NCBI RefSeq assembly: GCF_009467825.1
Contig: NZ_WIOK01000003.1
Coordinates: forward strand, 186,001-250,000
Length of the DNA stretch: 64,000 bases
Direction of reading: 5' to 3'
Source: Cyclobacterium xiamenense
GTDB taxonomy: Bacteria; Bacteroidota; Bacteroidia; Cytophagales; Cyclobacteriaceae
In this document: positions 1 to 64,000 of the stretch, piece after piece
How the letters are laid out: each line of letters begins with the position of its first letter
Numbering within the stretch: position 1 is the stretch's first letter
The notes under the pieces: model-generated
The model's database searches: none
What the model was told of the DNA's origin: nothing
Seen by the model: only the letters and a program-made list of their open reading frames with translations
Made by a program: the position numbers and the translations under genes

Positions 1-636
1 CAGGTTATACTCCAGGTAACCCTCTACCCTTCCGCAGGCCACGTAACACAAATCTACCGCGGCAGAACCGAGCCGTCGGAGCCCGTGGGTTTTTTTTAGA
101 AAATGGGCAAGCAAGTCAAGGTACTGGTCTGTTTTTCCTCCGGCATCGTACGGAAAGCCGGTCGCAACCAGGCTATTCCCCAGGTCCGCAGCAGTACTCA
201 CCCGAATGGGTTGGTCATTGCAGGTCGCTTCCGATCCCAGACTGGCCGCAAAACACTCGTCCAAATTGATTTCGTATACCACCCCGGAAAGGACTTCGTT
301 TCCTCGGGCCAGGGCGATTGATACGGCATAGGTTGGAATTCCGTGAACAAAATTGGTGGTCCCATCGAGGGGATCGACAATCCAGGTGAGTTCCTGTTTG
401 TCATCGGAACGGGTCCCCTCTTCCGTGATAAACCCCGCCTGCGGAAGCAATTCGGCCAATCCCTCGACGATGATCTTTTCCGCTCCTTTGTCCACGTACG
501 AAACCAGGTCATTAAAGCCCTTTTGCTCCACTTTTTCGCGATTGAAGCTCTTCCCTTCCTCCCGAATGAATGCGCCGGCATGCCGGGCCAGCACGGCTAC
601 TTCCCGGGTGACCCTTTCCAATTCAAGTTTGTCCAT
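1..636 (-). CDS. Inositol monophosphatase family protein (3' end cut off)
   Basis: Mg-dependent phosphatase of the IMPase/SuhB family, which removes phosphate from myo-inositol 1-phosphate or related sugar phosphates in the cytoplasm. Translating the complement from the ATG at 636 gives 212 residues with no stop before the window edge. Visible metal-site residues are the EE pair at 72-73 (ITEEGT) and the WIVDPLDGTTNF motif at 85-96 with Asp88 and Asp91; the later W-D motif that supplies the third metal ligand lies beyond position 1. Its ATG shares one base with the rsmI stop (TAATG), so the two are probably translationally coupled. The family is certain; the natural substrate is not. Confidence 0.9.
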   Translation of the reverse strand, partial: MDKLELERVTREVAVLARHAGAFIREEGKSFNREKVEQKGFNDLVSYVDKGAEKIIVEGLAELLPQAGFITEEGTRSDDKQELTWIVDPLDGTTNFVHGIPTYAVSIALARGNEVLSGVVYEINLDECFAASLGSEATCNDQPIRVSTAADLGNSLVATGFPYDAGGKTDQYLDLLAHFLKKTHGLRRLGSAAVDLCYVACGRVEGYLEYNL

Positions 637-1319
637 TATTTTCCCGAAACCGTGATAACGATTTCTCCTTTAAGTGTATGTTCGTTATAGTAATCTAGAA
701 TTTCCATCAGGCTGCCGCGGATATTTTCCTCATGCATCTTGGTCATTTCCCGACTCACGCAGGCCTGCCTTTCCGGTCCAAACGTCTCGGATAACTGTTG
801 CAGGGTCTTTAGCAGCCGGTGTGGAGATTCGTAGAAAACCATGGTCCGTGTTTCGTCCTTCAGGGATTGTAGGCGGGTATTTCTTCCTTTTTTATGCGGC
901 AAGAAGCCTTCAAATACGAATCGGTCGTTGGGTAGCCCGGAATTGACAAGAGCGGGTATGATGGCGGTGGCGCCAGGGAGGCTGCAAACCTCAAATCCTG
1001 CGCCAATGGCCTCCCTGACCAACAAAAAGCCAGGATCTGAAATCCCGGGGGTGCCGGCATCCGTTATCAAGGCGAAAACCATCCCTTCACCCATTCTTTT
1101 TAAAATCCGGGAAATACTTTGGTGTTCGTTATGAATGTGATAGCTCTCCAACGGCCGCCGAACGGCATGGTGTTTTAGCAACTTACCGGACGTTCGCGTA
1201 TCTTCTGCTAAGATCACATCCACTTCCTGGAGCGTTTCCAGGGCCCTAAGTGTAATGTCCTTCAGGTTGCCTATTGGCGTGGGTACCAAAAATAGGCTCG
1301 TGGAAGCACTTTCCGCCAT
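636..1319 (-). CDS. rsmI: 16S rRNA (cytidine(1402)-2'-O)-methyltransferase RsmI
   Basis: SAM-dependent enzyme that 2'-O-methylates C1402 in the decoding centre of 16S rRNA. The 227-residue protein shows the tetrapyrrole-methylase fold signatures in order: PTPIGNL at 13-19, AEDTR at 38-42, ITDAGTPGISDPG at 85-97 and LPGATA near 113. It is shorter than the Escherichia coli protein and lacks the extra C-terminal domain, as is usual in this phylum. The start overlaps the stop of the upstream pterin dehydratase by one base, and its own stop overlaps the next start, giving a tightly packed minus-strand operon. Confidence 0.95.
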   Translation of the reverse strand: MAESASTSLFLVPTPIGNLKDITLRALETLQEVDVILAEDTRTSGKLLKHHAVRRPLESYHIHNEHQSISRILKRMGEGMVFALITDAGTPGISDPGFLLVREAIGAGFEVCSLPGATAIIPALVNSGLPNDRFVFEGFLPHKKGRNTRLQSLKDETRTMVFYESPHRLLKTLQQLSETFGPERQACVSREMTKMHEENIRGSLMEILDYYNEHTLKGEIVITVSGK

Positions 1320-1549
1320 TAGAGTATCGCCGCTATGGCTTCTGCCAATTTTCTATCTTTTTCTGTAATGGTATTGCCCTGATCGTGGGTAGTCAGTTCT
1401 ATCTGTACCTTGTTGTAGACATTACTCCAGTTGGGATGGTGCTCGTGAGCCTCGGCGAGAAAGGCTACACGCGTCATAAAGGCAAAAGCCTCCTGAAAGT
1501 CCTTAAACTCGAATGTTTGTGTCAACTTATTATCTTCTTCTTTCCACAT
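1319..1549 (-). CDS. phhB: 4a-hydroxytetrahydrobiopterin (pterin-4a-carbinolamine) dehydratase
   Basis: Small 76-residue enzyme of the PCD/DCoH family, which dehydrates 4a-hydroxytetrahydrobiopterin during pterin recycling and can act as a moonlighting partner. The family signature is intact: [13 protein letters not shown] at 36-48 and the TTHD motif at 53-56, which include the catalytic histidines His37, His38 and His55. Length matches the family. No aromatic amino acid hydroxylase is visible in the window, so its pterin substrate here is inferred. It sits between the DUF493 gene and rsmI, with a one-base TAATG overlap to rsmI. Confidence 0.92.
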
Positions 1550-1560
1550 ATCTTGGTTGG

Positions 1561-1827
1561 TTATAGTGATACTACTCCTTCAATTTTTGCAGCCGCTTTG
1601 TACACCTCGATGATCGATTGGCTGTCTGGCATCATTGCCTTGATGGTGGCACTGGTATATTTTCCCTTCGATGAAACGCGTAATTTCATCTCATGGCCAG
1701 GCAATAAGGCAGCTACTTCTCCTTCTTTGCCGGTGGGCACAATAAACTTAAACATGTACAACGCAGGAAAACTGGTTTGATTTTCCAGTTTTTCCTTAAA
1801 TGAATCGGTGTCGAATTTACTGCTCAT
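1561..1827 (-). CDS. DUF493 family protein
   Basis: An 88-residue cytosolic protein resembling the DUF493 (YbeD-like) family: it has the characteristic [12 protein letters not shown] stretch, the SSKGKYTS segment and the [18 protein letters not shown]-terminus. YbeD-like proteins have an ACT-like fold; the molecular role is unknown, and I do not assign one. An ATG at 1827 is preferred over a TTG four codons upstream because it begins the conserved part. It heads the short minus-strand cluster that continues into the pterin dehydratase 11 bases downstream. Confidence 0.85.
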
Positions 1828-1877
1828 ATACGTTTGCAACGATTTTTACAGCAAATTAAATCCCTAAAAACCAAAAA

Positions 1878-1903
1878 ATCCCATCCTTCGAAAAGGATGG
1901 GAT
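1878..1903 (-). terminator. Rho-independent terminator of the envelope operon
   Basis: Perfect 11-bp stem (1878-1888 with 1893-1903) around a CGAA tetraloop, followed on the minus strand by a run of six T (complement of 1873-1878). It sits 24 bases after the stop of the PpiD-like gene and before the DUF493 gene, so it separates two minus-strand units. Confidence 0.85.
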
Positions 1904-1926
1904 AAAATTTTTGCTTAATTCTGGTA

Positions 1927-4041
1927 TTAAAAGAACTTATACCGATAATCCTTTACTTCTGCCAGCTCTTCCATAGCCATCATGATCATGTAGCCCGTTC
2001 GCTGGGAAGCATTTGCCGTCAATTCGTTTTGATAGCGGGTGTAGTCGGCTATTTCGGATGCGGGGATAATGTCGTTCAATTGGGCAACGATGACACCAAT
2101 ATCCTCTTGGATCGGATCGGTCATTTCCCCGGACTCGCGTAATCCAAAAATAGCGCCAACTGCCTTCGGCGCAAATCCTACACCAGGCAATACGCTCGCG
2201 TTCATACGTAAATCAGGTGTTGACCCGATGGATGCATCGGGGAAGACCTCTTTAATCGCCTCCAATGTTTCCAAACCGGATATTTTCTCCTTAATGTACG
2301 CTGCTTTCTTCTCGTTTTTCAGTTGGTTGGTCGCCTGAGCTTTTATCTCGGGATTGGCAATCGTTCCGTCACCCTCCTCTGTCTTGCCGGAAAGCAACGC
2401 CACCACGTAGGCATCATCGAGTTCGAAAACGTCAGAAACTGTACCCACTGAAGCGTCATTGAATGCCCATCGAACGATCTCCCGGGCACCGGTCATGTTA
2501 TTTAACGAGCGAGCTGTGGGCCCCACACCAATGGCTGACACTACCTGGTAATCCTCCTTCTCGGCGTTTGCTTCGAAGGTGGTGGCATTGGTAGAATTTG
2601 CCGCAAAGTAATCGGCATTTCGGAATATGTCGTTTCGGGTAATGTCACTGGCAATCAACTCCAATTCCAAAACAGCCAATTTTTTGGTTTCTGTCTGCGG
2701 CATCTCTGTCACCTTGATGATGTGAAATCCGTATTCAGTTTCCACCAGTCGGTTGATTACCCCTTCGCTTCTTGCACTGAAAACGGCATCGGCAAACTCC
2801 GTGACAAAATCATCCCGGAAAAACCATCCCAGATCCCCGCCTCGCTGCGAGGTAGCGTCTTCGCCATACTGGGCGGCTGCAACCTCAAAGTTTCCGGTTT
2901 CATTGACTTCCTCCAACACTTCCTGGGCCCGGGCCCGAACTTGTTCTTTGGCTTCGCCTTCCAATCCTTCGGCATTCAACAATATGTGACTGGCCCTCAT
3001 TCGCGGCGCGCCATCGTACCTATCGGAAATCTTATAGGCTACATAACTGGAATTATTGCTCAGAAAAGGACCATACACCACTCCTGTCTCGGGTTCTTCT
3101 ACATTGTTGCTAAAGTTCACCGGAAGCGGATCTCCCGGGTTGATGGTTTGGAAAGGATTCTGCGCTTCAGAGTTCCGCACCACAAACGCAGAATCATTGG
3201 ATGCCTCCCTCAGTTCGGCGACAAGGCCATTGATTTGTTCCAGCGTGGCAGCAGAATCTTCCGGGCTAGGATGAAGGGGAAACCGTACGTAACGCAGTCC
3301 CCTGCTTTCCGTAACTTTAAACTTTTCTTGGTTTTTGCTGATATACGATCGGACTTCGGAATCGGATACCTGTACCAGTGAATCGGAGACGGCATAATAC
3401 GGAATCTGTATGTGCCGTACGTCGGCAATGGTATTCGCCATCTTATGCTGAAGCTGCCCCTCCGTCGTCGTGGCGTACTCTGAGGTGGCCAGAATATTAT
3501 CGTATTTGATCCGTAAACGGGAATCGGCAAATAACTTTTCCTGTTGTGCCCAAAACATTTGCTGCTGAGGATCCGCCGTTTGAAGAGATTGAAGAAAGGT
3601 CACCAATTGATCCCGGTCAAATTCTCCGGTTTGGGGGTTGGTGAGTTGCCGCCGCAATTCGCCAATGATGTTTTTTCCCTGCACCATGTCGACCAGCTCC
3701 TCGTCCGAAACGACCAGACCTAGTTCCTGGTATTGTTGGGAAAAGATCTTTTCCACGATCAAGGCCTGCCAGGCTTGCTCCCGAATACTAGATAACTCGT
3801 TTTCATTGGGGTTTCTACCCGTATTTTGCTGAAAACTCATTTTGGTCTGTTCGATTTTCTGAACGTATTCGTCATAGGAAATGTCTTCTCCGGCTATTTC
3901 TCCGACTGTGGTCCGACTGGACCCCAGAATAGTGGAATTTGGGCCCAAAATATCCCCGCCTACCAAAAAGAAAATCAGTCCCACCGCAATCACACCGATC
4001 GCAAGTCCTGTCCTTTGTCTAATTTGTTTTATTAATGCCAT
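1927..4041 (-). CDS. PpiD-like periplasmic peptidyl-prolyl isomerase/chaperone
   Basis: Inner-membrane-anchored folding factor of the PpiD/SurA group, 704 residues, acting on outer-membrane proteins as they leave the Sec channel. Evidence: a short cytosolic start, one membrane segment at about 12-30 (LAIGVIAVGLIFFLVGGDI), a SurA_N-like chaperone region at 50-200, and a parvulin domain near 345-450 with RASHILL, the RGGDLGWF motif and EYGFHIIKV. A second, degenerate C-terminal PpiC-like half follows. The gene is the last of the coaX-to-ppiD minus-strand series and is followed by a strong terminator. The parvulin active site looks intact, though PpiD isomerase activity is weak in other species. 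Confidence 0.9.
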   Translation of the reverse strand: MALIKQIRQRTGLAIGVIAVGLIFFLVGGDILGPNSTILGSSRTTVGEIAGEDISYDEYVQKIEQTKMSFQQNTGRNPNENELSSIREQAWQALIVEKIFSQQYQELGLVVSDEELVDMVQGKNIIGELRRQLTNPQTGEFDRDQLVTFLQSLQTADPQQQMFWAQQEKLFADSRLRIKYDNILATSEYATTTEGQLQHKMANTIADVRHIQIPYYAVSDSLVQVSDSEVRSYISKNQEKFKVTESRGLRYVRFPLHPSPEDSAATLEQINGLVAELREASNDSAFVVRNSEAQNPFQTINPGDPLPVNFSNNVEEPETGVVYGPFLSNNSSYVAYKISDRYDGAPRMRASHILLNAEGLEGEAKEQVRARAQEVLEEVNETGNFEVAAAQYGEDATSQRGGDLGWFFRDDFVTEFADAVFSARSEGVINRLVETEYGFHIIKVTEMPQTETKKLAVLELELIASDITRNDIFRNADYFAANSTNATTFEANAEKEDYQVVSAIGVGPTARSLNNMTGAREIVRWAFNDASVGTVSDVFELDDAYVVALLSGKTEEGDGTIANPEIKAQATNQLKNEKKAAYIKEKISGLETLEAIKEVFPDASIGSTPDLRMNASVLPGVGFAPKAVGAIFGLRESGEMTDPIQEDIGVIVAQLNDIIPASEIADYTRYQNELTANASQRTGYMIMMAMEELAEVKDYRYKFF

Positions 4042-4135
4042 TATCCTGTTTTTTGCAGTGTCGCAAAATAATTACATCTGAAGGTAAATTCAAAATATTA
4101 CCTCATCTATAAATCAGTTATTTCTGCGACACGGG

Positions 4136-5398
4136 TTATTCCTCTAATTTAATTTTTATGGTATCGATCCGGTGGTCCTGTTTGGAAACAACCGTAAAGG
4201 TAAATGGACCGTAAGTTACCGACTCTCCCTTTTGCGGAATGCTCTCCGTTAGCGACAGAATGAATCCAGCCAACGTCTCAAATTCTCCTTCGGGAAGGTT
4301 CCATTCGTATTTTTCATTGATGTAGTCAATCTCGTGCCGGGCACTTAATAGGTACTCCTGCTCGGAAATTTTTTGCTCGATCAGGTCATCGCTGTCGTAC
4401 TCGTCCTCAATCTCCCCAAAAATCTCTTCGATGATATCTTCCATACTGACGATCCCGCTCGTTCCACCGAATTCATCCACTACCAGGGCAAGGCTTTTTC
4501 TCTCCTTAATAAACTGTACCAATAATTCGTTGGCCAGGGCGGACTCGGGTACAATGATGATTGGGGTCAGTATGTCCTCAATGGACTTCGGTTTTTTAAA
4601 CAATTCCAGGTGGTGACAGTACCCGATAACATCGTCGATTGTTTCCTTATAAATGATGATTTTGGAGTGCCCGCTTTCTACAAAAACACTTTTTAAATCG
4701 GCAATGGGATCTTCTACTTCCACAGCCACGATATCCGTCCGGGGCACCATACACTCCCTGACTTTCACTTTCTTGAAATCGACCGCATTATCAAAGATCT
4801 TGGCATCGATGTCCACGTCCTCACCTTTGGTATCCAGGTAGTTTTGGATGAAGCTGTTTAAATCGGTAATGGTAAACGCCGGCCGGTCTTCGTTGTAATC
4901 CAGTTTCAGCACTTTAGTAATCGTAAATTTGGAAAGCCCCACCACTATCCAAACTACGGGGTACAAGAAGTAATAGATGAGTACAAAAGGAAAGGAAAAA
5001 ACCGTCAACATACTGTTGGGATTCAGAATAAAAATGCTTTTAGGGATGAATTCCGCCGTAATCAGTACCACAATGGTAGAAACGACGGTTTGAACCACCA
5101 TCACTCCCGCCTGGGTATTGATCGCTTCGGGCAAAAGGTACCCCAAGGGTGGCCCCAACAAATACGCCATAAAAATACCATATAAAACCAGACTGATCGT
5201 GTTTCCCATCAGGGTGGTCCCGATAAACTGGCCGGGGTTTTGAATGAAATTGGACAAAATCCTGCCGGAAATTTTCCCTTGCTTGCTTTGCAGCTCAATG
5301 TGCAGGCGGTTTGCCGACACAAATGCAATCTCCATTCCCGAAAAAAGGGCGGAAAACAATAAACTTACCACGACCAGGAGAAAATACTGCTCATCCAT
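4136..5398 (-). CDS. CNNM/CorC (HlyC) family membrane protein with CBS pair
   Basis: 420-residue membrane protein of the CNNM family, implicated in Mg2+ transport or efflux. N-terminal DUF21 domain with about four hydrophobic segments in residues 1-170, including the SGMEIAFVSANR motif near 20-31; a CBS pair follows at about 205-330 (VRECMVPRTDI, then LALVVDEFGGTSGIV) and a CorC_HlyC domain ends the protein at 345-420. Gliding protein GldE of flavobacteria belongs to the same superfamily, but nothing here distinguishes it from the general paralogue, so no symbol is given. It overlaps the preceding small membrane-protein gene by eight bases. Confidence 0.9.
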   Translation of the reverse strand: MDEQYFLLVVVSLLFSALFSGMEIAFVSANRLHIELQSKQGKISGRILSNFIQNPGQFIGTTLMGNTISLVLYGIFMAYLLGPPLGYLLPEAINTQAGVMVVQTVVSTIVVLITAEFIPKSIFILNPNSMLTVFSFPFVLIYYFLYPVVWIVVGLSKFTITKVLKLDYNEDRPAFTITDLNSFIQNYLDTKGEDVDIDAKIFDNAVDFKKVKVRECMVPRTDIVAVEVEDPIADLKSVFVESGHSKIIIYKETIDDVIGYCHHLELFKKPKSIEDILTPIIIVPESALANELLVQFIKERKSLALVVDEFGGTSGIVSMEDIIEEIFGEIEDEYDSDDLIEQKISEQEYLLSARHEIDYINEKYEWNLPEGEFETLAGFILSLTESIPQKGESVTYGPFTFTVVSKQDHRIDTIKIKLEE

Positions 5399-5612
5399 TG
5401 GACTTACGTTTTTTTGATTTGTTGCCTTTTTGCTCCTTTTTTTTCTCTGCCTGTTCGTCCTTATTCCTGCGGTACATGTGCCAAAACAGCAACATCACCG
5501 CAAACATAAAAAACGGATACGATGCCACGATGCCTGTCTTCATGGTGAGGTGGGCGCCAATAACCACCATGGCGGCGGCTAAAGATAGTAAAATGGTACT
5601 CGTCAATTTCAT
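5391..5612 (-). CDS. Small membrane protein, function unknown
   Basis: 73-residue protein with two hydrophobic stretches (about 5-25 and 28-46) and a highly basic C-terminal tail of Lys, Arg, Glu and Asn after residue 48. I do not recognise a named family. It lies between lptC and the CNNM gene, overlapping the latter by eight bases and starting ten bases after the lptC stop, which argues that it is a real, co-translated gene rather than a chance frame. The context suggests an inner-membrane role near lipopolysaccharide export, but that is inference only. Confidence 0.7.
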   Translation of the reverse strand: MKLTSTILLSLAAAMVVIGAHLTMKTGIVASYPFFMFAVMLLFWHMYRRNKDEQAEKKKEQKGNKSKKRKSNG

Positions 5613-5621
5613 TCGTACGAC

Positions 5622-6167
5622 TTAAAGTGCATTTTCGATTTCCCCGCTCACATTTGTAAATGTATACTCGTTAAACCCCTCATCAGCCTCCATCCCGGTT
5701 CCTTTGATAATCTGATCCGGCTCTTCTACAGTAACGAACTTTTCCGTGTAAATTTTTTTCTTGCCCGGATCCCAAAATAACTCCTCGGAAGATAATTTTT
5801 GTTCCTTCTTTAAATTCTCTACCTGTACGTCCCCTTCGCCGCGGTACAAATTATTTTTACGGTCATAATATCCCCGATCGGCGCGAATCGTCGTGCTCAA
5901 GGTCCCATCTCTGTCAAAGAAGTGAATCACGATGCCTTCCGGAAACTCGGTATCCCGATTCAAATATTCAAGTTGTTTCGCTGCCATCAATTTGGTTCGT
6001 ACCAACGCCGAATCGCTGTGTAAGAGCTCAATTTCGTGGCTGATGCGGTAGGGGCCCTCGTAATTCTCCAATTGGCTTTTATCCACGTCTTCCCGACAAG
6101 AAAACAACGCGCCAAAAAGGAGGATGCCCCACATCCATGCCTTCGGAAATACAACATGCCAATTCAT
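5622..6167 (-). CDS. lptC: LPS export periplasmic lipoprotein LptC
   Basis: LptC-family component of the Lpt bridge that moves lipopolysaccharide from the inner membrane across the periplasm. Start chosen at the ATG at 6167, which gives a 181-residue protein beginning MNWHVVF with a hydrophobic segment and a lipoprotein-type Cys at residue 24 (ALFSC); an upstream ATG at 6221 would add a charged leader without a clean signal peptide. The body shows the LptC/OstA-like pattern GIVIHFFDRDG, TTIRADRGYY, YRGEGDVQVEN and a C-terminal GTGMEADEGFNEYTF. A lipid-anchored LptC rather than a transmembrane one is a common Bacteroidota variant. Followed by the small membrane gene and the CNNM gene. Confidence 0.88.
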   Translation of the reverse strand: MNWHVVFPKAWMWGILLFGALFSCREDVDKSQLENYEGPYRISHEIELLHSDSALVRTKLMAAKQLEYLNRDTEFPEGIVIHFFDRDGTLSTTIRADRGYYDRKNNLYRGEGDVQVENLKKEQKLSSEELFWDPGKKKIYTEKFVTVEEPDQIIKGTGMEADEGFNEYTFTNVSGEIENAL

Positions 6168-6353
6168 TTCTGACAAGCCGCCAATCCCACAGCGATTTAT
6201 TTTGAAACTCTTATGGTTCATATACCGGTGCAAAGATACGTACAATTTTCAGAGGAATATTCGATAGCGAGGAGTATTCCTATCCAGCTTGACAAAGCAA
6301 TCCGGCATAGGGTTTTATTTTTTCCTCCCGTAGAAATCAGTGAGCGTAAATGC

Positions 6354-6382
6354 AAAAAGGCGGTAGTGCTACCGCCTTTTTT
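6354..6382 (-). terminator. Hairpin terminator (possibly bidirectional) after the TPR gene
   Basis: GGCGGTA pairs with TACCGCC around GTGC (6359-6376), extended by AAAAA on the left and TTTTT on the right, so a T-run follows the stem on either strand. It lies between the TPR gene ending at 6436 and lptC starting at 6167, so part of the transcription probably ends here before lptC. Confidence 0.75.
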
Positions 6383-6435
6383 TTTGCTTATTGGCTAACT
6401 CGGACTACACAGAGAAAAAGGTAGTCCCGGACACA

Positions 6436-7755
6436 TCAATCTCTGGTTGCGAGGGTAACCGTCTGGCCTACCCAACAGCCGGTACTAATCGTATCGCCTA
6501 CCTGGAATCCTTCGGTAAAGAGTTCTTCCTTTGATGGGAACCTTGATTTTGCATTTGCCATTCCCTGGCTATCGCCCGCCCGTGCATAGGCATTGTAGGC
6601 GGCAATGTATATGGAGTAATCTTTCACCCGGCTCTGACCTCCTTTGCAATCGTTAGACGAGGACATGATCAAGCCTCCGATAAAGGAATACGCGTCGGAT
6701 TCTCTCTCTTCATTCAACTCCGCTGCTTTCAAGGCAGAGGAGCGGGCCTGACTTTTTCTTCCCAGGTTGGCATGAACTTTTGCCATATCCCAGTGAATTT
6801 CCGCTTTTTGCTCGTCGGTTTCGGCAAGCGTCAGTGCTTTTTCGAACAGCTCACCCGCTTTTGCGTATTCTGAGTTTTGCATGTAACGCATGCCCCGCAC
6901 CTGAGAGGTACTGAACGTAGGGCTGTCGTTATCGATGGTCTCAAGTGCCTTCAGGAAAATATCGCTGCTGGTACACTTCTCTTTGATCGAGTACTGAAAT
7001 ATCTGTTTCGCTAGCTTCAGGTTCGTGGGGTCCGCTGTCAACTTGGGGCCCATGTTGTTTTCGATAAACTCACAGTTGATAATATCCATCGCCGCCAACA
7101 ACTGCTCGAGCGTTCCCTTGGAGGTGGCTACGTTTTGACCGGCAGCTTCGTCTTCGTCAAGTTTGGTCATGATGAATTCGTACTTGCCGATCACTTCATC
7201 TGGGGTGTACGCCTTGTTAAACGCGAAGTTTCGGTAGACCGCATCGAAATACGCAGCGTTCAATGACGATGGCTCCAGTTTCCCGTGGATTTCGATGGTT
7301 CGTTCAAACAGTTTCGTCGCAATGTCTACTTTGTCTTTGTTGCCTTTGTAAAACTTGTACGCGTAATATGCCTTGTTTGCGATCCATTGTGGTTCGTTGT
7401 CATATAACTCGTTCCGCAGGTCATATATCGTCAACACCGAATCCTGGAAGGAAGCGATCTCTGCTTCGTCCGTTGCCAGTTCAGCGGCACCTTCGTAGAC
7501 TTTTACGCCGTTGATGTAAAGCGCCTCATTCAAATCCGGCGCGTTTGTCAATAACCAGTGCAGGGGACCTTTGGCTTTTAGGAACTCCTCTGCTTTCATG
7601 TAGTCATTGTAAGCCGCATTGTATTCCCGGGCCTTTGCTTCCATTGCCTGATCGGATGGCCAATTCCAGTTGTCTTGCGCCTGAACCAGTCCAACCATGA
7701 GGAAGGACAAACATCCGATAATTGCCGATTTAATTTTCATGTTTGTCAACATCAT
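6436..7755 (-). CDS. Exported tetratricopeptide-repeat protein
   Basis: 439-residue secreted or periplasmic TPR protein. The N-terminus carries a signal peptide (MKIKSAIIGCLSFLMVGL then VQAQ) that begins either at the reported ATG or at the ATG at 7740. The body is helical with recognisable TPR units in the second half, for example YMQNSEYAKAGELFEKALTL followed by AEIHWDMAKVHANLGRKSQA. TPR arrays mediate protein contacts; no enzyme motif is present and the partner is unknown. The ATG at 7755 overlaps the stop of the upstream barrel gene (ATGA), so the pair is likely translated together and may function together at the outer membrane. Confidence 0.85.
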   Translation of the reverse strand: MMLTNMKIKSAIIGCLSFLMVGLVQAQDNWNWPSDQAMEAKAREYNAAYNDYMKAEEFLKAKGPLHWLLTNAPDLNEALYINGVKVYEGAAELATDEAEIASFQDSVLTIYDLRNELYDNEPQWIANKAYYAYKFYKGNKDKVDIATKLFERTIEIHGKLEPSSLNAAYFDAVYRNFAFNKAYTPDEVIGKYEFIMTKLDEDEAAGQNVATSKGTLEQLLAAMDIINCEFIENNMGPKLTADPTNLKLAKQIFQYSIKEKCTSSDIFLKALETIDNDSPTFSTSQVRGMRYMQNSEYAKAGELFEKALTLAETDEQKAEIHWDMAKVHANLGRKSQARSSALKAAELNEERESDAYSFIGGLIMSSSNDCKGGQSRVKDYSIYIAAYNAYARAGDSQGMANAKSRFPSKEELFTEGFQVGDTISTGCWVGQTVTLATRD

Positions 7756-9041
7756 TCAAATACTTTTTTGTAAAACCAACTGTTGTCATTTATTGAAATT
7801 CCTAACGAAACTTTAAAATAATTTTCCCTTACCAACCCATCACTGACCGTTCCTCTGGTGCCTACCTTAACCGCCACATTTAATAAGGATAGGCTGTACA
7901 CCGGTATGCTGGTACCAAAATTAATGCCAATATCATCAATTTGGTTCTGGTTCAGCAGGTAGGGAAGTCGCTCGTATTCCAGGCCAGCCCGGAACGTTGA
8001 CCTGCTCAACATGCTCTCCATTGAAAAGGCATTCGGTATGTATTGCCCCCCCAGTGCCAGTTTAAACGCATTTTGCAGATTCCCCTCACTGGCATTAAAA
8101 TCCCTAAAATCGGTAAAATCCTGAAACTGCGCTTCTACTCCTATAGCAAATTTATTAATTTTTTCATAAGTTACACCATAACCTATCTTATTAGGCAGAA
8201 AAATACTTCCCGAAATATTATCTGCCAGCACATCTCCGGGTGAATTGGGAATGCTAGCTTGGCCCGATTCTGCCATTTTTGCAAACTCTTTTCCATTAAT
8301 ATCTCCATACATGTGATAGATGGCGCCCAGATTCAGGTATTTTTCATCTCCCAGCGGCTGCGCATAAAAAATACTCGCCTTGAAGGTGACGTCGCTGAAC
8401 GTCAGTCGTTCGTAATATTCCGAAGAAATACCGATTCCATTCATGGCCGTATCCAATAGATCCAATTGGTTGGTACGGATTGTCGATCCAAAGGTGTAAG
8501 CACCTTCCAAGCCCAGGCTTAGGCTCTTGTACACCTGAAAGCCGCCCTGCAGGTAGACCTGACTCAACCCTCCCCTGCCTTCGATAATGTTCTGCGCCAC
8601 CAAATCCGTATTGGTAACTGGAGAATTGACTGTAATGTTATAATCAACCCCGGTTAACTGGTTCAATCCCAGACCCATGGTAAACTTTCGGGGGATCACG
8701 GGAAAAGACATGGCTACATAACTGAGGCCCCCGCCGTCCAATTGTTCGGAGCTGGATTCGGTGGCCGCAGACATTTGGTTGTAGTTCAATGCGGCCTGAA
8801 AACTATAGGCCGTGTTTTTTACCGAAATCGCGGGATTGACATGATTGACGCTGTAACTATTGCCAAAGCTAATTCCCATGCCCCCCATTCCCTGGTTTTG
8901 GGTCAGTCCGGAATTATTAAAAACCCCTACTCCCAGTGAACTGTAGGTAGAGGAGGAAAATTGTGCAAAACTGGTATGGTGAATGACCGCAAATCCCAGG
9001 AAAAATCCCAGGCTGGTCACAAGTAGTTTAGTTCTCGACAT
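7752..9041 (-). CDS. Outer-membrane beta-barrel protein, FadL/OmpP1-like
   Basis: 429-residue protein with a cleavable signal peptide (hydrophobic 5-25, HTSFAQ cleavage region) and alternating strand-like segments with many Gly and aromatic residues typical of an outer-membrane barrel. The start of the mature protein (SSSTYSSLGVGVF ... GMGGMGISF ... VNPAS-like VNPAI) is reminiscent of FadL/OmpP1-type transporters in Bacteroidota, but no specific substrate can be read from the sequence. It overlaps coaX upstream by 14 bases and the TPR gene downstream by four, an arrangement that suggests a fixed three-gene unit. Confidence 0.85.
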   Translation of the reverse strand: MSRTKLLVTSLGFFLGFAVIHHTSFAQFSSSTYSSLGVGVFNNSGLTQNQGMGGMGISFGNSYSVNHVNPAISVKNTAYSFQAALNYNQMSAATESSSEQLDGGGLSYVAMSFPVIPRKFTMGLGLNQLTGVDYNITVNSPVTNTDLVAQNIIEGRGGLSQVYLQGGFQVYKSLSLGLEGAYTFGSTIRTNQLDLLDTAMNGIGISSEYYERLTFSDVTFKASIFYAQPLGDEKYLNLGAIYHMYGDINGKEFAKMAESGQASIPNSPGDVLADNISGSIFLPNKIGYGVTYEKINKFAIGVEAQFQDFTDFRDFNASEGNLQNAFKLALGGQYIPNAFSMESMLSRSTFRAGLEYERLPYLLNQNQIDDIGINFGTSIPVYSLSLLNVAVKVGTRGTVSDGLVRENYFKVSLGISINDNSWFYKKVFE

Positions 9042-9756
9042 TGTATGTTAAAATTCTGTCCAATCCGTATAGAACCAAATTGGGGATTACAAATATGTGG
9101 TCTTTTGTTAAGCTTTCAAAGATTTCAGCATCTCCACCACAAATAAAGACCTTTACTTTGCCATAGCTCGCAGTAAACAGGCGGATGTACTCGTGTATTT
9201 CTCCCAGTACGCCGTGATAAATTCCGGACTTCATGCAAGTGCGTGTGTCCCTTCCTAAAAAGAAAGGAACCTCCTGTATCGGTTCCACCAGTGGAAGTCT
9301 CGCCGTAAATGCATGCATGGCCCTGGCCCGCAGTCCCATGCCGGGTGAAATCGCTCCCCCCTGGAAATTGTCGGAACCATCCATAAAATCGTAGGTGATG
9401 CAGGTGCCAAGGTCTATGCACAAGACCGCTCCGTCTGCTACGAATGCCCGTGCACCAATCACCGCTGCCAGCCGATCCAGCCCCAAGGTGTTGGGCGAGC
9501 GGTAATGGTTTTGTATAGGCAAGGGGGTCTCTTTGTCAAAAAACAAAAACGGAAAGTCAATTTTTTCCCTCAGGTCTTCCTCTGTCCAGTTTACGGACGC
9601 AATGAGTACCCTGTCACCTGCCGCGGGTTGCAACATGTCTGCCAGTGCTTCGTATCCGGTAACCGTAGCCGAATCTAGCAGTTGCCCCTGCATGAAGATC
9701 CCAGCTTTAATTCTGGTATTCCCGATATCTATCACCCAATTTCGTCTGTCTGGCAT
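9028..9756 (-). CDS. coaX: Type III pantothenate kinase CoaX
   Basis: Cytoplasmic ATP-dependent kinase that phosphorylates pantothenate, the first step of coenzyme A synthesis; type III enzymes are feedback-insensitive. The 242-residue protein shows the ASKHA-fold motifs: phosphate-1 loop VIDIGNTRIKAGIF at 8-21, PNTLGLDRLAA for substrate binding, CIDLGTCITYD for phosphate-2 and GGAISPGMGLRARAMH. Length is normal. It is the first gene of a minus-strand series that runs into outer-membrane protein genes, and is divergent from anmK across about 100 bases that must hold both promoters. Confidence 0.95.
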   Translation of the reverse strand: MPDRRNWVIDIGNTRIKAGIFMQGQLLDSATVTGYEALADMLQPAAGDRVLIASVNWTEEDLREKIDFPFLFFDKETPLPIQNHYRSPNTLGLDRLAAVIGARAFVADGAVLCIDLGTCITYDFMDGSDNFQGGAISPGMGLRARAMHAFTARLPLVEPIQEVPFFLGRDTRTCMKSGIYHGVLGEIHEYIRLFTASYGKVKVFICGGDAEIFESLTKDHIFVIPNLVLYGLDRILTYNVEN

Positions 9757-9826
9757 TGTCGCATTCCATAAACCCGTTCAAAATTAGTCATTTTACTTTG
9801 GAGGGGGATCGGCTACCTATTATTTT

Positions 9827-9834
9827 TATCTTTG
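9827..9834 (+). promoter_or_regulatory. Putative -7 element (TATCTTTG) for anmK
   Basis: Exact match to the Bacteroidota TAnnTTTG -7 box, 28 bases before the anmK ATG. A TTTG at 9797-9800 is the only nearby -33 candidate, and its 26-base spacing is longer than usual. Confidence 0.45.
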
Positions 9835-9862
9835 GTAAGCGGTTTTTAACAAACTTTAACCC

Positions 9863-10954
9863 ATGATCAACAACGACAGGTATAAGCTAATCGGGCTCAT
9901 GTCCGGCACGTCGGGTGACGGGCTGGACCTGGCCTTCTGCTCCTACGAAAAAAACAAGCAATGGGAGTTTGAGATCATACAAGCGGCCACCATCCCCTTT
10001 CCGGAGAAGCTGGGGCAATCGCTCCAATCTGCCCATTTGCTGGATGCAGAATCCCTGGAATTCCTTGATATCGCATTTGGAACCTGGATGGGACAGGTAG
10101 TCAGGGATTTTTGCACGAGGAATGCCTTTCAACCTGATGCCATTGCCTCCCATGGCCATACGGTATTTCACCGGCCCGAGAGGGGCATGACGCGCCAAAT
10201 CGGTAATGGACAGGCCCTATGCGAAGCCTCCGGGCTTCCCGTAATCAATGACTTTCGCATACTGGACGTGGTATTGGGTGGGCAGGGCGCTCCCCTCGTT
10301 CCTATTGGCGATGCCTTGCTTTTTCCGGACTTCGACTTTGCCTTAAACCTGGGAGGAATCGCCAATATATCGATGCATACGGGAGGCCAGCGGATTGCTT
10401 TTGATACCTGTCCCTTTAATTTGCTATTGAATCATTTTTCCAGGAAAGTAGGCAACACGTTTGACGCCGGTGGAAACCTGGCTCGTGAGGGAATGGTCAT
10501 TCCAGAATTGCTCGCCGACCTGGGCCAACTTCCCTATTATTCTCTTTCGGGAGCGAAATCACTTGGGAGGGAGCATATTGAAGCAGATTTTATTCCCTTA
10601 CTCGAAAAAGGTACCCATGCGATCCCGGATGTACTGGCTACGCTAATCGAACATTTCGCCGATAACATCGCCGGTGTCATCCAGCATCAGGAAAATCCGG
10701 GAACAAACAAAAAACAGCTACTGATCACGGGAGGAGGTGCGTATAACGTATTTTTTATCGAAAAACTTTCCGAAAAAATCGGAACATATGCAAACCTGAC
10801 GCTTCCCGAAAACGAAATCATCGATTTTAAAGAGGCCTTGGTGTTCGGGTTTTTAGGCGTCTTACGGCTACGCGGCGAAACCAACTGCCTGGCATCCGTG
10901 ACCGGTGCTTCCCGGGATTCCTGCGGTGGCACCGTTTTTGGGCTTTTCCCCTAA
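9863..10954 (+). CDS. anmK: Anhydro-N-acetylmuramic acid kinase AnmK
   Basis: Converts 1,6-anhydro-MurNAc, released from peptidoglycan by lytic transglycosylases, to MurNAc-6-phosphate with ATP, feeding cell-wall recycling. The 363-residue protein has the ATP-binding signature GLMSGTSGDGLDLA at 11-24, the SHGHTVFHRP motif near 94-103 that carries substrate contacts, the LNLGGIANIS phosphate-binding segment and a C-terminal LLITGGGAYN. Slightly shorter than the E. coli protein, as typical for the phylum. It is followed after 20 bases by the dehydrogenase homologue, so the two are probably co-transcribed. Confidence 0.95.
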   Translation: MINNDRYKLIGLMSGTSGDGLDLAFCSYEKNKQWEFEIIQAATIPFPEKLGQSLQSAHLLDAESLEFLDIAFGTWMGQVVRDFCTRNAFQPDAIASHGHTVFHRPERGMTRQIGNGQALCEASGLPVINDFRILDVVLGGQGAPLVPIGDALLFPDFDFALNLGGIANISMHTGGQRIAFDTCPFNLLLNHFSRKVGNTFDAGGNLAREGMVIPELLADLGQLPYYSLSGAKSLGREHIEADFIPLLEKGTHAIPDVLATLIEHFADNIAGVIQHQENPGTNKKQLLITGGGAYNVFFIEKLSEKIGTYANLTLPENEIIDFKEALVFGFLGVLRLRGETNCLASVTGASRDSCGGTVFGLFP

Positions 10955-10974
10955 ATTGAAATCAAACCAAGATA

Positions 10975-12201
10975 ATGAGAGAACTACTAAAAAAATTTGA
11001 AAACCGTCAACCGGAAATAGTTTTTGAATGGAGCGACAGCGAAACGGAAGCAGAAGGGTGGCTGGTCATTGATTCGCTTAGAGGCGGAGCAGCCGGTGGG
11101 GATACCCGAATGAAAAAGGGGCTGGAAAAAAAAGATGTGATCCAGCTGGCCAAAAATACCGCTATCAAATATACCATCTCCGGACCTCCGATTGGGGGGG
11201 CGAAAGCAGGTATTAATTTTGATCCGGAGGACCCCCGAAAAGAAGGTGTACTCAAAAGGTGGTTTCACGTGGTCTCCCCCATTCTCAAAAGCTACTTCGG
11301 TACCGGGGCCGGTATCCACATCAGCGAAAGCAAGGAACTGATTCCCCTGACCGAAAACCACGGCCTTTGGCATCCACAAGAAGGGATTGTCACCGGCCAT
11401 TTTACACCCGAAGGGCCAAAGAAAATTCGAAAGATCGGACAACTTAGGCAGGGCTTGTCCAAAATCATCGAAAACCCGGACTATTTCCCCCCGGGTTCGG
11501 CCAAGTACCGGGTAAGCGATATGATCACCGGATTCGGACTGGCGGCTGCTGTCCTGCACTACTACCAGCTGTGGGGAGGATCCGCCACCGGAAAAAAAGC
11601 AATGATACAGGGCTGGGGCAATGTGGGGGCAGCGGCCGCCTACTTCCTAGCCAAAGAAGGCGTACAGGTGGTCGGTATTTTATCCCTGGAGGGTGCCATC
11701 ATTGACCCGGATGGGTTGGATGAAGCAGCCATAACGAAATTGTTTTTGTCAAAAGAAAAAAACAAACTGGTGAGCACCAAACGAATCCCTTTCGAGGAAG
11801 GGAACGAAAAATTCTGGAATCTCTCCGCTGACATTTTCATTCCTGCCGCTAAATCCCGTCTGGTAGACAAAGCCAAATTAGAAAAATTGATGGCTGGAGG
11901 CCTGACCTTGATCGCTAGCGGGGCAAATTTTCCTTTTGCCGAAAACGACATTTTTATGGGACCTATCAGTACCCTCGCTGACGAAAAAATATCCCTCATC
12001 CCGGACTTTATCTCAAACGTGGGCATTTCCCGATTGGCGGCTTACCTCATGTCTGACCGCGTCCTACTTACCGATGAAGCCTTGTTTGGCGACGTCAGCA
12101 AAACCATTCACAAAGCCTTAAAACAATGCCATCAAGCACAGGGCAGTCCAAATAAAATCGCCCAAACGGCTTTGGAAATCGCCCTTCAACAGCTTGGTTA
12201 A
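10975..12201 (+). CDS. Glu/Leu/Phe/Val dehydrogenase family protein, atypical
   Basis: 408-residue homologue of NAD(P)-dependent amino-acid dehydrogenases. The dimerisation/substrate domain has RGGAAGGDTRM, then the two lysines expected for carboxylate binding and catalysis (IKYTISGPPIGGAKAGI). The Rossmann domain carries GWGNVGAAAAYFLAKEG near 210-226. Where active family members show Y-x4-D-[VM]-x-T, this protein reads YFGTGAGIHISES, so the catalytic aspartate is not visible. That could mean altered chemistry, a shifted acidic residue such as the nearby Glu, or a non-catalytic role. Substrate is unassigned. The gene follows anmK by 20 bases and ends before a large inverted repeat. Confidence 0.85.
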   Translation: MRELLKKFENRQPEIVFEWSDSETEAEGWLVIDSLRGGAAGGDTRMKKGLEKKDVIQLAKNTAIKYTISGPPIGGAKAGINFDPEDPRKEGVLKRWFHVVSPILKSYFGTGAGIHISESKELIPLTENHGLWHPQEGIVTGHFTPEGPKKIRKIGQLRQGLSKIIENPDYFPPGSAKYRVSDMITGFGLAAAVLHYYQLWGGSATGKKAMIQGWGNVGAAAAYFLAKEGVQVVGILSLEGAIIDPDGLDEAAITKLFLSKEKNKLVSTKRIPFEEGNEKFWNLSADIFIPAAKSRLVDKAKLEKLMAGGLTLIASGANFPFAENDIFMGPISTLADEKISLIPDFISNVGISRLAAYLMSDRVLLTDEALFGDVSKTIHKALKQCHQAQGSPNKIAQTALEIALQQLG

Positions 12202-12219
12202 GGGTTTACCGGGATTTAT

Positions 12220-12250
12220 GCGGTCAAAAATATCCACTATTTTTGACCGC
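12220..12250. repeat. Perfect inverted repeat, 13-bp arms
   Basis: Arms 12220-12232 and 12238-12250 are exact complements around TCCAC. It starts 19 bases after the dehydrogenase stop and 130 bases before the antiporter. No T-run follows on the plus strand, so it is either an atypical terminator or a dyad operator. Confidence 0.6.
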
Positions 12251-12379
12251 TCCCATTAATTTATTTGGTTCCTACACCACAAAATAACTAGTTTAGAGGA
12301 ATTTATTGCAACCGACCGATTTTCCAAGAGCCTTGGAAATGCTTTACTTAATCATTCTTTGACCAATAATTTGACGTGA

Positions 12380-13903
12380 ATGAAGAACTATTTCGCTTCA
12401 TGGTTCCTGCTATTTGGATTTCTTTTCCTGATTTCAAACCAAGTACAAGCCCGTTCTATTTCCCCATCTGAATCGATTGCATTGGCCGACCAACAAACCG
12501 AGGCGCCGCAATCTCCCATTACCGATTCGGTACATCCGGCCGAACCGGAACACGAAGCAGCGCATGGACATGCCCCGGCATGGTTGGTAATTCCCTTTGT
12601 AGCCCTGCTTCTCATGATTGCAACCGGACCCTTGTTTTACGAACATTTCTGGCACCATAATTATCCAAAAATTGCTGTCAGTCTGGCAGCCACCGTCGTC
12701 CTTTATTACCTCTTTGTCTTACACAACGTTCACAACCCGGTGCACGCCCTTGCTGAGTACGTACAATTCATTGCATTGCTCGCTTCCTTGTTTATTGCCT
12801 CCGGAGGCATCCTCATCGAAGTTGATAAGAAATCAACGGCTTTGGCAAATGTCACCTTGCTGGTAGTTGGTGCAGTTATTTCCAACCTGATCGGTACCAC
12901 TGGAGCCTCCATGTTGCTGATTCGTCCGTTCATACGCCTGAATAAAGACAACATCCAACCGTACCACATCATCTTCTTTATATTTATGGTGAGTAATATT
13001 GGCGGGTCGCTCACACCAATCGGAGATCCACCGCTCTTCCTAGGTTTCCTGAAAGGGGTGCCTTTTTTCTGGACCCTGACCCATAACTGGCCCGCATGGG
13101 TACTCGCCCTTACCATTCTGGCAATTCTATTTTACCTGATTGACCGACGATTTGGCGGAACGAAAGGGACGGCTGAGCTCGATGAGGAAGTAAGTTATTC
13201 CAACAAAATATCGCTTTCAGGAACCAAAAATTTTCTGTGGCTATTGGTCATCATCATTTCGGTCTTCCTGGATCCAAACGTCTTGGATTGGGTGCCTGCG
13301 ATTCATTACGACGGGCAGAAATTCAGTTTTATCAGGGAATCTATCATGTTTGCAGTGGCCTATTTATCCTTTAGATTTGCGGACAAAAAAGCCTTGACCG
13401 GGAATGAGTTTAATTTTGAGCCCATACGGGAAGTGGCATTTATCTTCATCGGTATCTTCGGGACGATGATGCCGGCGCTGGAACTGGTGGGTACCTTCGC
13501 GCAATCTGAGGAAGGAGCCGCCATGATTACCTACAATAGCCTGTATTGGGGCACCGGGCTGCTTTCCGGATTCCTGGATAATGCACCCACCTACCTGAAT
13601 TTTCTTGCCGCGGCCATGGCCTCCCAGGGAGCCGATATCAACGTGATACAACAGGTAAAGGACTTTGCTTTAAATAACTACCTGGATTCGTCTTTTGAAT
13701 TGATGGCCATCTCCATCGCATCGGTTTTCTTCGGCGCCATGACGTACATAGGCAATGGTCCCAATTTCATGGTCAAATCCATCGCTGAACAAAGCGGAAT
13801 AAAAATGCCCTCCTTTTTTGGGTATATTTTGCGATTTTCCATTCCCATCTTGCTACCGATCTTATTTATCACCTGGCTGGTCTTTTTCGCCTTTGCCGGG
13901 TAA
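12380..13903 (+). CDS. NhaD-type Na+/H+ antiporter (ion transporter superfamily)
   Basis: 507-residue polytopic inner-membrane protein of the NhaD/ArsB/CitMHS ion-transporter superfamily, likely exchanging Na+ for protons. A signal-like segment at 5-25 is followed by an Ala/Glu/His-rich loop (about 28-65) and about twelve hydrophobic segments. Family hallmarks are the two pseudo-symmetric loops: VVGAVISNLIGTTGASMLLI near 157-176 with GGSLTPIGDPPLFLGFL near 212-228, and the later SGFLDNAPTYLNFLA near 395-409. The long N-terminal extension before the first core helix is also seen in other Bacteroidota members. A sodium antiporter would fit a marine or saline habitat, which is inference. Confidence 0.85.
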   Translation: MKNYFASWFLLFGFLFLISNQVQARSISPSESIALADQQTEAPQSPITDSVHPAEPEHEAAHGHAPAWLVIPFVALLLMIATGPLFYEHFWHHNYPKIAVSLAATVVLYYLFVLHNVHNPVHALAEYVQFIALLASLFIASGGILIEVDKKSTALANVTLLVVGAVISNLIGTTGASMLLIRPFIRLNKDNIQPYHIIFFIFMVSNIGGSLTPIGDPPLFLGFLKGVPFFWTLTHNWPAWVLALTILAILFYLIDRRFGGTKGTAELDEEVSYSNKISLSGTKNFLWLLVIIISVFLDPNVLDWVPAIHYDGQKFSFIRESIMFAVAYLSFRFADKKALTGNEFNFEPIREVAFIFIGIFGTMMPALELVGTFAQSEEGAAMITYNSLYWGTGLLSGFLDNAPTYLNFLAAAMASQGADINVIQQVKDFALNNYLDSSFELMAISIASVFFGAMTYIGNGPNFMVKSIAEQSGIKMPSFFGYILRFSIPILLPILFITWLVFFAFAG

Positions 13904-14020
13904 CCTACGCGCCGAACACCAGGCAACGTAAAGACCTGTAAAACCTATGGGATACTTTTTCCCAATTGAATGGATCAGAGAGCTACCGAGCCCTATACGC
14001 TGCGATCTCCTCCATAAAAC

Positions 14021-14059
14021 CAAACGGTGCAACCCCTACGTGAGGAGCTGCACCGTTTG
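14021..14059. terminator. Stem-loop between convergent genes
   Basis: 11-bp perfect stem (14021-14031 with 14049-14059) with a 17-base loop, between the antiporter (plus) and a lipoprotein gene (minus). There is no strong T-run, so its role as terminator is inferred mainly from position. Confidence 0.55.
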
Positions 14060-14083
14060 TTCGCTGACAGTTCCGGGCGTTGC

Positions 14084-14656
14084 TTACTTGCTCACAGACG
14101 CACGTACTTCCAGACGGGTGGGTCCCATGAACCAGACCTTTTGGTTTCCCTTGAGCTGGTATTCGACCAGGTCTTCGTTATCATCCAAAAATAAGACACC
14201 ATTCACTTCCGATTGGTAAAATAAATTACTCGTCACTGTCTCTATGCGAATCGCTTCGATCCGCTCCCCATGCTTTTGTACAAGGATTTGCTGTACGGTT
14301 CCTTTTTCTCCGGGCTTGAGGGCATGAATCAATCGTCCGTCTTCCTCGGTAGTTTCGTAAGACGTGGCCAGTGCCGCCTTGTTGATATCGGCCTGAAAAA
14401 AAAAGTCCAGTTCCTTTCGCCAGGCTTCCTCGTCCGGTTCAAACCGAGCTTCCTCGACTTCCTCGTTGAAGCGAATGGTCTTAGACACGGCGGCTCCCGC
14501 GCGTTGGGCGATCTTCTCTTCCAGGAAATCGGACACCGGAAAATACCGATCAATTTGCGTCGGATTGGCGAATGGTGCATCCGCATCCTCCTTGCACGAA
14601 AACAAGACCGGTGCCGCGAGTGCCAGTATCAAAAACCTGCGGAATAGGGGGTTCAT
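14084..14656 (-). CDS. Hypothetical lipoprotein
   Basis: 190-residue protein with a lipoprotein signal peptide (MNPLFRRFLILALAAPVLF then SC, lipid-Cys at residue 21). The mature part is acidic, with no membrane segment and no motif I recognise. Its middle (IHALKPGEKGTVQQILVQKHG and following) reads like alternating strands, so a small beta-rich periplasmic domain is plausible. The start overlaps the gpmI stop by four bases (ATGA), so it is translated with a glycolytic enzyme although its function is presumably envelope-related. I could not assign a family. Confidence 0.75.
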   Translation of the reverse strand: MNPLFRRFLILALAAPVLFSCKEDADAPFANPTQIDRYFPVSDFLEEKIAQRAGAAVSKTIRFNEEVEEARFEPDEEAWRKELDFFFQADINKAALATSYETTEEDGRLIHALKPGEKGTVQQILVQKHGERIEAIRIETVTSNLFYQSEVNGVLFLDDNEDLVEYQLKGNQKVWFMGPTRLEVRASVSK

Positions 14657-16185
14657 GAATGGTCCTTCAGGAGAATGGTTCCGGTCATTTCCTGTGGCGG
14701 CTCCAACCCGATCAGCTTCAAAATCGTGGGCGCCAGGTCTCCCAACTTACCATCCATTACTTCCAGACGGTCGTTTTTGTCTACCATGATGCAGGGAACC
14801 AAATTGGTGGTGTGTGCCGTGTTTGGGGTTCCATCCGGGTTCACCATGCAATCGCTGTTGCCGTGATCGGCGATGACAATCACCGTGTAATCATTTTCCA
14901 GCGCCGTTTCAATGACCGAAGCGGCACATTCATCCACCGCCTCACAGGCTTTTACCGCCGCATCAAAAACACCGGTGTGCCCCACCATATCCGCGTTTGC
15001 AAAATTCAGGCAAATAAAATCCGCTTCCCTCTTCGGTAACTCCTGATTTATTTTCTTTGCAATTTCGTAGGCAGACATCTCTGGCTGCAAATCGTAGGTG
15101 GCTACTTTGGGTGAGTTGCAGAGAATCCTGCTTTCTCCTTCAAACGCCTTCTCTCTGCCTCCAGAAAAGAAAAAAGTCACATGGGGGTATTTTTCCGTTT
15201 CAGCGATGCGTATTTGTTTTTTGTGGTGCTGTTCCAATACCGCCCCCAAGGTATTACTCAAGTTGTCTTTTTCAAAAACCACCGGAATACCCTCAAAATT
15301 TTCATCATACAGGGTGAAGGTGATGTAATTCAACGCTAACTTTTTCATGTTGTAATCCGGGAAATCCTTCTGTGTGAGCACCTCCGTAATTTCCCTTCCC
15401 CGATCTGTTCGAAAATTAAAACAAATGACCGTATCTCCTTCCTCAATCGTCGCCAATGGCTTACCGGTTTCGTCTACCTGAATAATTGGGCGAATGAATT
15501 CGTCCGTGACACCATTGGCATAGGATTTCCGGATGGCAGAAAGCATGTCTTTTGATTTTTCTCCCTCACCGTGCACCATGGCATCGTAGGCTAGTTTCAC
15601 GCGCTCCCAGCGTTTGTCCCGATCCATTGCATAATACCTCCCGACGATGGAAGCGATTTTACCCACCGATCCTTCGCAATGGATTTTGAGATCCTCCAAA
15701 AAACGAAGTCCACTCTTCGGGTCGGTATCCCGTCCATCGGTGAATGCATGGATAAAAACATCCTCCATGCCATTGTCCCGGGCCGCGTCACACAAGCCCT
15801 TCAAATGGAAAATGTGTGCGTGAACCCCTCCGTCTGACACCAGTCCAACCAAATGCACCTTTTTACCGTTGACTTTTGCATCGTCAAAAGCAGCCTTAAG
15901 CACGGGGTCCCTGGATAATGCCCCTTCCTGAACCGCTTTATTTATTTTTACCAAATCCTGGTACACGACCCTTCCGGCACCTATATTCATGTGACCCACT
16001 TCCGAGTTGCCCATTTGTCCCTCCGGTAGCCCTACGGCCAGGCCGGACGCATCTAGCCGCGAATGGGGATACTTCTCATACAAACTATCGATAAACGGGG
16101 TCTTGGCTTTATCAATCGCAGAAACTTCTGGGTTGGGAGCAATTCCCCACCCATCCAGGATCATTAATAAAACTTTCTTATTCAT
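14653..16185 (-). CDS. gpmI: 2,3-bisphosphoglycerate-independent phosphoglycerate mutase
   Basis: Mn-dependent glycolytic enzyme interconverting 3- and 2-phosphoglycerate. The 510-residue length is normal. The alkaline-phosphatase-like core shows LMILDGWG with metal ligand Asp11, the phosphoserine loop QMGNSEVGHMNIGAGR with Ser61, HAFTDGRDTDP, FNFRTDRGREIT in the substrate-binding domain, and C-terminal metal motifs NFANADMVGHTG and VIADHGNSD. All catalytic ligands appear present. The downstream lipoprotein gene overlaps by four bases. Divergent from the DUF4783 gene across about 250 bases in which I see no feature beyond AT-rich sequence. Confidence 0.96.
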   Translation of the reverse strand: MNKKVLLMILDGWGIAPNPEVSAIDKAKTPFIDSLYEKYPHSRLDASGLAVGLPEGQMGNSEVGHMNIGAGRVVYQDLVKINKAVQEGALSRDPVLKAAFDDAKVNGKKVHLVGLVSDGGVHAHIFHLKGLCDAARDNGMEDVFIHAFTDGRDTDPKSGLRFLEDLKIHCEGSVGKIASIVGRYYAMDRDKRWERVKLAYDAMVHGEGEKSKDMLSAIRKSYANGVTDEFIRPIIQVDETGKPLATIEEGDTVICFNFRTDRGREITEVLTQKDFPDYNMKKLALNYITFTLYDENFEGIPVVFEKDNLSNTLGAVLEQHHKKQIRIAETEKYPHVTFFFSGGREKAFEGESRILCNSPKVATYDLQPEMSAYEIAKKINQELPKREADFICLNFANADMVGHTGVFDAAVKACEAVDECAASVIETALENDYTVIVIADHGNSDCMVNPDGTPNTAHTTNLVPCIMVDKNDRLEVMDGKLGDLAPTILKLIGLEPPQEMTGTILLKDHS

Positions 16186-16432
16186 GTTTTTTTTTATTGG
16201 TTATACGCAAACAAAAATTCCGGAGGCTCCCAGAGCCCGTGACCCGGCTGTTCCTCCTGAAGGGATACATCTTGAGGCATCATTCACTGCCTCGCAAATA
16301 TAAGATAATTAAAGATAGGGCTCAGCAAATTATCCAATAATCTCCCCTGCGTATCCCCAGGTCCTTGTAACTACCTTACCTGCTTCCGCCGCTACCCTAG
16401 ATTTTGGCCTGGATTTTGTGGCGGGAAAAATC

Positions 16433-16834
16433 ATGTTTTGTTTGATCCCCAAATTCATTGCGATTGGCTTTTTCGTTTGTTGGTTACCAATGCTTACCCT
16501 CGCTCAGGAGCAGGAAAATGACCTTGCATTTGCCATGCAACGGGGCTCCATCCAGGAAATCTCGAAATACCTGGACGATCGGGTGGAAATTAGCTTTGAT
16601 AACACCAAACGCGACTTCTCCAGAAATCAGGCAGAGATTGTACTGAGAGACTTTTTTAAAAACCAACCCTCGGAGGGATTTGAGTTGCAGCAAAAAGGGC
16701 AAACCAGCACAAGCCTTTCTTACCTGATCGGCACGTATCGTTCCAGTAGGGGTGATTTTCGCGTGCTGATCCGCCACAAGAAAAGGGACGAGCATTCCTT
16801 CCTTATTTACAGCATGGATTTTATCCGGCACTAA
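16433..16834 (+). CDS. DUF4783 (NTF2-like) secreted protein
   Basis: 133-residue exported protein of the Bacteroidota family DUF4783, whose fold is NTF2-like. The ATG at 16433 is preferred to a GTG five codons upstream; it leads into a signal peptide (IPKFIAIGFFVCWLPMLTLAQ). The mature sequence has the family pattern: a DLAFAMQRGSIQEISKYLD helix, VEISFDN, QAEIVLRDFFKNQ, then strand segments ending in FLIYSMDFIR. No catalytic residues are evident. It lies 44 bases upstream of nadC on the same strand, a neighbourhood I recall for this family, but no functional link is established. Confidence 0.82.
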   Translation: MFCLIPKFIAIGFFVCWLPMLTLAQEQENDLAFAMQRGSIQEISKYLDDRVEISFDNTKRDFSRNQAEIVLRDFFKNQPSEGFELQQKGQTSTSLSYLIGTYRSSRGDFRVLIRHKKRDEHSFLIYSMDFIRH

Positions 16835-16878
16835 TTTAGCCCTGCCTGTTTCAAAATATTTCTTACTTTTGACGTACC

Positions 16879-17757
16879 ATGCAGGAATACCTAACGAAAG
16901 AGCGATTAACCAGTTTCATACAGGCGGCATTTCAGGAGGATGTGGGCGAGGGAGATCACTCCACGCTAGCCGCAGTCCCGGCCGATCAGCCTGGCAAAGC
17001 CCAGTTACTTATCAAAGAACCGGGGGTCATCGCAGGTCTTGAACTGGCGAAAATGATCTTTCATTTTCACGATCCCGAATTACAGGTCGAAACCCAGGTA
17101 GCGGACGGACAAACAGTTGGGCCCGGACAAATCGGATTTTGGGTAACTGGAAAGGCTGCTTCCATCCTCACCACCGAACGATTGGTTTTGAATTGCATGC
17201 AACGCATGAGTGGAATTGCAACCAAAACCAAAGCAATGCATGCCCTGATTCAGCATACCAACGCGCGGCTACTGGATACCCGGAAAACCACACCCAATTT
17301 TCGCATGTTGGAAAAATGGGCCGTTTCAATAGGAGGAGGAAAAAATCACCGATTTGCCCTGTACGACATGATCATGCTAAAGGATAACCACATCGACTTT
17401 GCGGGTGGCATATCCCGGGCGATAACTGCTGCGAAAACCTACCTGCAACGCGAGGAACTGAACCTAAAAATTGAAATCGAAACCCGCAGTCTCGACGAGG
17501 TCAGGGAAGTCATGCGCGTAGGAGGGGTGGACATCATCATGCTTGACAACATGGACGTCCCAACCATGAAAGAGGCGGTACGCATGATTGGTGGTCGCTA
17601 CGAGACGGAAGCCTCGGGCGGTATCGATGAGCAACGTATTGTACCTATTGCCGAATCCGGCGTTGATTATATTTCGGTTGGAGCACTCACCCACCACGTG
17701 AAAAGCCTGGATATTAGTTTGAAGGCCGTACGGTCTCCGCAGCAAATTGCAGACTAA
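16879..17757 (+). CDS. nadC: Nicotinate-nucleotide pyrophosphorylase (carboxylating)
   Basis: Quinolinate phosphoribosyltransferase: quinolinate plus PRPP gives nicotinate mononucleotide, in de novo NAD synthesis. The 292-residue protein shows the conserved EDVGEGDHS near 20-28, RMSGIATKT, the RKTTPNFRMLEKWAVSIGGG active-site segment with its Arg and Lys, HRFALYDMIMLKDNH, IEIETRSLDEV and EASGGIDEQ. All fit an active enzyme. A TACTTTTG box at 16864-16871 ends seven bases before the ATG, which would give an almost leaderless transcript if used. The 3' end overlaps the convergent ABC exporter gene by 44 bases. Confidence 0.96.
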   Translation: MQEYLTKERLTSFIQAAFQEDVGEGDHSTLAAVPADQPGKAQLLIKEPGVIAGLELAKMIFHFHDPELQVETQVADGQTVGPGQIGFWVTGKAASILTTERLVLNCMQRMSGIATKTKAMHALIQHTNARLLDTRKTTPNFRMLEKWAVSIGGGKNHRFALYDMIMLKDNHIDFAGGISRAITAAKTYLQREELNLKIEIETRSLDEVREVMRVGGVDIIMLDNMDVPTMKEAVRMIGGRYETEASGGIDEQRIVPIAESGVDYISVGALTHHVKSLDISLKAVRSPQQIAD

Positions 17758-19525
17758 CCAAATTGGCATAGTGCCCGCCTTCCCTGGCAGCGAGCTGTTC
17801 GTGGTTACCTTCTTCGATAATTTTTCCGTCTTTTAACACGTAAATCCGATCCACTTTACGAATGGTGGCCAGTCGGTGGGCAATGATGATGGTGGTACGC
17901 CCCTGCATCAACTGGTCCAGCGCCTCCTGCACCAATGCCTCCGAAGCTGCATCCAACGAGGAAGTGGCTTCGTCCAAAATCAGAATGGCAGGGTCTTTCA
18001 GGATGGCCCTGGCAATAGCGATACGCTGGCGTTGGCCGCCGGATAACTTTATGCCGCGCTCACCCACCAAGGTATCCAACCCATCCGGAAAACTTTCAAT
18101 GAACTCCCAGGCATTTGCCTGCCGGGCGGCCTGGACGAGTTCCTGCTCGCTTGCATCGGGTTTGGCGTACAGGATGTTTTCGCGAATGGTCCCTCCAAAC
18201 AACAATACTTCCTGAGGTACAATCCCAATATTCTTTCGCAGCTGTTGCGGATCCCAATCCCGGATGGATTCACCATCCAGCAAAATATCCCCCGTCCCTA
18301 CCGAGTAAAATTTGAGCAATAATTGGATTACGGTTGATTTGCCTGCCCCGCTATGCCCTGCCAGGGCCACTTTTTCCCCCGGAGCGATCTCCATGCTAAA
18401 GCCATCCAACACCCGGTATTCCGGGCGCGTTGGGTAATGAAAAACTACTTCCTCAAAGGAAATGGAACCCGAGAGAACGGTATCTTTTCTTACCGGGATC
18501 GCTACTTCCGCTGCCTCTTCGAGAATCTCCAGCACCCGCTCAGATGAGCCGATGGCCTTCTGAACCTGCCCGTAAATATCCCCCAAACCAGCGATGGAGC
18601 CCCCGATGAAGGTTGTGTACAAAACAAAGGAAACCAGGTCGCCAATACTCATTTCACCAGCGCTCACCAGTGTGGCCCCGTACCAGATGACGGCCACAAT
18701 CCCGCCGAAAAGCGCAAAAATGATAAAGGAGATAAATGCGCCCCGAAACCCAGCCGCCTTCAGCGCGACGCCAACTACCCGATCCAGCCGGCTTCGGTAG
18801 CGGTTGGATTCGTAGACCTCTCCGGTAAAGGATTTTACGGTAACGATGGATTGCAACGTCTCTTCGACCACCACATTGGCCCCTGCCAATTCGTCCTGCG
18901 TCTTTTTCGAAAGCCTTCGAATGAACCTACCGAATACCATCGCAATGATCACCAGCACCGGAATAGTGGCCAGCATAAATAGGGTAAGCCTGGGAGTGGT
19001 ATAGATTAGAAAGCCAATACCCACCAGTAAGGTGATCACCTGACGAAGCAATTCCGCCAGGGTGATGGAAAAGGTATCCTGTAGCATGCTTACATCGGCA
19101 GTGATCCGGCTAATCAACTCCCCGGTGCGGCGTTTGTCAAAAAAGGTCATGGGCAATCGAACCAGGCGGTCGTATAGTGCTACCCGTATGTCTCGCATGG
19201 ATCGTTCACTTACTTGTGCAAACAACCAAACCCTGAAAAATGAGAAAATACTCTGCACCAACAAAATACCAAGCAGTATGTAGGCAATACCATCGATATC
19301 GTTTACAATCCATTCCTTCCCCGAGGCAGCATCAATCAATTTACCCGCAACAAAGGGAAAGGTGAGAAGCATGAGACTGGAGAACAAAAGAAACAGCATC
19401 CCCAGCAAAAAAGGACCTTTGTACGGAAGAGCAAACCGGAAAATACCGGAGAGCTTTTCAAGGTTCTTCTTATTCAGTTTTCTTTTTTCGCTTTTATCTA
19501 ATGGTAAACCTCGTTGCTTGGCCAT
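17714..19525 (-). CDS. ABC transporter, fused membrane and ATPase domains (MsbA-like)
   Basis: 603-residue half-transporter of the type IV exporter family; homologues flip lipid A or export lipids and drugs across the inner membrane. Residues 1-320 form the six-helix membrane domain with the FFDKRRTGELISRITAD coupling segment. The nucleotide-binding domain has Walker A GHSGAGKST near 387-395, Q-loop GIVPQEVLLFGGTI, signature LSGGQRQRIAIARAIL, Walker B ILILDEATSSLD and H-loop IIAHRLATI. All ATPase motifs are intact. The substrate is inferred only. It lies downstream of lysC and the DUF6787 gene on the minus strand, and its last 44 bases overlap nadC tail to tail. Confidence 0.92.
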   Translation of the reverse strand: MAKQRGLPLDKSEKRKLNKKNLEKLSGIFRFALPYKGPFLLGMLFLLFSSLMLLTFPFVAGKLIDAASGKEWIVNDIDGIAYILLGILLVQSIFSFFRVWLFAQVSERSMRDIRVALYDRLVRLPMTFFDKRRTGELISRITADVSMLQDTFSITLAELLRQVITLLVGIGFLIYTTPRLTLFMLATIPVLVIIAMVFGRFIRRLSKKTQDELAGANVVVEETLQSIVTVKSFTGEVYESNRYRSRLDRVVGVALKAAGFRGAFISFIIFALFGGIVAVIWYGATLVSAGEMSIGDLVSFVLYTTFIGGSIAGLGDIYGQVQKAIGSSERVLEILEEAAEVAIPVRKDTVLSGSISFEEVVFHYPTRPEYRVLDGFSMEIAPGEKVALAGHSGAGKSTVIQLLLKFYSVGTGDILLDGESIRDWDPQQLRKNIGIVPQEVLLFGGTIRENILYAKPDASEQELVQAARQANAWEFIESFPDGLDTLVGERGIKLSGGQRQRIAIARAILKDPAILILDEATSSLDAASEALVQEALDQLMQGRTTIIIAHRLATIRKVDRIYVLKDGKIIEEGNHEQLAAREGGHYANLVSLQFAAETVRPSN

Positions 19526-19555
19526 TTATTCCGATTAATTCAAAATCCTTGCAAG

Positions 19556-19897
19556 TTAATTTTTTTTCCCTGTAAACAGTTTTCCTAACCTTCGGAGAAA
19601 CTGCTTTTCTTTTTCCCAAAAGAAAGAAAATTGCCCAAAGATGAATCCATAAAAAAGCAAAAAAACCTGATACAACGGGAGTACCAGCAATAGATATAGC
19701 AGGGTTTTGTAGAAACCCCCACTGCTGGTATCCACACCAAGAAAAGAAAAAATGGGTTTTTTGACAAATAATATAGTAAATCCCGTGCAGGCAAAAACAA
19801 CCAATACCAAGACAACCTGCCACAAACTGGCGAGCTTCCATTTGGATTTAAGCCTTTCCAGGAAATTGGGCGATTTTCTGTGGGACCTTTCGCTCAT
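19556..19897 (-). CDS. DUF6787 family membrane protein
   Basis: 113-residue membrane protein matching my recollection of the Bacteroidota family DUF6787. It has a basic N-terminus, a first membrane segment at about 27-47 (VVLVLVVFACTGFTILFV) and a second at 64-90, and the family hallmark near the end, FIFGQFSFFWEKEKQFLRR, followed by a basic tail. Function is unknown. Its ATG immediately follows the lysC stop with no gap, and the ABC exporter gene follows 30 bases on, so the three are probably one transcript. A role with the exporter is possible but unsupported. Confidence 0.8.
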   Translation of the reverse strand: MSERSHRKSPNFLERLKSKWKLASLWQVVLVLVVFACTGFTILFVKKPIFSFLGVDTSSGGFYKTLLYLLLVLPLYQVFLLFYGFIFGQFSFFWEKEKQFLRRLGKLFTGKKN

Positions 19898-21223
19898 CTA
19901 ATCAAAATCAAAAAGCCCCTCGTTTAGACGTTTCAGGGCTTGTTCCTTGTGTTTTCCGTCTATGAGAATGGACACATTGTGCTTGCTTCCCCCGTAGGAA
20001 ACCATGCGCAATGGAAACTGTTCCAAACTATCCATGATTTTTTGCAGCACACCGGTTTCTTCCATAATGGCATTGCCCACGATACAAATGATGGATAGGT
20101 GATGATCTACCTCCACTTTCCCCAGCTTTTGCAGCTCGGCGGTAATTTCCTTGAGATGGGATACATCATCCAAGGTCAGGGATATTGCCACTTCCGAGGT
20201 GGTAATCATGTCGATGGAGGTTCGGTATTTTTCGAAGATCTCAAACACTTTTCGAAGGAAACCATACGCAAGCAACATCCGACTGGATTTGATCTTTACA
20301 GCGGTAATGCCGTCTTTGGCAGCGATGGCTTTTACGCCCACGGTTCCTTCTCCCGTTCCCGTGATGCGTGTACCGGCAGCCTCGGGAGCCATGGTATTTA
20401 GCAGTTTTACCGGCACGTTGTGGAGCTGTGCCGGCCAAATAGAGGCAGGATGCAAGATTTTCGCCCCAAAATAAGCCAGCTCTGCCGCTTCGTCAAAGGA
20501 AAGGTGTGCGATCGGTCTGGTCTGCTCCACGATCCTGGGATCGTTGTTGTGCATGCCATCGATATCCGTCCAAATCTCCACCGCCGTAGCGTCTACCGCC
20601 GCCCCGATCAAAGACGCCGAATAATCGCTGCCCCCTCGTTTCAGGTTATCCACTTCGTTTCGGTGGTTCTTGCAAATATACCCTTGCGTTACAAAAATAC
20701 TGTCTTCCGGATACCTGGCCAAAATAGATGCCAGCCGTTCCCTAATCCGGGGCAATTCCGGCTCGTCGTTTTCATCGATACTCATAAATTCCAGCGCAGG
20801 TAAAAACACCGCCGGAATCTCCAGCTCCTGTAGCAAGGTATAAAACAATTTGGTGGACAATAGTTCGCCCTGGGCCAAAATGTCTTTGTTGATGGCCTCG
20901 TTGAAAGAAATTTTCAAGATGATCGTCAAAAATTCAAAATGTTCCTTAATGATCTGAACCGCCTTTGAACGCCCAGCCTTGGAGGTCAGCAGCTCCAAAT
21001 AAAAATTCGTGTAATGCTCCTGAAGTTCGTCGATTTTTTGTTTTGCTTTGTCCTTTTTTCCGTCTGCCAACGCTTCACCTATACTAACCAGAGCATTGGT
21101 GGTACCGGACAAGGCCGACAAGACCACGATCTTTCTTTCCTCGTCCGAAGTAATCAAGTCTTTTACCTGGTGCATTCGTTCCGGCCTCCCTACAGAAGTG
21201 CCGCCAAATTTCATGATTTTCAT
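19898..21223 (-). CDS. lysC: Aspartate kinase
   Basis: Phosphorylates L-aspartate with ATP, the entry step to lysine, threonine and methionine and, via diaminopimelate, to peptidoglycan. The 441-residue monofunctional enzyme has the N-terminal kinase signature MKFGGTSVG at 4-12, the FVTQGYICKN and RGGSDYSASLIGAAVDA segments that bind substrate and nucleotide, and WTDIDGMHNNDPRIV. Two C-terminal ACT domains (from about 300 to the end) give it the layout of a lysine-inhibited kinase. No homoserine dehydrogenase is fused. It precedes the DUF6787 gene without a gap. Confidence 0.96.
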   Translation of the reverse strand: MKIMKFGGTSVGRPERMHQVKDLITSDEERKIVVLSALSGTTNALVSIGEALADGKKDKAKQKIDELQEHYTNFYLELLTSKAGRSKAVQIIKEHFEFLTIILKISFNEAINKDILAQGELLSTKLFYTLLQELEIPAVFLPALEFMSIDENDEPELPRIRERLASILARYPEDSIFVTQGYICKNHRNEVDNLKRGGSDYSASLIGAAVDATAVEIWTDIDGMHNNDPRIVEQTRPIAHLSFDEAAELAYFGAKILHPASIWPAQLHNVPVKLLNTMAPEAAGTRITGTGEGTVGVKAIAAKDGITAVKIKSSRMLLAYGFLRKVFEIFEKYRTSIDMITTSEVAISLTLDDVSHLKEITAELQKLGKVEVDHHLSIICIVGNAIMEETGVLQKIMDSLEQFPLRMVSYGGSKHNVSILIDGKHKEQALKRLNEGLFDFD

Positions 21224-21266
21224 GCGTATTGCAGTTTATTAAATGAATGAATTGCCAGAAATGCCG

Positions 21267-21743
21267 CTAAAATCCGAGCATTTTTATAGCCGTTATGGCG
21301 GCTTCATCTCCCTTGTTACCGTGCTTGCCACCCGCCCGGTCCAGGGCCTGCTGCTGGGTATCCGGGGTCAATACCCCAAAAATCACCGGCTTATCAAAGG
21401 TCAAGCCCACCTGCGTTATGCCCTGTGCAACAGCATTGCAAATAAACTCAAAATGTCTGGTTTCTCCCTGAATCACACATCCCAGGCATATCACTGCGTC
21501 AATGTCTTCCTGTTTGGCCATCCACTGGGCCCCCAGGGGCAATTCGAATGATCCGGGGACGTTTTTCCGAACGATGTGTTCCCGCCTGGCCCCATGGCGA
21601 AGCAGTGTCTCCAAAGCCCCGCTATACAGGGATTCGGTTATTTCATCATTCCATTCGGAGACCAGTAGGGCAAATTTTTTATCCCGAATATCCCCGATAT
21701 TTCCTTCGGAATGCTGACTGAGATTTTTTAACGATGTAGCCAT
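21267..21743 (-). CDS. ribH: 6,7-dimethyl-8-ribityllumazine synthase
   Basis: Penultimate enzyme of riboflavin synthesis, condensing 5-amino-6-ribitylaminouracil with 3,4-dihydroxy-2-butanone 4-phosphate; family members assemble into pentamers or 60-mer capsids. The 158-residue protein shows all core motifs: VSEWNDEITESLYSGA, VPGSFELPLGAQ, CLGCVIQGETRHFEFI with the catalytic histidine, and GVLTPDTQQQALDRAGG. It is preceded by a TPR gene on the same strand, with a hairpin and T-run between them, so its promoter may lie in the 75-base gap. The TPR-ribH order recurs in this phylum. Confidence 0.96.
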   Translation of the reverse strand: MATSLKNLSQHSEGNIGDIRDKKFALLVSEWNDEITESLYSGALETLLRHGARREHIVRKNVPGSFELPLGAQWMAKQEDIDAVICLGCVIQGETRHFEFICNAVAQGITQVGLTFDKPVIFGVLTPDTQQQALDRAGGKHGNKGDEAAITAIKMLGF

Positions 21744-21761
21744 GATTTCCAGTGTTTATAT

Positions 21762-21794
21762 AAAAAAAGAGTAAAACCTTCCTGGCCTTACTCT
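21762..21794 (-). terminator. Terminator between the TPR gene and ribH
   Basis: Stem AGAGTAA/TTACTCT (21768-21774 with 21788-21794) with a 13-base loop, followed on the minus strand by a run of T (complement of 21762-21768). It sits 25 bases after the stop of the TPR gene. Confidence 0.6.
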
Positions 21795-21818
21795 CCCTGA
21801 TGCTAGATAGATCGCCTA

Positions 21819-22541
21819 TCAGTTAGAAGCCAGGCCTTCTAGCCTCGCTTTGTGTTTACGGGCCTCTGTATACTCGTATGCGTCACTGTAGTTGCTTTCT
21901 ATTTCGCCATAGGTTTCTATCGCCGCCTGAAGGTTCCCGTCTTCCTCGTAGGCAATAGCCAGTTTGGACAGGTACCTTGGCGTGAAAAATTTATTCTCCT
22001 TGTAGTTAGCGGCATTTTTATAATACCGTATCGCTTCCGAAATAGTGCCCAATTCCATGTAGGCATCGCCGATCAAGGAATAGGCACGGGCCTGTACCAG
22101 AAAATCATCCGAAGAGAATTTTTTCAAATGGTCGGCAGCCGACTCGTATTCACCCTGAGAAAGGTAGATGGATCCTACGTAAAAATGCGCCAGGTTAGAA
22201 GCTGCAGTTCCTCCATATTCATCGATTATCTCCAAAAAACCGGGCTGCACCCCATCGCCGTTCAATGCGAAATCCACACTATCCTGCTCGAAATAATAGA
22301 CAGCCTGGAACATTTCTCCCTGGGCTTTTTCGTTTTGATTGGCTTTATGAATCTGAAAACCAACAATACCGGCAATGATAAGAATCATCAGGCCGATAAC
22401 GCCACCTACCAAACGGGTGTTTTGTTTTAAAAACGCTTCGCCTCTTCCAAGACGGGTAGCAATCGCTTCCGGGTTTTCCAGAAGCTCGTTGGATGTATCA
22501 GGTGCTGCCTTTCCCTTTTTGGTCTTTTGCTTCGCCATCAT
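21819..22541 (-). CDS. Membrane-anchored TPR protein
   Basis: 240-residue protein with a short basic cytosolic region, one membrane segment at about 45-65 (GGVIGLMILIIAGIVGFQI) and a periplasmic helical domain with TPR-like units such as ASNLAHFYVGSIYLSQGEYE and AYSLIGDAYMELGTISEAIR. Overall architecture resembles YfgM of proteobacteria, an inner-membrane TPR protein that works with PpiD at the Sec translocon, though sequence similarity alone cannot confirm that. A PpiD-like gene exists elsewhere in this window at 1927-4041. Two ATGs in tandem occur at 22541 and 22538; either may be used. Confidence 0.82.
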   Translation of the reverse strand: MMAKQKTKKGKAAPDTSNELLENPEAIATRLGRGEAFLKQNTRLVGGVIGLMILIIAGIVGFQIHKANQNEKAQGEMFQAVYYFEQDSVDFALNGDGVQPGFLEIIDEYGGTAASNLAHFYVGSIYLSQGEYESAADHLKKFSSDDFLVQARAYSLIGDAYMELGTISEAIRYYKNAANYKENKFFTPRYLSKLAIAYEEDGNLQAAIETYGEIESNYSDAYEYTEARKHKARLEGLASN

Positions 22542-22726
22542 TTTAAATTTTGAGTGGCAAATATAGATGATGTTTTAATGAATAACAAAAGTATTCTGTT
22601 TTGTGCCCCAAAAAAGGATTTCCCTGTCACAACCAAACAGAAAGTCAGTCTCTTGCTCTCCAATTTGCTCTTCCATAGCACTTATCCACCCAAAGGAAAG
22701 TGCGCAGAAGTAGCGCCCTTCCGGGT

Positions 22727-22754
22727 ACCTCCGAACCCGCCCTGTTCGGGAGGT
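22727..22754 (-). terminator. Stem-loop downstream of the PhoX-like gene
   Basis: ACCTCCGAAC pairs with GTTCGGGAGGT (one bulged base, seven-base loop), 16 bases after the stop of the PhoX-like gene. No clear T-run follows, so this is a weak terminator candidate. Confidence 0.35.
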
Positions 22755-22770
22755 CCGGAGATACGGTGGT

Positions 22771-24201
22771 TCAGCTTTTCCAGGGACCGGTAATGGCCAC
22801 GGTAATTCCAGGCCCTTGTATGTTGACAAAATAGGTCTTGCCCGAGGGAGAAAATACGCCGCCGGCGAGTTCGGATGCATACCCCACGTTTTCTGCCAGG
22901 TGGTACAACGCTCCCTCCGGCGTGATCCCGACCAGAAAGGGATGCTTGTGGTCCTCACAAAGAATCACATCCCCCCAGGGAGCGACGGCCAGATTGTCGC
23001 AGTTTTTCAGAATCTCCCGGTCGTTTGGCTCCGCAAACAGACTGAGTTCGCCGGGGGCATTTTGCTCTTCCGGCCTACCTTCAAACTCGCTGGGGGTATA
23101 CCGAAACACCTGTCCAGCACCAATTTTTCCTCCGTTGGTACAGGCAAAATATACTTCTTTATCGCCCCACCAGATGCCTTCGCCCCTGGCAAAAACGGCC
23201 GCTCCTTTTTCAAAACCCTGAAAACGCAGATCGTCATCCGGAGATGTAACATTCTCCAGGTCTATCCAACGCACTTTATGGCCCTTCATCATTGGAAATA
23301 CCGGGCCTTCGCTGTCTTCCCAATTGCGGGTATCCCGGCTTTTCTCGCCCAGGATTGCCAGCGCCTGCAGCTTTCCGCCCTGGTGCAGATTGCCAGGGCT
23401 ATTCGGAACGTAGCGGTAAAAAATCCCGTCACCACGATCTTCCGTCAGGTACACCACCCCCGAAGCCGGATCTACGGCCACCGCCTCGTGGTTAAACCTT
23501 CCCATGGCGGTAATGGGTTTCGGTACTGCTCGGTGAATGGTCTCCTGCGCTGGCACCTCGAAGACGTACCCGTGGTCTTTCTCCAGCTTGCCGTCGTATT
23601 CTCCCTTTCTAAGCGTACTCTCCTCACAGGTCAGCCAAGATCCCCAGGGAGTGATTCCGCCGGCACAATTTCGAATCGTCCCGGCAAGGCTCAGGTATTG
23701 GTGCTCCAATTCTCCACTATGTTCGTTGTAAACGAAGGTAGTGGTCCCGCCCAATGAGGGCAGGATGCCTTTGCCAAAATCGTAAAATTCGGCCGCCGGC
23801 AGGGTTCCTATCAATTCGTTATTGGCACCAAAACCGGAATGCTCAAGGGAGTCCGGACTGATTTCGTGATTCCGAACCACGATGGTTCTGCCATTCTTTC
23901 CCTGAAAAGCACCCATGCCATCGGCAAGACCTGGCAAATAAAGCCCGTCTGCCATTTTGTCTCCTTTATTACTGATGATTTTATAGGTAAAGCCCTCCGG
24001 CAAATTTAGAATCCCTGCAGGATCTTTTTTTAAGGGACCATAGCCCATCGCGGGCTTTAAACCCGGCTTCGCATGCGATAGTCCCGGATTCATAAACTGG
24101 TAGAGTCCCATAAAACCGAGGGTGGCCATTCCGGAGTTCCTGATAAATTTTCTTCTTGAGTCGTTGATTGATGGTGTCATAAAAAAAGATTGTTTTTGCA
24201 T
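22771..24201 (-). CDS. PhoX-like phosphatase (DUF839), Tat-exported
   Basis: 476-residue periplasmic protein of the PhoX family, Ca/Fe-dependent phosphatases that release phosphate from monoesters. The N-terminus holds a twin-arginine signal, SRRKFIRNSG near 15-24, followed by a hydrophobic stretch, consistent with export after cofactor loading. Propeller-type motifs match PhoX: GTIRNCAGGITPWGSWLTCE with the conserved Cys ligand, GRFNHEAVAVDP, VYLTEDRGDGIFYRY and NLAVAPWGDVILCEDH. The start is uncertain: ATG at 24201 or at 24180, the latter beginning MTPSIN closer to the Tat motif. It is monocistronic. Whether phosphate starvation controls it cannot be seen. Confidence 0.88.
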   Translation of the reverse strand: MQKQSFFMTPSINDSRRKFIRNSGMATLGFMGLYQFMNPGLSHAKPGLKPAMGYGPLKKDPAGILNLPEGFTYKIISNKGDKMADGLYLPGLADGMGAFQGKNGRTIVVRNHEISPDSLEHSGFGANNELIGTLPAAEFYDFGKGILPSLGGTTTFVYNEHSGELEHQYLSLAGTIRNCAGGITPWGSWLTCEESTLRKGEYDGKLEKDHGYVFEVPAQETIHRAVPKPITAMGRFNHEAVAVDPASGVVYLTEDRGDGIFYRYVPNSPGNLHQGGKLQALAILGEKSRDTRNWEDSEGPVFPMMKGHKVRWIDLENVTSPDDDLRFQGFEKGAAVFARGEGIWWGDKEVYFACTNGGKIGAGQVFRYTPSEFEGRPEEQNAPGELSLFAEPNDREILKNCDNLAVAPWGDVILCEDHKHPFLVGITPEGALYHLAENVGYASELAGGVFSPSGKTYFVNIQGPGITVAITGPWKS

Positions 24202-24712
24202 GAAGGAAGTTTCATAGGCTCATTCCATTGAATACGGAAGGAATGTAACCGGCGTATAGGTGCAGTTTATCCAAATTCAAAGAAAATTCCTAACTAAATA
24301 TGCTGAGCGGCGATTACGAAATTGTGAAGCTTTTTAGTGGTGGCCCGGTAGCCAATCCGGCGGGTACCAGAACAGCCGCATTTTTCAAACGCATTGAGCC
24401 TTACCGGTATGAGGGAAGTAGGCAGGTGCAAAAATTTTTCAATTTTTTTTTTTAAAAAAAATCGGCCAAAAACGGCCAAAAAAAGGCAAATTTGCCATTT
24501 TCAATTTTTAGACCCTTAAAAATGTATTTTAAATTATCAAAATTGTTTTTTGTTTTAAAAATTTTCTCTACCTTAGCATCATCAAACAGCAACAAAGTCA
24601 CAAAGCGAGGGGACAAACGAACAGCAACTTATTTTCCTCCAGTTTTGAAAAACCAGGTAACAGCGGGTAGGCTTTGGTAAAATAATATTCTTTAAAATAA
24701 AAAAACAGCGTC
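24202..24712. other. 511-base AT-rich intergenic region
   Basis: No convincing gene. Overlapping frames of about 60 codons occur in several registers but none resembles a protein. It contains A and T runs (24450-24490). A TACCTTAG box at 24569-24576, one mismatch from TAnnTTTG and 23 bases after a TTG, is the best promoter candidate for the small gene at 24713 and would give a leader of about 130 bases. Confidence 0.5.
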
Positions 24713-24726
24713 ATGTTAAAGTACAC
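24699..24726 (+). repeat. 28-base leader/start repeat, copy 1
   Basis: Identical to 25052-25079. It spans seven A, then CAGCGTC, then the ATG and the first codons of the small gene. Identity in the untranslated part is as strong as in the coding part, which points to recent duplication or a conserved translation-control sequence. Confidence 0.75.
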
Positions 24727-24994
24727 ATTCGAAACAGCAGAGCGGGAATTGAAAACATGGGTAGATCCTGAGAATGGTTCCCTTAACATCCAAATTGGAG
24801 ACGAAACCGTCAACATTCCCCACCAAATCGGAGCGGAAATGATTGGGGTACTCCGCCAAAAACAAACCATCTTTCAGGAAGTCGAACGGAAGAAAAACAG
24901 TTCCTGGAGCAAGTTTATGGAGTCCTTGTCTGGCCAAAAAAGCGATCAGGGTAGGTACCATGCATTAAAAGACCAGAAGTACAAGGCCGCGTAA
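24713..24994 (+). CDS. Small protein of unknown function, tandem paralogue 1
   Basis: 93-residue soluble protein, no signal peptide or membrane segment, family not recognised. Ordered blocks shared with the next gene are MLKYTFET at 1-8, ELKTWVDP at 12-19, LNIQIGDE at 24-31, VNIPH at 33-37, RQKQ at 48-51 and SSWSKFME at 63-70. The first half looks like short beta strands and the second like an amphipathic helix. About 55 of the first 73 residues match the paralogue, while the tails after LSG differ completely. The difference pattern (many conservative substitutions) argues for a real, selected protein. A soluble binding or regulatory role is possible, but nothing shows which. Confidence 0.8.
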   Translation: MLKYTFETAERELKTWVDPENGSLNIQIGDETVNIPHQIGAEMIGVLRQKQTIFQEVERKKNSSWSKFMESLSGQKSDQGRYHALKDQKYKAA

Positions 24995-25051
24995 CAGCCG
25001 CAGCCGGTACACCTTGGGTTACTAATTTCTTTTTTCAAACAATTTTTACTT

Positions 25052-25079
25052 AAAAAAACAGCGTCATGTTAAAGTACAC
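25052..25079 (+). repeat. 28-base leader/start repeat, copy 2
   Basis: Second copy of the repeat at 24699-24726, again straddling the start codon (25066) of a small gene. Upstream of the A-run the two leaders are not alike. Confidence 0.75.
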
Positions 25080-25332
25080 CTTTGAAACCAATACCCAGGA
25101 GTTAAAAACATGGGTAGATCCGAACAACGGCAATCTCAACATTCAAATCGGCGATGAAGTCGTCAACATCCCCCACGAAACGGGAATGGAACTAATTGCC
25201 GTGATTCGTCAGAAGCAAGTGATGTTCCGGGAAGTAGACCGCAAACGCCTCAGCTCGTGGAGCAAGTTTATGGAAATGCTATCTGGAGACGATAAAAACA
25301 ATATCTGGAGTTCTTCTTTGTCGGATAACTAA
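25066..25332 (+). CDS. Small protein of unknown function, tandem paralogue 2
   Basis: 88-residue paralogue of the protein encoded 71 bases upstream; family not recognised. It keeps the blocks MLKYTFET, ELKTWVDP, LNIQIGDE, VNIPH, RQKQ and SSWSKFME and has its own C-terminal tail (DDKNNIWSSSLSDN). Conservative replacements (Asp for Glu, Ile for Leu, Arg for Lys) dominate between the copies. Same strand and short gap suggest one transcript, ended by the strong hairpin at 25596-25641. Neither neighbour gives a functional hint, as the flanking genes are on the opposite strand. Confidence 0.8.
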   Translation: MLKYTFETNTQELKTWVDPNNGNLNIQIGDEVVNIPHETGMELIAVIRQKQVMFREVDRKRLSSWSKFMEMLSGDDKNNIWSSSLSDN

Positions 25333-25595
25333 TCCGGTTACAACAATATCTCTTCCCTGCGATTGATGAGGCGAAGGCATGGGGCGAAGCGTGAAGTGGG
25401 TACCTGGGTGCAGGAAGGAAGTTTTTTTACCTCGATTTTTGTGAGGATGTGGGAACGAAGCGATTCAATTTTTTGGTCAGGTAGGATATATTTTTTAAAA
25501 AAGGTCCAGGTCGGATCGGGCATACTTGCCTGATCCGGCCCGGGAAAAGTTTTTCAGGTAGCTTTTCTGACCACTCGTATTTTTTAAGGCTAATA
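25333..25595. other. Intergenic stretch without recognisable gene
   Basis: From the second small gene to the convergent terminator. It has several T and A runs and a 61-codon minus-strand frame (25338-25523) without any family resemblance. I see no RNA gene or repeat family in it. Confidence 0.4.
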
Positions 25596-25641
25596 AAAGC
25601 AAAACAGGCAGTGTCCGGTTGGATACTGCCTGTTTTGCTTT
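25596..25641. terminator. Strong bidirectional terminator
   Basis: Perfect 17-bp stem, 25596-25612 with 25625-25641, around a 12-base loop, with T-rich right and A-rich left arm. It lies between the tandem small genes (plus) and the phosphodiesterase-family gene (minus) and can serve both. Confidence 0.85.
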
Positions 25642-25682
25642 CCCATAGCCGAAATTCCCTTACCGCCTGGATATTTTATTCG

Positions 25683-26525
25683 TTACCAAGAGATTACTGC
25701 CATTACTGGAAAATGATCCGATGGATACCTGCCATGATAGGTATCAGTCAGTATTCCGTATTTTTTCACCGTGATGGTTTCGCTCACAAAGATATGATCG
25801 ATGATTCGTTCGGTACTGGTACTGGTATCAAATCCATTGGTCGTTCCGTTGTTGGCATAAACCATGCCCGCGGCATCAAAGGTATCTTTCATTCCCGGTG
25901 CAGCTTTCAGAAGTTTGTAGGCATCTGTCTCCTGACCCACGTTGAAATCCCCTGTAAGTAGTACGGGTATACCGTCCGGGTTAATTGCCTTGATTTTATC
26001 CAAAATCAATTGAGCGGATTGGTTTCTTGCCTCCACGCCCCTGTGATCAAAATGCGTATTGAATACGTAAAAGGTCTTTCCCGCCGCTTTATCTTCCATT
26101 TTTGCCCAGGTACAGATGCGGGGTAAGGCCGCATCCCACCCTTTATTTGGGTAACTGGTTTCGGGTGCCAGCCAGAAGGTTTCGCTCTGCAGTACACTAA
26201 ATCGCTCCTTATTGTAAAAAATCGCCGAATATTCTCCCGCCTCTTTGCCATCATCTCTTCCCACACCTACAAAGTCATGGTTGGGCAAGAGACCGGTTAA
26301 GTCCATTACCTGACGGTGGAGTCCTTCTTGTATTCCTACAATATCAAATTCGTGAAAGCGAATCAGGTTCGCCACCACGGCCCTTCGGTTTTCCCAAGTG
26401 TCCGGCGCATCTCCCGGATTGGCATACCGGATATTAAAGGTAGCAACGGTCGCGGATTCCGCCTGGCCCCAGGAGCAGTTGCTCCAGAGAAGTGCCGCCA
26501 TGCAGCACAAAACGATTCTTTTCAT
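25683..26525 (-). CDS. Secreted endonuclease/exonuclease/phosphatase family protein
   Basis: 280-residue exported Mg-dependent hydrolase of the EEP superfamily (DNase I-like fold). Signal peptide at 1-20 (LCCMAALLWSNCSWGQ). Catalytic motifs in order: ATFNIRYANPGD, IVGIQEG with the metal-binding Glu, NTHFDHRG with the catalytic His, LLTGDFNVG with Asp and Asn, ERIIDHIF and YPSDHFPV with the terminal Asp-His pair. All residues for phosphodiester or phosphomonoester hydrolysis are present. Such secreted members often act on phosphoinositols, nucleic acids or sphingomyelin; the substrate cannot be read here. Monocistronic, closed by the convergent terminator. Confidence 0.88.
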   Translation of the reverse strand: MKRIVLCCMAALLWSNCSWGQAESATVATFNIRYANPGDAPDTWENRRAVVANLIRFHEFDIVGIQEGLHRQVMDLTGLLPNHDFVGVGRDDGKEAGEYSAIFYNKERFSVLQSETFWLAPETSYPNKGWDAALPRICTWAKMEDKAAGKTFYVFNTHFDHRGVEARNQSAQLILDKIKAINPDGIPVLLTGDFNVGQETDAYKLLKAAPGMKDTFDAAGMVYANNGTTNGFDTSTSTERIIDHIFVSETITVKKYGILTDTYHGRYPSDHFPVMAVISW

Positions 26526-26590
26526 GTGGATAGGGATTATTTTGTCTTTTACTAGTTAAGCTGATTGAACGCCAAGTTAGGAAATAAACG

Positions 26591-26616
26591 AAAAAAGCCC
26601 CGGTTTTTTCCGGGGC
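26591..26616 (-). terminator. Terminator of the lysine-rich small gene
   Basis: GCCCCGG/CCGGGGC (26597-26603 with 26610-26616) around six T, followed on the minus strand by six T (complement of 26591-26596). It lies 27 bases after the stop of the 37-codon gene, which supports that gene being transcribed on its own. Confidence 0.8.
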
Positions 26617-26642
26617 GATTTGTTAGTACGAGCAAACGGGTA

Positions 26643-26756
26643 TTAGCCGTTTTTCTTTTTTTCTGCCTGCTTTTGCTTTTTATCTGCCCTTTTCTCCATC
26701 ATGTTCTTGGCGGGCTTTTTCTTATCCGTTTTTTTTTCTCCTTTGTCCTTGCTCAT
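26643..26756 (-). CDS. 37-residue lysine-rich protein
   Basis: Very small basic protein read from the ATG at 26756 to the TAA at 26643. It begins MSKDKGEKKTDKKKPAKN and ends with a second Lys-rich half (MMEKRADKKQKQAEKKKNG); roughly half the residues are Lys or Arg, with no Cys or aromatic residue. Similar short proteins with a KKKPAK core followed by an EKRxxKK repeat are, as I recall, scattered in Bacteroidota and unnamed. Composition suggests a nucleic-acid or ribosome-associated peptide, which is inference. Its independence is supported by the hairpin-and-T-run just after the stop and by absence of any other gene within 100 bases. Confidence 0.6.
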   Translation of the reverse strand: MSKDKGEKKTDKKKPAKNMMEKRADKKQKQAEKKKNG

Positions 26757-26935
26757 GGCTATTGAAAGTTTACGAAAATGTAGTCAGATTTATCGAGAAT
26801 ACCTATACCTATCGGTGAAATAATTTGTGGCCCCGACTTGCCTTACCAACCAGTATTTTCTACGCAACTCGCGGCGAAGTCTTTTCCTGCCTGGATTCTT
26901 CTCTAGCTGTCAGGCCACGAAAGCCTCGCATTATT

Positions 26936-27461
26936 TCAGGTGGGATGAAGACCCGCCGTGTCGTTTTCGCCCATGTCGCCAATGGCTCCGGGGATCGGCG
27001 AGCGGTTGTAACTAGGAATATCACAGCCTCCCACCGTACGGTGAATGCTATGGTGGGGAGATTCCAACGCCACCATCGGCTTCTCTCCTTGGTCAAGGTT
27101 TTCGTTCCATTCCTGTGCGGACGTGGTATTCGAAAACACCGTATAATTTGGCGCTTGCTGGCAATCTTTGTATTTCTGCACAACGTTAGTCGGTATAACT
27201 TGTCCATTTACCGTACTGGAGCTGTTCAGCCAATTCTTGATATTCTCGTTGAGGAGGCGGACGTTTTGTGATGTAGCTGGAAATTGTGCAGGGTGCTTTT
27301 CGGTGGCTGCCCGGTCCTCTGCCGCGTCCACCCGGCCGGATAGCGGGTACCGGACCGTTTCGTATCCCGCCCAGCAAAGAAACGCAATGGGGGTTCTCAG
27401 GGGACAATCATTTAATTCCTTTCCAGGCTCTTATCAATGCTTCCAGCGGAGCCTTGTTACC
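26936..27461 (-). pseudogene. Tyrosinase-like copper oxidase remnant
   Basis: Degraded minus-strand gene. Reading from 27461 gives EALIRAWKGIK, a TGA at 27408-27410, then in the same frame LSPENPHCVSLLGG; near 27365 the reading frame shifts and resumes as GYETVRYPLSG, then EKHPAQFPATSQNV, QAPNYTVFSNTTSAQEW and MVALESPHHSIHRTVGG, ending GDMGENDTAGLHPT plus stop. The order matches tyrosinase-like proteins: N-terminal helix, linker, then the copper-B pair H-x3-H. The whole copper-A region and the third copper-B histidine segment are missing, so no active enzyme can be made. At least one stop, one internal deletion with frameshift and one 3' truncation are visible. The identification rests on remembered family motifs. 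Confidence 0.7.
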
Positions 27462-27649
27462 TTATTCGTATTTTTTTTTCCGGTTCCCGGAGCAAATGAC
27501 GGATTTTTACTGTTTTTTTCCTACCCGGAAAATCTTTTATTTTTAATCCAGTATTCAAGTACCAATAGTATTCTTTGTGCAAAATTTTTATTTCTTTATG
27601 CATGGTTACTTACATCTATTTTGTTTAGCAACCGGGGAGGGAGGCCGGT
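27462..27649. other. Short AT-rich gap upstream of the voltage-sensor-like gene
   Basis: T-rich stretch between the tyrosinase remnant and the promoter of the next gene. No gene or structured element recognised; it may include decayed 5' sequence of the remnant. Confidence 0.35.
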
Positions 27650-27680
27650 TTTGGTCCCTTGCTGCAAGGGCGTATCTTTG
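27650..27680 (+). promoter_or_regulatory. Bacteroidota-type promoter for the voltage-sensor-like gene
   Basis: TTTG at 27650-27653, a 19-base spacer and TATCTTTG at 27673-27680 match the TTTG/TAnnTTTG consensus exactly. The gene's ATG is 17 bases after the -7 box, predicting a leader of about 10 bases. Confidence 0.7.
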
Positions 27681-27697
27681 CCTGTCAATAGGTAGTT

Positions 27698-28801
27698 ATG
27701 AACCAACAGCAAAAAGACAGGAAAGCTTCGCTACTTGCAGCCATCGACCGCTGTGAAAATCCGTACGTTCTTGCCCAGGTAGCGACCCTTCTAAAGCGGG
27801 AGGGGATGCTCCAGCCAATTGGAGAACTAGCCACTGTTTTTCCCATGCTGCTACAGCTGGAATCGACTCGGGACTTATCCTTGCAGACCGGACTAAAAAG
27901 CGAAAACGTAACCCGCCTTTCCCGCTATCAGAATCTTACTGCTGCACCCTTGTTTCTGATCAGTTTGCTGATGCTGCTGATCACGGCAGCTATCCTGAAT
28001 AATTTCTCTGTTGACGAAGCGGGTGTCCACCTGAACCCTTTCCTAAGCAAGTTGGCACAGGTATATGGGATTATTTGGCTGCTGTATCTGGTCGACCTGC
28101 TGCTGGTTCTCTACCTTTCCTTCCGATCTAAAACCAAAATTGCAGGGGCGGCCTTTATTCCCAAACTGCTGAGTCTGGTGTTTCCCCCCTTGGGGATGAG
28201 CCTGCGGCACTATACAGAACCCGACAAGACCTGGTTGCCGGTGTATCATTGGTCTCTATGCAACGAGGGACTGTTGCAACACCTGAAAGAAAAGTTTTCC
28301 GTACCGATGATTGTCGTTGCCTTGTTGATCCTACCTGTGCTAATTATCGAGTGGCAATTTTACGAAGAGGTAGAAGCGTTGCTGAAAACCGACCTTTCCT
28401 TTGTTCTGGATATGGTGCAAGGCTTTATCTGGCTGGCATTCGCGCTAGAGTTTATGCTGCTCGTTTCCATTACCAATGATAAGTTCGGCTACGTTAAAAA
28501 AAATTGGATCGATTTGCTCATCATTGTGTTGCCGTTCATCTCTTTCGTGCGGACCTTGCGGATTTTTAAAGTAGCCCGGCTAACCCATCTGGCCAGGGGA
28601 TACAAGCTACGAGCACTGGTAATGAAAGCAAGACAGGGGCTAATTGTCACCAGTTTCTTCTTTCGATTGCTGGCAATTAAGCCGGATTTTCAACTGAAAA
28701 AACTAAAGAAAAAACTGGACCAAAACCAAGCAGAAAGGGAACGTATCGAAGAGGAACTGGTTCGGTTTGCGCTATGGATCAAGCAAAAAAATCAGCGGTA
28801 A
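27698..28801 (+). CDS. Voltage-sensor-like membrane protein without pore domain
   Basis: 367-residue membrane protein. Residues 1-78 are soluble, followed by two hydrophobic segments (83-101 and 121-141). A four-helix unit follows: 201-219, 235-257 (with Glu251), 269-283 (with Asp272), and an S4-like segment at 285-300 with Arg285, Arg288, Lys291, Arg294, His297 and Arg300 exactly three apart. This is the pattern of a voltage-sensing domain. No pore helix or TVGYGD-type filter follows; instead 330-362 is a highly charged coiled coil ending the protein. Such a layout recalls Hv1 proton channels, but homology is not shown. It could equally be a diverged ion-channel relative of unknown activity. 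Confidence 0.7.
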   Translation: MNQQQKDRKASLLAAIDRCENPYVLAQVATLLKREGMLQPIGELATVFPMLLQLESTRDLSLQTGLKSENVTRLSRYQNLTAAPLFLISLLMLLITAAILNNFSVDEAGVHLNPFLSKLAQVYGIIWLLYLVDLLLVLYLSFRSKTKIAGAAFIPKLLSLVFPPLGMSLRHYTEPDKTWLPVYHWSLCNEGLLQHLKEKFSVPMIVVALLILPVLIIEWQFYEEVEALLKTDLSFVLDMVQGFIWLAFALEFMLLVSITNDKFGYVKKNWIDLLIIVLPFISFVRTLRIFKVARLTHLARGYKLRALVMKARQGLIVTSFFFRLLAIKPDFQLKKLKKKLDQNQAERERIEEELVRFALWIKQKNQR

Positions 28802-28835
28802 GCATTTCTTTCCTAAAAAAACGATCCATTTTGGG

Positions 28836-28843
28836 TAACTTTG
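28836..28843 (+). promoter_or_regulatory. Putative -7 element (TAACTTTG) for the SGNH gene
   Basis: Exact TAnnTTTG match 30 bases before the ATG at 28874. No clear -33 TTTG at the right distance. It favours 28874 over a TTG at 28841 as the start. Confidence 0.45.
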
Positions 28844-28873
28844 GTTGATTCGCGCCAAAACCACACGTTTCTC

Positions 28874-29800
28874 ATGATCTCCAAAGCCATTCTTAGCATT
28901 GCCTGCTATTTCCTGTTGCTTCCACTAGGAGCACAGACGCCCTATTCCATTCCCTCATCGGTAAAAAAAATCCTATTTCTAGGCAATAGCATTACCTACG
29001 CTGGCCAATACCTAACCTATGCCGAAACCTACCTCCGATTGATGCATCCGGACAGAGACTGGGAGTTTTTCAACTTGGGTTTGCCCAGTGAAACGGTCGC
29101 CGGTTTGTCGGAAAAAGGGCATGCGGGTGGTGCGTTTCCCAGGCCGGATTTGCACCACCGCCTGGATGCCGTGCTGGAGGCGGTTGCACCGGACCTGATT
29201 TTCTCCTGTTACGGCATGAACGACGGCATATACCTGCCCTTTGACGAATCCCGTTTTGCAGCCTACAAAGCCGGCCAACAAAAGCTACAAGAAAAAGCCG
29301 AGGCGCTGGGAATTTCCATTATCCATCTGACACCCCCCGTCTTCGACCCCTCCAAGGATCCGGCCTATGCGGTGGTCCTGGACATCTATGCTTCCTGGAT
29401 GGTAAGCCAGCGATACACGGCGGGCTGGAGCGTGATTGATTTGCATTGGCCGATGCGTAAATTTCTGGAAGACCGCAGAGAAGCCGACCCCGACTTTGCC
29501 CTGGCCAGGGATGCGATTCATCCCGCTGAACAGGGGCATTGGCTCATGGCCAAAAGCCTGTTGGAAGGAATCGGCGAATCCAGGTACCTGGAAGCGGAGC
29601 TGCCCGACAGCGCGTTTGTCGCAATTCCCCATGGCCAGGACTTGCTCCCACTGGTCCGTAAAAAGCAGGAGTTAGCCCGAGATGCATGGCTCACCCACAC
29701 GGGGCATAAGCGACCCGGCTTACCTGAGGGTCTGCCTCTGGAACAAGCCCTGTCGGAAAGCGAAGCCTTATTGCAGACCATTTCCGACCTATTGGATTAG
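28874..29800 (+). CDS. Secreted SGNH/GDSL-family hydrolase
   Basis: 308-residue exported serine esterase-type protein. The ATG at 28874 opens a clean signal peptide (MISKAILSIACYFLLLPLGAQ). Block I is LFLGNSITYAGQY with the nucleophile Ser, block III is CYGMNDGIY with the conserved Asn, and block V is ARDAIHPAEQGH with the catalytic Asp and His, so the full triad is present. Family members remove acyl groups from lipids, sugars or cell-wall polymers; the target is not evident. The 3' end overlaps selD, which is convergent, by four bases. Confidence 0.87.
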   Translation: MISKAILSIACYFLLLPLGAQTPYSIPSSVKKILFLGNSITYAGQYLTYAETYLRLMHPDRDWEFFNLGLPSETVAGLSEKGHAGGAFPRPDLHHRLDAVLEAVAPDLIFSCYGMNDGIYLPFDESRFAAYKAGQQKLQEKAEALGISIIHLTPPVFDPSKDPAYAVVLDIYASWMVSQRYTAGWSVIDLHWPMRKFLEDRREADPDFALARDAIHPAEQGHWLMAKSLLEGIGESRYLEAELPDSAFVAIPHGQDLLPLVRKKQELARDAWLTHTGHKRPGLPEGLPLEQALSESEALLQTISDLLD

Positions 29801-30837
29801 GTAAGATCGATGGTGAACGTTGTCTTTGGGAGGATTTCACCGAACGGGAACACCTCATAGCCCTCTTTCTTCATTTTTTCTTCGAAGGATTTTTTTGCCA
29901 GTGGATCCACCGCCATCAGCAAGCCGCCGCTGGTCTGCGGGTCGGCCACCAAGAGCTGATCTTCGTGCCGTTTAACCTGTATGCCCTGTCCGTAGCTATC
30001 CCAGTTTCGGTGCGTACCTCCGGGAATACAGCCAAGTTTGAGGTATTTGTCCACAAAAGGAAAGCGCGGCACCTGCTCCATTACCAACCTTGCGGAGAGG
30101 CCCGAGCCTTGACACATTTCGGTGAGGTGCCCGCCCAACCCAAATCCGGTCACGTCTGTCATGGCGTGAACTTCGGACCAGGACGCCACCGTAGCCCCGA
30201 TGGTGTTGAGCTGCAACATGGCATTTTTGGCCAGTACCAGGTCCGCCGCTTCCGCCAACCCTTTTTTCTCGGCAGTGGTCACCATGCCCACCCCCAGAGG
30301 CTTGGTCAGGTACAGGAGGTCCCCTACGTTGGCCCCGTTGTTACGTTTTACCTGGGAACTCGGTATTTTTCCGGTCACTGCCAATCCAAAAATCGGCTCC
30401 GGAGCGTCGATACTGTGCCCACCGGCAAGCGGAATCCCGGCGCGGTGGCAAACAGCGCGTCCCCCCTCAAGCACCCGGCTTGCCACAGCAGCCGCCAACT
30501 TGTCGATGGGCCATCCCAAAATGGCAATGGCCATCAAGGGTTGGGCGCCCATGGCATAAATATCGCTTAGTGCATTGGTAGCAGCGATGGCACCAAAATC
30601 AAACGGGTCATCTACGATGGGCATGAAAAAATCGGTGGTACTTACGATGGCCGTTTGGCCATCCAAATCAAATACCGCCGCATCGTCGCTTTCTTCATTG
30701 CCTACCAAGAGCCCGGGAAACTGAACACCGGATGGCTGTTCCTGATGCAACATTTCGGCCAATACCGCCGGAGAGATCTTGCAACCGCATCCTGCTCCAT
30801 GACTGTATTGCGTTAATTTAATGGGTTCGCTTTCCAT
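29797..30837 (-). CDS. selD: Selenide, water dikinase
   Basis: Makes selenophosphate from selenide and ATP, the selenium donor for selenocysteine and 2-selenouridine. The 346-residue protein has the catalytic N-terminal motif HGAGCGCK with Cys17, Cys19 and Lys20, so it uses Cys rather than selenocysteine at the active site. Further family segments are the DDAAVFDLDGQTAIVSTTDF metal/ATP region, GGHSIDAPEPIFGLAVTG and MTDVTGFGLGGHL. It overlaps the end of mnmH upstream by 20 bases, so the two are translationally linked and form a dedicated tRNA selenation unit. No selA or selB is visible in the window. Confidence 0.96.
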   Translation of the reverse strand: MESEPIKLTQYSHGAGCGCKISPAVLAEMLHQEQPSGVQFPGLLVGNEESDDAAVFDLDGQTAIVSTTDFFMPIVDDPFDFGAIAATNALSDIYAMGAQPLMAIAILGWPIDKLAAAVASRVLEGGRAVCHRAGIPLAGGHSIDAPEPIFGLAVTGKIPSSQVKRNNGANVGDLLYLTKPLGVGMVTTAEKKGLAEAADLVLAKNAMLQLNTIGATVASWSEVHAMTDVTGFGLGGHLTEMCQGSGLSARLVMEQVPRFPFVDKYLKLGCIPGGTHRNWDSYGQGIQVKRHEDQLLVADPQTSGGLLMAVDPLAKKSFEEKMKKEGYEVFPFGEILPKTTFTIDLT

Positions 30838-31840
30838 AGTTGATTAGTAATTGTGCGGTTTCTTCCAAATTTTCGCCGGTCAGGTAAAATTTTTCAACGA
30901 CTTTATCCGATTTTTGTTGGATTCCTTTCCGATAGGCCCGGTCGTAATAGTTCAATACGATCGCCGCTGCTTTTCCTAGTTCACCCTCCTCCACACATGC
31001 GATCGCCTCGCCGGTATTCGTAACTCCCAGCTTCCTGGCGATACCCCGTATGGCCGTAATTAGCTTGTCTTCCGAAAGCTGACCGTAATCACGAAGCAGC
31101 ACATCAATCCGTTTTTCGAGGGGAAGCTCCAAGTGGTAATGCGGCGCTAGCTGCATGTTGCGGTACAGCGGCTCTATCAAATGTACCCTCCCGATGGAAA
31201 ACGACTCGTCTTCGATCCACACAGGCTTTTTGGGATCCAAGGCCAGAAAAGCCTCAAACAGGTCGTTTTGAAATTGCTCGGTGGTAGGTTGTCCCGTACT
31301 GAGTTGGTTTCCAAAGCTGGATCCCTGATGATTCGCCAGGGCCTCCAAATCCACTACCTGCTCACCCGTCAGGCGAAGTTGCTTGAGCATGGCGGTTTTC
31401 ATGGAGCCAGTAGCGCCTGTAAGTACCCGTAAGGGAGGTGGGTCTTCAAAATAGCTCAGCAAGGAGTTCCGGTACGCTTTGTATCCCCCTTTCATGATCC
31501 ACACGGAAAATCCATACAATTCCAACAGCCAGGCAATGCTTTGGGAACGCATACCTCCCCGCCAACAATGCACCAGAAAATGCTGCGCATCAAAAGCTAC
31601 AGCCCGTTCGATAAAATCCGCCATTTTCGGCCCGGTGATCCGTAATCCTTCGCTGATGGCTGCCTGTTTTCCCTTTTCCTTATACAGTTTTCCGATGGTT
31701 TCCCGCTCCGTGTTTTCAAAAAGTGGAAAACTGACTGCGCCAGGTACATGCCCCTGCTCGTACTCCGCCGGCGAGCGGGTATCCAACACGGGAAATGCCT
31801 GCTTGTGCGCTAAAAATTCACGGGCTTCAATTTCTTTCAT
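30818..31840 (-). CDS. mnmH: tRNA 2-selenouridine synthase
   Basis: Converts 2-thiouridine at tRNA wobble position 34 to 2-selenouridine via a geranylated intermediate (gene also called selU or ybbB). The 340-residue protein has an N-terminal rhodanese domain with the catalytic Cys92 in LVHCWRGGMRSQS, and a P-loop domain from about 135 with VVDLEALANHQGSSFG downstream. The P-loop reads GATGSMKT at 142-149: Met147 replaces the Gly expected before Lys in Walker A. The rest of the family pattern is preserved. Coupled to selD by a 20-base overlap. Confidence 0.93.
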   Translation of the reverse strand: MKEIEAREFLAHKQAFPVLDTRSPAEYEQGHVPGAVSFPLFENTERETIGKLYKEKGKQAAISEGLRITGPKMADFIERAVAFDAQHFLVHCWRGGMRSQSIAWLLELYGFSVWIMKGGYKAYRNSLLSYFEDPPPLRVLTGATGSMKTAMLKQLRLTGEQVVDLEALANHQGSSFGNQLSTGQPTTEQFQNDLFEAFLALDPKKPVWIEDESFSIGRVHLIEPLYRNMQLAPHYHLELPLEKRIDVLLRDYGQLSEDKLITAIRGIARKLGVTNTGEAIACVEEGELGKAAAIVLNYYDRAYRKGIQQKSDKVVEKFYLTGENLEETAQLLINYGKRTH

Positions 31841-31984
31841 GGATTCGTAACTACCTCCTCGATGATTTGCTTGTGTGACTGCCGGCAGCAGTCAGTAAAT
31901 CCATTCCGTGCGATATGCGGGTGTTTCCGCCCCAATCGCTACCCAATATAGGCATTATCAATCGGGCATTGGGATCGCCGGCGC

Positions 31985-32019
31985 AAAAAAAAACCGACTG
32001 AAGGATTCCAATCGGTTTT
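31985..32019 (-). terminator. Terminator of the ATP synthase operon
   Basis: Stem AAAACCGA/TCGGTTTT (31990-31997 with 32012-32019) with a 14-base loop, followed on the minus strand by a T-run (complement of 31985-31993). It lies 20 bases after the atpG stop, so the operon ends without atpD or atpC. Confidence 0.8.
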
Positions 32020-32038
32020 CATAGGCAGCCGGAATGGG

Positions 32039-32911
32039 TTAATTTCCCTCTAGAGCATTCGCGCCTGCCACAATTTCAAGAATTTCATTCGTAATGGCAG
32101 CCTGCCGGGTTCGGTTATACACCAGCTTCAATTCTTTGAGCAGTTCTGCAGCATTGTCTGTTGCCTTGCTCATGGCCGTCATTCTGGCTCCGTGCTCGGA
32201 GGCGTTGCTGTCCAAAATGGCTTTGTAAAACTGAATTTTTAGCGAATTGGGAACCAATTCCTCAATGATATACTCCCGCGAAGGTTCCACGATGTATTCC
32301 TGACTGGGCCGCGAATCTCCTTCTTGCCGCTCCAGTTTGCTTATGGGCAAAAACTGCTCCTTTACTACTGCCTGAGTCGCTACGTTTTTAAACTCGTTGT
32401 ACACAAGCAGCACCTTGTCAAATTTGCCCGCAACAAATGACTTCATCACGTATTCGGCCGCTTCCTTTACCGGATCAAAGGAGACGTCTTCGAACAACTT
32501 TGCGTAATCGGCATTCATGGGGAACGACCTCTTTTTAAAATAATCCAAGGCCTTTTTGCCTACCGGCATCAGGGTGATCTCCTTGTCCTTGTGCTCCTCG
32601 ATAAGGGCCATGGAAGCTTTAAGGATATTGGAATTGAAGGCACCGCACAGGCCTTTATCGGAGGTTATAGCTACGATCAGAAGTTTTGAAACTTCCCGCT
32701 CTTCTGCGTACACAATGTCGGTACTCCCTTCGGTACCCGAGGAGATGTTATTCAGAATAGAGGTCAGTTTTTGGGAATAAGGCCTCATTTGAACAATTTT
32801 ATCCTGAGCCCTCCTCAATTTGGCCGCCGCTACCATTTTCATCGCTTTGGTGATTTGCTGCGTAGAGCTTACCGAATTGATTCGTTCCTTTACTTCTTTG
32901 AGATTGGCCAT
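32039..32911 (-). CDS. atpG: F1 ATP synthase gamma subunit
   Basis: Central-stalk subunit that couples ring rotation to catalysis in alpha3beta3. The 290-residue protein shows the conserved N-terminal coiled-coil helix (RINSVSSTQQITKAMKMVAA), ITSDKGLCGAFNSN in the middle and the C-terminal ARMTAMSKATDNA ... RTRQAAITNEILEIVAGA helix. Length is normal. It is the last gene of the atpB-E-F-H-A-G series and is followed by a terminator, whereas in many bacteria beta and epsilon would come next. Confidence 0.96.
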   Translation of the reverse strand: MANLKEVKERINSVSSTQQITKAMKMVAAAKLRRAQDKIVQMRPYSQKLTSILNNISSGTEGSTDIVYAEEREVSKLLIVAITSDKGLCGAFNSNILKASMALIEEHKDKEITLMPVGKKALDYFKKRSFPMNADYAKLFEDVSFDPVKEAAEYVMKSFVAGKFDKVLLVYNEFKNVATQAVVKEQFLPISKLERQEGDSRPSQEYIVEPSREYIIEELVPNSLKIQFYKAILDSNASEHGARMTAMSKATDNAAELLKELKLVYNRTRQAAITNEILEIVAGANALEGN

Positions 32912-32950
32912 AATTGCTTGCTATCCTTCTTTGTTACAGAATTCCGAAAA

Positions 32951-34531
32951 TTATTTGGCTGCGTATTTTGGTGCCAACTCGTCAACCGCCTTTTTAAGCA
33001 ATGTGCCCATGGTGTCCATGTCGCCCTTGCTGATAGCCGTGAGTGCTTCGGGATATTGCGCCGTGATGAGGTTGTAGAAATCCTTTTCAAACGCTTTTAC
33101 CTGATCGACCGGTACGGAATCGAGTAAGCCTTTGGTAGAAGCGAAAATAATGGCCACCTGCAACTCCACCTTTACCGGTGAATACTGACCTTGTTTCAAG
33201 ATTTCCTGATTCCTTCGTCCCCGCTCAATGGTTCGCTTTGTGGTGGGATCCAGATCCGAACCGAATTTGGAAAATGCTTCCAACTCCCGGAATTGGGCCT
33301 GATCCAGTTTTAGCGTACCCGCTACCTTTTTCATCGATTTGATTTGAGCATTACCACCCACACGCGATACCGATATACCCACGTTGATCGCAGGTCGAAT
33401 ACCCGAGTTAAAAAGATTGGTCTCCAAAAATATCTGCCCATCGGTAATGGAAATCACGTTGGTAGGAATGTAGGCAGAAACGTCCCCTGCCTGTGTTTCG
33501 ATGATAGGAAGGGCCGTCAACGATCCCCCTCCCTTGACGAGCGGTACCAGAGACGGCGGCAAGTCGTTCATTTGACTGGCAATTTTATCGGAGGCGTTGA
33601 TTTTAGCCGCTCGTTCGAGCAATCTGGAGTGAAGGTAAAAAACGTCCCCAGGATAGGCTTCACGTCCCGGAGGCCGTCGCAACAGCAAGGAAACTTCCCG
33701 GTATGCCACTGCCTGCTTGGAAAGGTCATCGTATACCACCAGGGCAGGTCTGCCCGTATCCCGGAAAAACTCCCCAATAGCCGCCCCGGTGAAGGGTGCG
33801 AAAAACTGCATTGGAGCAGGATCTGCAGCAGAGGCACTTACAACAACCGTGTAAGGCAAAGCGCCGCCTTTCTCCAGGGCCGCTACCACGTTTGCCACGG
33901 TAGAAGCTTTCTGTCCGATTGCCACATAAATACAAAAAACAGGCTCCCCTTTTTCGTAGAATTCTTTTTGGTTCAGTATCGTGTCGATGGCAACGGCTGT
34001 TTTACCCGTCTGTCGGTCGCCAATGATCAACTCCCGCTGTCCCCTACCAATAGGAATCATGGCATCGATGGATTTGATACCGGTTTGAAGCGGTTCATTT
34101 ACGGGTTGCCGGTAGATCACCCCCGGGGCTTTACGCTCCAGCGGCATTTCGTACAACTCGCCTTCCAGGGGGCCTTTTCCGTCAATCGGCGTGCCCAAGG
34201 TATCGACCACGCGGCCCAACATGCCTTCTCCTGCTTTGATGGATGCAATTCTTCTGGTTCGCTTGACGGTATCGCCCTCTCTGACAGACTTGGCGTCACC
34301 AAATAGTACCGCCCCCACATTGTCCTCTTCCAGGTTAAGCACCATGGCTTTCAAACCATTCTCAAATTCGATCAATTCCCCTGCTTGCGCTTTGGAAAGT
34401 CCGTAAATTCGGGCTACCCCGTCACCTACTTGGAGCACGGTCCCAACTTCTTCCAATTCCGCTTGGGTTTTGGCACCAGAAAGTTGTTCTTTCAAAATTG
34501 CCGAAACTTCATCAGGTCTTACATCTGCCAT
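32951..34531 (-). CDS. atpA: F1 ATP synthase alpha subunit
   Basis: Non-catalytic nucleotide-binding subunit of the F1 head, 526 residues. Key features are the N-terminal beta-barrel, the P-loop [13 protein letters not shown] near 172-184, [31 protein letters not shown] with the arginine-rich loop, and the [19 protein letters not shown] segment with the arginine finger that completes the beta catalytic site. All appear intact. It lies between atpH and atpG with gaps of 34 and 39 bases. Confidence 0.97.
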
Positions 34532-34565
34532 TATTGTATAGGATTAGTATTGATTACAGCTTTTA

Positions 34566-35126
34566 TTAATATTTCTTCTCGTACAGGTTTTGGGTAAAAC
34601 CCAATCGCAGTTGTTGCAGCTTGCTCTTTATCGATTCGTCAAGCTGCCTGTCTTCGATGTTTAAAACAAATCCACCGATCAGATTGGGATCGATTTTTTC
34701 TATCAACTCCACCCGGTCCTTACCGGAGTACTCTTTTACAATCGCAATAAAGGAATCCCGCAATGCCTGGTCCAACTGAATGGTAGCAACTACCTCGGCC
34801 GTTTGAATACCCATGTGCTGGTTGTACAGGCGGTGAAATCCCCGGGCCATTTCGGGAAGCAGGCTTTCCCTGCCCTTCTTGCTCACTAACTCAAAAAATT
34901 TCAGTGTAAGGGGGGCAACGTTTTTACCAAAAAGCGCGCGGATCACGGTCATTTTCTGATCGGAAGTGATGACTGGACTTTTTATAAGGTCAACCAGCTC
35001 CGGGCTTTGCCCGGTCGTGTTGAGAACACCCTTCATGTCCTCGTGCACGCTTTCCAATACATTGGTCTCCACTGCCAGTTCCAACAATGATTTTGCGTAT
35101 CGCGAAGCTACTCTGTATGCTGACAT
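34566..35126 (-). CDS. atpH: F1 ATP synthase delta subunit
   Basis: Peripheral-stalk cap linking F1 alpha subunits to subunit b. The 186-residue protein has the N-terminal helical bundle starting YRVASRYAKSLLELA and the C-terminal conserved segment IDPNLIGGFVLNIEDRQLDESIKSKLQQL, the best-conserved part of the family. Normal length. Encoded 10 bases after atpF, with atpA following. Confidence 0.94.
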   Translation of the reverse strand: MSAYRVASRYAKSLLELAVETNVLESVHEDMKGVLNTTGQSPELVDLIKSPVITSDQKMTVIRALFGKNVAPLTLKFFELVSKKGRESLLPEMARGFHRLYNQHMGIQTAEVVATIQLDQALRDSFIAIVKEYSGKDRVELIEKIDPNLIGGFVLNIEDRQLDESIKSKLQQLRLGFTQNLYEKKY

Positions 35127-35136
35127 TCCGGAGCGT

Positions 35137-35631
35137 TTAATTTAATTTTATATCTTTTACAAATTCCTCGACCAACTTCTTCTGCGAAGGCTCGCTGGAA
35201 AGATTTTGCCTCATCAGCTTTTCGGCGATGAGGAGCGACATCTCCGCCACCTGAATCTTCACATCTGTCAACGCAGCTTGTTTTTCTGTCTCGATCACCG
35301 CCTTGGCCTCTTCGATCATTTTAGCGCCCGCACTGGCCGCTTCACCTTTCGCGTCCTCCATTAATTTTGCTGCATATTCGTTGGCTGATCGAAGAATTTC
35401 ATCCCGCTCGATACGTGCCTCCTGAAGCAACTTCTCGTTTTCGGCTACCAAATTGGCCATTTCCATTTTGGCCTTTTGCGCCTCGTTGAGGGAGGCTTCT
35501 ATGGCCCCGTCTCGTTCTTCCAAAGCGGAAAGTATGGGTTTCCAGGCAAACTTTGCCAGCAGCAGAAACAGGATGGCAAAACCAATCGTTTGCCAGACAA
35601 TCAATCCTAAATCGGGGCTAATCAGATCCAT
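35137..35631 (-). CDS. atpF: F0 ATP synthase subunit b
   Basis: Peripheral-stalk membrane subunit, 164 residues: an N-terminal membrane helix (LIVWQTIGFAILFLLLAKF, about 10-28) followed by the conserved WKPILSALEERDGAI and a long amphipathic coiled coil rich in Ala, Glu and Lys to about 150. Only one b gene is seen, so it presumably dimerises. Separated from atpE by an 80-base gap containing a stable hairpin, the largest interruption in the F0 part of the operon. Confidence 0.94.
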   Translation of the reverse strand: MDLISPDLGLIVWQTIGFAILFLLLAKFAWKPILSALEERDGAIEASLNEAQKAKMEMANLVAENEKLLQEARIERDEILRSANEYAAKLMEDAKGEAASAGAKMIEEAKAVIETEKQAALTDVKIQVAEMSLLIAEKLMRQNLSSEPSQKKLVEEFVKDIKLN

Positions 35632-35677
35632 GGTAATTCGTGTTATGCGTGATATTGGGGTTGTTCAATTTTAAGTA

Positions 35678-35702
35678 AAGGACCGGCCTAATGCCGGTCC
35701 TT
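35678..35702 (-). promoter_or_regulatory. Intercistronic hairpin between atpE and atpF
   Basis: Perfect 10-bp stem (35678-35687 with 35693-35702) with loop CTAAT, ten bases after the atpE stop. Only TTTACTT follows on the minus strand, not a full T-run. It may partly terminate or shield the upstream message, which would favour subunit c, needed in many copies. Confidence 0.6.
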
Positions 35703-35711
35703 GTGCCTTTA

Positions 35712-35969
35712 CTAGAAAGTAAGGTTACCATTAAGTGCAATCAGCAGACAAACTACTACCGCAAACAAGGAAACCACTTCAATAAGTGCAGCGATGATCA
35801 GCATTGCTGTCTGGATTTTTCCAGCTGCCTCTGGCTGTCGTGCAATGCCTTCCATGGCTTGTCCACCGATTCTACCAATACCCAGACCTGCGCCTATCGC
35901 AACAATTCCGGCACCGATACCAGCACCCATGAGTGCAAAACCGGCAGTCAATAATAATGAAGTCAACAT
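35712..35969 (-). CDS. atpE: F0 ATP synthase subunit c
   Basis: Ring-forming proteolipid of 85 residues: two membrane hairpin helices (about 4-35 and 52-80) joined by the polar loop ARQPE at 43-47. The ion-binding carboxylate is Glu64 in [12 protein letters not shown]. The residues that mark Na+-binding rings (a Gln in helix 1 and Ser/Thr right after the Glu) are absent, so proton coupling is expected. The first helix has the close-packing G-x-G-x-G pattern ([14 protein letters not shown]). Confidence 0.96.
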
Positions 35970-36012
35970 ACTCGTTTTTTATTTAAATTAAATTGAACAA
36001 AGAAATTTCTAA

Positions 36013-37038
36013 TTAATGATCGTGTCCGTGGTCTGCAACGGCTGCTCCGATATACATGGCCGAGAACAAGGTAAATACATATGCCTGAATGGTTGCCACC
36101 AACAGCTCGATTACATTGATAAAGACCACCATCAAGGTAGAGGCAACGCCCACTGCATAGGATTCAAAGACAAATATCAACCCAATAAAACTCAATATCA
36201 CGATGTGCCCCGCAGTAATGGCTACAAACAATCGGACAGTAAGGGCAAAGGGTTTGGTAAATAAACCGATAATTTCTACCGGTACGATGATGAGCAATAA
36301 CGGAAGCGGAACGCCAGGCGTGGCCACTACGTGCTTCCAATAGGCCCGGTTTCCGTTTAAATTGGTGACGAAAAACGTAATCATCGCCAGGGTAACCGTG
36401 ACGGCGATATTACCGGTGAGGTTTGCCGCTCCGGGAAGCAATCCCAGAAGGTTTCCTATCCAAATAAAGAAAAACAGTGATAGCAGGTAAGGCGTAAACT
36501 TTTTATACCTGGGCCCGATGTTTGGTAGGGCGATTTCGTCCCGTACGAAAATCACAATGGGCTCCACAAAGGAGGCAATCCCTCTCGGAGGGCTGTTTGG
36601 GTGTTTTTTGTAATGACTGGATGCCCCGAGCATCAGGTACAGCGTAACCCCTATCACCAAAAATAGCATGGCTACGTTTTTAGTGATGCTCAGGTCGATG
36701 AAACTTCTGCTTTCATCAACTACCTGCAACTTGTCGTGATCGTCGATGTAATAACCGGCGTGTTCGACACCAAAATGATGCGTGTCCGGGTCCACAAAGG
36801 AGGTGGAGGAAAAGAATTCGAAGCCCCTGTCTGCCGAGTAAACGATCACCGGCAACGGCAGGGTGACATGGGTATGACCGATGGTAGCAAAATGCCACTC
36901 ATGGGAATCCTTGATGTGGTGCATGATGAAACCAGTCTTGTCTTCATCTTCACCGGAGGCCGCCACCGAGGAGCCAGAAAAAGCCAGTAAAACCACTGAC
37001 ACTAAGAAACTTAACCTGATAAATTTGCGGAACATCAA
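36013..37038 (-). CDS. atpB: F0 ATP synthase subunit a
   Basis: Stator channel subunit with the two proton half-channels. The 341-residue protein has an N-terminal signal-like segment and a periplasmic His/Asp-rich domain of about 120 residues typical of Bacteroidota, then the membrane core with IGNLLGLLPGAANLTGNIAVT and the essential arginine segment KPFALTVRLFVAITAGHI, and a C-terminal helix INVIELLVATIQAYVFTLF with the conserved Glu and Gln. The extension makes it longer than proteobacterial subunits. atpE follows 43 bases downstream. Confidence 0.95.
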   Translation of the reverse strand: MMFRKFIRLSFLVSVVLLAFSGSSVAASGEDEDKTGFIMHHIKDSHEWHFATIGHTHVTLPLPVIVYSADRGFEFFSSTSFVDPDTHHFGVEHAGYYIDDHDKLQVVDESRSFIDLSITKNVAMLFLVIGVTLYLMLGASSHYKKHPNSPPRGIASFVEPIVIFVRDEIALPNIGPRYKKFTPYLLSLFFFIWIGNLLGLLPGAANLTGNIAVTVTLAMITFFVTNLNGNRAYWKHVVATPGVPLPLLLIIVPVEIIGLFTKPFALTVRLFVAITAGHIVILSFIGLIFVFESYAVGVASTLMVVFINVIELLVATIQAYVFTLFSAMYIGAAVADHGHDH

Positions 37039-37053
37039 AATATTTTTTATCGC

Positions 37054-37443
37054 CTATTTCGAATGAAGGCGCAAATTAGTTATTAAGCCGTACATATCAA
37101 ACAATAAGTACAACAAATAAATTATAAAGAAATCAATTACAAACCAAAGTATATTTTCATCCCCGGGCAATAAAATCAAAAAAACAAAGCCAATACTAAG
37201 GAGCAATCGAAGCACCGTGGTGCCCAGAATGACCGAGACTGAATGGAACATTTCGAGCCGCATCAACCGAAGCGCCAGCACCCCCGTAACCCCAGTTAAC
37301 AGAGCAAAGAAGAGTAAAACGGTCCAGAAATGTCGGTGAAACCAAGGGCCTGGAAAAAAAGCCTGCCCGAGTCCACCAAGTAACCCGAGTAAAAGGGTGA
37401 AAACAGTAATTTTGAGGATCCATTGTATCGGGGCAATATGCAT
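37054..37443 (-). CDS. Four-helix membrane protein of the atp operon
   Basis: 129-residue integral membrane protein with hydrophobic segments at about 7-26, 37-58, 68-91 and 95-115. It sits immediately before atpB, the position of the AtpI assembly factor in other bacteria, and is about the right size, but I see no diagnostic sequence match. Position suggests a role in assembling or supplying ions to the F0 part. The gap to the AtpZ-like gene is 36 bases and to atpB 15 bases, so co-transcription is likely. Confidence 0.75.
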   Translation of the reverse strand: MHIAPIQWILKITVFTLLLGLLGGLGQAFFPGPWFHRHFWTVLLFFALLTGVTGVLALRLMRLEMFHSVSVILGTTVLRLLLSIGFVFLILLPGDENILWFVIDFFIIYLLYLLFDMYGLITNLRLHSK

Positions 37444-37479
37444 GGCTAGACGATCGGAGTGTGGGTTGACGAAGGGCCC

Positions 37480-37710
37480 TTAGGTATCATCGGATTTGAG
37501 GGATTTAAAAAGCTGGTAAAAGGCGATCGCAAGGGAAAGGAAACAACCAATAAGCAGGTACAGCGGAAAAACCATGTCCGTCTTGAGGTCTACCCTATAC
37601 CCGAGGTAGGTGCCCAGTGCGATGATCGTTCCCATCTGAAAAGCGAGCCCTATGTATTTCAAAAAGCCTCGCGACTCAATTTGAGGAGGCTTGTTTTTTG
37701 GGGTTGACAT
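37480..37710 (-). CDS. AtpZ/AtpI family protein
   Basis: 76-residue membrane protein of the AtpZ/AtpI family, linked to assembly of the c-ring or to Mg2+/Ca2+ handling by F1F0. The start at the ATG 37710 is preferred to a TTG four codons upstream. Signature features are a short polar N-terminus, FLKYIGLAFQMGTIIALGTYLGYRVD and a second helix FPLYLLIGCFLSLAIAFYQLFK. It overlaps the 3' end of the bactofilin gene by 35 bases, so translation of the two is coupled, which joins the cell-shape genes upstream to the ATP synthase operon. Confidence 0.88.
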   Translation of the reverse strand: MSTPKNKPPQIESRGFLKYIGLAFQMGTIIALGTYLGYRVDLKTDMVFPLYLLIGCFLSLAIAFYQLFKSLKSDDT

Positions 37711-38095
37711 GTTCCCGGTCAATTTTCAACTGATTATTGGTCCCCATGTTACATTTCCCATTAAACTCAGCCCCGTTTTCAATGATGAGTTTCTTTGTGT
37801 AGATGTCGCCGATTATCAATGCGGTCTTTTTTAAAAATAAGGATTCTTCGCAATGAATATCCCCATTGACCTGACCTGAAATTTCCACATCGGCCGCCTT
37901 AACGTCTCCGTTAACCTTTGCCGATTCGCCGATAATGATCTTTTGCTGGGAATCCAGGGATCCTTCTACGGTCCCCTCCACGCGGATATTTCCCTGTGAA
38001 CCAATATTTCCGACGATCACCGTTCCGACGGCTACCAAATTGCTGGACGTCACCAGCTCGTTGGTATTTCTTCTATCATCCGTATTTTTTGCCAT
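37676..38095 (-). CDS. Bactofilin (polymer-forming cytoskeletal protein)
   Basis: 139-residue bactofilin. These proteins form non-polar filaments without nucleotide and position cell-wall enzymes. The core (about 22-115) is the right-handed beta-helix of repeated short strands: VGTVIVGNIGSQGNIRVEG, VEGSLDSQQKIIIGESAKV, DVKAADVEISGQVNGDI and so on, flanked by disordered polar tails. Encoded two bases after an M23 peptidase gene, a pairing known in other bacteria where the bactofilin localises the peptidase. It overlaps the AtpZ-like gene by 35 bases. Confidence 0.93.
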   Translation of the reverse strand: MAKNTDDRRNTNELVTSSNLVAVGTVIVGNIGSQGNIRVEGTVEGSLDSQQKIIIGESAKVNGDVKAADVEISGQVNGDIHCEESLFLKKTALIIGDIYTKKLIIENGAEFNGKCNMGTNNQLKIDREHVNPKKQASSN

Positions 38096-38097
38096 AA

Positions 38098-38973
38098 TTA
38101 GTCAAATGTTATGAATTCCCTGGGATCCAGGGGATTACCCCTGTACCACAATTCCAGATGCAGGTGTTGTCCCGTGCTCTGCTCGCCGGTATTTCCAATG
38201 ATGGATACGATCTCTCCTCCGCGGATGGGATCGCCTACGGCTTTCAATATTACAGAATTATGTTTGTAAATCGAAATCAATTCATTCGAATGCTGTATCC
38301 CAACTACATATCCGGTTTCAAGCGTCCATGTAGCGAGAATGACGGTCCCGTCTGCGATGGCCTTTACCGGCTCGTCCTCTCCAGCCACTACGTCTATTCC
38401 AAAATGGTTTCCCGAGGGAGAAAAGCCGTTGGTCACCACGCCTTTTACGGGGGGAAAGAAATAATTATCGGTAAATGTACTGTTGTCTAACCTTCCAAAA
38501 CCTCCTTCTTCTAGCGGAAGTGATTCAAACTCACGGATGATATCCCGGGTAGCCTCGCTACTTTTGTACAGGTCGATCCCGGATCTATCGGGCTGCTGTT
38601 CGCCTTGATTTTCCTCCGGGCTGACTTCTTCGGCAACAGGCTCCGTTTCTCCGGAAAGCACCATTTGGATGTTTCGCACGTACTGGTCCTTGGCCTCCAC
38701 CTCCACGATCAACGAATCGATGGTCTCGGACAAGGTGTAAATTCTCACCATATTTTCTGTTTCCACGTACATGGGATCAAACCAACGGGCCAGTAGCGTC
38801 TTGGACAAAAACAAGGACAACACAAAACAGGTGAGAAATAACAAGGTGAACAATAATCCAACCCGTATCTTCGTAATAGTAAAGGAAGTAATGACCGAAA
38901 AGTCCTCCTCCTTCCTGATGACAATCAGAAACTTGGTTTCAATCCAGTCGTTTATTTTCTGTTTTACGCTCAA
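38098..38973 (-). CDS. M23 family membrane-anchored peptidoglycan peptidase
   Basis: 291-residue envelope protein: short cytosolic part, one membrane helix at about 37-58, a coiled coil around 72-107, an acidic linker and a LytM/M23 domain from 170. Zinc ligands are visible as His190 and Asp194 (NHFGID) and His272 in HLHLELW, with catalytic His238 in YKHN, so an active endopeptidase is expected. The start is a TTG at 38973; no ATG precedes the conserved N-terminus. Coupled to bactofilin two bases downstream. Start codons of this gene and the divergent PorW gene meet at 38973. Confidence 0.9.
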   Translation of the reverse strand: MSVKQKINDWIETKFLIVIRKEEDFSVITSFTITKIRVGLLFTLLFLTCFVLSLFLSKTLLARWFDPMYVETENMVRIYTLSETIDSLIVEVEAKDQYVRNIQMVLSGETEPVAEEVSPEENQGEQQPDRSGIDLYKSSEATRDIIREFESLPLEEGGFGRLDNSTFTDNYFFPPVKGVVTNGFSPSGNHFGIDVVAGEDEPVKAIADGTVILATWTLETGYVVGIQHSNELISIYKHNSVILKAVGDPIRGGEIVSIIGNTGEQSTGQHLHLELWYRGNPLDPREFITFD

Positions 38974-41723
38974 TGGTATCCCTGTTTAATGCATTATCTT
39001 TTACAAAAATAGAATTTAATTCCTTTCGTTTAAATTTTTCTTTCAAAAGAACTAATTTGGACCATCAACCAACACGCGACAACTTGTACAACGCATTTAT
39101 TTCCATACTGACTGCTTTCCTCCTACTTTCAGGTTTGCTGGCCTGTTCCTCTCAAAAGGACACCTTCACCAACCGCCTGTACCATAACACAACGGCCAGG
39201 TTCAATGCCTATTATTACGCCAAAGAAAAAATTAAGGAATTGGAGAATAAACTAGCGCAGGAATACCAGGAAGATTTTTCGCAGGTGTTGCCCGTATTTT
39301 ATCCGATCGATAGCAGCATCATTGAAGCAAATGAGGAGTTGTTGGTCGAGGCCAGAGAAATGGCGTCCAAAGCGGTGGACTGGCATAAAATCAGCAAATG
39401 GGTGGATCCTTCCTATTTATTGATCGGACGAGTAGATTATTACCAGGCAAAGTTTGACGAGGCACAAAATACCTTCAAGTACCTGAATGTAAACAGCGCG
39501 CAGGACGAGGTACGCCACGAATCGCTGATTCGCTTACTGAAATCGTTCATTGATCTCCGGCAGTTTGAAGACGCGAATTTTGTGGTAGACTACCTTTCCA
39601 AAGAACCTTCCATCAGCCGGGAGAACAAAAAGTTGTTGTACACCACGCTGGCCTACTACTACGAAGCCAGGGGCGAGACGGACATGATTGTGCCTTCACT
39701 GTTTAAGGCCCTGGAGTTTACCGATGACAAAGCAGAGGCTTCCCGGATCAATTTCATTTTGGGGCAGATGTACCAACTTGCCGGCCTGGATGCCTTCGCC
39801 TACGAATACTACCAAAAATCGCTGTCCGGGAGTCCAACCTACGAACGAACCTTTTTTGCCCAATTGTATTCTCAGCAGGTGGCCGAGTTGGAAAAAAGCA
39901 AAGACCTGAAGCGTGTACGGGATTATTACGATAACTTGTATGCAGACAACAAAAACGTCGAATTTCGGGACGTGATCTTATTCGAAAAGGGTCGCTTTGA
40001 AAAAAAACAGGGAAACCTGGACGAAGCCATACGTTTGTATTCAAAAGCGGCAAAACAACCTGGAGAAAATGACCGACAAAAGGGATACATCTATGAGGAA
40101 TTGTCGGAGGTGTTTCTGAGGGAAAAAGAAGATTTTCTTAAAACCAAGTACTACCTGGACAGTGCCCTTGCAAAATTCAAAGAAACCGATCGAAATTACG
40201 CTTCCCTTGCATCACGGAAGGTGGTCTTCGATCAATATGCCGAAAACTACGAGCTGCTGACGAGAAATGACAGCCTTTTACGGCTAAGCCAACTTAGTGC
40301 AGCCGAGCAGGAGGCTTACGTGGATACGTACCTGGCCCAGGAAGAAGAACGCCTCATCCGGGAGGCCGAGGAGGCCAGCGAAAAGAAAACCACGGGAATT
40401 TTCGACAACCTGCTGGCATTTGGCGGAAGCGGCGGAGGAAGCACCTCAAGCTTTTACTGGGATAACCCGGCTGCGATCCAACGAGGCTCGCTTGAATTCA
40501 GCAGAACCTGGGGCAATCGACCGCTCTCGGATAATTGGCGGAGTAGTAACCGGGGCTTTCAGGACAATACCGATGAAACGAGCCCTTCCACCGCAGTAGA
40601 AGCCGAGGATCTTACGGAAACCTCTTCCGAAGCCTCGTTTGCCACACAACTTCCGGACAAAAGCAGCCTGCTTAGCCAAATCCCCAACGAACCGGAGACC
40701 CGGCAAAAAATGCTCGAAGAGACCGAAAATGCCTATTTTAACCTGGGTAAGCTGCTTTACTTCGACCTGAAGCGCCCTGAAACGGCCATTGCCAATCTCG
40801 AAAAATTGATCGACGAATTTCCCGAAACGCCAAAAAAGCCAGAAGCCTACTACACCTTGTACCTTGCCTCACGCGATTTGAACCGCAACCCGGAACGATA
40901 CGCGCAGTTACTAAATACCGAATTTCCCAATTCCCAGTTTACGAAATCCGTTAACAATCCAGAAGAGGTATCCGGCTCCCAGGCAAATTTCGAATCGGCC
41001 CAAAACTACAAAAAAGCCTACGCGCATTATGGTGAGGGAGAATATGCCGCCGCCCGGGGCATCATTCGGGAAACACTAAACCGATACCCCCTGAGCAAAC
41101 ATACGGACCGATTATTGCTGCTGGATATTCTCGTTGCCGGAAAGCTGGAGTCGGTAGACCAATACAAGGAACGATTGGAAGGATTTCTGCAAAATGCCCA
41201 GGACGAAAAACTACTGGAATTTGCCGGGAATCTGCTGCAGGCAGTCAGTGAAGGAGACGCGTCCGATGTACCGGAAGAGCAAACTGCCCAAATGGGGGCT
41301 GAAGATGGGTCAGGCGAAGAGGCCGAGACAGCCCCCTCCACCCCAGGCGACCTGTCTCCGTACAGCGAAAACCCCAGTCAAACCCATATCTTCATTTTAC
41401 CAATGGGCGAGGAGTTGGCGGAAAACGTTGGCAACCTAACCGCCGAATTGGAAAATTTCCATACGGCAAATTTCACCAATGAGCGCTTACGAACCGGAAC
41501 CATCGCGCTCAACCGAGAGACCAAAATTTTAATCATCAGCCCCTTTCCAAATGCTGAAAAATCCCTGGAATACCTGGATACGTTTTTAAACAGTTTTAAC
41601 AATGATTCCTTACCTGAGGAGATAAAAAATAGTAGTTTTGTGATTTCCATAGAAAATTTTCAGCAACTCAACAAACGAAAAGATCTGGAAGAATACCGGA
41701 CCTTCTATGAGCAAGCTTACTGA
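38973..41723 (+). CDS. porW: Type IX secretion accessory lipoprotein PorW/SprE
   Basis: Outer-membrane TPR lipoprotein needed for type IX secretion and gliding (PorW in Porphyromonas, SprE in Flavobacterium). Family marks are the lipobox LSGLLAC (Cys58 in this numbering), the next segment TNRLYHNTTARFNAYYYAKE, many TPR units to about 430, then SSFYWDNPAAIQRGSLEF and WGNRPLSDNWR, and a late C-terminal domain after an acidic linker. The coordinates use the only in-frame ATG, but a 57-residue leader is too long for a signal peptide; TTG codons at 39057 or 39084 are more likely real starts. PBP1A follows after eight bases. Confidence 0.9.
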   Translation: MVSLFNALSFTKIEFNSFRLNFSFKRTNLDHQPTRDNLYNAFISILTAFLLLSGLLACSSQKDTFTNRLYHNTTARFNAYYYAKEKIKELENKLAQEYQEDFSQVLPVFYPIDSSIIEANEELLVEAREMASKAVDWHKISKWVDPSYLLIGRVDYYQAKFDEAQNTFKYLNVNSAQDEVRHESLIRLLKSFIDLRQFEDANFVVDYLSKEPSISRENKKLLYTTLAYYYEARGETDMIVPSLFKALEFTDDKAEASRINFILGQMYQLAGLDAFAYEYYQKSLSGSPTYERTFFAQLYSQQVAELEKSKDLKRVRDYYDNLYADNKNVEFRDVILFEKGRFEKKQGNLDEAIRLYSKAAKQPGENDRQKGYIYEELSEVFLREKEDFLKTKYYLDSALAKFKETDRNYASLASRKVVFDQYAENYELLTRNDSLLRLSQLSAAEQEAYVDTYLAQEEERLIREAEEASEKKTTGIFDNLLAFGGSGGGSTSSFYWDNPAAIQRGSLEFSRTWGNRPLSDNWRSSNRGFQDNTDETSPSTAVEAEDLTETSSEASFATQLPDKSSLLSQIPNEPETRQKMLEETENAYFNLGKLLYFDLKRPETAIANLEKLIDEFPETPKKPEAYYTLYLASRDLNRNPERYAQLLNTEFPNSQFTKSVNNPEEVSGSQANFESAQNYKKAYAHYGEGEYAAARGIIRETLNRYPLSKHTDRLLLLDILVAGKLESVDQYKERLEGFLQNAQDEKLLEFAGNLLQAVSEGDASDVPEEQTAQMGAEDGSGEEAETAPSTPGDLSPYSENPSQTHIFILPMGEELAENVGNLTAELENFHTANFTNERLRTGTIALNRETKILIISPFPNAEKSLEYLDTFLNSFNNDSLPEEIKNSSFVISIENFQQLNKRKDLEEYRTFYEQAY
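39004..39011 (-). promoter_or_regulatory. Putative -7 element (TATTTTTG) for the M23-bactofilin-atp unit
   Basis: Exact TAnnTTTG match on the minus strand, about 30 bases before the TTG start at 38973. No clear -33 TTTG at the usual spacing. Confidence 0.4.
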
Positions 41724-41731
41724 TAACCTAT

Positions 41732-44044
41732 ATGAATACGAATAAGAAAAGTAACCGCATGCCCCTGTACACGAAAATCATCCGGTACATGTGGCTGGTT
41801 TTTATTGTGGGTTTGGTAGGGATCGTTCTCTTCATCGCTGCAGTGAATGTCAACTTTCTGGGTCTTTTTGGAGACTTGCCGGACTTTGAATCCCTGGAAA
41901 ACCCAGAAAGCGAACTGGCATCGGAGCTCTATTCGGCAGACGGCGTTTTGCTGGGAAAATACTTCCGGGAAAACCGGACACCTGTCAGCTATAACGAACT
42001 CTCCCCCAACCTGATAAACGCCCTCATCGCCACGGAGGATGTTCGCTTCGAAGACCATTCCGGAATTGATCCCAGAGGTCTGTCACGGGTGTTGGTCAAA
42101 ACCTTGCTACTCGGTCAACGGGGTGCCGGGGGAGGAAGTACGCTGAGTCAACAGACGGCAAAAAACTTGTTTAAAACCCGGACCAGGGAATCCCAGGGCC
42201 TTCTCAGCAATGTTCCCATTTTGCGCATGGTCATTATCAAAACCAAGGAATGGATCGTGGCTGCAAAACTGGAACGGGCCTATACCAAAGAAGAATTGCT
42301 TACCATGTACCTGAATACTTCCGACTTTGGTAGCAACGCCTTTGGGATCAAAACTGCCGCCGGTACATTTTTTAACAAGGAGCCAAGGGATCTGAATATC
42401 CAGGAATCCGCCACCCTGGTCGGACTTTTCAAAGCGCCCTCCTATTACAGCCCCGTGTATAATCCCGAGAATTCCAACCGGAGACGAAATACGGTACTTT
42501 CTCAGATGAATAAGTACGGGTTCATCACGCAATCCCAATTCGATAGCCTGTCCAAGCTACCCATTGAGCTGGAATACCTGGTGGAAGGACACAATGAAGG
42601 CTTGGCTACCTACTTTCGGGAAGTAGTAAAGGCTGATCTGATCCAGTGGACAAAAGAAAACCTCAAGCCCGACGGAAGCAATTACGATCTCTTTGGTGAT
42701 GGATTGCGCGTGTATACCACCATTGACAGCCGGCTTCAGAAATATGCCGAAGAGGCGGTAGCCGAACACATGCCAGAACTTCAGGCGAAATTTAGAGAAG
42801 AAATGGGTAACCGCGATCCCTGGATAGACAGCCAGGGCAGGGTAATTCCGGATTTTATTGAAAATGCAGTAAAACGAACACAGGCCTACCGAAACCTGAA
42901 ATCCCGCTACGGAGATAACGAGGATAGCATTTCCGTCAAACTCAACGAAAAGAAAAAAATGACCGTATTCTCGTACGAAAAGGGCGAAATCGATACCCTC
43001 ATGAGTACCATGGATTCTCTTCGGTATTACAAAAAATTTCTGCAAACCGGATTCGTTTCGATGGATCCACACAGTGGGCACATCAAAGCCTGGGTGGGAG
43101 GTACCAACCACAAGTATTTCAAGTACGACCATGTCAAGCAAGGCAAACGGCAGCCTGGGTCTACCTTCAAGCCCTTTGTGTATGCAGCAGCAATTGAAAA
43201 TGGGTACGGCCCCTGCTATACGGTCATCGATCAGCCGGTTGAAATCAACCAACCCGACCAACCCACCTGGCGACCGAGCAATGCCAATGGGGAATTCACC
43301 TTCGAACGCATGACCATCCGTGCTGCCATGTCCCAGTCGGTAAATTCGATCACCGCCTATATGATGAAAAAACTGAGTCCGGGCGTGGTGGTGGAGACGG
43401 CCCATCGAATTGGGATTACCAGTGAACTGGAAGAAGTACCTGCATTGGCCTTGGGCACCGTAGACGTCTCCATTATGGAAATGGTCGGATCATTTAGCAC
43501 CTTCGTCAACAAGGGAGAACACATTACTCCCATATACATCGACCGGATTGAAGACAAAAATGGCAACGTATTGCATCAGTTCATTCCGAGAAAACGCCCG
43601 GCCATGAGTGAGGAACATGCCTACATTATGGTCTACATGTTGCGGGGAGGTACAGAAGAAGAGGGCGGTACCAGTCAGGGATTGCCTCGTAACCTGCGGG
43701 ACGAAGGGAACGAAATTGGCGGCAAAACAGGGACCACACAAAATGCCTCAGATGGCTGGTACATCGGCATCACCAAAGACCTGGTCAGTGGCGTTTGGGT
43801 GGGTGGAGACGACCGTGCCATCCACTTTCGCAGTTGGCTCAACGGGCAGGGTTCCCGCACCGCCCGACCTATCTGGGCAAAATTCATGACCAAAGTGTAT
43901 GAAGACCCCAGCTTGGGTATAACCAAAGGCCCTTTCCCCAAACCGGAAAGACCCCTCAGCATCGAAATTGATTGCTCCAAATACGATCTGAATCAGGATG
44001 TATACCAGGAGTTCGATTACGATGCAACCAGCACGGATTTTTAA
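41732..44044 (+). CDS. mrcA: Penicillin-binding protein 1A (bifunctional)
   Basis: Class A PBP that polymerises glycan strands and cross-links peptides. The 770-residue protein has one membrane helix at about 18-40, a GT51 domain with ATEDVRFEDHSGIDPRGL (catalytic Glu) and GGSTLSQQTAKNLF, a long linker insertion, and a transpeptidase domain with the nucleophile motif GSTFKPF, SVNS and GKTGTTQNASDGWY. All active-site boxes are intact. It follows the PorW gene by eight bases and precedes uvrC by 39, suggesting one plus-strand unit; the tie between PorW and a PBP is positional only. Confidence 0.94.
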   Translation: MNTNKKSNRMPLYTKIIRYMWLVFIVGLVGIVLFIAAVNVNFLGLFGDLPDFESLENPESELASELYSADGVLLGKYFRENRTPVSYNELSPNLINALIATEDVRFEDHSGIDPRGLSRVLVKTLLLGQRGAGGGSTLSQQTAKNLFKTRTRESQGLLSNVPILRMVIIKTKEWIVAAKLERAYTKEELLTMYLNTSDFGSNAFGIKTAAGTFFNKEPRDLNIQESATLVGLFKAPSYYSPVYNPENSNRRRNTVLSQMNKYGFITQSQFDSLSKLPIELEYLVEGHNEGLATYFREVVKADLIQWTKENLKPDGSNYDLFGDGLRVYTTIDSRLQKYAEEAVAEHMPELQAKFREEMGNRDPWIDSQGRVIPDFIENAVKRTQAYRNLKSRYGDNEDSISVKLNEKKKMTVFSYEKGEIDTLMSTMDSLRYYKKFLQTGFVSMDPHSGHIKAWVGGTNHKYFKYDHVKQGKRQPGSTFKPFVYAAAIENGYGPCYTVIDQPVEINQPDQPTWRPSNANGEFTFERMTIRAAMSQSVNSITAYMMKKLSPGVVVETAHRIGITSELEEVPALALGTVDVSIMEMVGSFSTFVNKGEHITPIYIDRIEDKNGNVLHQFIPRKRPAMSEEHAYIMVYMLRGGTEEEGGTSQGLPRNLRDEGNEIGGKTGTTQNASDGWYIGITKDLVSGVWVGGDDRAIHFRSWLNGQGSRTARPIWAKFMTKVYEDPSLGITKGPFPKPERPLSIEIDCSKYDLNQDVYQEFDYDATSTDF

Positions 44045-44083
44045 TCTGCGGAACAATCTGTTGGATTTTACGATTCTGTCTAT

Positions 44084-45883
44084 ATGGACATGCTTTCCCC
44101 TTCTTACCTGCCTGCCGAACACCATCAACTTCCCGATCTTCCGGGGGTGTACCGGTATTACAACAAAGAAGGCAAACTCATCTATGTAGGAAAGGCAAAG
44201 AATCTCAAAAAACGGGTCGGTAGCTATTTCAATAAAAATTCGGGGATCAACCAAAAAACCCGCAGAATGGTGCGGGAAATACAGACGATTGAAATCACCA
44301 TTGTCAATTCCGAATTTGATGCCTTGTTATTGGAAAACAACCTCATCAAAAAAGCCCAGCCCAGGTACAACGTCTTATTGAAGGACGATAAAACGTATCC
44401 CTACCTGGTGCTTACGAATGAGCATTTCCCCAGAATCTATCCTACCAGACGCGTCATTCCCTCCAGAGGTACCTATTTTGGTCCCTTTGCCAGCGTCAAG
44501 GCTATGAACAATGTGCTGGACCTCATCCTCTCACTATTTACCATCCGAACCTGCAAGCTAGACCTCTCGCCAGAAAAGATTGCTGCCGATAAATTCAAGG
44601 TTTGCCTCGAATACCATCTGGGAAACTGCAAAGGTCCCTGTGAAGGGCACCAGGATGAAAAAAGCTACCGGTACGACATTGAGCAGGCAAAAAACATTCT
44701 CAAAGGAAACCTCGGCGTGGCCAAATCTTACTTTAAGGAAAACATGCAGGCTGCGGCAGCATCGTTAGACTACGAGCAGGCTCATCTCTTCAAAGAGAAA
44801 CTGGATCTACTGGAAAAATACCAGGCCAAATCGCTCGTAATCAACCCCAATACCGATAGTCTCGATGTATTCGCCATTGTGAGCGACGAAAAATTTGCTT
44901 TCGTCAATTACCTCCGAATAAAAAATGGAGCCATCACACTGAGCAAAACCGTGGAACTCAAAAAACGTCTGGACGAATCCGATCAGGATTTGTTACTTAC
45001 TGCAGTCGTTCACCTTCGCGACCAATTTCAGAGCGACGCAAAAGAAGTGCTAGTAAATAAGGACTGCGAGGATCTGCCAGAGGGGATGGTTTTCACCGTT
45101 CCAAAAATCGGAGACAAACGAAAACTGGTAGAACTGAGTCTAAAAAACGCCCTGTATTACAAAAAAGAAAAAGCACTCCTGGCCGGTGAGAATAAAAACA
45201 AGAAAAACCGGGTCTTGCTTCAATTGCAACAGGATCTCTCGCTCAGGGAACTACCGAAACATATCGAGTGCTTTGACAATTCAAACATTCAGGGGAGCCA
45301 TCCTGTGGCGAGTATGGTGTGCTTTATGGACGGTAAGCCCGCTAAGAAAGAATACCGCCACTACCACATCAAAACGGTGACAGGACCGAATGACTTTGCC
45401 AGCATGGAAGAGGTAGTGCAACGACGGTACAAGCGAATCCTTGAGGAAGGTACTTCGCTTCCAAACCTGATCGTCATTGATGGGGGTAAAGGGCAATTGT
45501 CGTCTGCAGTAGCTGCCTTGCGTGATCTGGACTTGTATGGAAAAATCCCCATTATTGGAATCGCCAAGCGGCTGGAAGAAATCTATTTCCCAGGGGATCA
45601 ATACCCCGTATTTATCGACAAAAAGTCTGAATCCCTTCGGCTAATTCAACGAATCCGCGATGAAGCCCACCGATTTGCCATAACCTTTCACCGAAACCTC
45701 CGAAGCAAAGGCGCGCTGGGTTCCCAATTAACCCACATCGAGGGAATCGGCGAGAGTACCGCTCAAAAGCTTCTGAAGCATTTCAAATCCTTCAAAAATA
45801 TCGAAAGCGCAAGCAGGGAGTCGCTCGTCGAATTGGTAGGAAAAGACAAGGCGGAAAAAATTTTTTCGGCCATTCACCCATAA
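44084..45883 (+). CDS. uvrC: Excinuclease ABC subunit C
   Basis: Makes both incisions in nucleotide excision repair after damage handover from UvrAB. The 599-residue protein has the N-terminal GIY-YIG nuclease (LPGVYRYYN, LIYVGKAKNLKKRVGSYF, about 17-95), a central Cys cluster, the UVR interaction motif YEQAHLFKEKLDLLEKY near 228, the RNase H-like endonuclease with ECFDNSNIQGSHPVASMVCF and VIDGGKGQL, and a C-terminal helix-hairpin-helix (LTHIEGIGESTAQKLLKHF). Complete. Ends eleven bases before a convergent terminator. Confidence 0.96.
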   Translation: MDMLSPSYLPAEHHQLPDLPGVYRYYNKEGKLIYVGKAKNLKKRVGSYFNKNSGINQKTRRMVREIQTIEITIVNSEFDALLLENNLIKKAQPRYNVLLKDDKTYPYLVLTNEHFPRIYPTRRVIPSRGTYFGPFASVKAMNNVLDLILSLFTIRTCKLDLSPEKIAADKFKVCLEYHLGNCKGPCEGHQDEKSYRYDIEQAKNILKGNLGVAKSYFKENMQAAAASLDYEQAHLFKEKLDLLEKYQAKSLVINPNTDSLDVFAIVSDEKFAFVNYLRIKNGAITLSKTVELKKRLDESDQDLLLTAVVHLRDQFQSDAKEVLVNKDCEDLPEGMVFTVPKIGDKRKLVELSLKNALYYKKEKALLAGENKNKKNRVLLQLQQDLSLRELPKHIECFDNSNIQGSHPVASMVCFMDGKPAKKEYRHYHIKTVTGPNDFASMEEVVQRRYKRILEEGTSLPNLIVIDGGKGQLSSAVAALRDLDLYGKIPIIGIAKRLEEIYFPGDQYPVFIDKKSESLRLIQRIRDEAHRFAITFHRNLRSKGALGSQLTHIEGIGESTAQKLLKHFKSFKNIESASRESLVELVGKDKAEKIFSAIHP

Positions 45884-45914
45884 AAAAAGCGACTTCAAGA
45901 AGTCGCCTCTTTTA
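45882..45914. terminator. Bidirectional terminator between uvrC and gldN
   Basis: GCGACTT/AAGTCGC stem (45889-45895 with 45900-45906) around CAAG, with seven A before and CTCTTTT after. It directly follows the uvrC stop and lies 38 bases after the gldN stop on the other strand. Confidence 0.8.
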
Positions 45915-45943
45915 TGCAAAAAACGGTTCAAATTCCTTTTTTT

Positions 45944-46768
45944 CTACCACTCCCACAAGTTGTTTTCCCATTCGAGCAAATCGTATTCAAATTCCAGGGA
46001 GTTCAGAAAAGCCTGCAACTGCGCATTGGGATTATTTGGATCAATCATGTCGACGATAAGTGCGTTATCCGGGTTGGTGTATTTTCTTACCACCGATCGG
46101 AACAACCGCAGATCAAAGGCCTGGCTGTAAGGAAGGTGTTTGGATGTATTTTGGAAATTTAGCCACTGCCCCTTCTCCATATCATCAAAATACTCGTAAA
46201 AATCCTTGAATCGAATAAAAGCGATGGACTTTTGACCAGCTCCAGAATTGGTTTCGGAGGGCATGACCAACTCCAGGTATTTAACATCAAATTTTACCTC
46301 CGACCGGTGCTTGTCAAATACAAAGTCCTCCCGAAAATCCAGGTAATAGATGTCCTTTACAAACGTGCTATCTCCGTTTTCAGCCGTGAGAAAATTCGTT
46401 TGGAACTCACTAATAGAAAGCGGCTGTGTAAACTCTTCGTCCGCAAAAATTTCGAATGCATTTTCGTTTACGATGGCATTGTAGATGTTCATCATGATGC
46501 CATCCGATTTAAGTCCACCGGTTCCATAAAGGGGTAGGTTGAACTTTTCCCGAAGGTCAATCCTTCTCCATACTCCCACTTGGTACATTTTATCGTCCTC
46601 CCGAATAGGAAGTACAGAAAAGACCGTGTCCATCTCAAACTCGGTATCGCCCAGATCCATATTCGGATTTTGGGTATTGGTGTTTTGAGAAAATGCCGGC
46701 AGGGCCAACAAGCTTAGCGCCAGGCAAAACAGCCAATTCGTCAGGGATGATTTTATCGATACAATCAT
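45944..46768 (-). CDS. gldN: Gliding motility / type IX secretion protein GldN
   Basis: Periplasmic T9SS component that forms the GldK-GldN (PorK-PorN) ring at the outer membrane. The 274-residue protein has a signal peptide (about 1-27) and the family pattern IREDDKMYQVGVWRRIDLRE, YDAIVNE-like YNAIVNENAFEIFADEEFT, then AFIRFKDFYEYF and the C-terminal NPNAQLQAFLNSLEFEYDLLEWENNLWEW region rich in aromatic and acidic residues. It is the last gene of the Gld set, and a terminator follows. The gap to gldM is 45 bases. Confidence 0.93.
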   Translation of the reverse strand: MIVSIKSSLTNWLFCLALSLLALPAFSQNTNTQNPNMDLGDTEFEMDTVFSVLPIREDDKMYQVGVWRRIDLREKFNLPLYGTGGLKSDGIMMNIYNAIVNENAFEIFADEEFTQPLSISEFQTNFLTAENGDSTFVKDIYYLDFREDFVFDKHRSEVKFDVKYLELVMPSETNSGAGQKSIAFIRFKDFYEYFDDMEKGQWLNFQNTSKHLPYSQAFDLRLFRSVVRKYTNPDNALIVDMIDPNNPNAQLQAFLNSLEFEYDLLEWENNLWEW

Positions 46769-46813
46769 GGTTTCTCTCTCATTTAATTCTACAACGCTCC
46801 AAACGAGGACTTA

Positions 46814-48415
46814 TTACCTGATCGGAATGGAAAAGACTTCGTTAACGGTACTTGTAATTTTATTTCCTCTAAAATTGGTTCGGGTTACTTCCCTGGCAAT
46901 TATCACCAGTCGATCTCCACCCTGCGCCTGTGCCAGCAAATTCCTGACCGCTACATTTTGTCCGGTAATGTTTACGCTTTCTCTGGGCACATCGTTTCTA
47001 ACCAATCGAACCTCCCCTGCAGTCACCTCAAAATTAGCATCTCTGGACATGGTCCGACCAAATGTTGGCTCCGGTATCGCTCGTATTTGCAAGTTGGTCA
47101 AGCCATTGGCAGGAGTGGGATTCTGTAAATCAATTTGGGTGTCCCCGTTAAACGGACGGATCGTGGGTGCCGGTACCGGCTTAATATCGTACTCTACGGT
47201 ACCAATGCGATTGCCTCCACTGGAAACCGTAATGTTTACCGTCCCTGAAGCAGCCGGAATTACCGTCACGTCGGAAGGCCGGGAACCCTTGATGGCCTGA
47301 CCGCCGGCGACCGAGAACTCCGGGGCATAGGAATTCCCAAGTGCAGGCACTTCGATCACCAAATCGTTGGCGCATTCTGCATACAGCTGGTTTACAACCT
47401 CCGAGCTAACTTTGATGACCGGCTGGGCCACAAAATAGTCGTAATCGATGGTAAACACACTGTCCTGCCCACCTATGGGCACGACGATTTCCCCTCTAAG
47501 CGTCCGGGGTGCAAGACCCCGGTCATCGTAATTCGACGCAGGAGCTACTGGGAATGCAATTTTACCAAATCCGGCCTCTACGGGTATCTCACGGCCATCA
47601 GCCGTCATCTTTAATTCCGTAGAGGATGAAGAAGAAGCCAAAAACATTTCTGCTTCGAACGTGGTCCCTGCGGCCACCACATTGGAATTTGCGGCAACGC
47701 GCGCCTTTAAATTGTCTGCTTCAAAGATAAACGAGCCCAAAGAATTGGTGATCGCGTTGAGGGCTTCGCTTTCTATATTGAGGACTTCATTCTGGTGCTG
47801 GCTAATAATGGCCAGGACCGCTCCTATGGGAGATTTTACGTAATTCAGATTTACATAGTCTTTATAACTGACGTCGACATCGTTTTTAAACAGGTCGATC
47901 TCATTGGCGTCCTTGGCGATCTTCTCAAAAGAAACCGGGATGTTCAGATCGGCCAGCATCTGAGTTAGATCCTCCGGGTATTCGTTGAGCTTTTCCTGCA
48001 TTTCGTACCCCAGGCGATTATTATTAAAAATATTGCCGGGTATGTCTACGTTCTTCAGCGCCGAGGTCTTGAAGTTTCCCTCATCGTCAATCGCGTTTGA
48101 TTCCTCGATTAACCGTGCTTTGGCCTCCTCCAGATACTGGTAAAGCTCCGAACTCTTCTCTCGTATTTGCTGCGCTACTTCCACCTTTGGGACGTCCACC
48201 GGGTTGTTGCCCTGCTGTTCCACGGTAGAGGAAATGATATTTACAGAAAACTGATTTTTCTTGATGAAATTCGTCGATGTTCGCTCCAAACCGTCATTGA
48301 TCAGAATAAACTTCTGAAGGATTTGGTTACTTACCTGTAGTGCCAATAAAGCAGTAAGAACCAGGTACATCATCCCGATCATTTTCTGCCTTGGTGTTTC
48401 TTTACCACCCGCCAT
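46814..48415 (-). CDS. gldM: Gliding motility / type IX secretion motor protein GldM
   Basis: Inner-membrane anchored part of the T9SS rotary motor; its periplasmic domains reach the GldK-GldN ring. The 533-residue protein starts with the family signature ETPRQKMIGMMYLVLTALLALQVS, one membrane helix at about 13-34, then a helical first periplasmic domain (40-220) and three beta-rich domains. The conserved charged residue within the helix region typical of motor stators is Arg/Lys before the helix. The neighbouring GldL completes the motor. Spacing of 56 bases to gldL. Confidence 0.95.
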   Translation of the reverse strand: MAGGKETPRQKMIGMMYLVLTALLALQVSNQILQKFILINDGLERTSTNFIKKNQFSVNIISSTVEQQGNNPVDVPKVEVAQQIREKSSELYQYLEEAKARLIEESNAIDDEGNFKTSALKNVDIPGNIFNNNRLGYEMQEKLNEYPEDLTQMLADLNIPVSFEKIAKDANEIDLFKNDVDVSYKDYVNLNYVKSPIGAVLAIISQHQNEVLNIESEALNAITNSLGSFIFEADNLKARVAANSNVVAAGTTFEAEMFLASSSSSTELKMTADGREIPVEAGFGKIAFPVAPASNYDDRGLAPRTLRGEIVVPIGGQDSVFTIDYDYFVAQPVIKVSSEVVNQLYAECANDLVIEVPALGNSYAPEFSVAGGQAIKGSRPSDVTVIPAASGTVNITVSSGGNRIGTVEYDIKPVPAPTIRPFNGDTQIDLQNPTPANGLTNLQIRAIPEPTFGRTMSRDANFEVTAGEVRLVRNDVPRESVNITGQNVAVRNLLAQAQGGDRLVIIAREVTRTNFRGNKITSTVNEVFSIPIR

Positions 48416-48471
48416 AAGCTATAGTATGTTTTCTAAGATTAAAATAAGTAAGAACTGCTCATTCAACGAAA

Positions 48472-49275
48472 CTATCCTTTCATTGCTGAAAGCATACCGC
48501 CATACACCTTGTTTAGGGAGTTGACATTTTGGTTCAGTTTCGCCAGTTCGGTTTTAAAAGTTTCTGTTTCTTTGCCGGCCTCGGCAATGCCTTCCATGGC
48601 AGCAGTGACGTTTGAATAAAACTTGCTGATGGTCTTGGCATGCATGTTGGAATCTTTCAATTCCTCTTCGTACACGTTATTCAATGCCGAAAGACTGCGG
48701 GTTACGTTGAGAATTTGATCCCGGTAAGCTTTGGCATCTTCTGACGCAGAGGACATTTCTGCCAGTGCAGTAGCCGTTTTGCTGTAGGAGCTGTTGATAT
48801 CAACCAACGACTTCGAGGCTTTTTTCACGTTTTCAGCGTATTCGTTGGTAGCCACCGTTGCGTCCGTAAGCGTGCCCAATTTTTCCGTTGTACTGGCCAG
48901 GTTTTGCATGCCCTTACCCAAGCTTTCGAGTAATTCCGGACCAATCTTCGCTTTTTCAAGCAGTTGATCCATTTTCTGAGCAGTTTGGTCGGAACTGACA
49001 CGTGCAACCTTCGCGGCAGCTCCGCCAGTATCTTTACCGGCTAGTTCCGGATAAACTTTGGTCCAGTCCAATTCTTCGCTCTTTGGCTCGAAAGCAGATA
49101 AAAAGAAAATCAATGCTTCGGTAGTCAGGCCGACGCCAATCATGAGAGAGGCGAATGGCCAATCCAAGATCTTAAACATGGCTCCCAAAATTACTACTGC
49201 AGCGCCAATACCATAAATCTTAGGCATGATCGAACCGTAAAACTTATAAGCGAAGGTGTTATTTTCTGTTGACAT
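48472..49275 (-). CDS. gldL: Gliding motility / type IX secretion motor protein GldL
   Basis: Inner-membrane T9SS motor stator that converts the proton gradient to rotation with GldM. The 267-residue protein has two membrane helices near the N-terminus (about 15-35, PKIYGIGAAVVILGAMFKI; and 42-62, LMIGVGLTTEALIFFLSAF, containing the membrane Glu that serves as proton carrier), then the signature EPKSEELDWTKVYPEL and a long helical cytosolic tail with coiled-coil character. Length slightly above the Flavobacterium protein. Encoded between gldK and gldM. Confidence 0.95.
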   Translation of the reverse strand: MSTENNTFAYKFYGSIMPKIYGIGAAVVILGAMFKILDWPFASLMIGVGLTTEALIFFLSAFEPKSEELDWTKVYPELAGKDTGGAAAKVARVSSDQTAQKMDQLLEKAKIGPELLESLGKGMQNLASTTEKLGTLTDATVATNEYAENVKKASKSLVDINSSYSKTATALAEMSSASEDAKAYRDQILNVTRSLSALNNVYEEELKDSNMHAKTISKFYSNVTAAMEGIAEAGKETETFKTELAKLNQNVNSLNKVYGGMLSAMKG

Positions 49276-49332
49276 AATTTTTAAAAAACGTTAAGTAAGG
49301 AATTTTTTCAGGTATTCGGTAAATGAGCTAAT

Positions 49333-50427
49333 TTATCGTCTGCTACGTTTGTTGGATTTCACGTCCATGGTACCGGAGCGCCCAATATACGTCATGGCCG
49401 TACGGAACCCAATGTGCGCAGTCTGCACGTATTGGTATTCGTAGTTCCTGGCGCTGGTTTCCAAAAAGTGCGCCACGTCCTTCCAGGAACCTCCGCGAAC
49501 TACCTTTCTGGTTTCTGTAGAATCCTTAAAGGTAGGGTTCATATCCCAGATCAGCGCGTTGGCAGCCGGATTGTAGGCGTCCTCTACCCATTCCGATACG
49601 TTGCCTGCCATGTTGTACAATCCAAAACCATTCGGAGCAAAGGCGTCTACCGGCGCGGTGTAAGCAAAACCATCGTCGATGTAATTTCCCCTTCCGGGTT
49701 TGAAATTTGCCATCAGGCAACCCCGTCTGTTTTTCAGGTACGGCCCGCCCCAAGGGTATTTGGCAATCTCTTTTCCTCCTTTGGCTGCGTATTCCCATTC
49801 CGCCTCAAATGGCAATCGGAATTTGGGCGTGTCAAATTCGGATTCATCGTTCGCATTCATGTGGTAGGATTTCCACTCACAGTATTGCTTGGCCTGATCC
49901 CAACTAATTCCGACCACTGGGTAGTCATCAAAAGCGGGGTGATCAAAGTAATACTCCATCAGGGGATCCCCATAATGATGCGTAAAGCTAGTGGACCATA
50001 CCGTTGTGTCAGGAAGCAATTCCTCCAGCACAAACTCAGGCGGATCTGCCTGTGTGGTAGGGGTTCCGAGTGCCAGGTCTCCCATACGCACCGCATCCAA
50101 AAACTGGCGGTACTTATTATTGGACACCTCGTACTTATCCATAAAAAACTCGGATATGGTAACTTGCTTATTCATGGAGGACCGACTCAGTGCGATGTCT
50201 TCGTCCGATTGCCCCATCCAAAAAGTCCCGGCCTTTACCGGTGCCATTTCAAAAGGCAAAGCCTGTTGCCAACCGGAACGCTTCGGAACGCCGGTAACCT
50301 CACCTCTTCGATTGAGTTTTTCACTTGCCGTCCCTTTGTTTCCAAAAAGTCCACAACCCTGAAGTAATGTCATTATTACCAGGCCCGAAATCAGGGTGAA
50401 AAAGCGCTGATTCATTTTTTTAAGCAT
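49333..50427 (-). CDS. gldK: Type IX secretion lipoprotein GldK
   Basis: Outer-membrane lipoprotein forming the T9SS ring with GldN; fold of the formylglycine-generating-enzyme (sulfatase-modifying factor) family without its catalytic role. The ATG at 50427 was chosen because it gives a normal lipoprotein signal (MLKKMNQRF then LISGLVIMTLLQGCG); upstream in-frame ATGs add an unlikely leader. Signature segments are APVKAGTFWMGQSDED, FMDKYEVSNNKYRQFL, VGISWDQAKQYCEW, FRLPFEAEWEYAAKGG, MAGNVSEWVEDAYN and RKVVRGGSWKDV. The 364 residues fit GldK rather than the larger GldJ. A PorP/SprF gene lies upstream. Confidence 0.93.
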   Translation of the reverse strand: MLKKMNQRFFTLISGLVIMTLLQGCGLFGNKGTASEKLNRRGEVTGVPKRSGWQQALPFEMAPVKAGTFWMGQSDEDIALSRSSMNKQVTISEFFMDKYEVSNNKYRQFLDAVRMGDLALGTPTTQADPPEFVLEELLPDTTVWSTSFTHHYGDPLMEYYFDHPAFDDYPVVGISWDQAKQYCEWKSYHMNANDESEFDTPKFRLPFEAEWEYAAKGGKEIAKYPWGGPYLKNRRGCLMANFKPGRGNYIDDGFAYTAPVDAFAPNGFGLYNMAGNVSEWVEDAYNPAANALIWDMNPTFKDSTETRKVVRGGSWKDVAHFLETSARNYEYQYVQTAHIGFRTAMTYIGRSGTMDVKSNKRSRR

Positions 50428-50538
50428 AAATGACATTAAATTAACTACATTCATTTTCAACCATTTAAACAAATAACCAATTCGAAATTTAACAGATTTT
50501 ATCAGAAAAACACAAGGATTTTTTCAATTATGTTTTAA

Positions 50539-51516
50539 CTAATCGAACCGAAATCTTGGTGTCCGCTGAATCACCCTGTCTAATTGTTTCGAAACCTGAG
50601 GTAAATTATAGGTCAACATAAACTCGTGAGAGGTGGGGGATTTTGCTTCCAATCCACCAACTACCAAGTCGAATGCGTAACCCAACCTGAGGGAATTATC
50701 TCTTAACAGACTGTATCCCAGCAACACGGAAGCAGACTCCTCACCTCTGTAAGCCAATCCCAAACTTATTTTTTTATTATACGTGCCTATAACGCTGACA
50801 TCATACGAAAAATTATTCAGCGATACGGATTTTAGCAATACACTAGGTTCAACTGAAAATTGGGCAAAAGTGTTTATACGGTATCCGGCAAGGATGTAAT
50901 GGTGGTTTTCCAGTCGATTTGCCAGGTTTCCGTCCCCAAAATCAAAACCCGGCTCGTTCAGATTTCTGCTGCTAACGGCAAAATAATAACTTCCCCGATC
51001 GTACATCAGCCCAACGGTCACATTGGGGTTGCCCTGATTTTCATCACCGGCAGAAGGTACAGTGGGGTCCGGATTTACCGGAAAAAACTCATCGTAGCGA
51101 ATGGTACTTGAAAAAAATCCACCCGAAGCCCCCATGCTCAATACTCCCCGGCCCAGCGTCAGGTGATACGCCAGAGACAGGTTGACTTCCTGATTCGTAA
51201 ATGGGCCGATGGCGTCGTTTATCGCTATCAGGCCAAACCCGATAGGGATTTTTTTGAAGCGGCCCGAAGCGGACAGTAGCTGGGTAGTAGGTGCTCCACC
51301 TGCACCGGTACTGGTGCTGTAATCAAGCCATTGGGTACGATGCATGGCAGAAATCCGGTATCCAGCCTCTTTGCCGGCGAACGCGGGGTTGTAAAACATA
51401 CCATTGTACATGTACTGCGTAAACTGCGCGTCCTGCTGCGCAACGGCATTGGGCCGAAGGCTAAGGATTGCAGCTAAAAAAAACACACAGCATGTCAGGT
51501 AGTTTTTTGTGGTCAT
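50539..51516 (-). CDS. PorP/SprF family type IX secretion membrane protein
   Basis: 325-residue outer-membrane beta-barrel with signal peptide (about 1-26). Family pattern: QQDAQFTQYMYNGMFYNPAFAGKEAGYRISAMHRTQW, then FGLIAINDAIGPFTNQEVNLSLAYHLTLG and a terminal strand with FMLTYNLPQ. PorP/SprF proteins partner with particular secreted substrates or with the T9SS translocon; a copy directly upstream of gldK is often the core-associated PorP. No separate symbol is given since paralogues are numerous in the phylum. The following gldK starts about 110 bases on. Confidence 0.9.
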   Translation of the reverse strand: MTTKNYLTCCVFFLAAILSLRPNAVAQQDAQFTQYMYNGMFYNPAFAGKEAGYRISAMHRTQWLDYSTSTGAGGAPTTQLLSASGRFKKIPIGFGLIAINDAIGPFTNQEVNLSLAYHLTLGRGVLSMGASGGFFSSTIRYDEFFPVNPDPTVPSAGDENQGNPNVTVGLMYDRGSYYFAVSSRNLNEPGFDFGDGNLANRLENHHYILAGYRINTFAQFSVEPSVLLKSVSLNNFSYDVSVIGTYNKKISLGLAYRGEESASVLLGYSLLRDNSLRLGYAFDLVVGGLEAKSPTSHEFMLTYNLPQVSKQLDRVIQRTPRFRFD

Positions 51517-51593
51517 GTGTAAAAGACATTTTGCAATTGGAAACCTATTCTACACATTTAAACTGACTTTACCTGAAAAAAGATTAAAAGAAA

Positions 51594-52367
51594 TCAGATT
51601 TTATTCGCTTTTTTTATATACAGTTCCAGTGCCCCGGTCATGCTTGGGGCATTTGGGAGCGGCGCCTCAATGTCCAGAATCAGGTCCATCTCCTTTACCG
51701 CCTGCGCAGTAGTGGGGCCGAAAGCAGCAATACGCGTCTTACCCTGCTCAAAATCCGGAAAATTCTGGAACAGCGATTTGATACCCGAAGGACTGTAAAA
51801 TGCCAAAATATCGTATTTTATATCCTTCAAATCCGATAAATCAGCAGCTACCGTATGATAAATGATGGCTTCGGTGAAATCTATGCCGTTCTTGCTTAAA
51901 AAGTCGGGAATGTCTTCTTTTCGAATATCGGAACAGGGAAACAGGTATTTTTCTGATTTGTGCTTTTTGAAAAAGTCAAACAGGTCAGCAGCGGTGCGGT
52001 TTCCGACAAACAACTTGCGCTTTCGTATGACTATGTATTTCTGGAGGTAGTGGGCCGTTTGTTCCGAGATGCAAAAATACTTCATGTCTGCCGGCATCTC
52101 GATCTTCAACTCCTGACAAATGCCAAAAAAATGATCAATCGCATTCCTACTGGTGAAAATTACAGCCGTGTGTTTTAAAATCTCAATTTTTTGCTTTCTG
52201 AAGTCCTTGATGGTTACCGGTTCCACCTGAATGAACGGCCTGAAATCAATTTTGATCTTGTATTTTTCAGCCAACTGAAAATAGGGCGAACGTTCGTCCG
52301 AGGGTTTTGGCTGCGAAACCAAAATACTTCTTACCCGGTTTAATCTGTCTTTTGTTGATTGCGTCAT
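51594..52367 (-). CDS. hemD: Uroporphyrinogen-III synthase family protein
   Basis: Cyclises hydroxymethylbilane to uroporphyrinogen III in heme synthesis. The 257-residue two-domain protein has the family's low-similarity features: VRSILVSQPKPSD at the start, VIFTSRNAIDHFF, YFCISEQTAHYL, LAFYSPSGIKSLFQNFPD and RIAAFGPTTAQAV with the conserved Thr/Gly region near the end. The HemD fold is poorly conserved, but the neighbours (DUF4271 upstream, porP and gld genes downstream) are the usual Bacteroidota context. Overlap-free: 16 bases after the DUF4271 stop. Confidence 0.85.
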   Translation of the reverse strand: MTQSTKDRLNRVRSILVSQPKPSDERSPYFQLAEKYKIKIDFRPFIQVEPVTIKDFRKQKIEILKHTAVIFTSRNAIDHFFGICQELKIEMPADMKYFCISEQTAHYLQKYIVIRKRKLFVGNRTAADLFDFFKKHKSEKYLFPCSDIRKEDIPDFLSKNGIDFTEAIIYHTVAADLSDLKDIKYDILAFYSPSGIKSLFQNFPDFEQGKTRIAAFGPTTAQAVKEMDLILDIEAPLPNAPSMTGALELYIKKANKI

Positions 52368-52383
52368 TTTCGTATTTTTTCCT

Positions 52384-53493
52384 TTACCCTAGGAGCAATT
52401 TACAAATCACCAAAAAGGGGATCAATTCAGAGGTGCAAAGGTAAGAAAATAAATGATAATTATTAAAACCATTTTTTTTGTAAAGCCAGATAGTCAAACC
52501 GATAATTCCTAAGGTATAAAGCCCAAAGAACGAATAATATAAGGCCTCCAAATAAATCCCATCCGGGATCAACTCATTAGCATACAAAACAACCGTCACT
52601 GCCAAAACAACCAACAACCCAAAACCGCTAACCTTTAGCAAATAAAAAAAATGAGGTAGTGCTACCCGCTCCAAATCAAAAATAAACGTATTTATCGCCA
52701 ACCACATAAACTTAAAAAAGGTCAGCAACGTAGCCACCAAACTAATAACCAACCAGAGCAATACCATCGTTTCCACGTCTTGGTCAAAGGCGAGCACCGT
52801 CAGTTCAACCCCAAATAGATGCATCCCCAAAAGTGCCATCAACCCTACACCCAGATTGACAACGATCAAGTAAAACAAAAGCTCGGCGGAATAAACCTTC
52901 GAAAAACCAACCGACTCCCACAAATCCTCGAAGGAGAAAATGCCCGCCGGATTCCAGAAAACGCCAAAGATGGTAGGAAATAACAGGCGAAAAAGTGCAA
53001 TAAAAAACAGCAGCACCAACACGGCTAAAAAAAAGAAATCCTTTACCCTGTCTGTTTGTCGTGTACTTATCGCTCCGGCTTGCGTGACCGCTTCTGAAAG
53101 ATCCGAAACGAAAAATCCTTTTTTTACCGAAAAATCATCTTGCTCTATACCCTTTTTCCGCGCGGTGAGTTTCACTTTCCCCTCCGCACCTGCCTGGGAT
53201 AACAGTGCCTCGTTGCTCAAAAATACCAGGGTATCTTTTTCCGGAAGTATCCATAAATTGTCTCCAATAAAAAGGCCCGCACCTCTGGGAACGACGATGC
53301 GCCAGGAGGCGGCAGCAAACTGCTTCGTGTCTACCCATACATGCATCGATTCGGTACCTGCCAGCCAGCCCCCCTCCTGCTCCTGTATTTCGGGATCGTA
53401 ATTAATCAACACCTGCGCACGACCAGTCTCCGCAAAAAATATCCCGAAAAAAAGGGCAAGCGCTCCCAAAAATAATCGATAGTTTCTCTTCAT
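52384..53493 (-). CDS. DUF4271 multispanning membrane protein
   Basis: Integral membrane protein of the Bacteroidota family DUF4271, 369 residues when begun at the ATG at 53493. An upstream frame extension overlaps the Omp85 gene and was rejected. The N-terminal part has a signal peptide and a soluble extracytoplasmic region to about 150, followed by at least five membrane segments from about 170 to the end. The conserved C-terminal region carries FHLFSYLCTSELIPFLVICKLLL-type helices with small polar residues. Function is unknown; its fixed place before hemD and the gld genes suggests an envelope role. Shares one base with the Omp85 stop. Confidence 0.87.
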   Translation of the reverse strand: MKRNYRLFLGALALFFGIFFAETGRAQVLINYDPEIQEQEGGWLAGTESMHVWVDTKQFAAASWRIVVPRGAGLFIGDNLWILPEKDTLVFLSNEALLSQAGAEGKVKLTARKKGIEQDDFSVKKGFFVSDLSEAVTQAGAISTRQTDRVKDFFFLAVLVLLFFIALFRLLFPTIFGVFWNPAGIFSFEDLWESVGFSKVYSAELLFYLIVVNLGVGLMALLGMHLFGVELTVLAFDQDVETMVLLWLVISLVATLLTFFKFMWLAINTFIFDLERVALPHFFYLLKVSGFGLLVVLAVTVVLYANELIPDGIYLEALYYSFFGLYTLGIIGLTIWLYKKNGFNNYHLFSYLCTSELIPFLVICKLLLG

Positions 53494-55232
53494 TAAAAAC
53501 GACTGGTAAACCCAAAATGAACCCGCGAATAGGCCACTGTCATCGGCTGATTGGCAGCCTGACCCAACGCATAAACGAAAGTAAAGATCCCCCCGCTGGT
53601 TTCCAAACTTAATCCGCCACCGAGGGCTATTGGCCATTCCTTCGCCTGGCCCGATACGCGGTTTTCCAGCATGCCAATGTCCGAAAACAACAGAAAATAG
53701 GATTCGTTGCCTATGTAATACCTCGGTTCCACCGTCAGGTACGCATACCTGCTTGCGTAAAAGAAATTTTCATTAAACCCACGAATACTTTTCAGCCCAC
53801 CCAGCCGAAATAAATCGTTTAGGAACAAATTGCTATTGTACATGTCTCCTGCATCGAGGGACAATTTGGTGCTGAGCGATTGATTCCATCGAAAATACCG
53901 TTGTAGATTGCCCCGCACGTAGTATTGAAGGGTATTTTGCTGTGCCTCCTCGTACAGTTCCTGTGGGAGGCCGGTATTTTCTACCAGGCGCTTATTTCCT
54001 ATGCCCAAACGAAGCAAACCCCTCCACCCACTTCTCGGCATGAGTATATCGTCCAGATCGCTAAAATCTACAGTAGCACCGTAATTGGTATACCGGTAAT
54101 CAGCGATTTCAGGCAGCTCACTGGCATCGCTGTACCTGCTTACATCCAACAAATCCCCAGCCTGCCGTTTACCAAAGAATGTGAGGTACGTTTTGGCCGC
54201 CAGTTGATACCCAACGTGCAGCTCAAACTCGCGGTTTAAAAACGTGGTATCCTCTTTCAGAAAGGCAAAGGATATGCCCAAGTCGAGTTGAGAGCCGAAT
54301 AGAAAAGGCTCCCGACCTGCCACCCGTAGGTTTTGGGAATATTGGCTAAGCCGCTGCCAATTCAGGGAATAATCCCTGCCTTTTCCAGAAACATTCGCCA
54401 GGTGAACATCAAACTGTCCGGTTACCAACCATTTGTTGGCTTCGATCTCGTTTGGAAGCAAGCCAATTATCCCATCCAGCCGATTGATCTTCCGGTCGTT
54501 CACCGGCAAATAAACGGTCGCTTCCTCATTTTGAAAGGACAATTCCGGAGCCCCGTCCAGACGGAGATAGGGAGTGTTTCGGACTGCGTCCAAAGCTTGG
54601 TCTACCCGTTTTTGAGAGAAGGGCTCTCCAGGGGCCATTCGCAGCTTTCGAGACAGAAACAGTGGTTGGGTCCGGGAATCTCCCGTAATCCGCAGCGTAT
54701 CAAACGAGATCCAGGGTCCTTTGTCTACCTGTAATCCGGCTGCTACCTGATCCTGACTAAGCCGAACACTGTCTAATGATACGGCTATAAAAGGATATCC
54801 TGTATTTTGACCGCGATAAAGTATTTCGTCTATAATGGACCGCAACTCACGAAACCGAAACGGCTTGCCCTGAGTCGGAAACCCCATCCGGGAAGACGAC
54901 GGTAGCATCCAGGGCTCCAGATTGCCCCTGCCCAGATACAGCCATGTGTACTGCGGTCCCGCATTCAGAAAAAGGCTTGCTTTCTTTTCCCCAAAAAACT
55001 GCAGGGAATCCTCCACGTCTAAAAAACCTTCCCATTGAAGAGAATCAATTAGTTTTCTTGAAAAACGATACACTGCCAGGCTATCGGGCAGCTCGTATGT
55101 TTCCCGAATGGTGTCCGATCCCTCCGCTGCAATGGCTACGCTTAGCTGGTAAGCGGTCGTTTGCGCCTTGCCAAAAACGGCAAGTCCCACTAGAGCCCAG
55201 CTAAAAATGAGTAGCCGAAAGCTTCTTACCAA
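53493..55232 (-). CDS. Omp85 (BamA/TamA-like) outer-membrane assembly protein
   Basis: About 579-residue Omp85-family protein: signal peptide, POTRA-like region at roughly 130-250 (GPWISFDTLRITGDSRTQPLF, RVDQALDAVRNTPYL) and a 16-strand barrel with the diagnostic loop-6 motif LGGLKSIRGFNEN. Shorter than BamA, so a TamA/TpsB-like transporter or lipid or protein insertion factor is more likely. No ATG occurs near the signal peptide; a TTG at 55232, overlapping the stop of the SMP-30 gene, leads into VRSFRLLIFSWALVG and is the best start. It continues into DUF4271 by a one-base overlap. Confidence 0.83.
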   Translation of the reverse strand: MVRSFRLLIFSWALVGLAVFGKAQTTAYQLSVAIAAEGSDTIRETYELPDSLAVYRFSRKLIDSLQWEGFLDVEDSLQFFGEKKASLFLNAGPQYTWLYLGRGNLEPWMLPSSSRMGFPTQGKPFRFRELRSIIDEILYRGQNTGYPFIAVSLDSVRLSQDQVAAGLQVDKGPWISFDTLRITGDSRTQPLFLSRKLRMAPGEPFSQKRVDQALDAVRNTPYLRLDGAPELSFQNEEATVYLPVNDRKINRLDGIIGLLPNEIEANKWLVTGQFDVHLANVSGKGRDYSLNWQRLSQYSQNLRVAGREPFLFGSQLDLGISFAFLKEDTTFLNREFELHVGYQLAAKTYLTFFGKRQAGDLLDVSRYSDASELPEIADYRYTNYGATVDFSDLDDILMPRSGWRGLLRLGIGNKRLVENTGLPQELYEEAQQNTLQYYVRGNLQRYFRWNQSLSTKLSLDAGDMYNSNLFLNDLFRLGGLKSIRGFNENFFYASRYAYLTVEPRYYIGNESYFLLFSDIGMLENRVSGQAKEWPIALGGGLSLETSGGIFTFVYALGQAANQPMTVAYSRVHFGFTSRF

Positions 55233-56146
55233 ACACCTCTTACCTTCATCGGAAAGGTATAAACCGCATCCATCGCCGTTATAAATAACGTTTTTCTGTC
55301 GCCCGCACCAAAACATACATTTGCCGTCCAATTTGCCTCGATCGGAATGTGCCCGATCTGATCGCCCTTACTATTAAAAATGGTTACGCCTTTTCCTGTT
55401 AGGTAGACATTGCCACGGTGGTCAAGGGTCATACCATCCGAGCCCATTTCCACAAACAATTTCCGATTGGTGAGGTATCCATCCTCCTCAATATCGTACA
55501 CATAGGTTTTATTATCCCCGATATCCGCGACGTAAAGTTTTTTTCCGTCCGGTGTACCCACTAGCCCGTTGGGCTTTACCAGATTTTCATCCACCCGAAA
55601 AAACTGCAACCCATCGGCACTCAGGTAATACAAATGCTGCCCGTCTTGCTGCATTTCCGGATCCCTGTCCCAATACTTCCTGGCATATAGTGGATCCGTC
55701 AGGTAGATTCCTCCCCGGGGATTGATCCACAGGTCATTCGGGCCATTTAGTTTTTTTCCTTTAAAATTCTCAAGAAGCACTTCGTGATTGCCCTCCTTAT
55801 CAAACGACCACAGCTCGTTTTCCTCGTCCGCGCAAGCGATCAGGTCCCCCTGCAGGTTAAAGTAAAGGCCATTTGACCTTCCCGAGTTTTCCGAAAAAAC
55901 CGAGATCTCCCCGGTCGAAAATTTCCATTTGTATATCTTGTTGTTCGGCTGATCGGTAAAAAACACGTTGCCTTCACGATCCACCGCGGGTCCCTCCGTA
56001 AAGGCATAGCCTTCTCCCACCTTAGTTACCTGGGCATCTTTGGGGACCAAACTTTTTTTTATGTCTACCTGGGCCAGCGATTGCAAGGCAGCTAGCAGCA
56101 GGAAAATCGTCGAATACAGGGCTATTTTTGAGGGGGTCGTCGTCAT
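55226..56146 (-). CDS. Exported SMP-30/gluconolactonase-like protein
   Basis: 306-residue exported beta-propeller of the SMP-30/gluconolactonase family, Ca/Zn-dependent lactonases. The ATG at 56146 (MTTTPSKIA, hydrophobic core, LAQ cleavage) is preferred over one 18 codons upstream. Visible residues are EGPAVDREGNVFF with the metal-binding Glu, NGLYFNLQGDLIAC, NGPNDLWINPRGGIYLTDP with Asn-Asp ligands, KPNGLVGTPDGKKLYVAD and GSDGMTLDHRGNVYLTG with the catalytic Asp. A sugar lactone is the probable substrate class. The downstream Omp85 gene overlaps by a few bases, though functional linkage is unclear. Confidence 0.87.
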   Translation of the reverse strand: MTTTPSKIALYSTIFLLLAALQSLAQVDIKKSLVPKDAQVTKVGEGYAFTEGPAVDREGNVFFTDQPNNKIYKWKFSTGEISVFSENSGRSNGLYFNLQGDLIACADEENELWSFDKEGNHEVLLENFKGKKLNGPNDLWINPRGGIYLTDPLYARKYWDRDPEMQQDGQHLYYLSADGLQFFRVDENLVKPNGLVGTPDGKKLYVADIGDNKTYVYDIEEDGYLTNRKLFVEMGSDGMTLDHRGNVYLTGKGVTIFNSKGDQIGHIPIEANWTANVCFGAGDRKTLFITAMDAVYTFPMKVRGVW

Positions 56147-56176
56147 CGTAATTGGGATTGAATGATAAATTTTATC

Positions 56177-56184
56177 CAAAAATA
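56177..56184 (-). promoter_or_regulatory. Putative -7 element (TATTTTTG) for the SMP-30-to-gld unit
   Basis: Exact TAnnTTTG match on the minus strand, 30 bases before the ATG at 56146. The divergent hemW candidate box lies 44 bases away, so the two promoters share this short region. Confidence 0.4.
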
Positions 56185-56227
56185 AGCCATTTATCAACAA
56201 AAACTAAAACCTGATCGCAAGAATCTT

Positions 56228-56235
56228 TAGCTTTG
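56228..56235 (+). promoter_or_regulatory. Putative -7 element (TAGCTTTG) for hemW
   Basis: Exact TAnnTTTG match, 104 bases before the hemW ATG at 56340, implying a leader near 100 bases. No good -33 partner seen. Confidence 0.35.
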
Positions 56236-56339
56236 CAGATCGGTCTCGGAACGAAAGGATCTACTTAGTCAGGATCCCAGGATCCGCCTTGGGAGGAGCC
56301 CGGACGAATGCCAATACCCTGTACAAACCCCTTGAGCCA

Positions 56340-57464
56340 ATGGCTGGTATTTACGTTCACATTCCCTTTTGCCTGCAAGCCTGCCATTATTGTGACTTCC
56401 ACTTCAGTACCAACCTGAAAAATACGTCTGACATGGTGGATGCAATCTGCCGGGAACTGGTCCTCAGAAAATCGTATCTACCCGCAGGCAGTCTCATTGA
56501 AACGCTCTATTTCGGAGGGGGAACGCCCTCTATTTTGCCCACCGAAGCCATCCAGAAAATCTGGAAAACGGTGCAGGAAAATTTCGACTGCCAACTTCAG
56601 GAAGTAACGCTGGAAGCCAATCCGGATGATCTGGAAGAAGAGAAACTTGACGCCTACCTGAAGATGGGTATCGATCGCCTTAGTATTGGGATACAAAGTT
56701 TCAACGAAGAGGTGTTGCGCTTCTACAATCGCTCGCACAGCGCTGCCGAATCCCTTACCGCATTGCAAAAAGCCAGAAAGGCCGGATTCAAAAGCCTTTC
56801 CATGGACTTGATTTATGGCTTCCCCCAACCCAATCATGCGATCTGGAAGCAGGACCTGGCCCAAGCCCTGCACGAAGCGCCGAATCATATCAGCGCCTAT
56901 TGCCTGACGGTAGAGCCAAAGACTGCGCTTGGGGTTTGGGAAAAAAAAGGAAAATTCAATGCAGCCTCGGAGAATTTTCAGGCAGAACAGTTTGAAATCC
57001 TCCAGCAGACGCTTTCTGCGAAAGGCTATGTGGCCTATGAAATTTCCAACTTTGCCAAAGAAGGTGCTTTTTCCCTGCATAATAGCAACTATTGGAAAGG
57101 GGTGCCCTACCTGGGCCTGGGACCTGCTGCCCACTCGTTTGACGGCAGGAACAGGGGATACAACATTGCCAGCAATCCCCGCTACCTGCGGCATTTACAA
57201 GCGGGCCAACTCCCCTTTTCGGAAACGAAGCTGTCACGAGAGGACCGCATCAACGAGTACCTGCTGACCTCCTTACGGACCATTTGGGGGGTGCAGCCAG
57301 ACTATCTGAAAAAAAAATACGATTGGGACCTGCTCACCGAGCGAAAAGTGATCCTGGAAGACTTACGATCCCGGGGAATGATCCACCAACAAAGCGACCG
57401 GGTCACACTGACCGAGTCTGGAAAATTACTAGCAGATTACCTGGCAGCAAAGTTATTTTTGTAA
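56340..57464 (+). CDS. hemW: Radical SAM heme chaperone HemW
   Basis: HemN-related radical SAM protein that binds heme and hands it to target proteins. The start at ATG 56340 places the cluster motif at the N-terminus: MAGIYVHIPFCLQACHYCDF with Cys11, Cys15 and Cys18; a TTG 17 codons upstream was rejected. Further motifs are ETLYFGGGTPSIL, TLEANPDD, RLSIGIQSFNEEVLRF and AYCLTVEPKTALG, with a HemN C-terminal domain to 374. The extra Cys of true coproporphyrinogen dehydrogenases in the position after the CxxxCxxC is absent, which supports HemW. Confidence 0.93.
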   Translation: MAGIYVHIPFCLQACHYCDFHFSTNLKNTSDMVDAICRELVLRKSYLPAGSLIETLYFGGGTPSILPTEAIQKIWKTVQENFDCQLQEVTLEANPDDLEEEKLDAYLKMGIDRLSIGIQSFNEEVLRFYNRSHSAAESLTALQKARKAGFKSLSMDLIYGFPQPNHAIWKQDLAQALHEAPNHISAYCLTVEPKTALGVWEKKGKFNAASENFQAEQFEILQQTLSAKGYVAYEISNFAKEGAFSLHNSNYWKGVPYLGLGPAAHSFDGRNRGYNIASNPRYLRHLQAGQLPFSETKLSREDRINEYLLTSLRTIWGVQPDYLKKKYDWDLLTERKVILEDLRSRGMIHQQSDRVTLTESGKLLADYLAAKLFL

Positions 57465-57487
57465 GGGTTTCCCCGTATCTTTATCCC

Positions 57488-57802
57488 ATGAAAAAGTATC
57501 CTTCAGGAAACCAACGAAACAACCATACCGCTCCACTAAAAGAGGTCTTCGAAGAATTGTTGGAGGCCTACCGCCTCAAGGATACTTTTTCGGAAAAAAC
57601 CGTCATTCAGGAATGGGAACAGCTCATGGGCAAAACCGTAGCTTCCCGAACCCAGCATCTTTCCATCCGCCAAAAAGTACTGTATGCCAAAATCAGCTCC
57701 GGGCCGCTAAAAAAAGAGATGATGCTCAACAAATCAAAAATCCTGCAGCTGATCGAGAGCAAATACGGCAAAGGTGTCGTCAATGACGTGGCTTTTCTGT
57801 AA
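57488..57802 (+). CDS. DUF721 domain protein
   Basis: 104-residue protein of the DUF721 (DciA-like) family. The ATG at 57488 was chosen since upstream frame overlaps hemW. The sequence has the family blueprint: LKEVFEELLEAYRLKDTFSEKTVIQEWEQLMGKTVASRTQHL and LYAKISSGPLKKEMMLNKSKILQLI with the helix-strand core of the DciA fold. DciA loads replicative helicase in bacteria without DnaC; the short Bacteroidota members may be equivalent, but this is inference. It starts 24 bases after hemW and is followed by a strong terminator. Confidence 0.85.
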   Translation: MKKYPSGNQRNNHTAPLKEVFEELLEAYRLKDTFSEKTVIQEWEQLMGKTVASRTQHLSIRQKVLYAKISSGPLKKEMMLNKSKILQLIESKYGKGVVNDVAFL

Positions 57803-57848
57803 GCAGGTAAGGTTAAATTCCCCCGTGGAATGCCGAACGGAAATGGAT

Positions 57849-57890
57849 TTCCGGTAAAACTATCCCCAGATCCGGAAAGTTTTACCGGAA
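57849..57890. terminator. Stem-loop terminator between DUF721 and the aldehyde dehydrogenase
   Basis: Perfect 13-bp stem (57849-57861 with 57878-57890) with a 16-base loop, then TTTT on the plus strand. It sits between convergent genes and can end transcripts from either side. Confidence 0.75.
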
Positions 57891-57915
57891 TTTTACCAAT
57901 ACGATGACTTTATCC

Positions 57916-59361
57916 CTACATCCATTCTCCATCCACTTTTCGGCGAATACCGAGCGGATTGGCTTCCTGCAATGCTTTGGGCAAAAGCGCTTGCGGCATG
58001 TCCTGATAGGCGACCGGTCTGACAAAGCGCTTGATAGCATGCACCCCCACCGAGGTACTCCGGCTATCCGTGGTGGATGGGAAGGGTCCTCCATGCTGCA
58101 TGGCATGCCCAACTTCTACGCCCGTCGGAACTCCCTTAAACAATAATCGACCACATTTTTCCTCCAGCAGATTCAAAAAAGCACCGCTTCTTTTCAATTC
58201 ATTCGGCATGCCCCAAACAGTACAGGTGAGCTGCCCTTTGAGCTGCTGCGCGAGGGCGATCAGGTCTGCCTCGGACTCGTAGACCACCATGATTCCAAAC
58301 GGACCAAAGACTTCCTCCTGGAAGGCATCCTCCTGCAACCAATCCGAAGCCGATACTTTGGCCAGCGCTGCATTTCCGGTCAATAACTCACCCGGTTCCG
58401 ATGCCAGTAGCCATTCGATTTCCCGGGCATGAGACAAGGTCTCCAGGGCCTGGTAGTAATTGTGGCAGATGCCTTCGTGAAGCATGGGCGCAGCAGCCGA
58501 CTGCTTCAGCTGGCTTACTACTGCCTTGGAAAAGGCCTGCTCGGTTGATTTGGGAATAAAAATAAGGCCTGGGTTGGTACAAAATTGCCCCACACCCAGC
58601 GTAAGGGAGCCTGCATAGGCAGCTGCTGTCGCTTCAACCTGTTCGGAAAGGTAACTTTCAAACACAAAAATCGGATTCACACTTCCCATTTCTGCAAAAA
58701 CAGGTATGGGCTGCTCACAGGCATTGCAGGCATCAAACAGCGCTTTCCCACCACGAAAGGATCCAGTAAAAGCTACCGCCTTTGCCAGGGGATGGGTAGC
58801 CAGCAGTTGTCCCGTTTCTATTCCCCCCTCGATGTGTTGGAAGGTGCCTTTGGGTAGGCCACTTGTGCGCACCGCATTCTTTATAGCCTCGGCCACCATG
58901 CGGGAGGTTTCCGGATGCGCCGGATGCGCCTTGTAGAGGACCGGGCAACCTGCCGCTAAAGCAGAGACCGTATCTCCTCCCGCCGTGGAGAAAGCCAGCG
59001 GGAAATTACTGGCACCAAATACCACGACAGGACCCAAGGGCCGCAACATACGGCGAATGTCCGGTTTGGGTGCCGGCTTTCGCTCCGGGTCTGCTTGATC
59101 GATGGTGGCCTCTACCCAACTTCCCTCTGCCACTACCTGCGAAAAAAGCCGGATTTGACCAAGGGTACGGCCCAACTCGCCTGTGATTCTTCCCTCTGGC
59201 AAATGGGATTCCCGGGCAGCTGTCGGTATCAGTTCCTCGCGAATCCCATCAATTTGACCGGCCATCTCTTCCAGAAAACCAGCTATCTTATCCTTATCCA
59301 TTGATTTTAGCAGCAAAAATGCCTGCTGGGCATCCTGAAAATTAACGGTTACTTGATCCAT
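57916..59361 (-). CDS. Aldehyde dehydrogenase, ketoglutarate-semialdehyde type
   Basis: 481-residue NAD(P)-dependent aldehyde dehydrogenase. Catalytic residues are intact: Asn119 in FGASNFPLAF, Lys144, the base Glu224 in FAEMGSVNP and the nucleophile Cys261 in GVGQFCTNPG. The overall pattern, with the GASNFPLAFSTAGGDT cofactor segment and no long C-terminal tail, resembles alpha-ketoglutarate semialdehyde dehydrogenases, which finish hydroxyproline, arabinose or glucarate breakdown. No partner pathway gene is nearby, so the physiological substrate is open. Monocistronic; about 255 bases without gene separate it from the divergent GNAT gene. Confidence 0.88.
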   Translation of the reverse strand: MDQVTVNFQDAQQAFLLLKSMDKDKIAGFLEEMAGQIDGIREELIPTAARESHLPEGRITGELGRTLGQIRLFSQVVAEGSWVEATIDQADPERKPAPKPDIRRMLRPLGPVVVFGASNFPLAFSTAGGDTVSALAAGCPVLYKAHPAHPETSRMVAEAIKNAVRTSGLPKGTFQHIEGGIETGQLLATHPLAKAVAFTGSFRGGKALFDACNACEQPIPVFAEMGSVNPIFVFESYLSEQVEATAAAYAGSLTLGVGQFCTNPGLIFIPKSTEQAFSKAVVSQLKQSAAAPMLHEGICHNYYQALETLSHAREIEWLLASEPGELLTGNAALAKVSASDWLQEDAFQEEVFGPFGIMVVYESEADLIALAQQLKGQLTCTVWGMPNELKRSGAFLNLLEEKCGRLLFKGVPTGVEVGHAMQHGGPFPSTTDSRSTSVGVHAIKRFVRPVAYQDMPQALLPKALQEANPLGIRRKVDGEWM

Positions 59362-59533
59362 TTTTGTTGTACGGGTTTATGTGGTTTAAAAAAAGTCGCT
59401 GCTGCCCGGCCTGGGGTCGGGTGCATTGATCAGGTCAAGTTACAGGTTATTCGTGGCAGAAACAAAAAAACCCGGAGAATACCCCTCTCCCCGACCAGCG
59501 AGCCCGCTTCCCTTTTCGTTGAATTGCCATTCC

Positions 59534-59565
59534 CTTGAAAATACGGGTGGGTATTGATAAATTTG
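59534..59565 (+). promoter_or_regulatory. Bacteroidota-type promoter for the GNAT gene
   Basis: CTTG at 59534-59537, a 20-base spacer and TAAATTTG at 59558-59565, 51 bases before the ATG at 59617. The -7 box is exact; the -33 box has one mismatch. Confidence 0.5.
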
Positions 59566-59616
59566 CTGGTAAAACCGTATAACCCAAACCACAAGCCTCC
59601 TAACCACTCCCGCTCC

Positions 59617-60135
59617 ATGAATTCCCAGCTTTCCCTACCGGATAACTCCCTTCGCCTGATCAACCATTTTGAACCAGGCGATGTTGGAGGCATTATCGCA
59701 CTGCATGGCAAGCACTACTACAAGGAGTTTGGTTTTGGATTGGGCTTCGAAAAATACGTTGCCCGGACCTTTGCCGAATTTGTTAGCCAATTTCAAGAAG
59801 GCAAGGACCAGGTCTGGATAGCGAAAGCCGGAGAAGATATCAAAGGATGCATCGCGTTGGTTCACCGGGATGCCCAAACGGCCCAACTTCGGTATTTTAT
59901 CACCCGTCCGGACTACCGGGGAAGAGGCTTGGGAAAGCAACTCTTTCAGTTATGCATGGACCATATCTGCATGCGCGGCTACTCACGGGCGTATTTATGG
60001 ACAAGTGCCAACCTTACCACGGCTGCCGGCTTGTACCGAAAGGCGGGATTCCAAAAGACCGAGGAAAGGCATTCCAGTAGTTTTGGTGTCCCCATGGTGG
60101 AACAAAAATACATCTGGGAGGCAACCCGACGGTAA
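59617..60135 (+). CDS. GNAT family N-acetyltransferase
   Basis: 172-residue acetyl-CoA-dependent transferase. The ATG at 59617 is preferred to a TTG 21 codons upstream, which lies inside the promoter candidate. The GNAT core is clear: a first strand with RLINHFEPGDVGGIIALHG, the acetyl-CoA pyrophosphate loop ITRPDYRGRGLGKQLF near 113-128, and motif B AGLYRKAGFQKTEER with the helical kink. This subfamily often follows a MarR-type regulator domain and acetylates small molecules; here the regulator half is missing. Substrate is not assignable. No neighbour is close enough to suggest an operon. Confidence 0.87.
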   Translation: MNSQLSLPDNSLRLINHFEPGDVGGIIALHGKHYYKEFGFGLGFEKYVARTFAEFVSQFQEGKDQVWIAKAGEDIKGCIALVHRDAQTAQLRYFITRPDYRGRGLGKQLFQLCMDHICMRGYSRAYLWTSANLTTAAGLYRKAGFQKTEERHSSSFGVPMVEQKYIWEATRR

Positions 60136-60755
60136 CCCAGCCTGCGGTAATGGAAAAGCTTTTCTAGCTGTTGGCGGATACCAAACGAGAGCGACGCATG
60201 CTGCGTGACCGCCCTGCCTGGACAACTGATTCCGAAGCAGTAGCTACGTACGCCCCGCACACAGACCGAACAGAATTTCCCGCATTTTGCGGGCAACCAG
60301 AATCCAGCAACCATACCTAAAACCACCTAATTATTATTTTTTCAATGTAACCACGTGAGCCATAGAAAATTCGGTTTTTTAAAGCAATAACTAAAACAAA
60401 TTTTTAGTCTTCAAAAAAAGCGCCAAAAGGCTCAACTTTTCTTGAAATAATTTTCACCGTCAATCTTTTTTCTCTATAATTAGGCGCTTAAGACATAACA
60501 ACGGAAAAAAATGTGTTTGAGTGGTAAATTGGTGTTGGTTGTTTATCTCCGTTGTGCAATCGATTCCATAAGGCGAGTGAACGGCTTGGTTAGATTGGCT
60601 ATAATTTCCTCTCGACCACTGTTCGTTTGCATTCAATACCACCTGTATCGATGGTTACTACGTAAAAGAAAAGGTCGGCTGCCTATGAAACACCTAATAA
60701 GTCCGTAATTAACTTTGATAATTACAGATCCAATTAATTAAACTCAAAATTTATT
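60136..60755. other. 620-base intergenic region before the SusC gene
   Basis: No protein gene recognised; a 65-codon plus-strand frame at 60511-60708 looks like chance. The stretch is AT-rich in 60320-60480. The only element I support is the -7 box below; a sigma/anti-sigma pair that often controls SusC genes is not present. Confidence 0.5.
60710..60717 (+). promoter_or_regulatory. Putative -7 element (TAACTTTG) for the SusC gene
   Basis: Exact TAnnTTTG match, 38 bases before the ATG at 60756. No TTTG is found at the usual -33 distance, which could mean an activator is needed. Confidence 0.5.
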
Positions 60756-63700
60756 ATGAAAAAAAATCTACCAAATTGCCATGGGCTGGTATCCAAATCA
60801 TCCCTTGCGGCAATCCTGTTTGCCCTGTTTACAGGGGGGCTGATCGCCGCTCCAAATGGGCCTGACGGGAATCTAACGAACACCGAAAAGATGCCGCTAT
60901 TGGCATCCAATGAAAATCTGGATGCTTTCCGATCGAACGCTCCCTTTGATGTGACCGTCACCGATTCAAACGGGGAACCCATCCCAGGGGCCACCGTATC
61001 CGTTCCGGGTACCTCCATCGGTACCGCTACCGATATCGACGGACAGTATAGCATTACCGTACCCGAGGGGTCCTCTCTTGTGTTTTCCTTTATTGGGTTT
61101 GAAAGCCAAACCATCGAAGTAAACAATCAATCCACCATCGACGTCACCCTTTCCGAAAGCGCTCAGGCACTAGACGAAGTGGTCGTAATTGGTTACGGTA
61201 CGCAACAAAAGAAAGACCTGACCGGTGCCGTGGTAAACGTGCAGGCGGAAGAGGTGATGAAGTACAAGCCCACCAGTGTGTCGGAGATTTTGCGAACCAC
61301 CGTCCCCGGTCTGAGTGTGGGGTATGCCACCAACGCCCGAAACGTACCGGATTTTGAAGTTCGGGGTGACAATTCGATGAAGGCTAATTCCAATGACGAA
61401 CGAGCTGCCAACCGACCTTTGATCGTATTGGACGGGGTCATTTTCCAGGGAGACCTGGCAGAAATCAATCCAAATACCATTGAAAGCGTGGACGTATTGA
61501 AGGATGCCAGTGCGGCAGCCGTATACGGATCACAGGCCACAAATGGTGTGGTGATTTTCACCACCAAAAAAGGTCAATACGGCAAGCCACAAATAACGTT
61601 TAGCTCCCGCGTTGGATTGGTCACCGGAGCCAGAAGACAGCAAACCTATCAGGGCGAGGCAGTATTGGACTGGTTGACGGACATGAACGAAACCATTACC
61701 AATACCATTACCGAACCCTGGACACGTTTCCGGGATTTTAACGACATTGATCCGCAGTACCAGGACGACTGGTTGGCGGCAAATGGGATCCCTGGAGAGA
61801 CCGATCCGGAAGTCATCCGCATGACCCGAATCAATAACTTTGGTTTTTGGGACAACGAAGTAGAAAATTACCGAAACGGAGTTACCTACGACTGGCAGGA
61901 TTTCTTGTTCCACACCGGTGTGCGACAGGATTACGACCTGGGTGTTTCGGGTAGAACCGACAGGGTTGCCTACTATTTCTCACTGGGCTACAGCGACCGG
62001 GAATCCGTACGATTGGGCGAATCCTTTCAGGCAATCACTTCTCGCCTGAATCTGGATGTCAACCTGGGCGAGCGTTTGAGCGTGGGTACCAACACGCAGT
62101 TCACCTTTATAGACGAAGGACAGGAATTCATCGGTAACGGAGGATACCGGGTGTATTCCGTGTACGATCAGCCCTGGGCAAACGGAGCCCCCAGAACGCG
62201 GGAAAACCTGAATGACCAGGCAGCGGGATCGAATATCTCCAACCCTTATCAGGGTCCCTCCTGGAATACGCGCCTTCATAATCAAATTATGATCAACCCC
62301 ACGCTCTATGCACAGCTTGAGCTTCCCTTCGGTTTTAGCCTACGCCAGGATTACACGCCCCGTTTTTCCATACGTAAGCGCTTCGATCTGGACGAGCGTG
62401 GCAATCCCCAACGGGCGGTAGATGAGGCCGAAAGAAGGTACAACGAGTCCTTCCGCTGGCAGTCCAATACCATCCTGAACTGGAACAAGGAATTTGGCGA
62501 ACACCGCCTGGGCTTCACCGGCTTGTACAACACCGAAAGAAACCAAAGCTGGGAAACGCGTGCCATGACCAACAACTTCTCGCCCACCGCGAGCCTTGGC
62601 TTCCATGCGATGCAATTGGGCCTGAACCCCACCATGTCCTCCTACGACGAGGTAAACTCCCGAACCGGCCTAATGGGTCGTGTGACGTATGCATACGGAG
62701 ATAGGTATAATTTCTCCGCTTCCATCAGACGGGATGGCTTTTCCCGATTTGGGGTAAACAACCTGCTGGGTAATTTCCCATCCCTATCCGCTGCCTGGAC
62801 AATCTCCAACGAGGACTTTATGCAAAACACGGGCATTCTTAGCTATCTCAAAGTGCGAGCGAGCTACGGTGTGAACGGGAACAGTAGTGGATTGGAAGAC
62901 TACAATGCCTATGCGCGATTGAATAGTAACCTCTACCTGAATTACGATGGAGGCTATTTCGCTGCCCCTCGTACCGAGATTACGCGTATCGCGAATCCCT
63001 TTTTGTCTTGGGAACGAAATGCTTCCTTTAACATAGGCATCGACTACGGGTTCTTTAACGACCGGGTCAGCGGTTCCTTGGATATTTACCAATCCGAGAC
63101 CAGGGATTTGTTACTGGATCAAAAGTTACCCGAACTGACCGGTTTTGGTTCCGTGAAAACCAATGTAGGAAACCTGCAAAATCGGGGATTTGATCTGGGA
63201 ATCCGTTCCATCAACGTGACACGAAGCAATTTCACCTGGACCAGTAACTTCAACGTCACCTATGCGATTAACAAGATTACCACCCTAGGTAATGCTCCGA
63301 TTCCCATGACCGATGCGCAGGGTAATACCGTCATGCGAGAGCCCGACGACTTGCAAAACGGCTGGTTTATTGGGGAAAACAAAGACATTATCTGGGATTG
63401 GGATCTGGACGGCGTCTACCAAATGGACGAAGCCGATGAAGCCGCGGAGTACGGATTGTTCCCCGGTGACTTCCGATTCGTCGATCAGGATAACGATGGA
63501 GACATCGATATTGACGACCGAGTTTTTCTTGGACTAACCGACAATCCCTGGTACATCACTTTCCGAAACGATTTCGAATGGAAAAATTTCGACCTGGGGC
63601 TGGTATTTCTCGGTAAATTCGGCTGGAAAGGCGGAACACAAGAGCCGTTTAACAATTCCCAGCAGTACATCAAAAACAAAAACTGGTATACCATTCCTTA

Positions 63701-63986
63701 CTGGACGCCGCTTAACGGTGAAAACAATTTCGCCCGAATCAACTCCATCAACCTGGGAGGCGGAAACGTATGGTTAAACCGAGACTATGTACGTTTGCAA
63801 AACGTATCGGTAGGATACAGTGTTCCACCCAGTTTGCTGGAAAAAATCAATGGAACGCGGCTACGACTGGCGCTAAACATTGAGAATGCGGCCGTCTTCA
63901 CCCCCTGGCACCGAAGCCTGGGTGATCCCGAATCGGCTCGGGAAATGCCTCGAACGTACTCCTTTAGTTTAGATTTCACGTTCTAA
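60756..63986 (+). CDS. SusC/RagA family TonB-linked outer-membrane receptor
   Basis: 1076-residue complete SusC-type transporter that imports a ligand, usually an oligosaccharide, with a SusD lipoprotein lid. Order of parts: signal peptide (about 1-32), a carboxypeptidase-regulatory-like Ig domain at 64-133 (DSNGEPIPGATVSVPGT), TonB box and start of the plug at DEVVVIGYGTQ (140-150), plug domain to about 275 ending VLKDASAAAVYGSQATNG, and a 22-strand barrel ending in the aromatic residue of SLDFTF. An acidic loop at 910-921 (DQDNDGDIDIDD) resembles a calcium-binding site. A susD gene would be expected directly downstream, beyond position 64000. Confidence 0.93.
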   Translation: MKKNLPNCHGLVSKSSLAAILFALFTGGLIAAPNGPDGNLTNTEKMPLLASNENLDAFRSNAPFDVTVTDSNGEPIPGATVSVPGTSIGTATDIDGQYSITVPEGSSLVFSFIGFESQTIEVNNQSTIDVTLSESAQALDEVVVIGYGTQQKKDLTGAVVNVQAEEVMKYKPTSVSEILRTTVPGLSVGYATNARNVPDFEVRGDNSMKANSNDERAANRPLIVLDGVIFQGDLAEINPNTIESVDVLKDASAAAVYGSQATNGVVIFTTKKGQYGKPQITFSSRVGLVTGARRQQTYQGEAVLDWLTDMNETITNTITEPWTRFRDFNDIDPQYQDDWLAANGIPGETDPEVIRMTRINNFGFWDNEVENYRNGVTYDWQDFLFHTGVRQDYDLGVSGRTDRVAYYFSLGYSDRESVRLGESFQAITSRLNLDVNLGERLSVGTNTQFTFIDEGQEFIGNGGYRVYSVYDQPWANGAPRTRENLNDQAAGSNISNPYQGPSWNTRLHNQIMINPTLYAQLELPFGFSLRQDYTPRFSIRKRFDLDERGNPQRAVDEAERRYNESFRWQSNTILNWNKEFGEHRLGFTGLYNTERNQSWETRAMTNNFSPTASLGFHAMQLGLNPTMSSYDEVNSRTGLMGRVTYAYGDRYNFSASIRRDGFSRFGVNNLLGNFPSLSAAWTISNEDFMQNTGILSYLKVRASYGVNGNSSGLEDYNAYARLNSNLYLNYDGGYFAAPRTEITRIANPFLSWERNASFNIGIDYGFFNDRVSGSLDIYQSETRDLLLDQKLPELTGFGSVKTNVGNLQNRGFDLGIRSINVTRSNFTWTSNFNVTYAINKITTLGNAPIPMTDAQGNTVMREPDDLQNGWFIGENKDIIWDWDLDGVYQMDEADEAAEYGLFPGDFRFVDQDNDGDIDIDDRVFLGLTDNPWYITFRNDFEWKNFDLGLVFLGKFGWKGGTQEPFNNSQQYIKNKNWYTIPYWTPLNGENNFARINSINLGGGNVWLNRDYVRLQNVSVGYSVPPSLLEKINGTRLRLALNIENAAVFTPWHRSLGDPESAREMPRTYSFSLDFTF

Positions 63987-64000
63987 GCGCAGCGTGGAGG

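Follow-up and report, generated by a model that had tools for sequence, protein, structure and literature searches.

Could a voltage sensor exist in a bacterium without a pore? This question is raised by an open reading frame (ORF) of the marine bacterium Cyclobacterium xiamenense (27698–28801, plus strand, ATG start), which encodes a protein of 367 amino acids (aa). A first-pass annotation described it as a voltage-sensor domain with a C-terminal coiled coil and no pore, laid out like Hv1-type proton channels and extended by two extra membrane segments. Positions are those of the window, i.e., the whole analysed stretch of 64,000 nucleotides. Reverse-complement frame 1 across the ORF is packed with stops, and the protein alone gives no match up to E 10 against Pfam, NCBIfam or PDB sequences. 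Its predicted parts are collected in Table 1.

Table 1. Predicted parts of the C. xiamenense protein and their coordinates in the window.
Feature	Position	Strand	Remarks
Whole gene, pore-less voltage-sensor protein, 367 aa	27698..28801	+	Single match in own genome
N-terminal soluble stretch, residues 1–70	27698..27907	+	Predicted helices 3–18 and 22–34
Extra membrane helix A (S1-prime), residues 78–102	27929..28003	+	Predicted helix; aligns with S1
Extra membrane helix B (S2-prime), residues 114–144	28037..28129	+	W127-x-x-Y130-x-x-D133; aligns with S2
D133, intramembrane carboxylate	28094..28096	+	D/E in 56/56
Tentative S3-prime, residues 148–170	28139..28207	+	Short hydrophobic segment plus the conserved region FPPL(R)xGxR
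Predicted beta hairpin, residues 177–187	28226..28258	+	W179 and P181 in 56/56; W185 in 54/56
S1, residues 200–220	28295..28357	+	E218 at outer end (E in 53/56)
S2, residues 236–258	28403..28471	+	W245-x-x-F248-x-x-E251 in 56/56
S3, residues 269–283	28502..28546	+	D272 in 54/56; P279 in 56/56
S4, residues 283–305	28544..28612	+	R285 R288 K291 R294 H297 R300 K303
Post-S4 helix, residues 302–327, at position of channel S4-S5 linker	28601..28678	+	Predicted helix
Coiled-coil helix, residues 329–366	28682..28795	+	Predicted helix and heptad pattern

Hydropathy (19-residue windows, threshold 1.2 or more) peaks at 82–100, 122–140, 148–166, 200–218, 240–258 and 271–289, with a weak peak past S4 (315–333, 1.21). 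By mean charge the outer loops are net acidic and the inner loops net basic, which fits an N-terminus located inside and six spans, with the end of S4, the linker helix and the coil in the cytosol. The N-terminal stretch (approximately residues 1–70) is found mainly in Bacteroidota members, being absent or unaligned in most non-Bacteroidota; its residues 38–70 have pLDDT below 50 in the structure prediction.

Conservation was followed in an alignment of 56 homologues that belong to Bacteroidota, Pseudomonadota and Planctomycetota. True channels (L018–L023 and L036), loci of genomes already represented (L024–L029), 19 more duplicate loci, a broken gene (L071) and a gene with an in-frame stop (L078) were dropped from this set, and two members found later (L157 and L158) stand outside it. 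The charge-transfer centre is nearly fixed: F248 and E251 occur in 56/56 homologues and D272 in 54/56. Among the basic residues of S4, R285 is kept in 54/56, R288 and R300 in 52/56 each, and K or R at 303 in 55/56; K303 extends the three-residue register beyond R300. E251, D272 and the S4 residues 285, 288, 291, 294, 297 (His) and 300 lie where the first-pass annotation had placed them. It had also held that homologues lacking the Arg spacing would speak against a sensor, and the family bears this out in part: positions 285, 288, 300, 303 and 305 are kept in at least 52/56 (303 and 305 counting Lys), whereas 291, 294 and 297 vary, and the planctomycete members L087 and L090 have lost most of the outer S4 charges. 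In divergent Pseudomonadota the S3 aspartate is replaced by N (L073) or by E (L074, L157 and L158).

The periodicity of R and K alone was dropped as evidence, since four such residues at every third position are reached by 1284 of 20,000 shuffles of the same protein, which is not remarkable; when His is included, the run grows to seven residues, a length seen in 6 of 20,000 shuffles. The case therefore rests on conservation. The idea that S4 grows in three-residue steps was rejected as well. S4 lengths differ from that of C. xiamenense by 0, 3, 6 or 9 residues in 50 of the 56 homologues, but placing the nine length labels on the tree takes nine changes, and five labels (1, 4, 7, 10 and 17) do not divide by three; steps of three are thus not shown to be in excess. 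The longest register seen, nine R/K at exact three-residue spacing, belongs to a Granulosicoccus member (L031, 4862–5911) and exceeds the C. xiamenense S4.

In profile comparison, residues 189–310 align with six-helix channels of bacteria (hhalign 98.6%, E 7e-16). The protein therefore belongs to the voltage-sensor superfamily, as a member without a pore. At the sequence level, residues 200–305 can be identified as a voltage-sensor domain that shares its origin with these channels; fold comparison may lend some backing. The likeness to bacterial Ion_trans channels (PF00520; e.g., L018, L020 and L036) includes the aromatic residue and acid of S2, the W-I-D of S3, the short S3-S4 turn and the S4 arginines at every third residue. 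However, a pore region that includes a filter-like stretch follows in the channels and in none of the 56 homologues.

The part of the protein past R305 comprises only 57–85 residues in 56/56 homologues, which is too short for S5, a filter and S6. Accordingly, the S5, filter and S6 that follow S4 in a six-helix channel are lacking in 56/56, and no K+ or Na+ filter string was found after S4 in any of them. The best 19-residue hydropathy of the tail is 0.69–1.46 (1.21 in C. xiamenense), compared with 2.58 in the S1 of the latter. A heptad pattern begins at residue 330 in all 56; it is matched by no more than 29 of 1000 shuffles for any homologue, and by no more than 8 for 55 of them. Such a pattern is expected of a dimer coil, and the coil may pair two subunits into a dimer. 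A voltage-sensing phosphatase would carry a C-terminal phosphatase domain, in place of which the heptad tail of 57–85 residues is found. Conservation, the profile match and the tail together uphold the description as a voltage-sensor domain with a C-terminal coiled coil and neither pore helix nor filter after S4.

The likeness to Hv1 is confined to this layout. Both proteins possess a pore-less S1–S4, F in S2, S4 arginines and a coiled coil; Hv1 likewise has E in S2 and D in S3. Absence of a pore and presence of the C-terminal coil thus agree with Hv1. In the accessible text of a 2023 review, a carboxylate in the middle of S1 sets the proton selectivity of Hv1, and its S4 carries the motif RxWR (PMC10377628). 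An acid within S1 residues 201–217 is found in 0/56 homologues, and the motif RxWRxxR/K in the S4 of 0/56. Because both are lacking throughout, the protein is, as far as sequence can tell, not an Hv1 channel, which weakens the earlier proposal of a proton current and leaves that of a voltage sensor unaffected. The two extra helices and the bacterial origin are further differences from Hv1 as that source describes it (PMC10377628).

What these two extra helices represent is a separate question. Position 127 of helix B is W, Y or F in 54 of the 56 homologues (M or L in 2), position 130 is F or Y in 55 (P in 1), and an acid occupies 133 in all (28 D, 28 E). This spacing is the same as in W245-x-x-F248-x-x-E251 of S2, and so the halves of the protein were compared. 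Hhalign places residues 74–163 on 193–279 (93.1%, E 3.3e-7), with helix A on S1 and helix B on S2, and sets LLSLVFP on the LLIIVLP of S3. The tentative S3-prime is aligned to the S3-to-S4 turn of the own sensor or of channels. Here R is found at position 166 in 41/56 homologues (G in C. xiamenense) and at position 170 in 40/56 (R in C. xiamenense); a relict S4 would be reduced to this PPLRxGxR stretch. The new point is that the two extra membrane helices look like S1–S2 of a second, degenerate sensor.

The alternative, that helices A and B are an unrelated helical hairpin with a chance aromatic residue and acid, is rather doubtful. Repeated on C. xiamenense columns, the comparison with the own sensor gives 93.3% and a score of 43.6, against at most 19.1 for 200 within-segment column permutations and 11.0 for the reversed profile; 47 clusters of neighbouring proteins, not selected as membrane proteins, score at most 18.8. 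Compared with five channels, the front half reaches 38.3, whereas its permutations stay at or below 19.5. Disjoint taxon sets behave alike over similar spans, since the Bacteroidota front reaches 31.9 against the sensor of the rest and the front of the rest 28.7 against the Bacteroidota sensor. The front and sensor of the rest score 37.8 with each other. When both alignments were rebuilt from members already in use (30 and 32 sequences), the result was 82.8% with a score of 35.4. For a hairpin speak the score of just 22.0 between the Bacteroidota front and Bacteroidota sensor, and the comparison of the helix A/B profile with 30 Pfam-chosen channels, in which 16.2 is under the best permutation (23.6) and hence no match. 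Ion_trans is not among the Pfam matches listed for 30 front halves (best 25 of 30 families), and no sensor is among the nine matches of the front half to PDB sequences. The two extra segments of the first-pass annotation may thus be read as a degenerate second S1–S2 copy by the front-versus-sensor score, against which the 30-channel, Pfam and PDB results stand. As the 30-channel comparison is negative, a duplication that left a degenerate relict sensor ahead of the full one is likely, not proven.

The family is patchy yet spread across three phyla. At E 1e-3, 20 of 59 genomes (own included) match, 17 near full length and three as weak matches to true channels. A scan of the genomes of 84,980 species gave 13 loci: seven in Bacteroidota, three in Granulosicoccaceae-type Pseudomonadota, two in Planctomycetota and one true channel (L036). 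Profile searches of overlapping taxon samples found members in 30/245 genomes of the own family (own genome among the matches, one of the 30 broken), 2/395 of the own phylum, Bacteroidota (own included), 4/274 in the class and 3/299 in the phylum of G451 (G451 included), and 17/294 in the phylum of G452 (G452 included). One starred group of the tree unites three Pseudomonadota with two Planctomycetota; the phyla are interleaved in it, with inner forks not all starred. This interleaving suggests transfer between phyla, which is unsure owing to several long branches. Some genomes appear able to do without the gene, since two members are broken: L071 (G504) is split over several frames, and L078 (G1137) is interrupted by an in-frame stop. 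It is about evenly poised whether these proteins constitute a bacterial family of pore-less tandem sensors, each built of a degenerate S1-S2-S3 unit bearing a carboxylate of its own, a full S1–S4 and a dimerising coil.

In the 64-kb window the neighbours of the sensor gene are an Exo_endo_phos gene on one side and, on the other, a gene for a GDSL-type lipase (28841–29800). The lipase gene starts 42 bases past the final sense codon of the sensor gene; its homologues hold this place in the nine other Cyclobacterium-type loci compared (L024–L029 and L124–L126). Further on, an AIR-synthase-type gene overlaps a rhodanese-domain gene (minus strand, 29797–31840), a pair presumably concerned with selenium handling and tRNA modification. 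Altogether, 49 neighbourhoods (own and 48 loci; sensor gene recognised in 48, missed in L105) were compared in four groups: Cyclobacterium, other Bacteroidota, the Planctomycetota sample and Pseudomonadota. Of 72 neighbour clusters common to at least two loci, 6 cross group boundaries, and the sole multi-group cluster at a constant place consists of proteins of 233 and 243 aa at +2 in L117 and L098. A conserved partner gene was therefore rejected, none being kept across groups save in this two-locus pair. One histidine-kinase cluster occurs at most four genes from the sensor gene in L098, L106, L107 and L117; two such kinases, 9 bases apart, directly precede it in L106. Histidine kinases are common genes. 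In a Pfam scan of 30 neighbours (5 from the window, 25 from relatives), no common theme emerged apart from two histidine kinases in the relatives' set. In L100 (5338–6438), a locus of the planctomycete sample, the sensor gene is followed by one encoding a Na/Ca exchanger, which was seen once in the 30 scanned proteins.

The best reading of the protein appears to be a dimeric stand-alone voltage sensor, its voltage response, dimer state and output being proposed from the parts described above. Upon a change in membrane potential, S4 arginines 285, 288, (291) and 294 would step past the centre formed by F248, E251 and D272, as the near-invariance of these residues suggests. The movement could be handed to the post-S4 helix and the C-terminal coiled coil pairing two subunits. 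The output would be a change in the cytosolic coil or its partner rather than ion flow through a pore, since no pore domain is encoded. The relict S1-S2-S3-like sensor ahead may add a fixed carboxylate at 133, serving in packing or as an extra counter-charge. Taken as a whole, i.e., a membrane-voltage sensor that passes S4 movement to the coil without ion flow and has a relict second sensor in front, this account is reasonably probable.

The sensor domain itself could instead be the conducting path of a bacterial voltage-gated proton or cation conductor, in which D/E133 or E218 replaces the S1 aspartate. The Hv1-like, poreless layout of S1–S4 and coiled coil and the carboxylate at 133 in every homologue agree with this, but S1 acid and RxWR are lacking in all 56. 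Moreover, a minimal filter requires, according to the review, that a carboxylate point toward the narrow stretch of the pathway (PMC10377628), as 133 may or may not do, and TMEM266, likewise pore-less, is described in the accessible text as giving no proton current (PMC6392501); conduction is thus quite unlikely. Slightly better placed, though still unlikely, is a former voltage sensor turned into a voltage-insensitive structural or signalling scaffold, whose S1–S4 would serve folding and presentation of the dimer. The drift of charges at 291, 294 and 297, the loss of most outer S4 charges in L087 and L090 and the patchy presence (2/395 sampled Bacteroidota; 30/245 in the family, one broken) would suit it; retention of F248, E251, D272, R285 and R288 at the frequencies given above argues against it, as unused charge-path residues would drift. 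It is very unlikely that the protein is an auxiliary subunit whose partner is a distinct pore protein in the cell: the own genome does have two Ion_trans proteins, but outside close kin no shared neighbour keeps a constant place save in one pair of loci.

Several voltage sensors per chain are known from two-pore channels and four-domain Nav/Cav channels, where each is then followed by pore helices. These channels resemble the stand-alone sensor in having more than one sensor per chain and differ in that neither sensor here has pore helices. The nearest functional parallel found, by analogy, is human TMEM266, a sensor-only protein with a pore-less S1–S4 and a C-terminal dimerising coiled coil. 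In the accessible text it has approximately 250 further C-terminal residues, is not bacterial, and extra S1-S2-like helices are not described (PMC6392501).

Citing database searches, the 2023 review states that every voltage-sensing domain known from prokaryotes occurs together with a pore; it places the origin of Hv channels in an early eukaryote and allows for none in bacteria or archaea (PMC10377628). Within the literature covered (titles and the beginnings of abstracts, outside bioRxiv and most subscription papers), no paper on a bacterial pore-less voltage sensor was found, nor anything contradicting the review. A pore-less sensor conserved in three bacterial phyla contradicts the pore-always statement in that text (PMC10377628). 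The family represents a bacterial case for the use of a voltage sensor without a pore. If the proposed reading is true, the family would act as a receptor of membrane potential in bacteria and would exemplify, outside eukaryotes, a natural voltage sensor released from the pore. To our knowledge, bacteria show membrane-potential signalling and few direct protein receptors of voltage are known. The sensor protein is thus a candidate direct receptor of voltage in bacteria, from a genus that has named strains.
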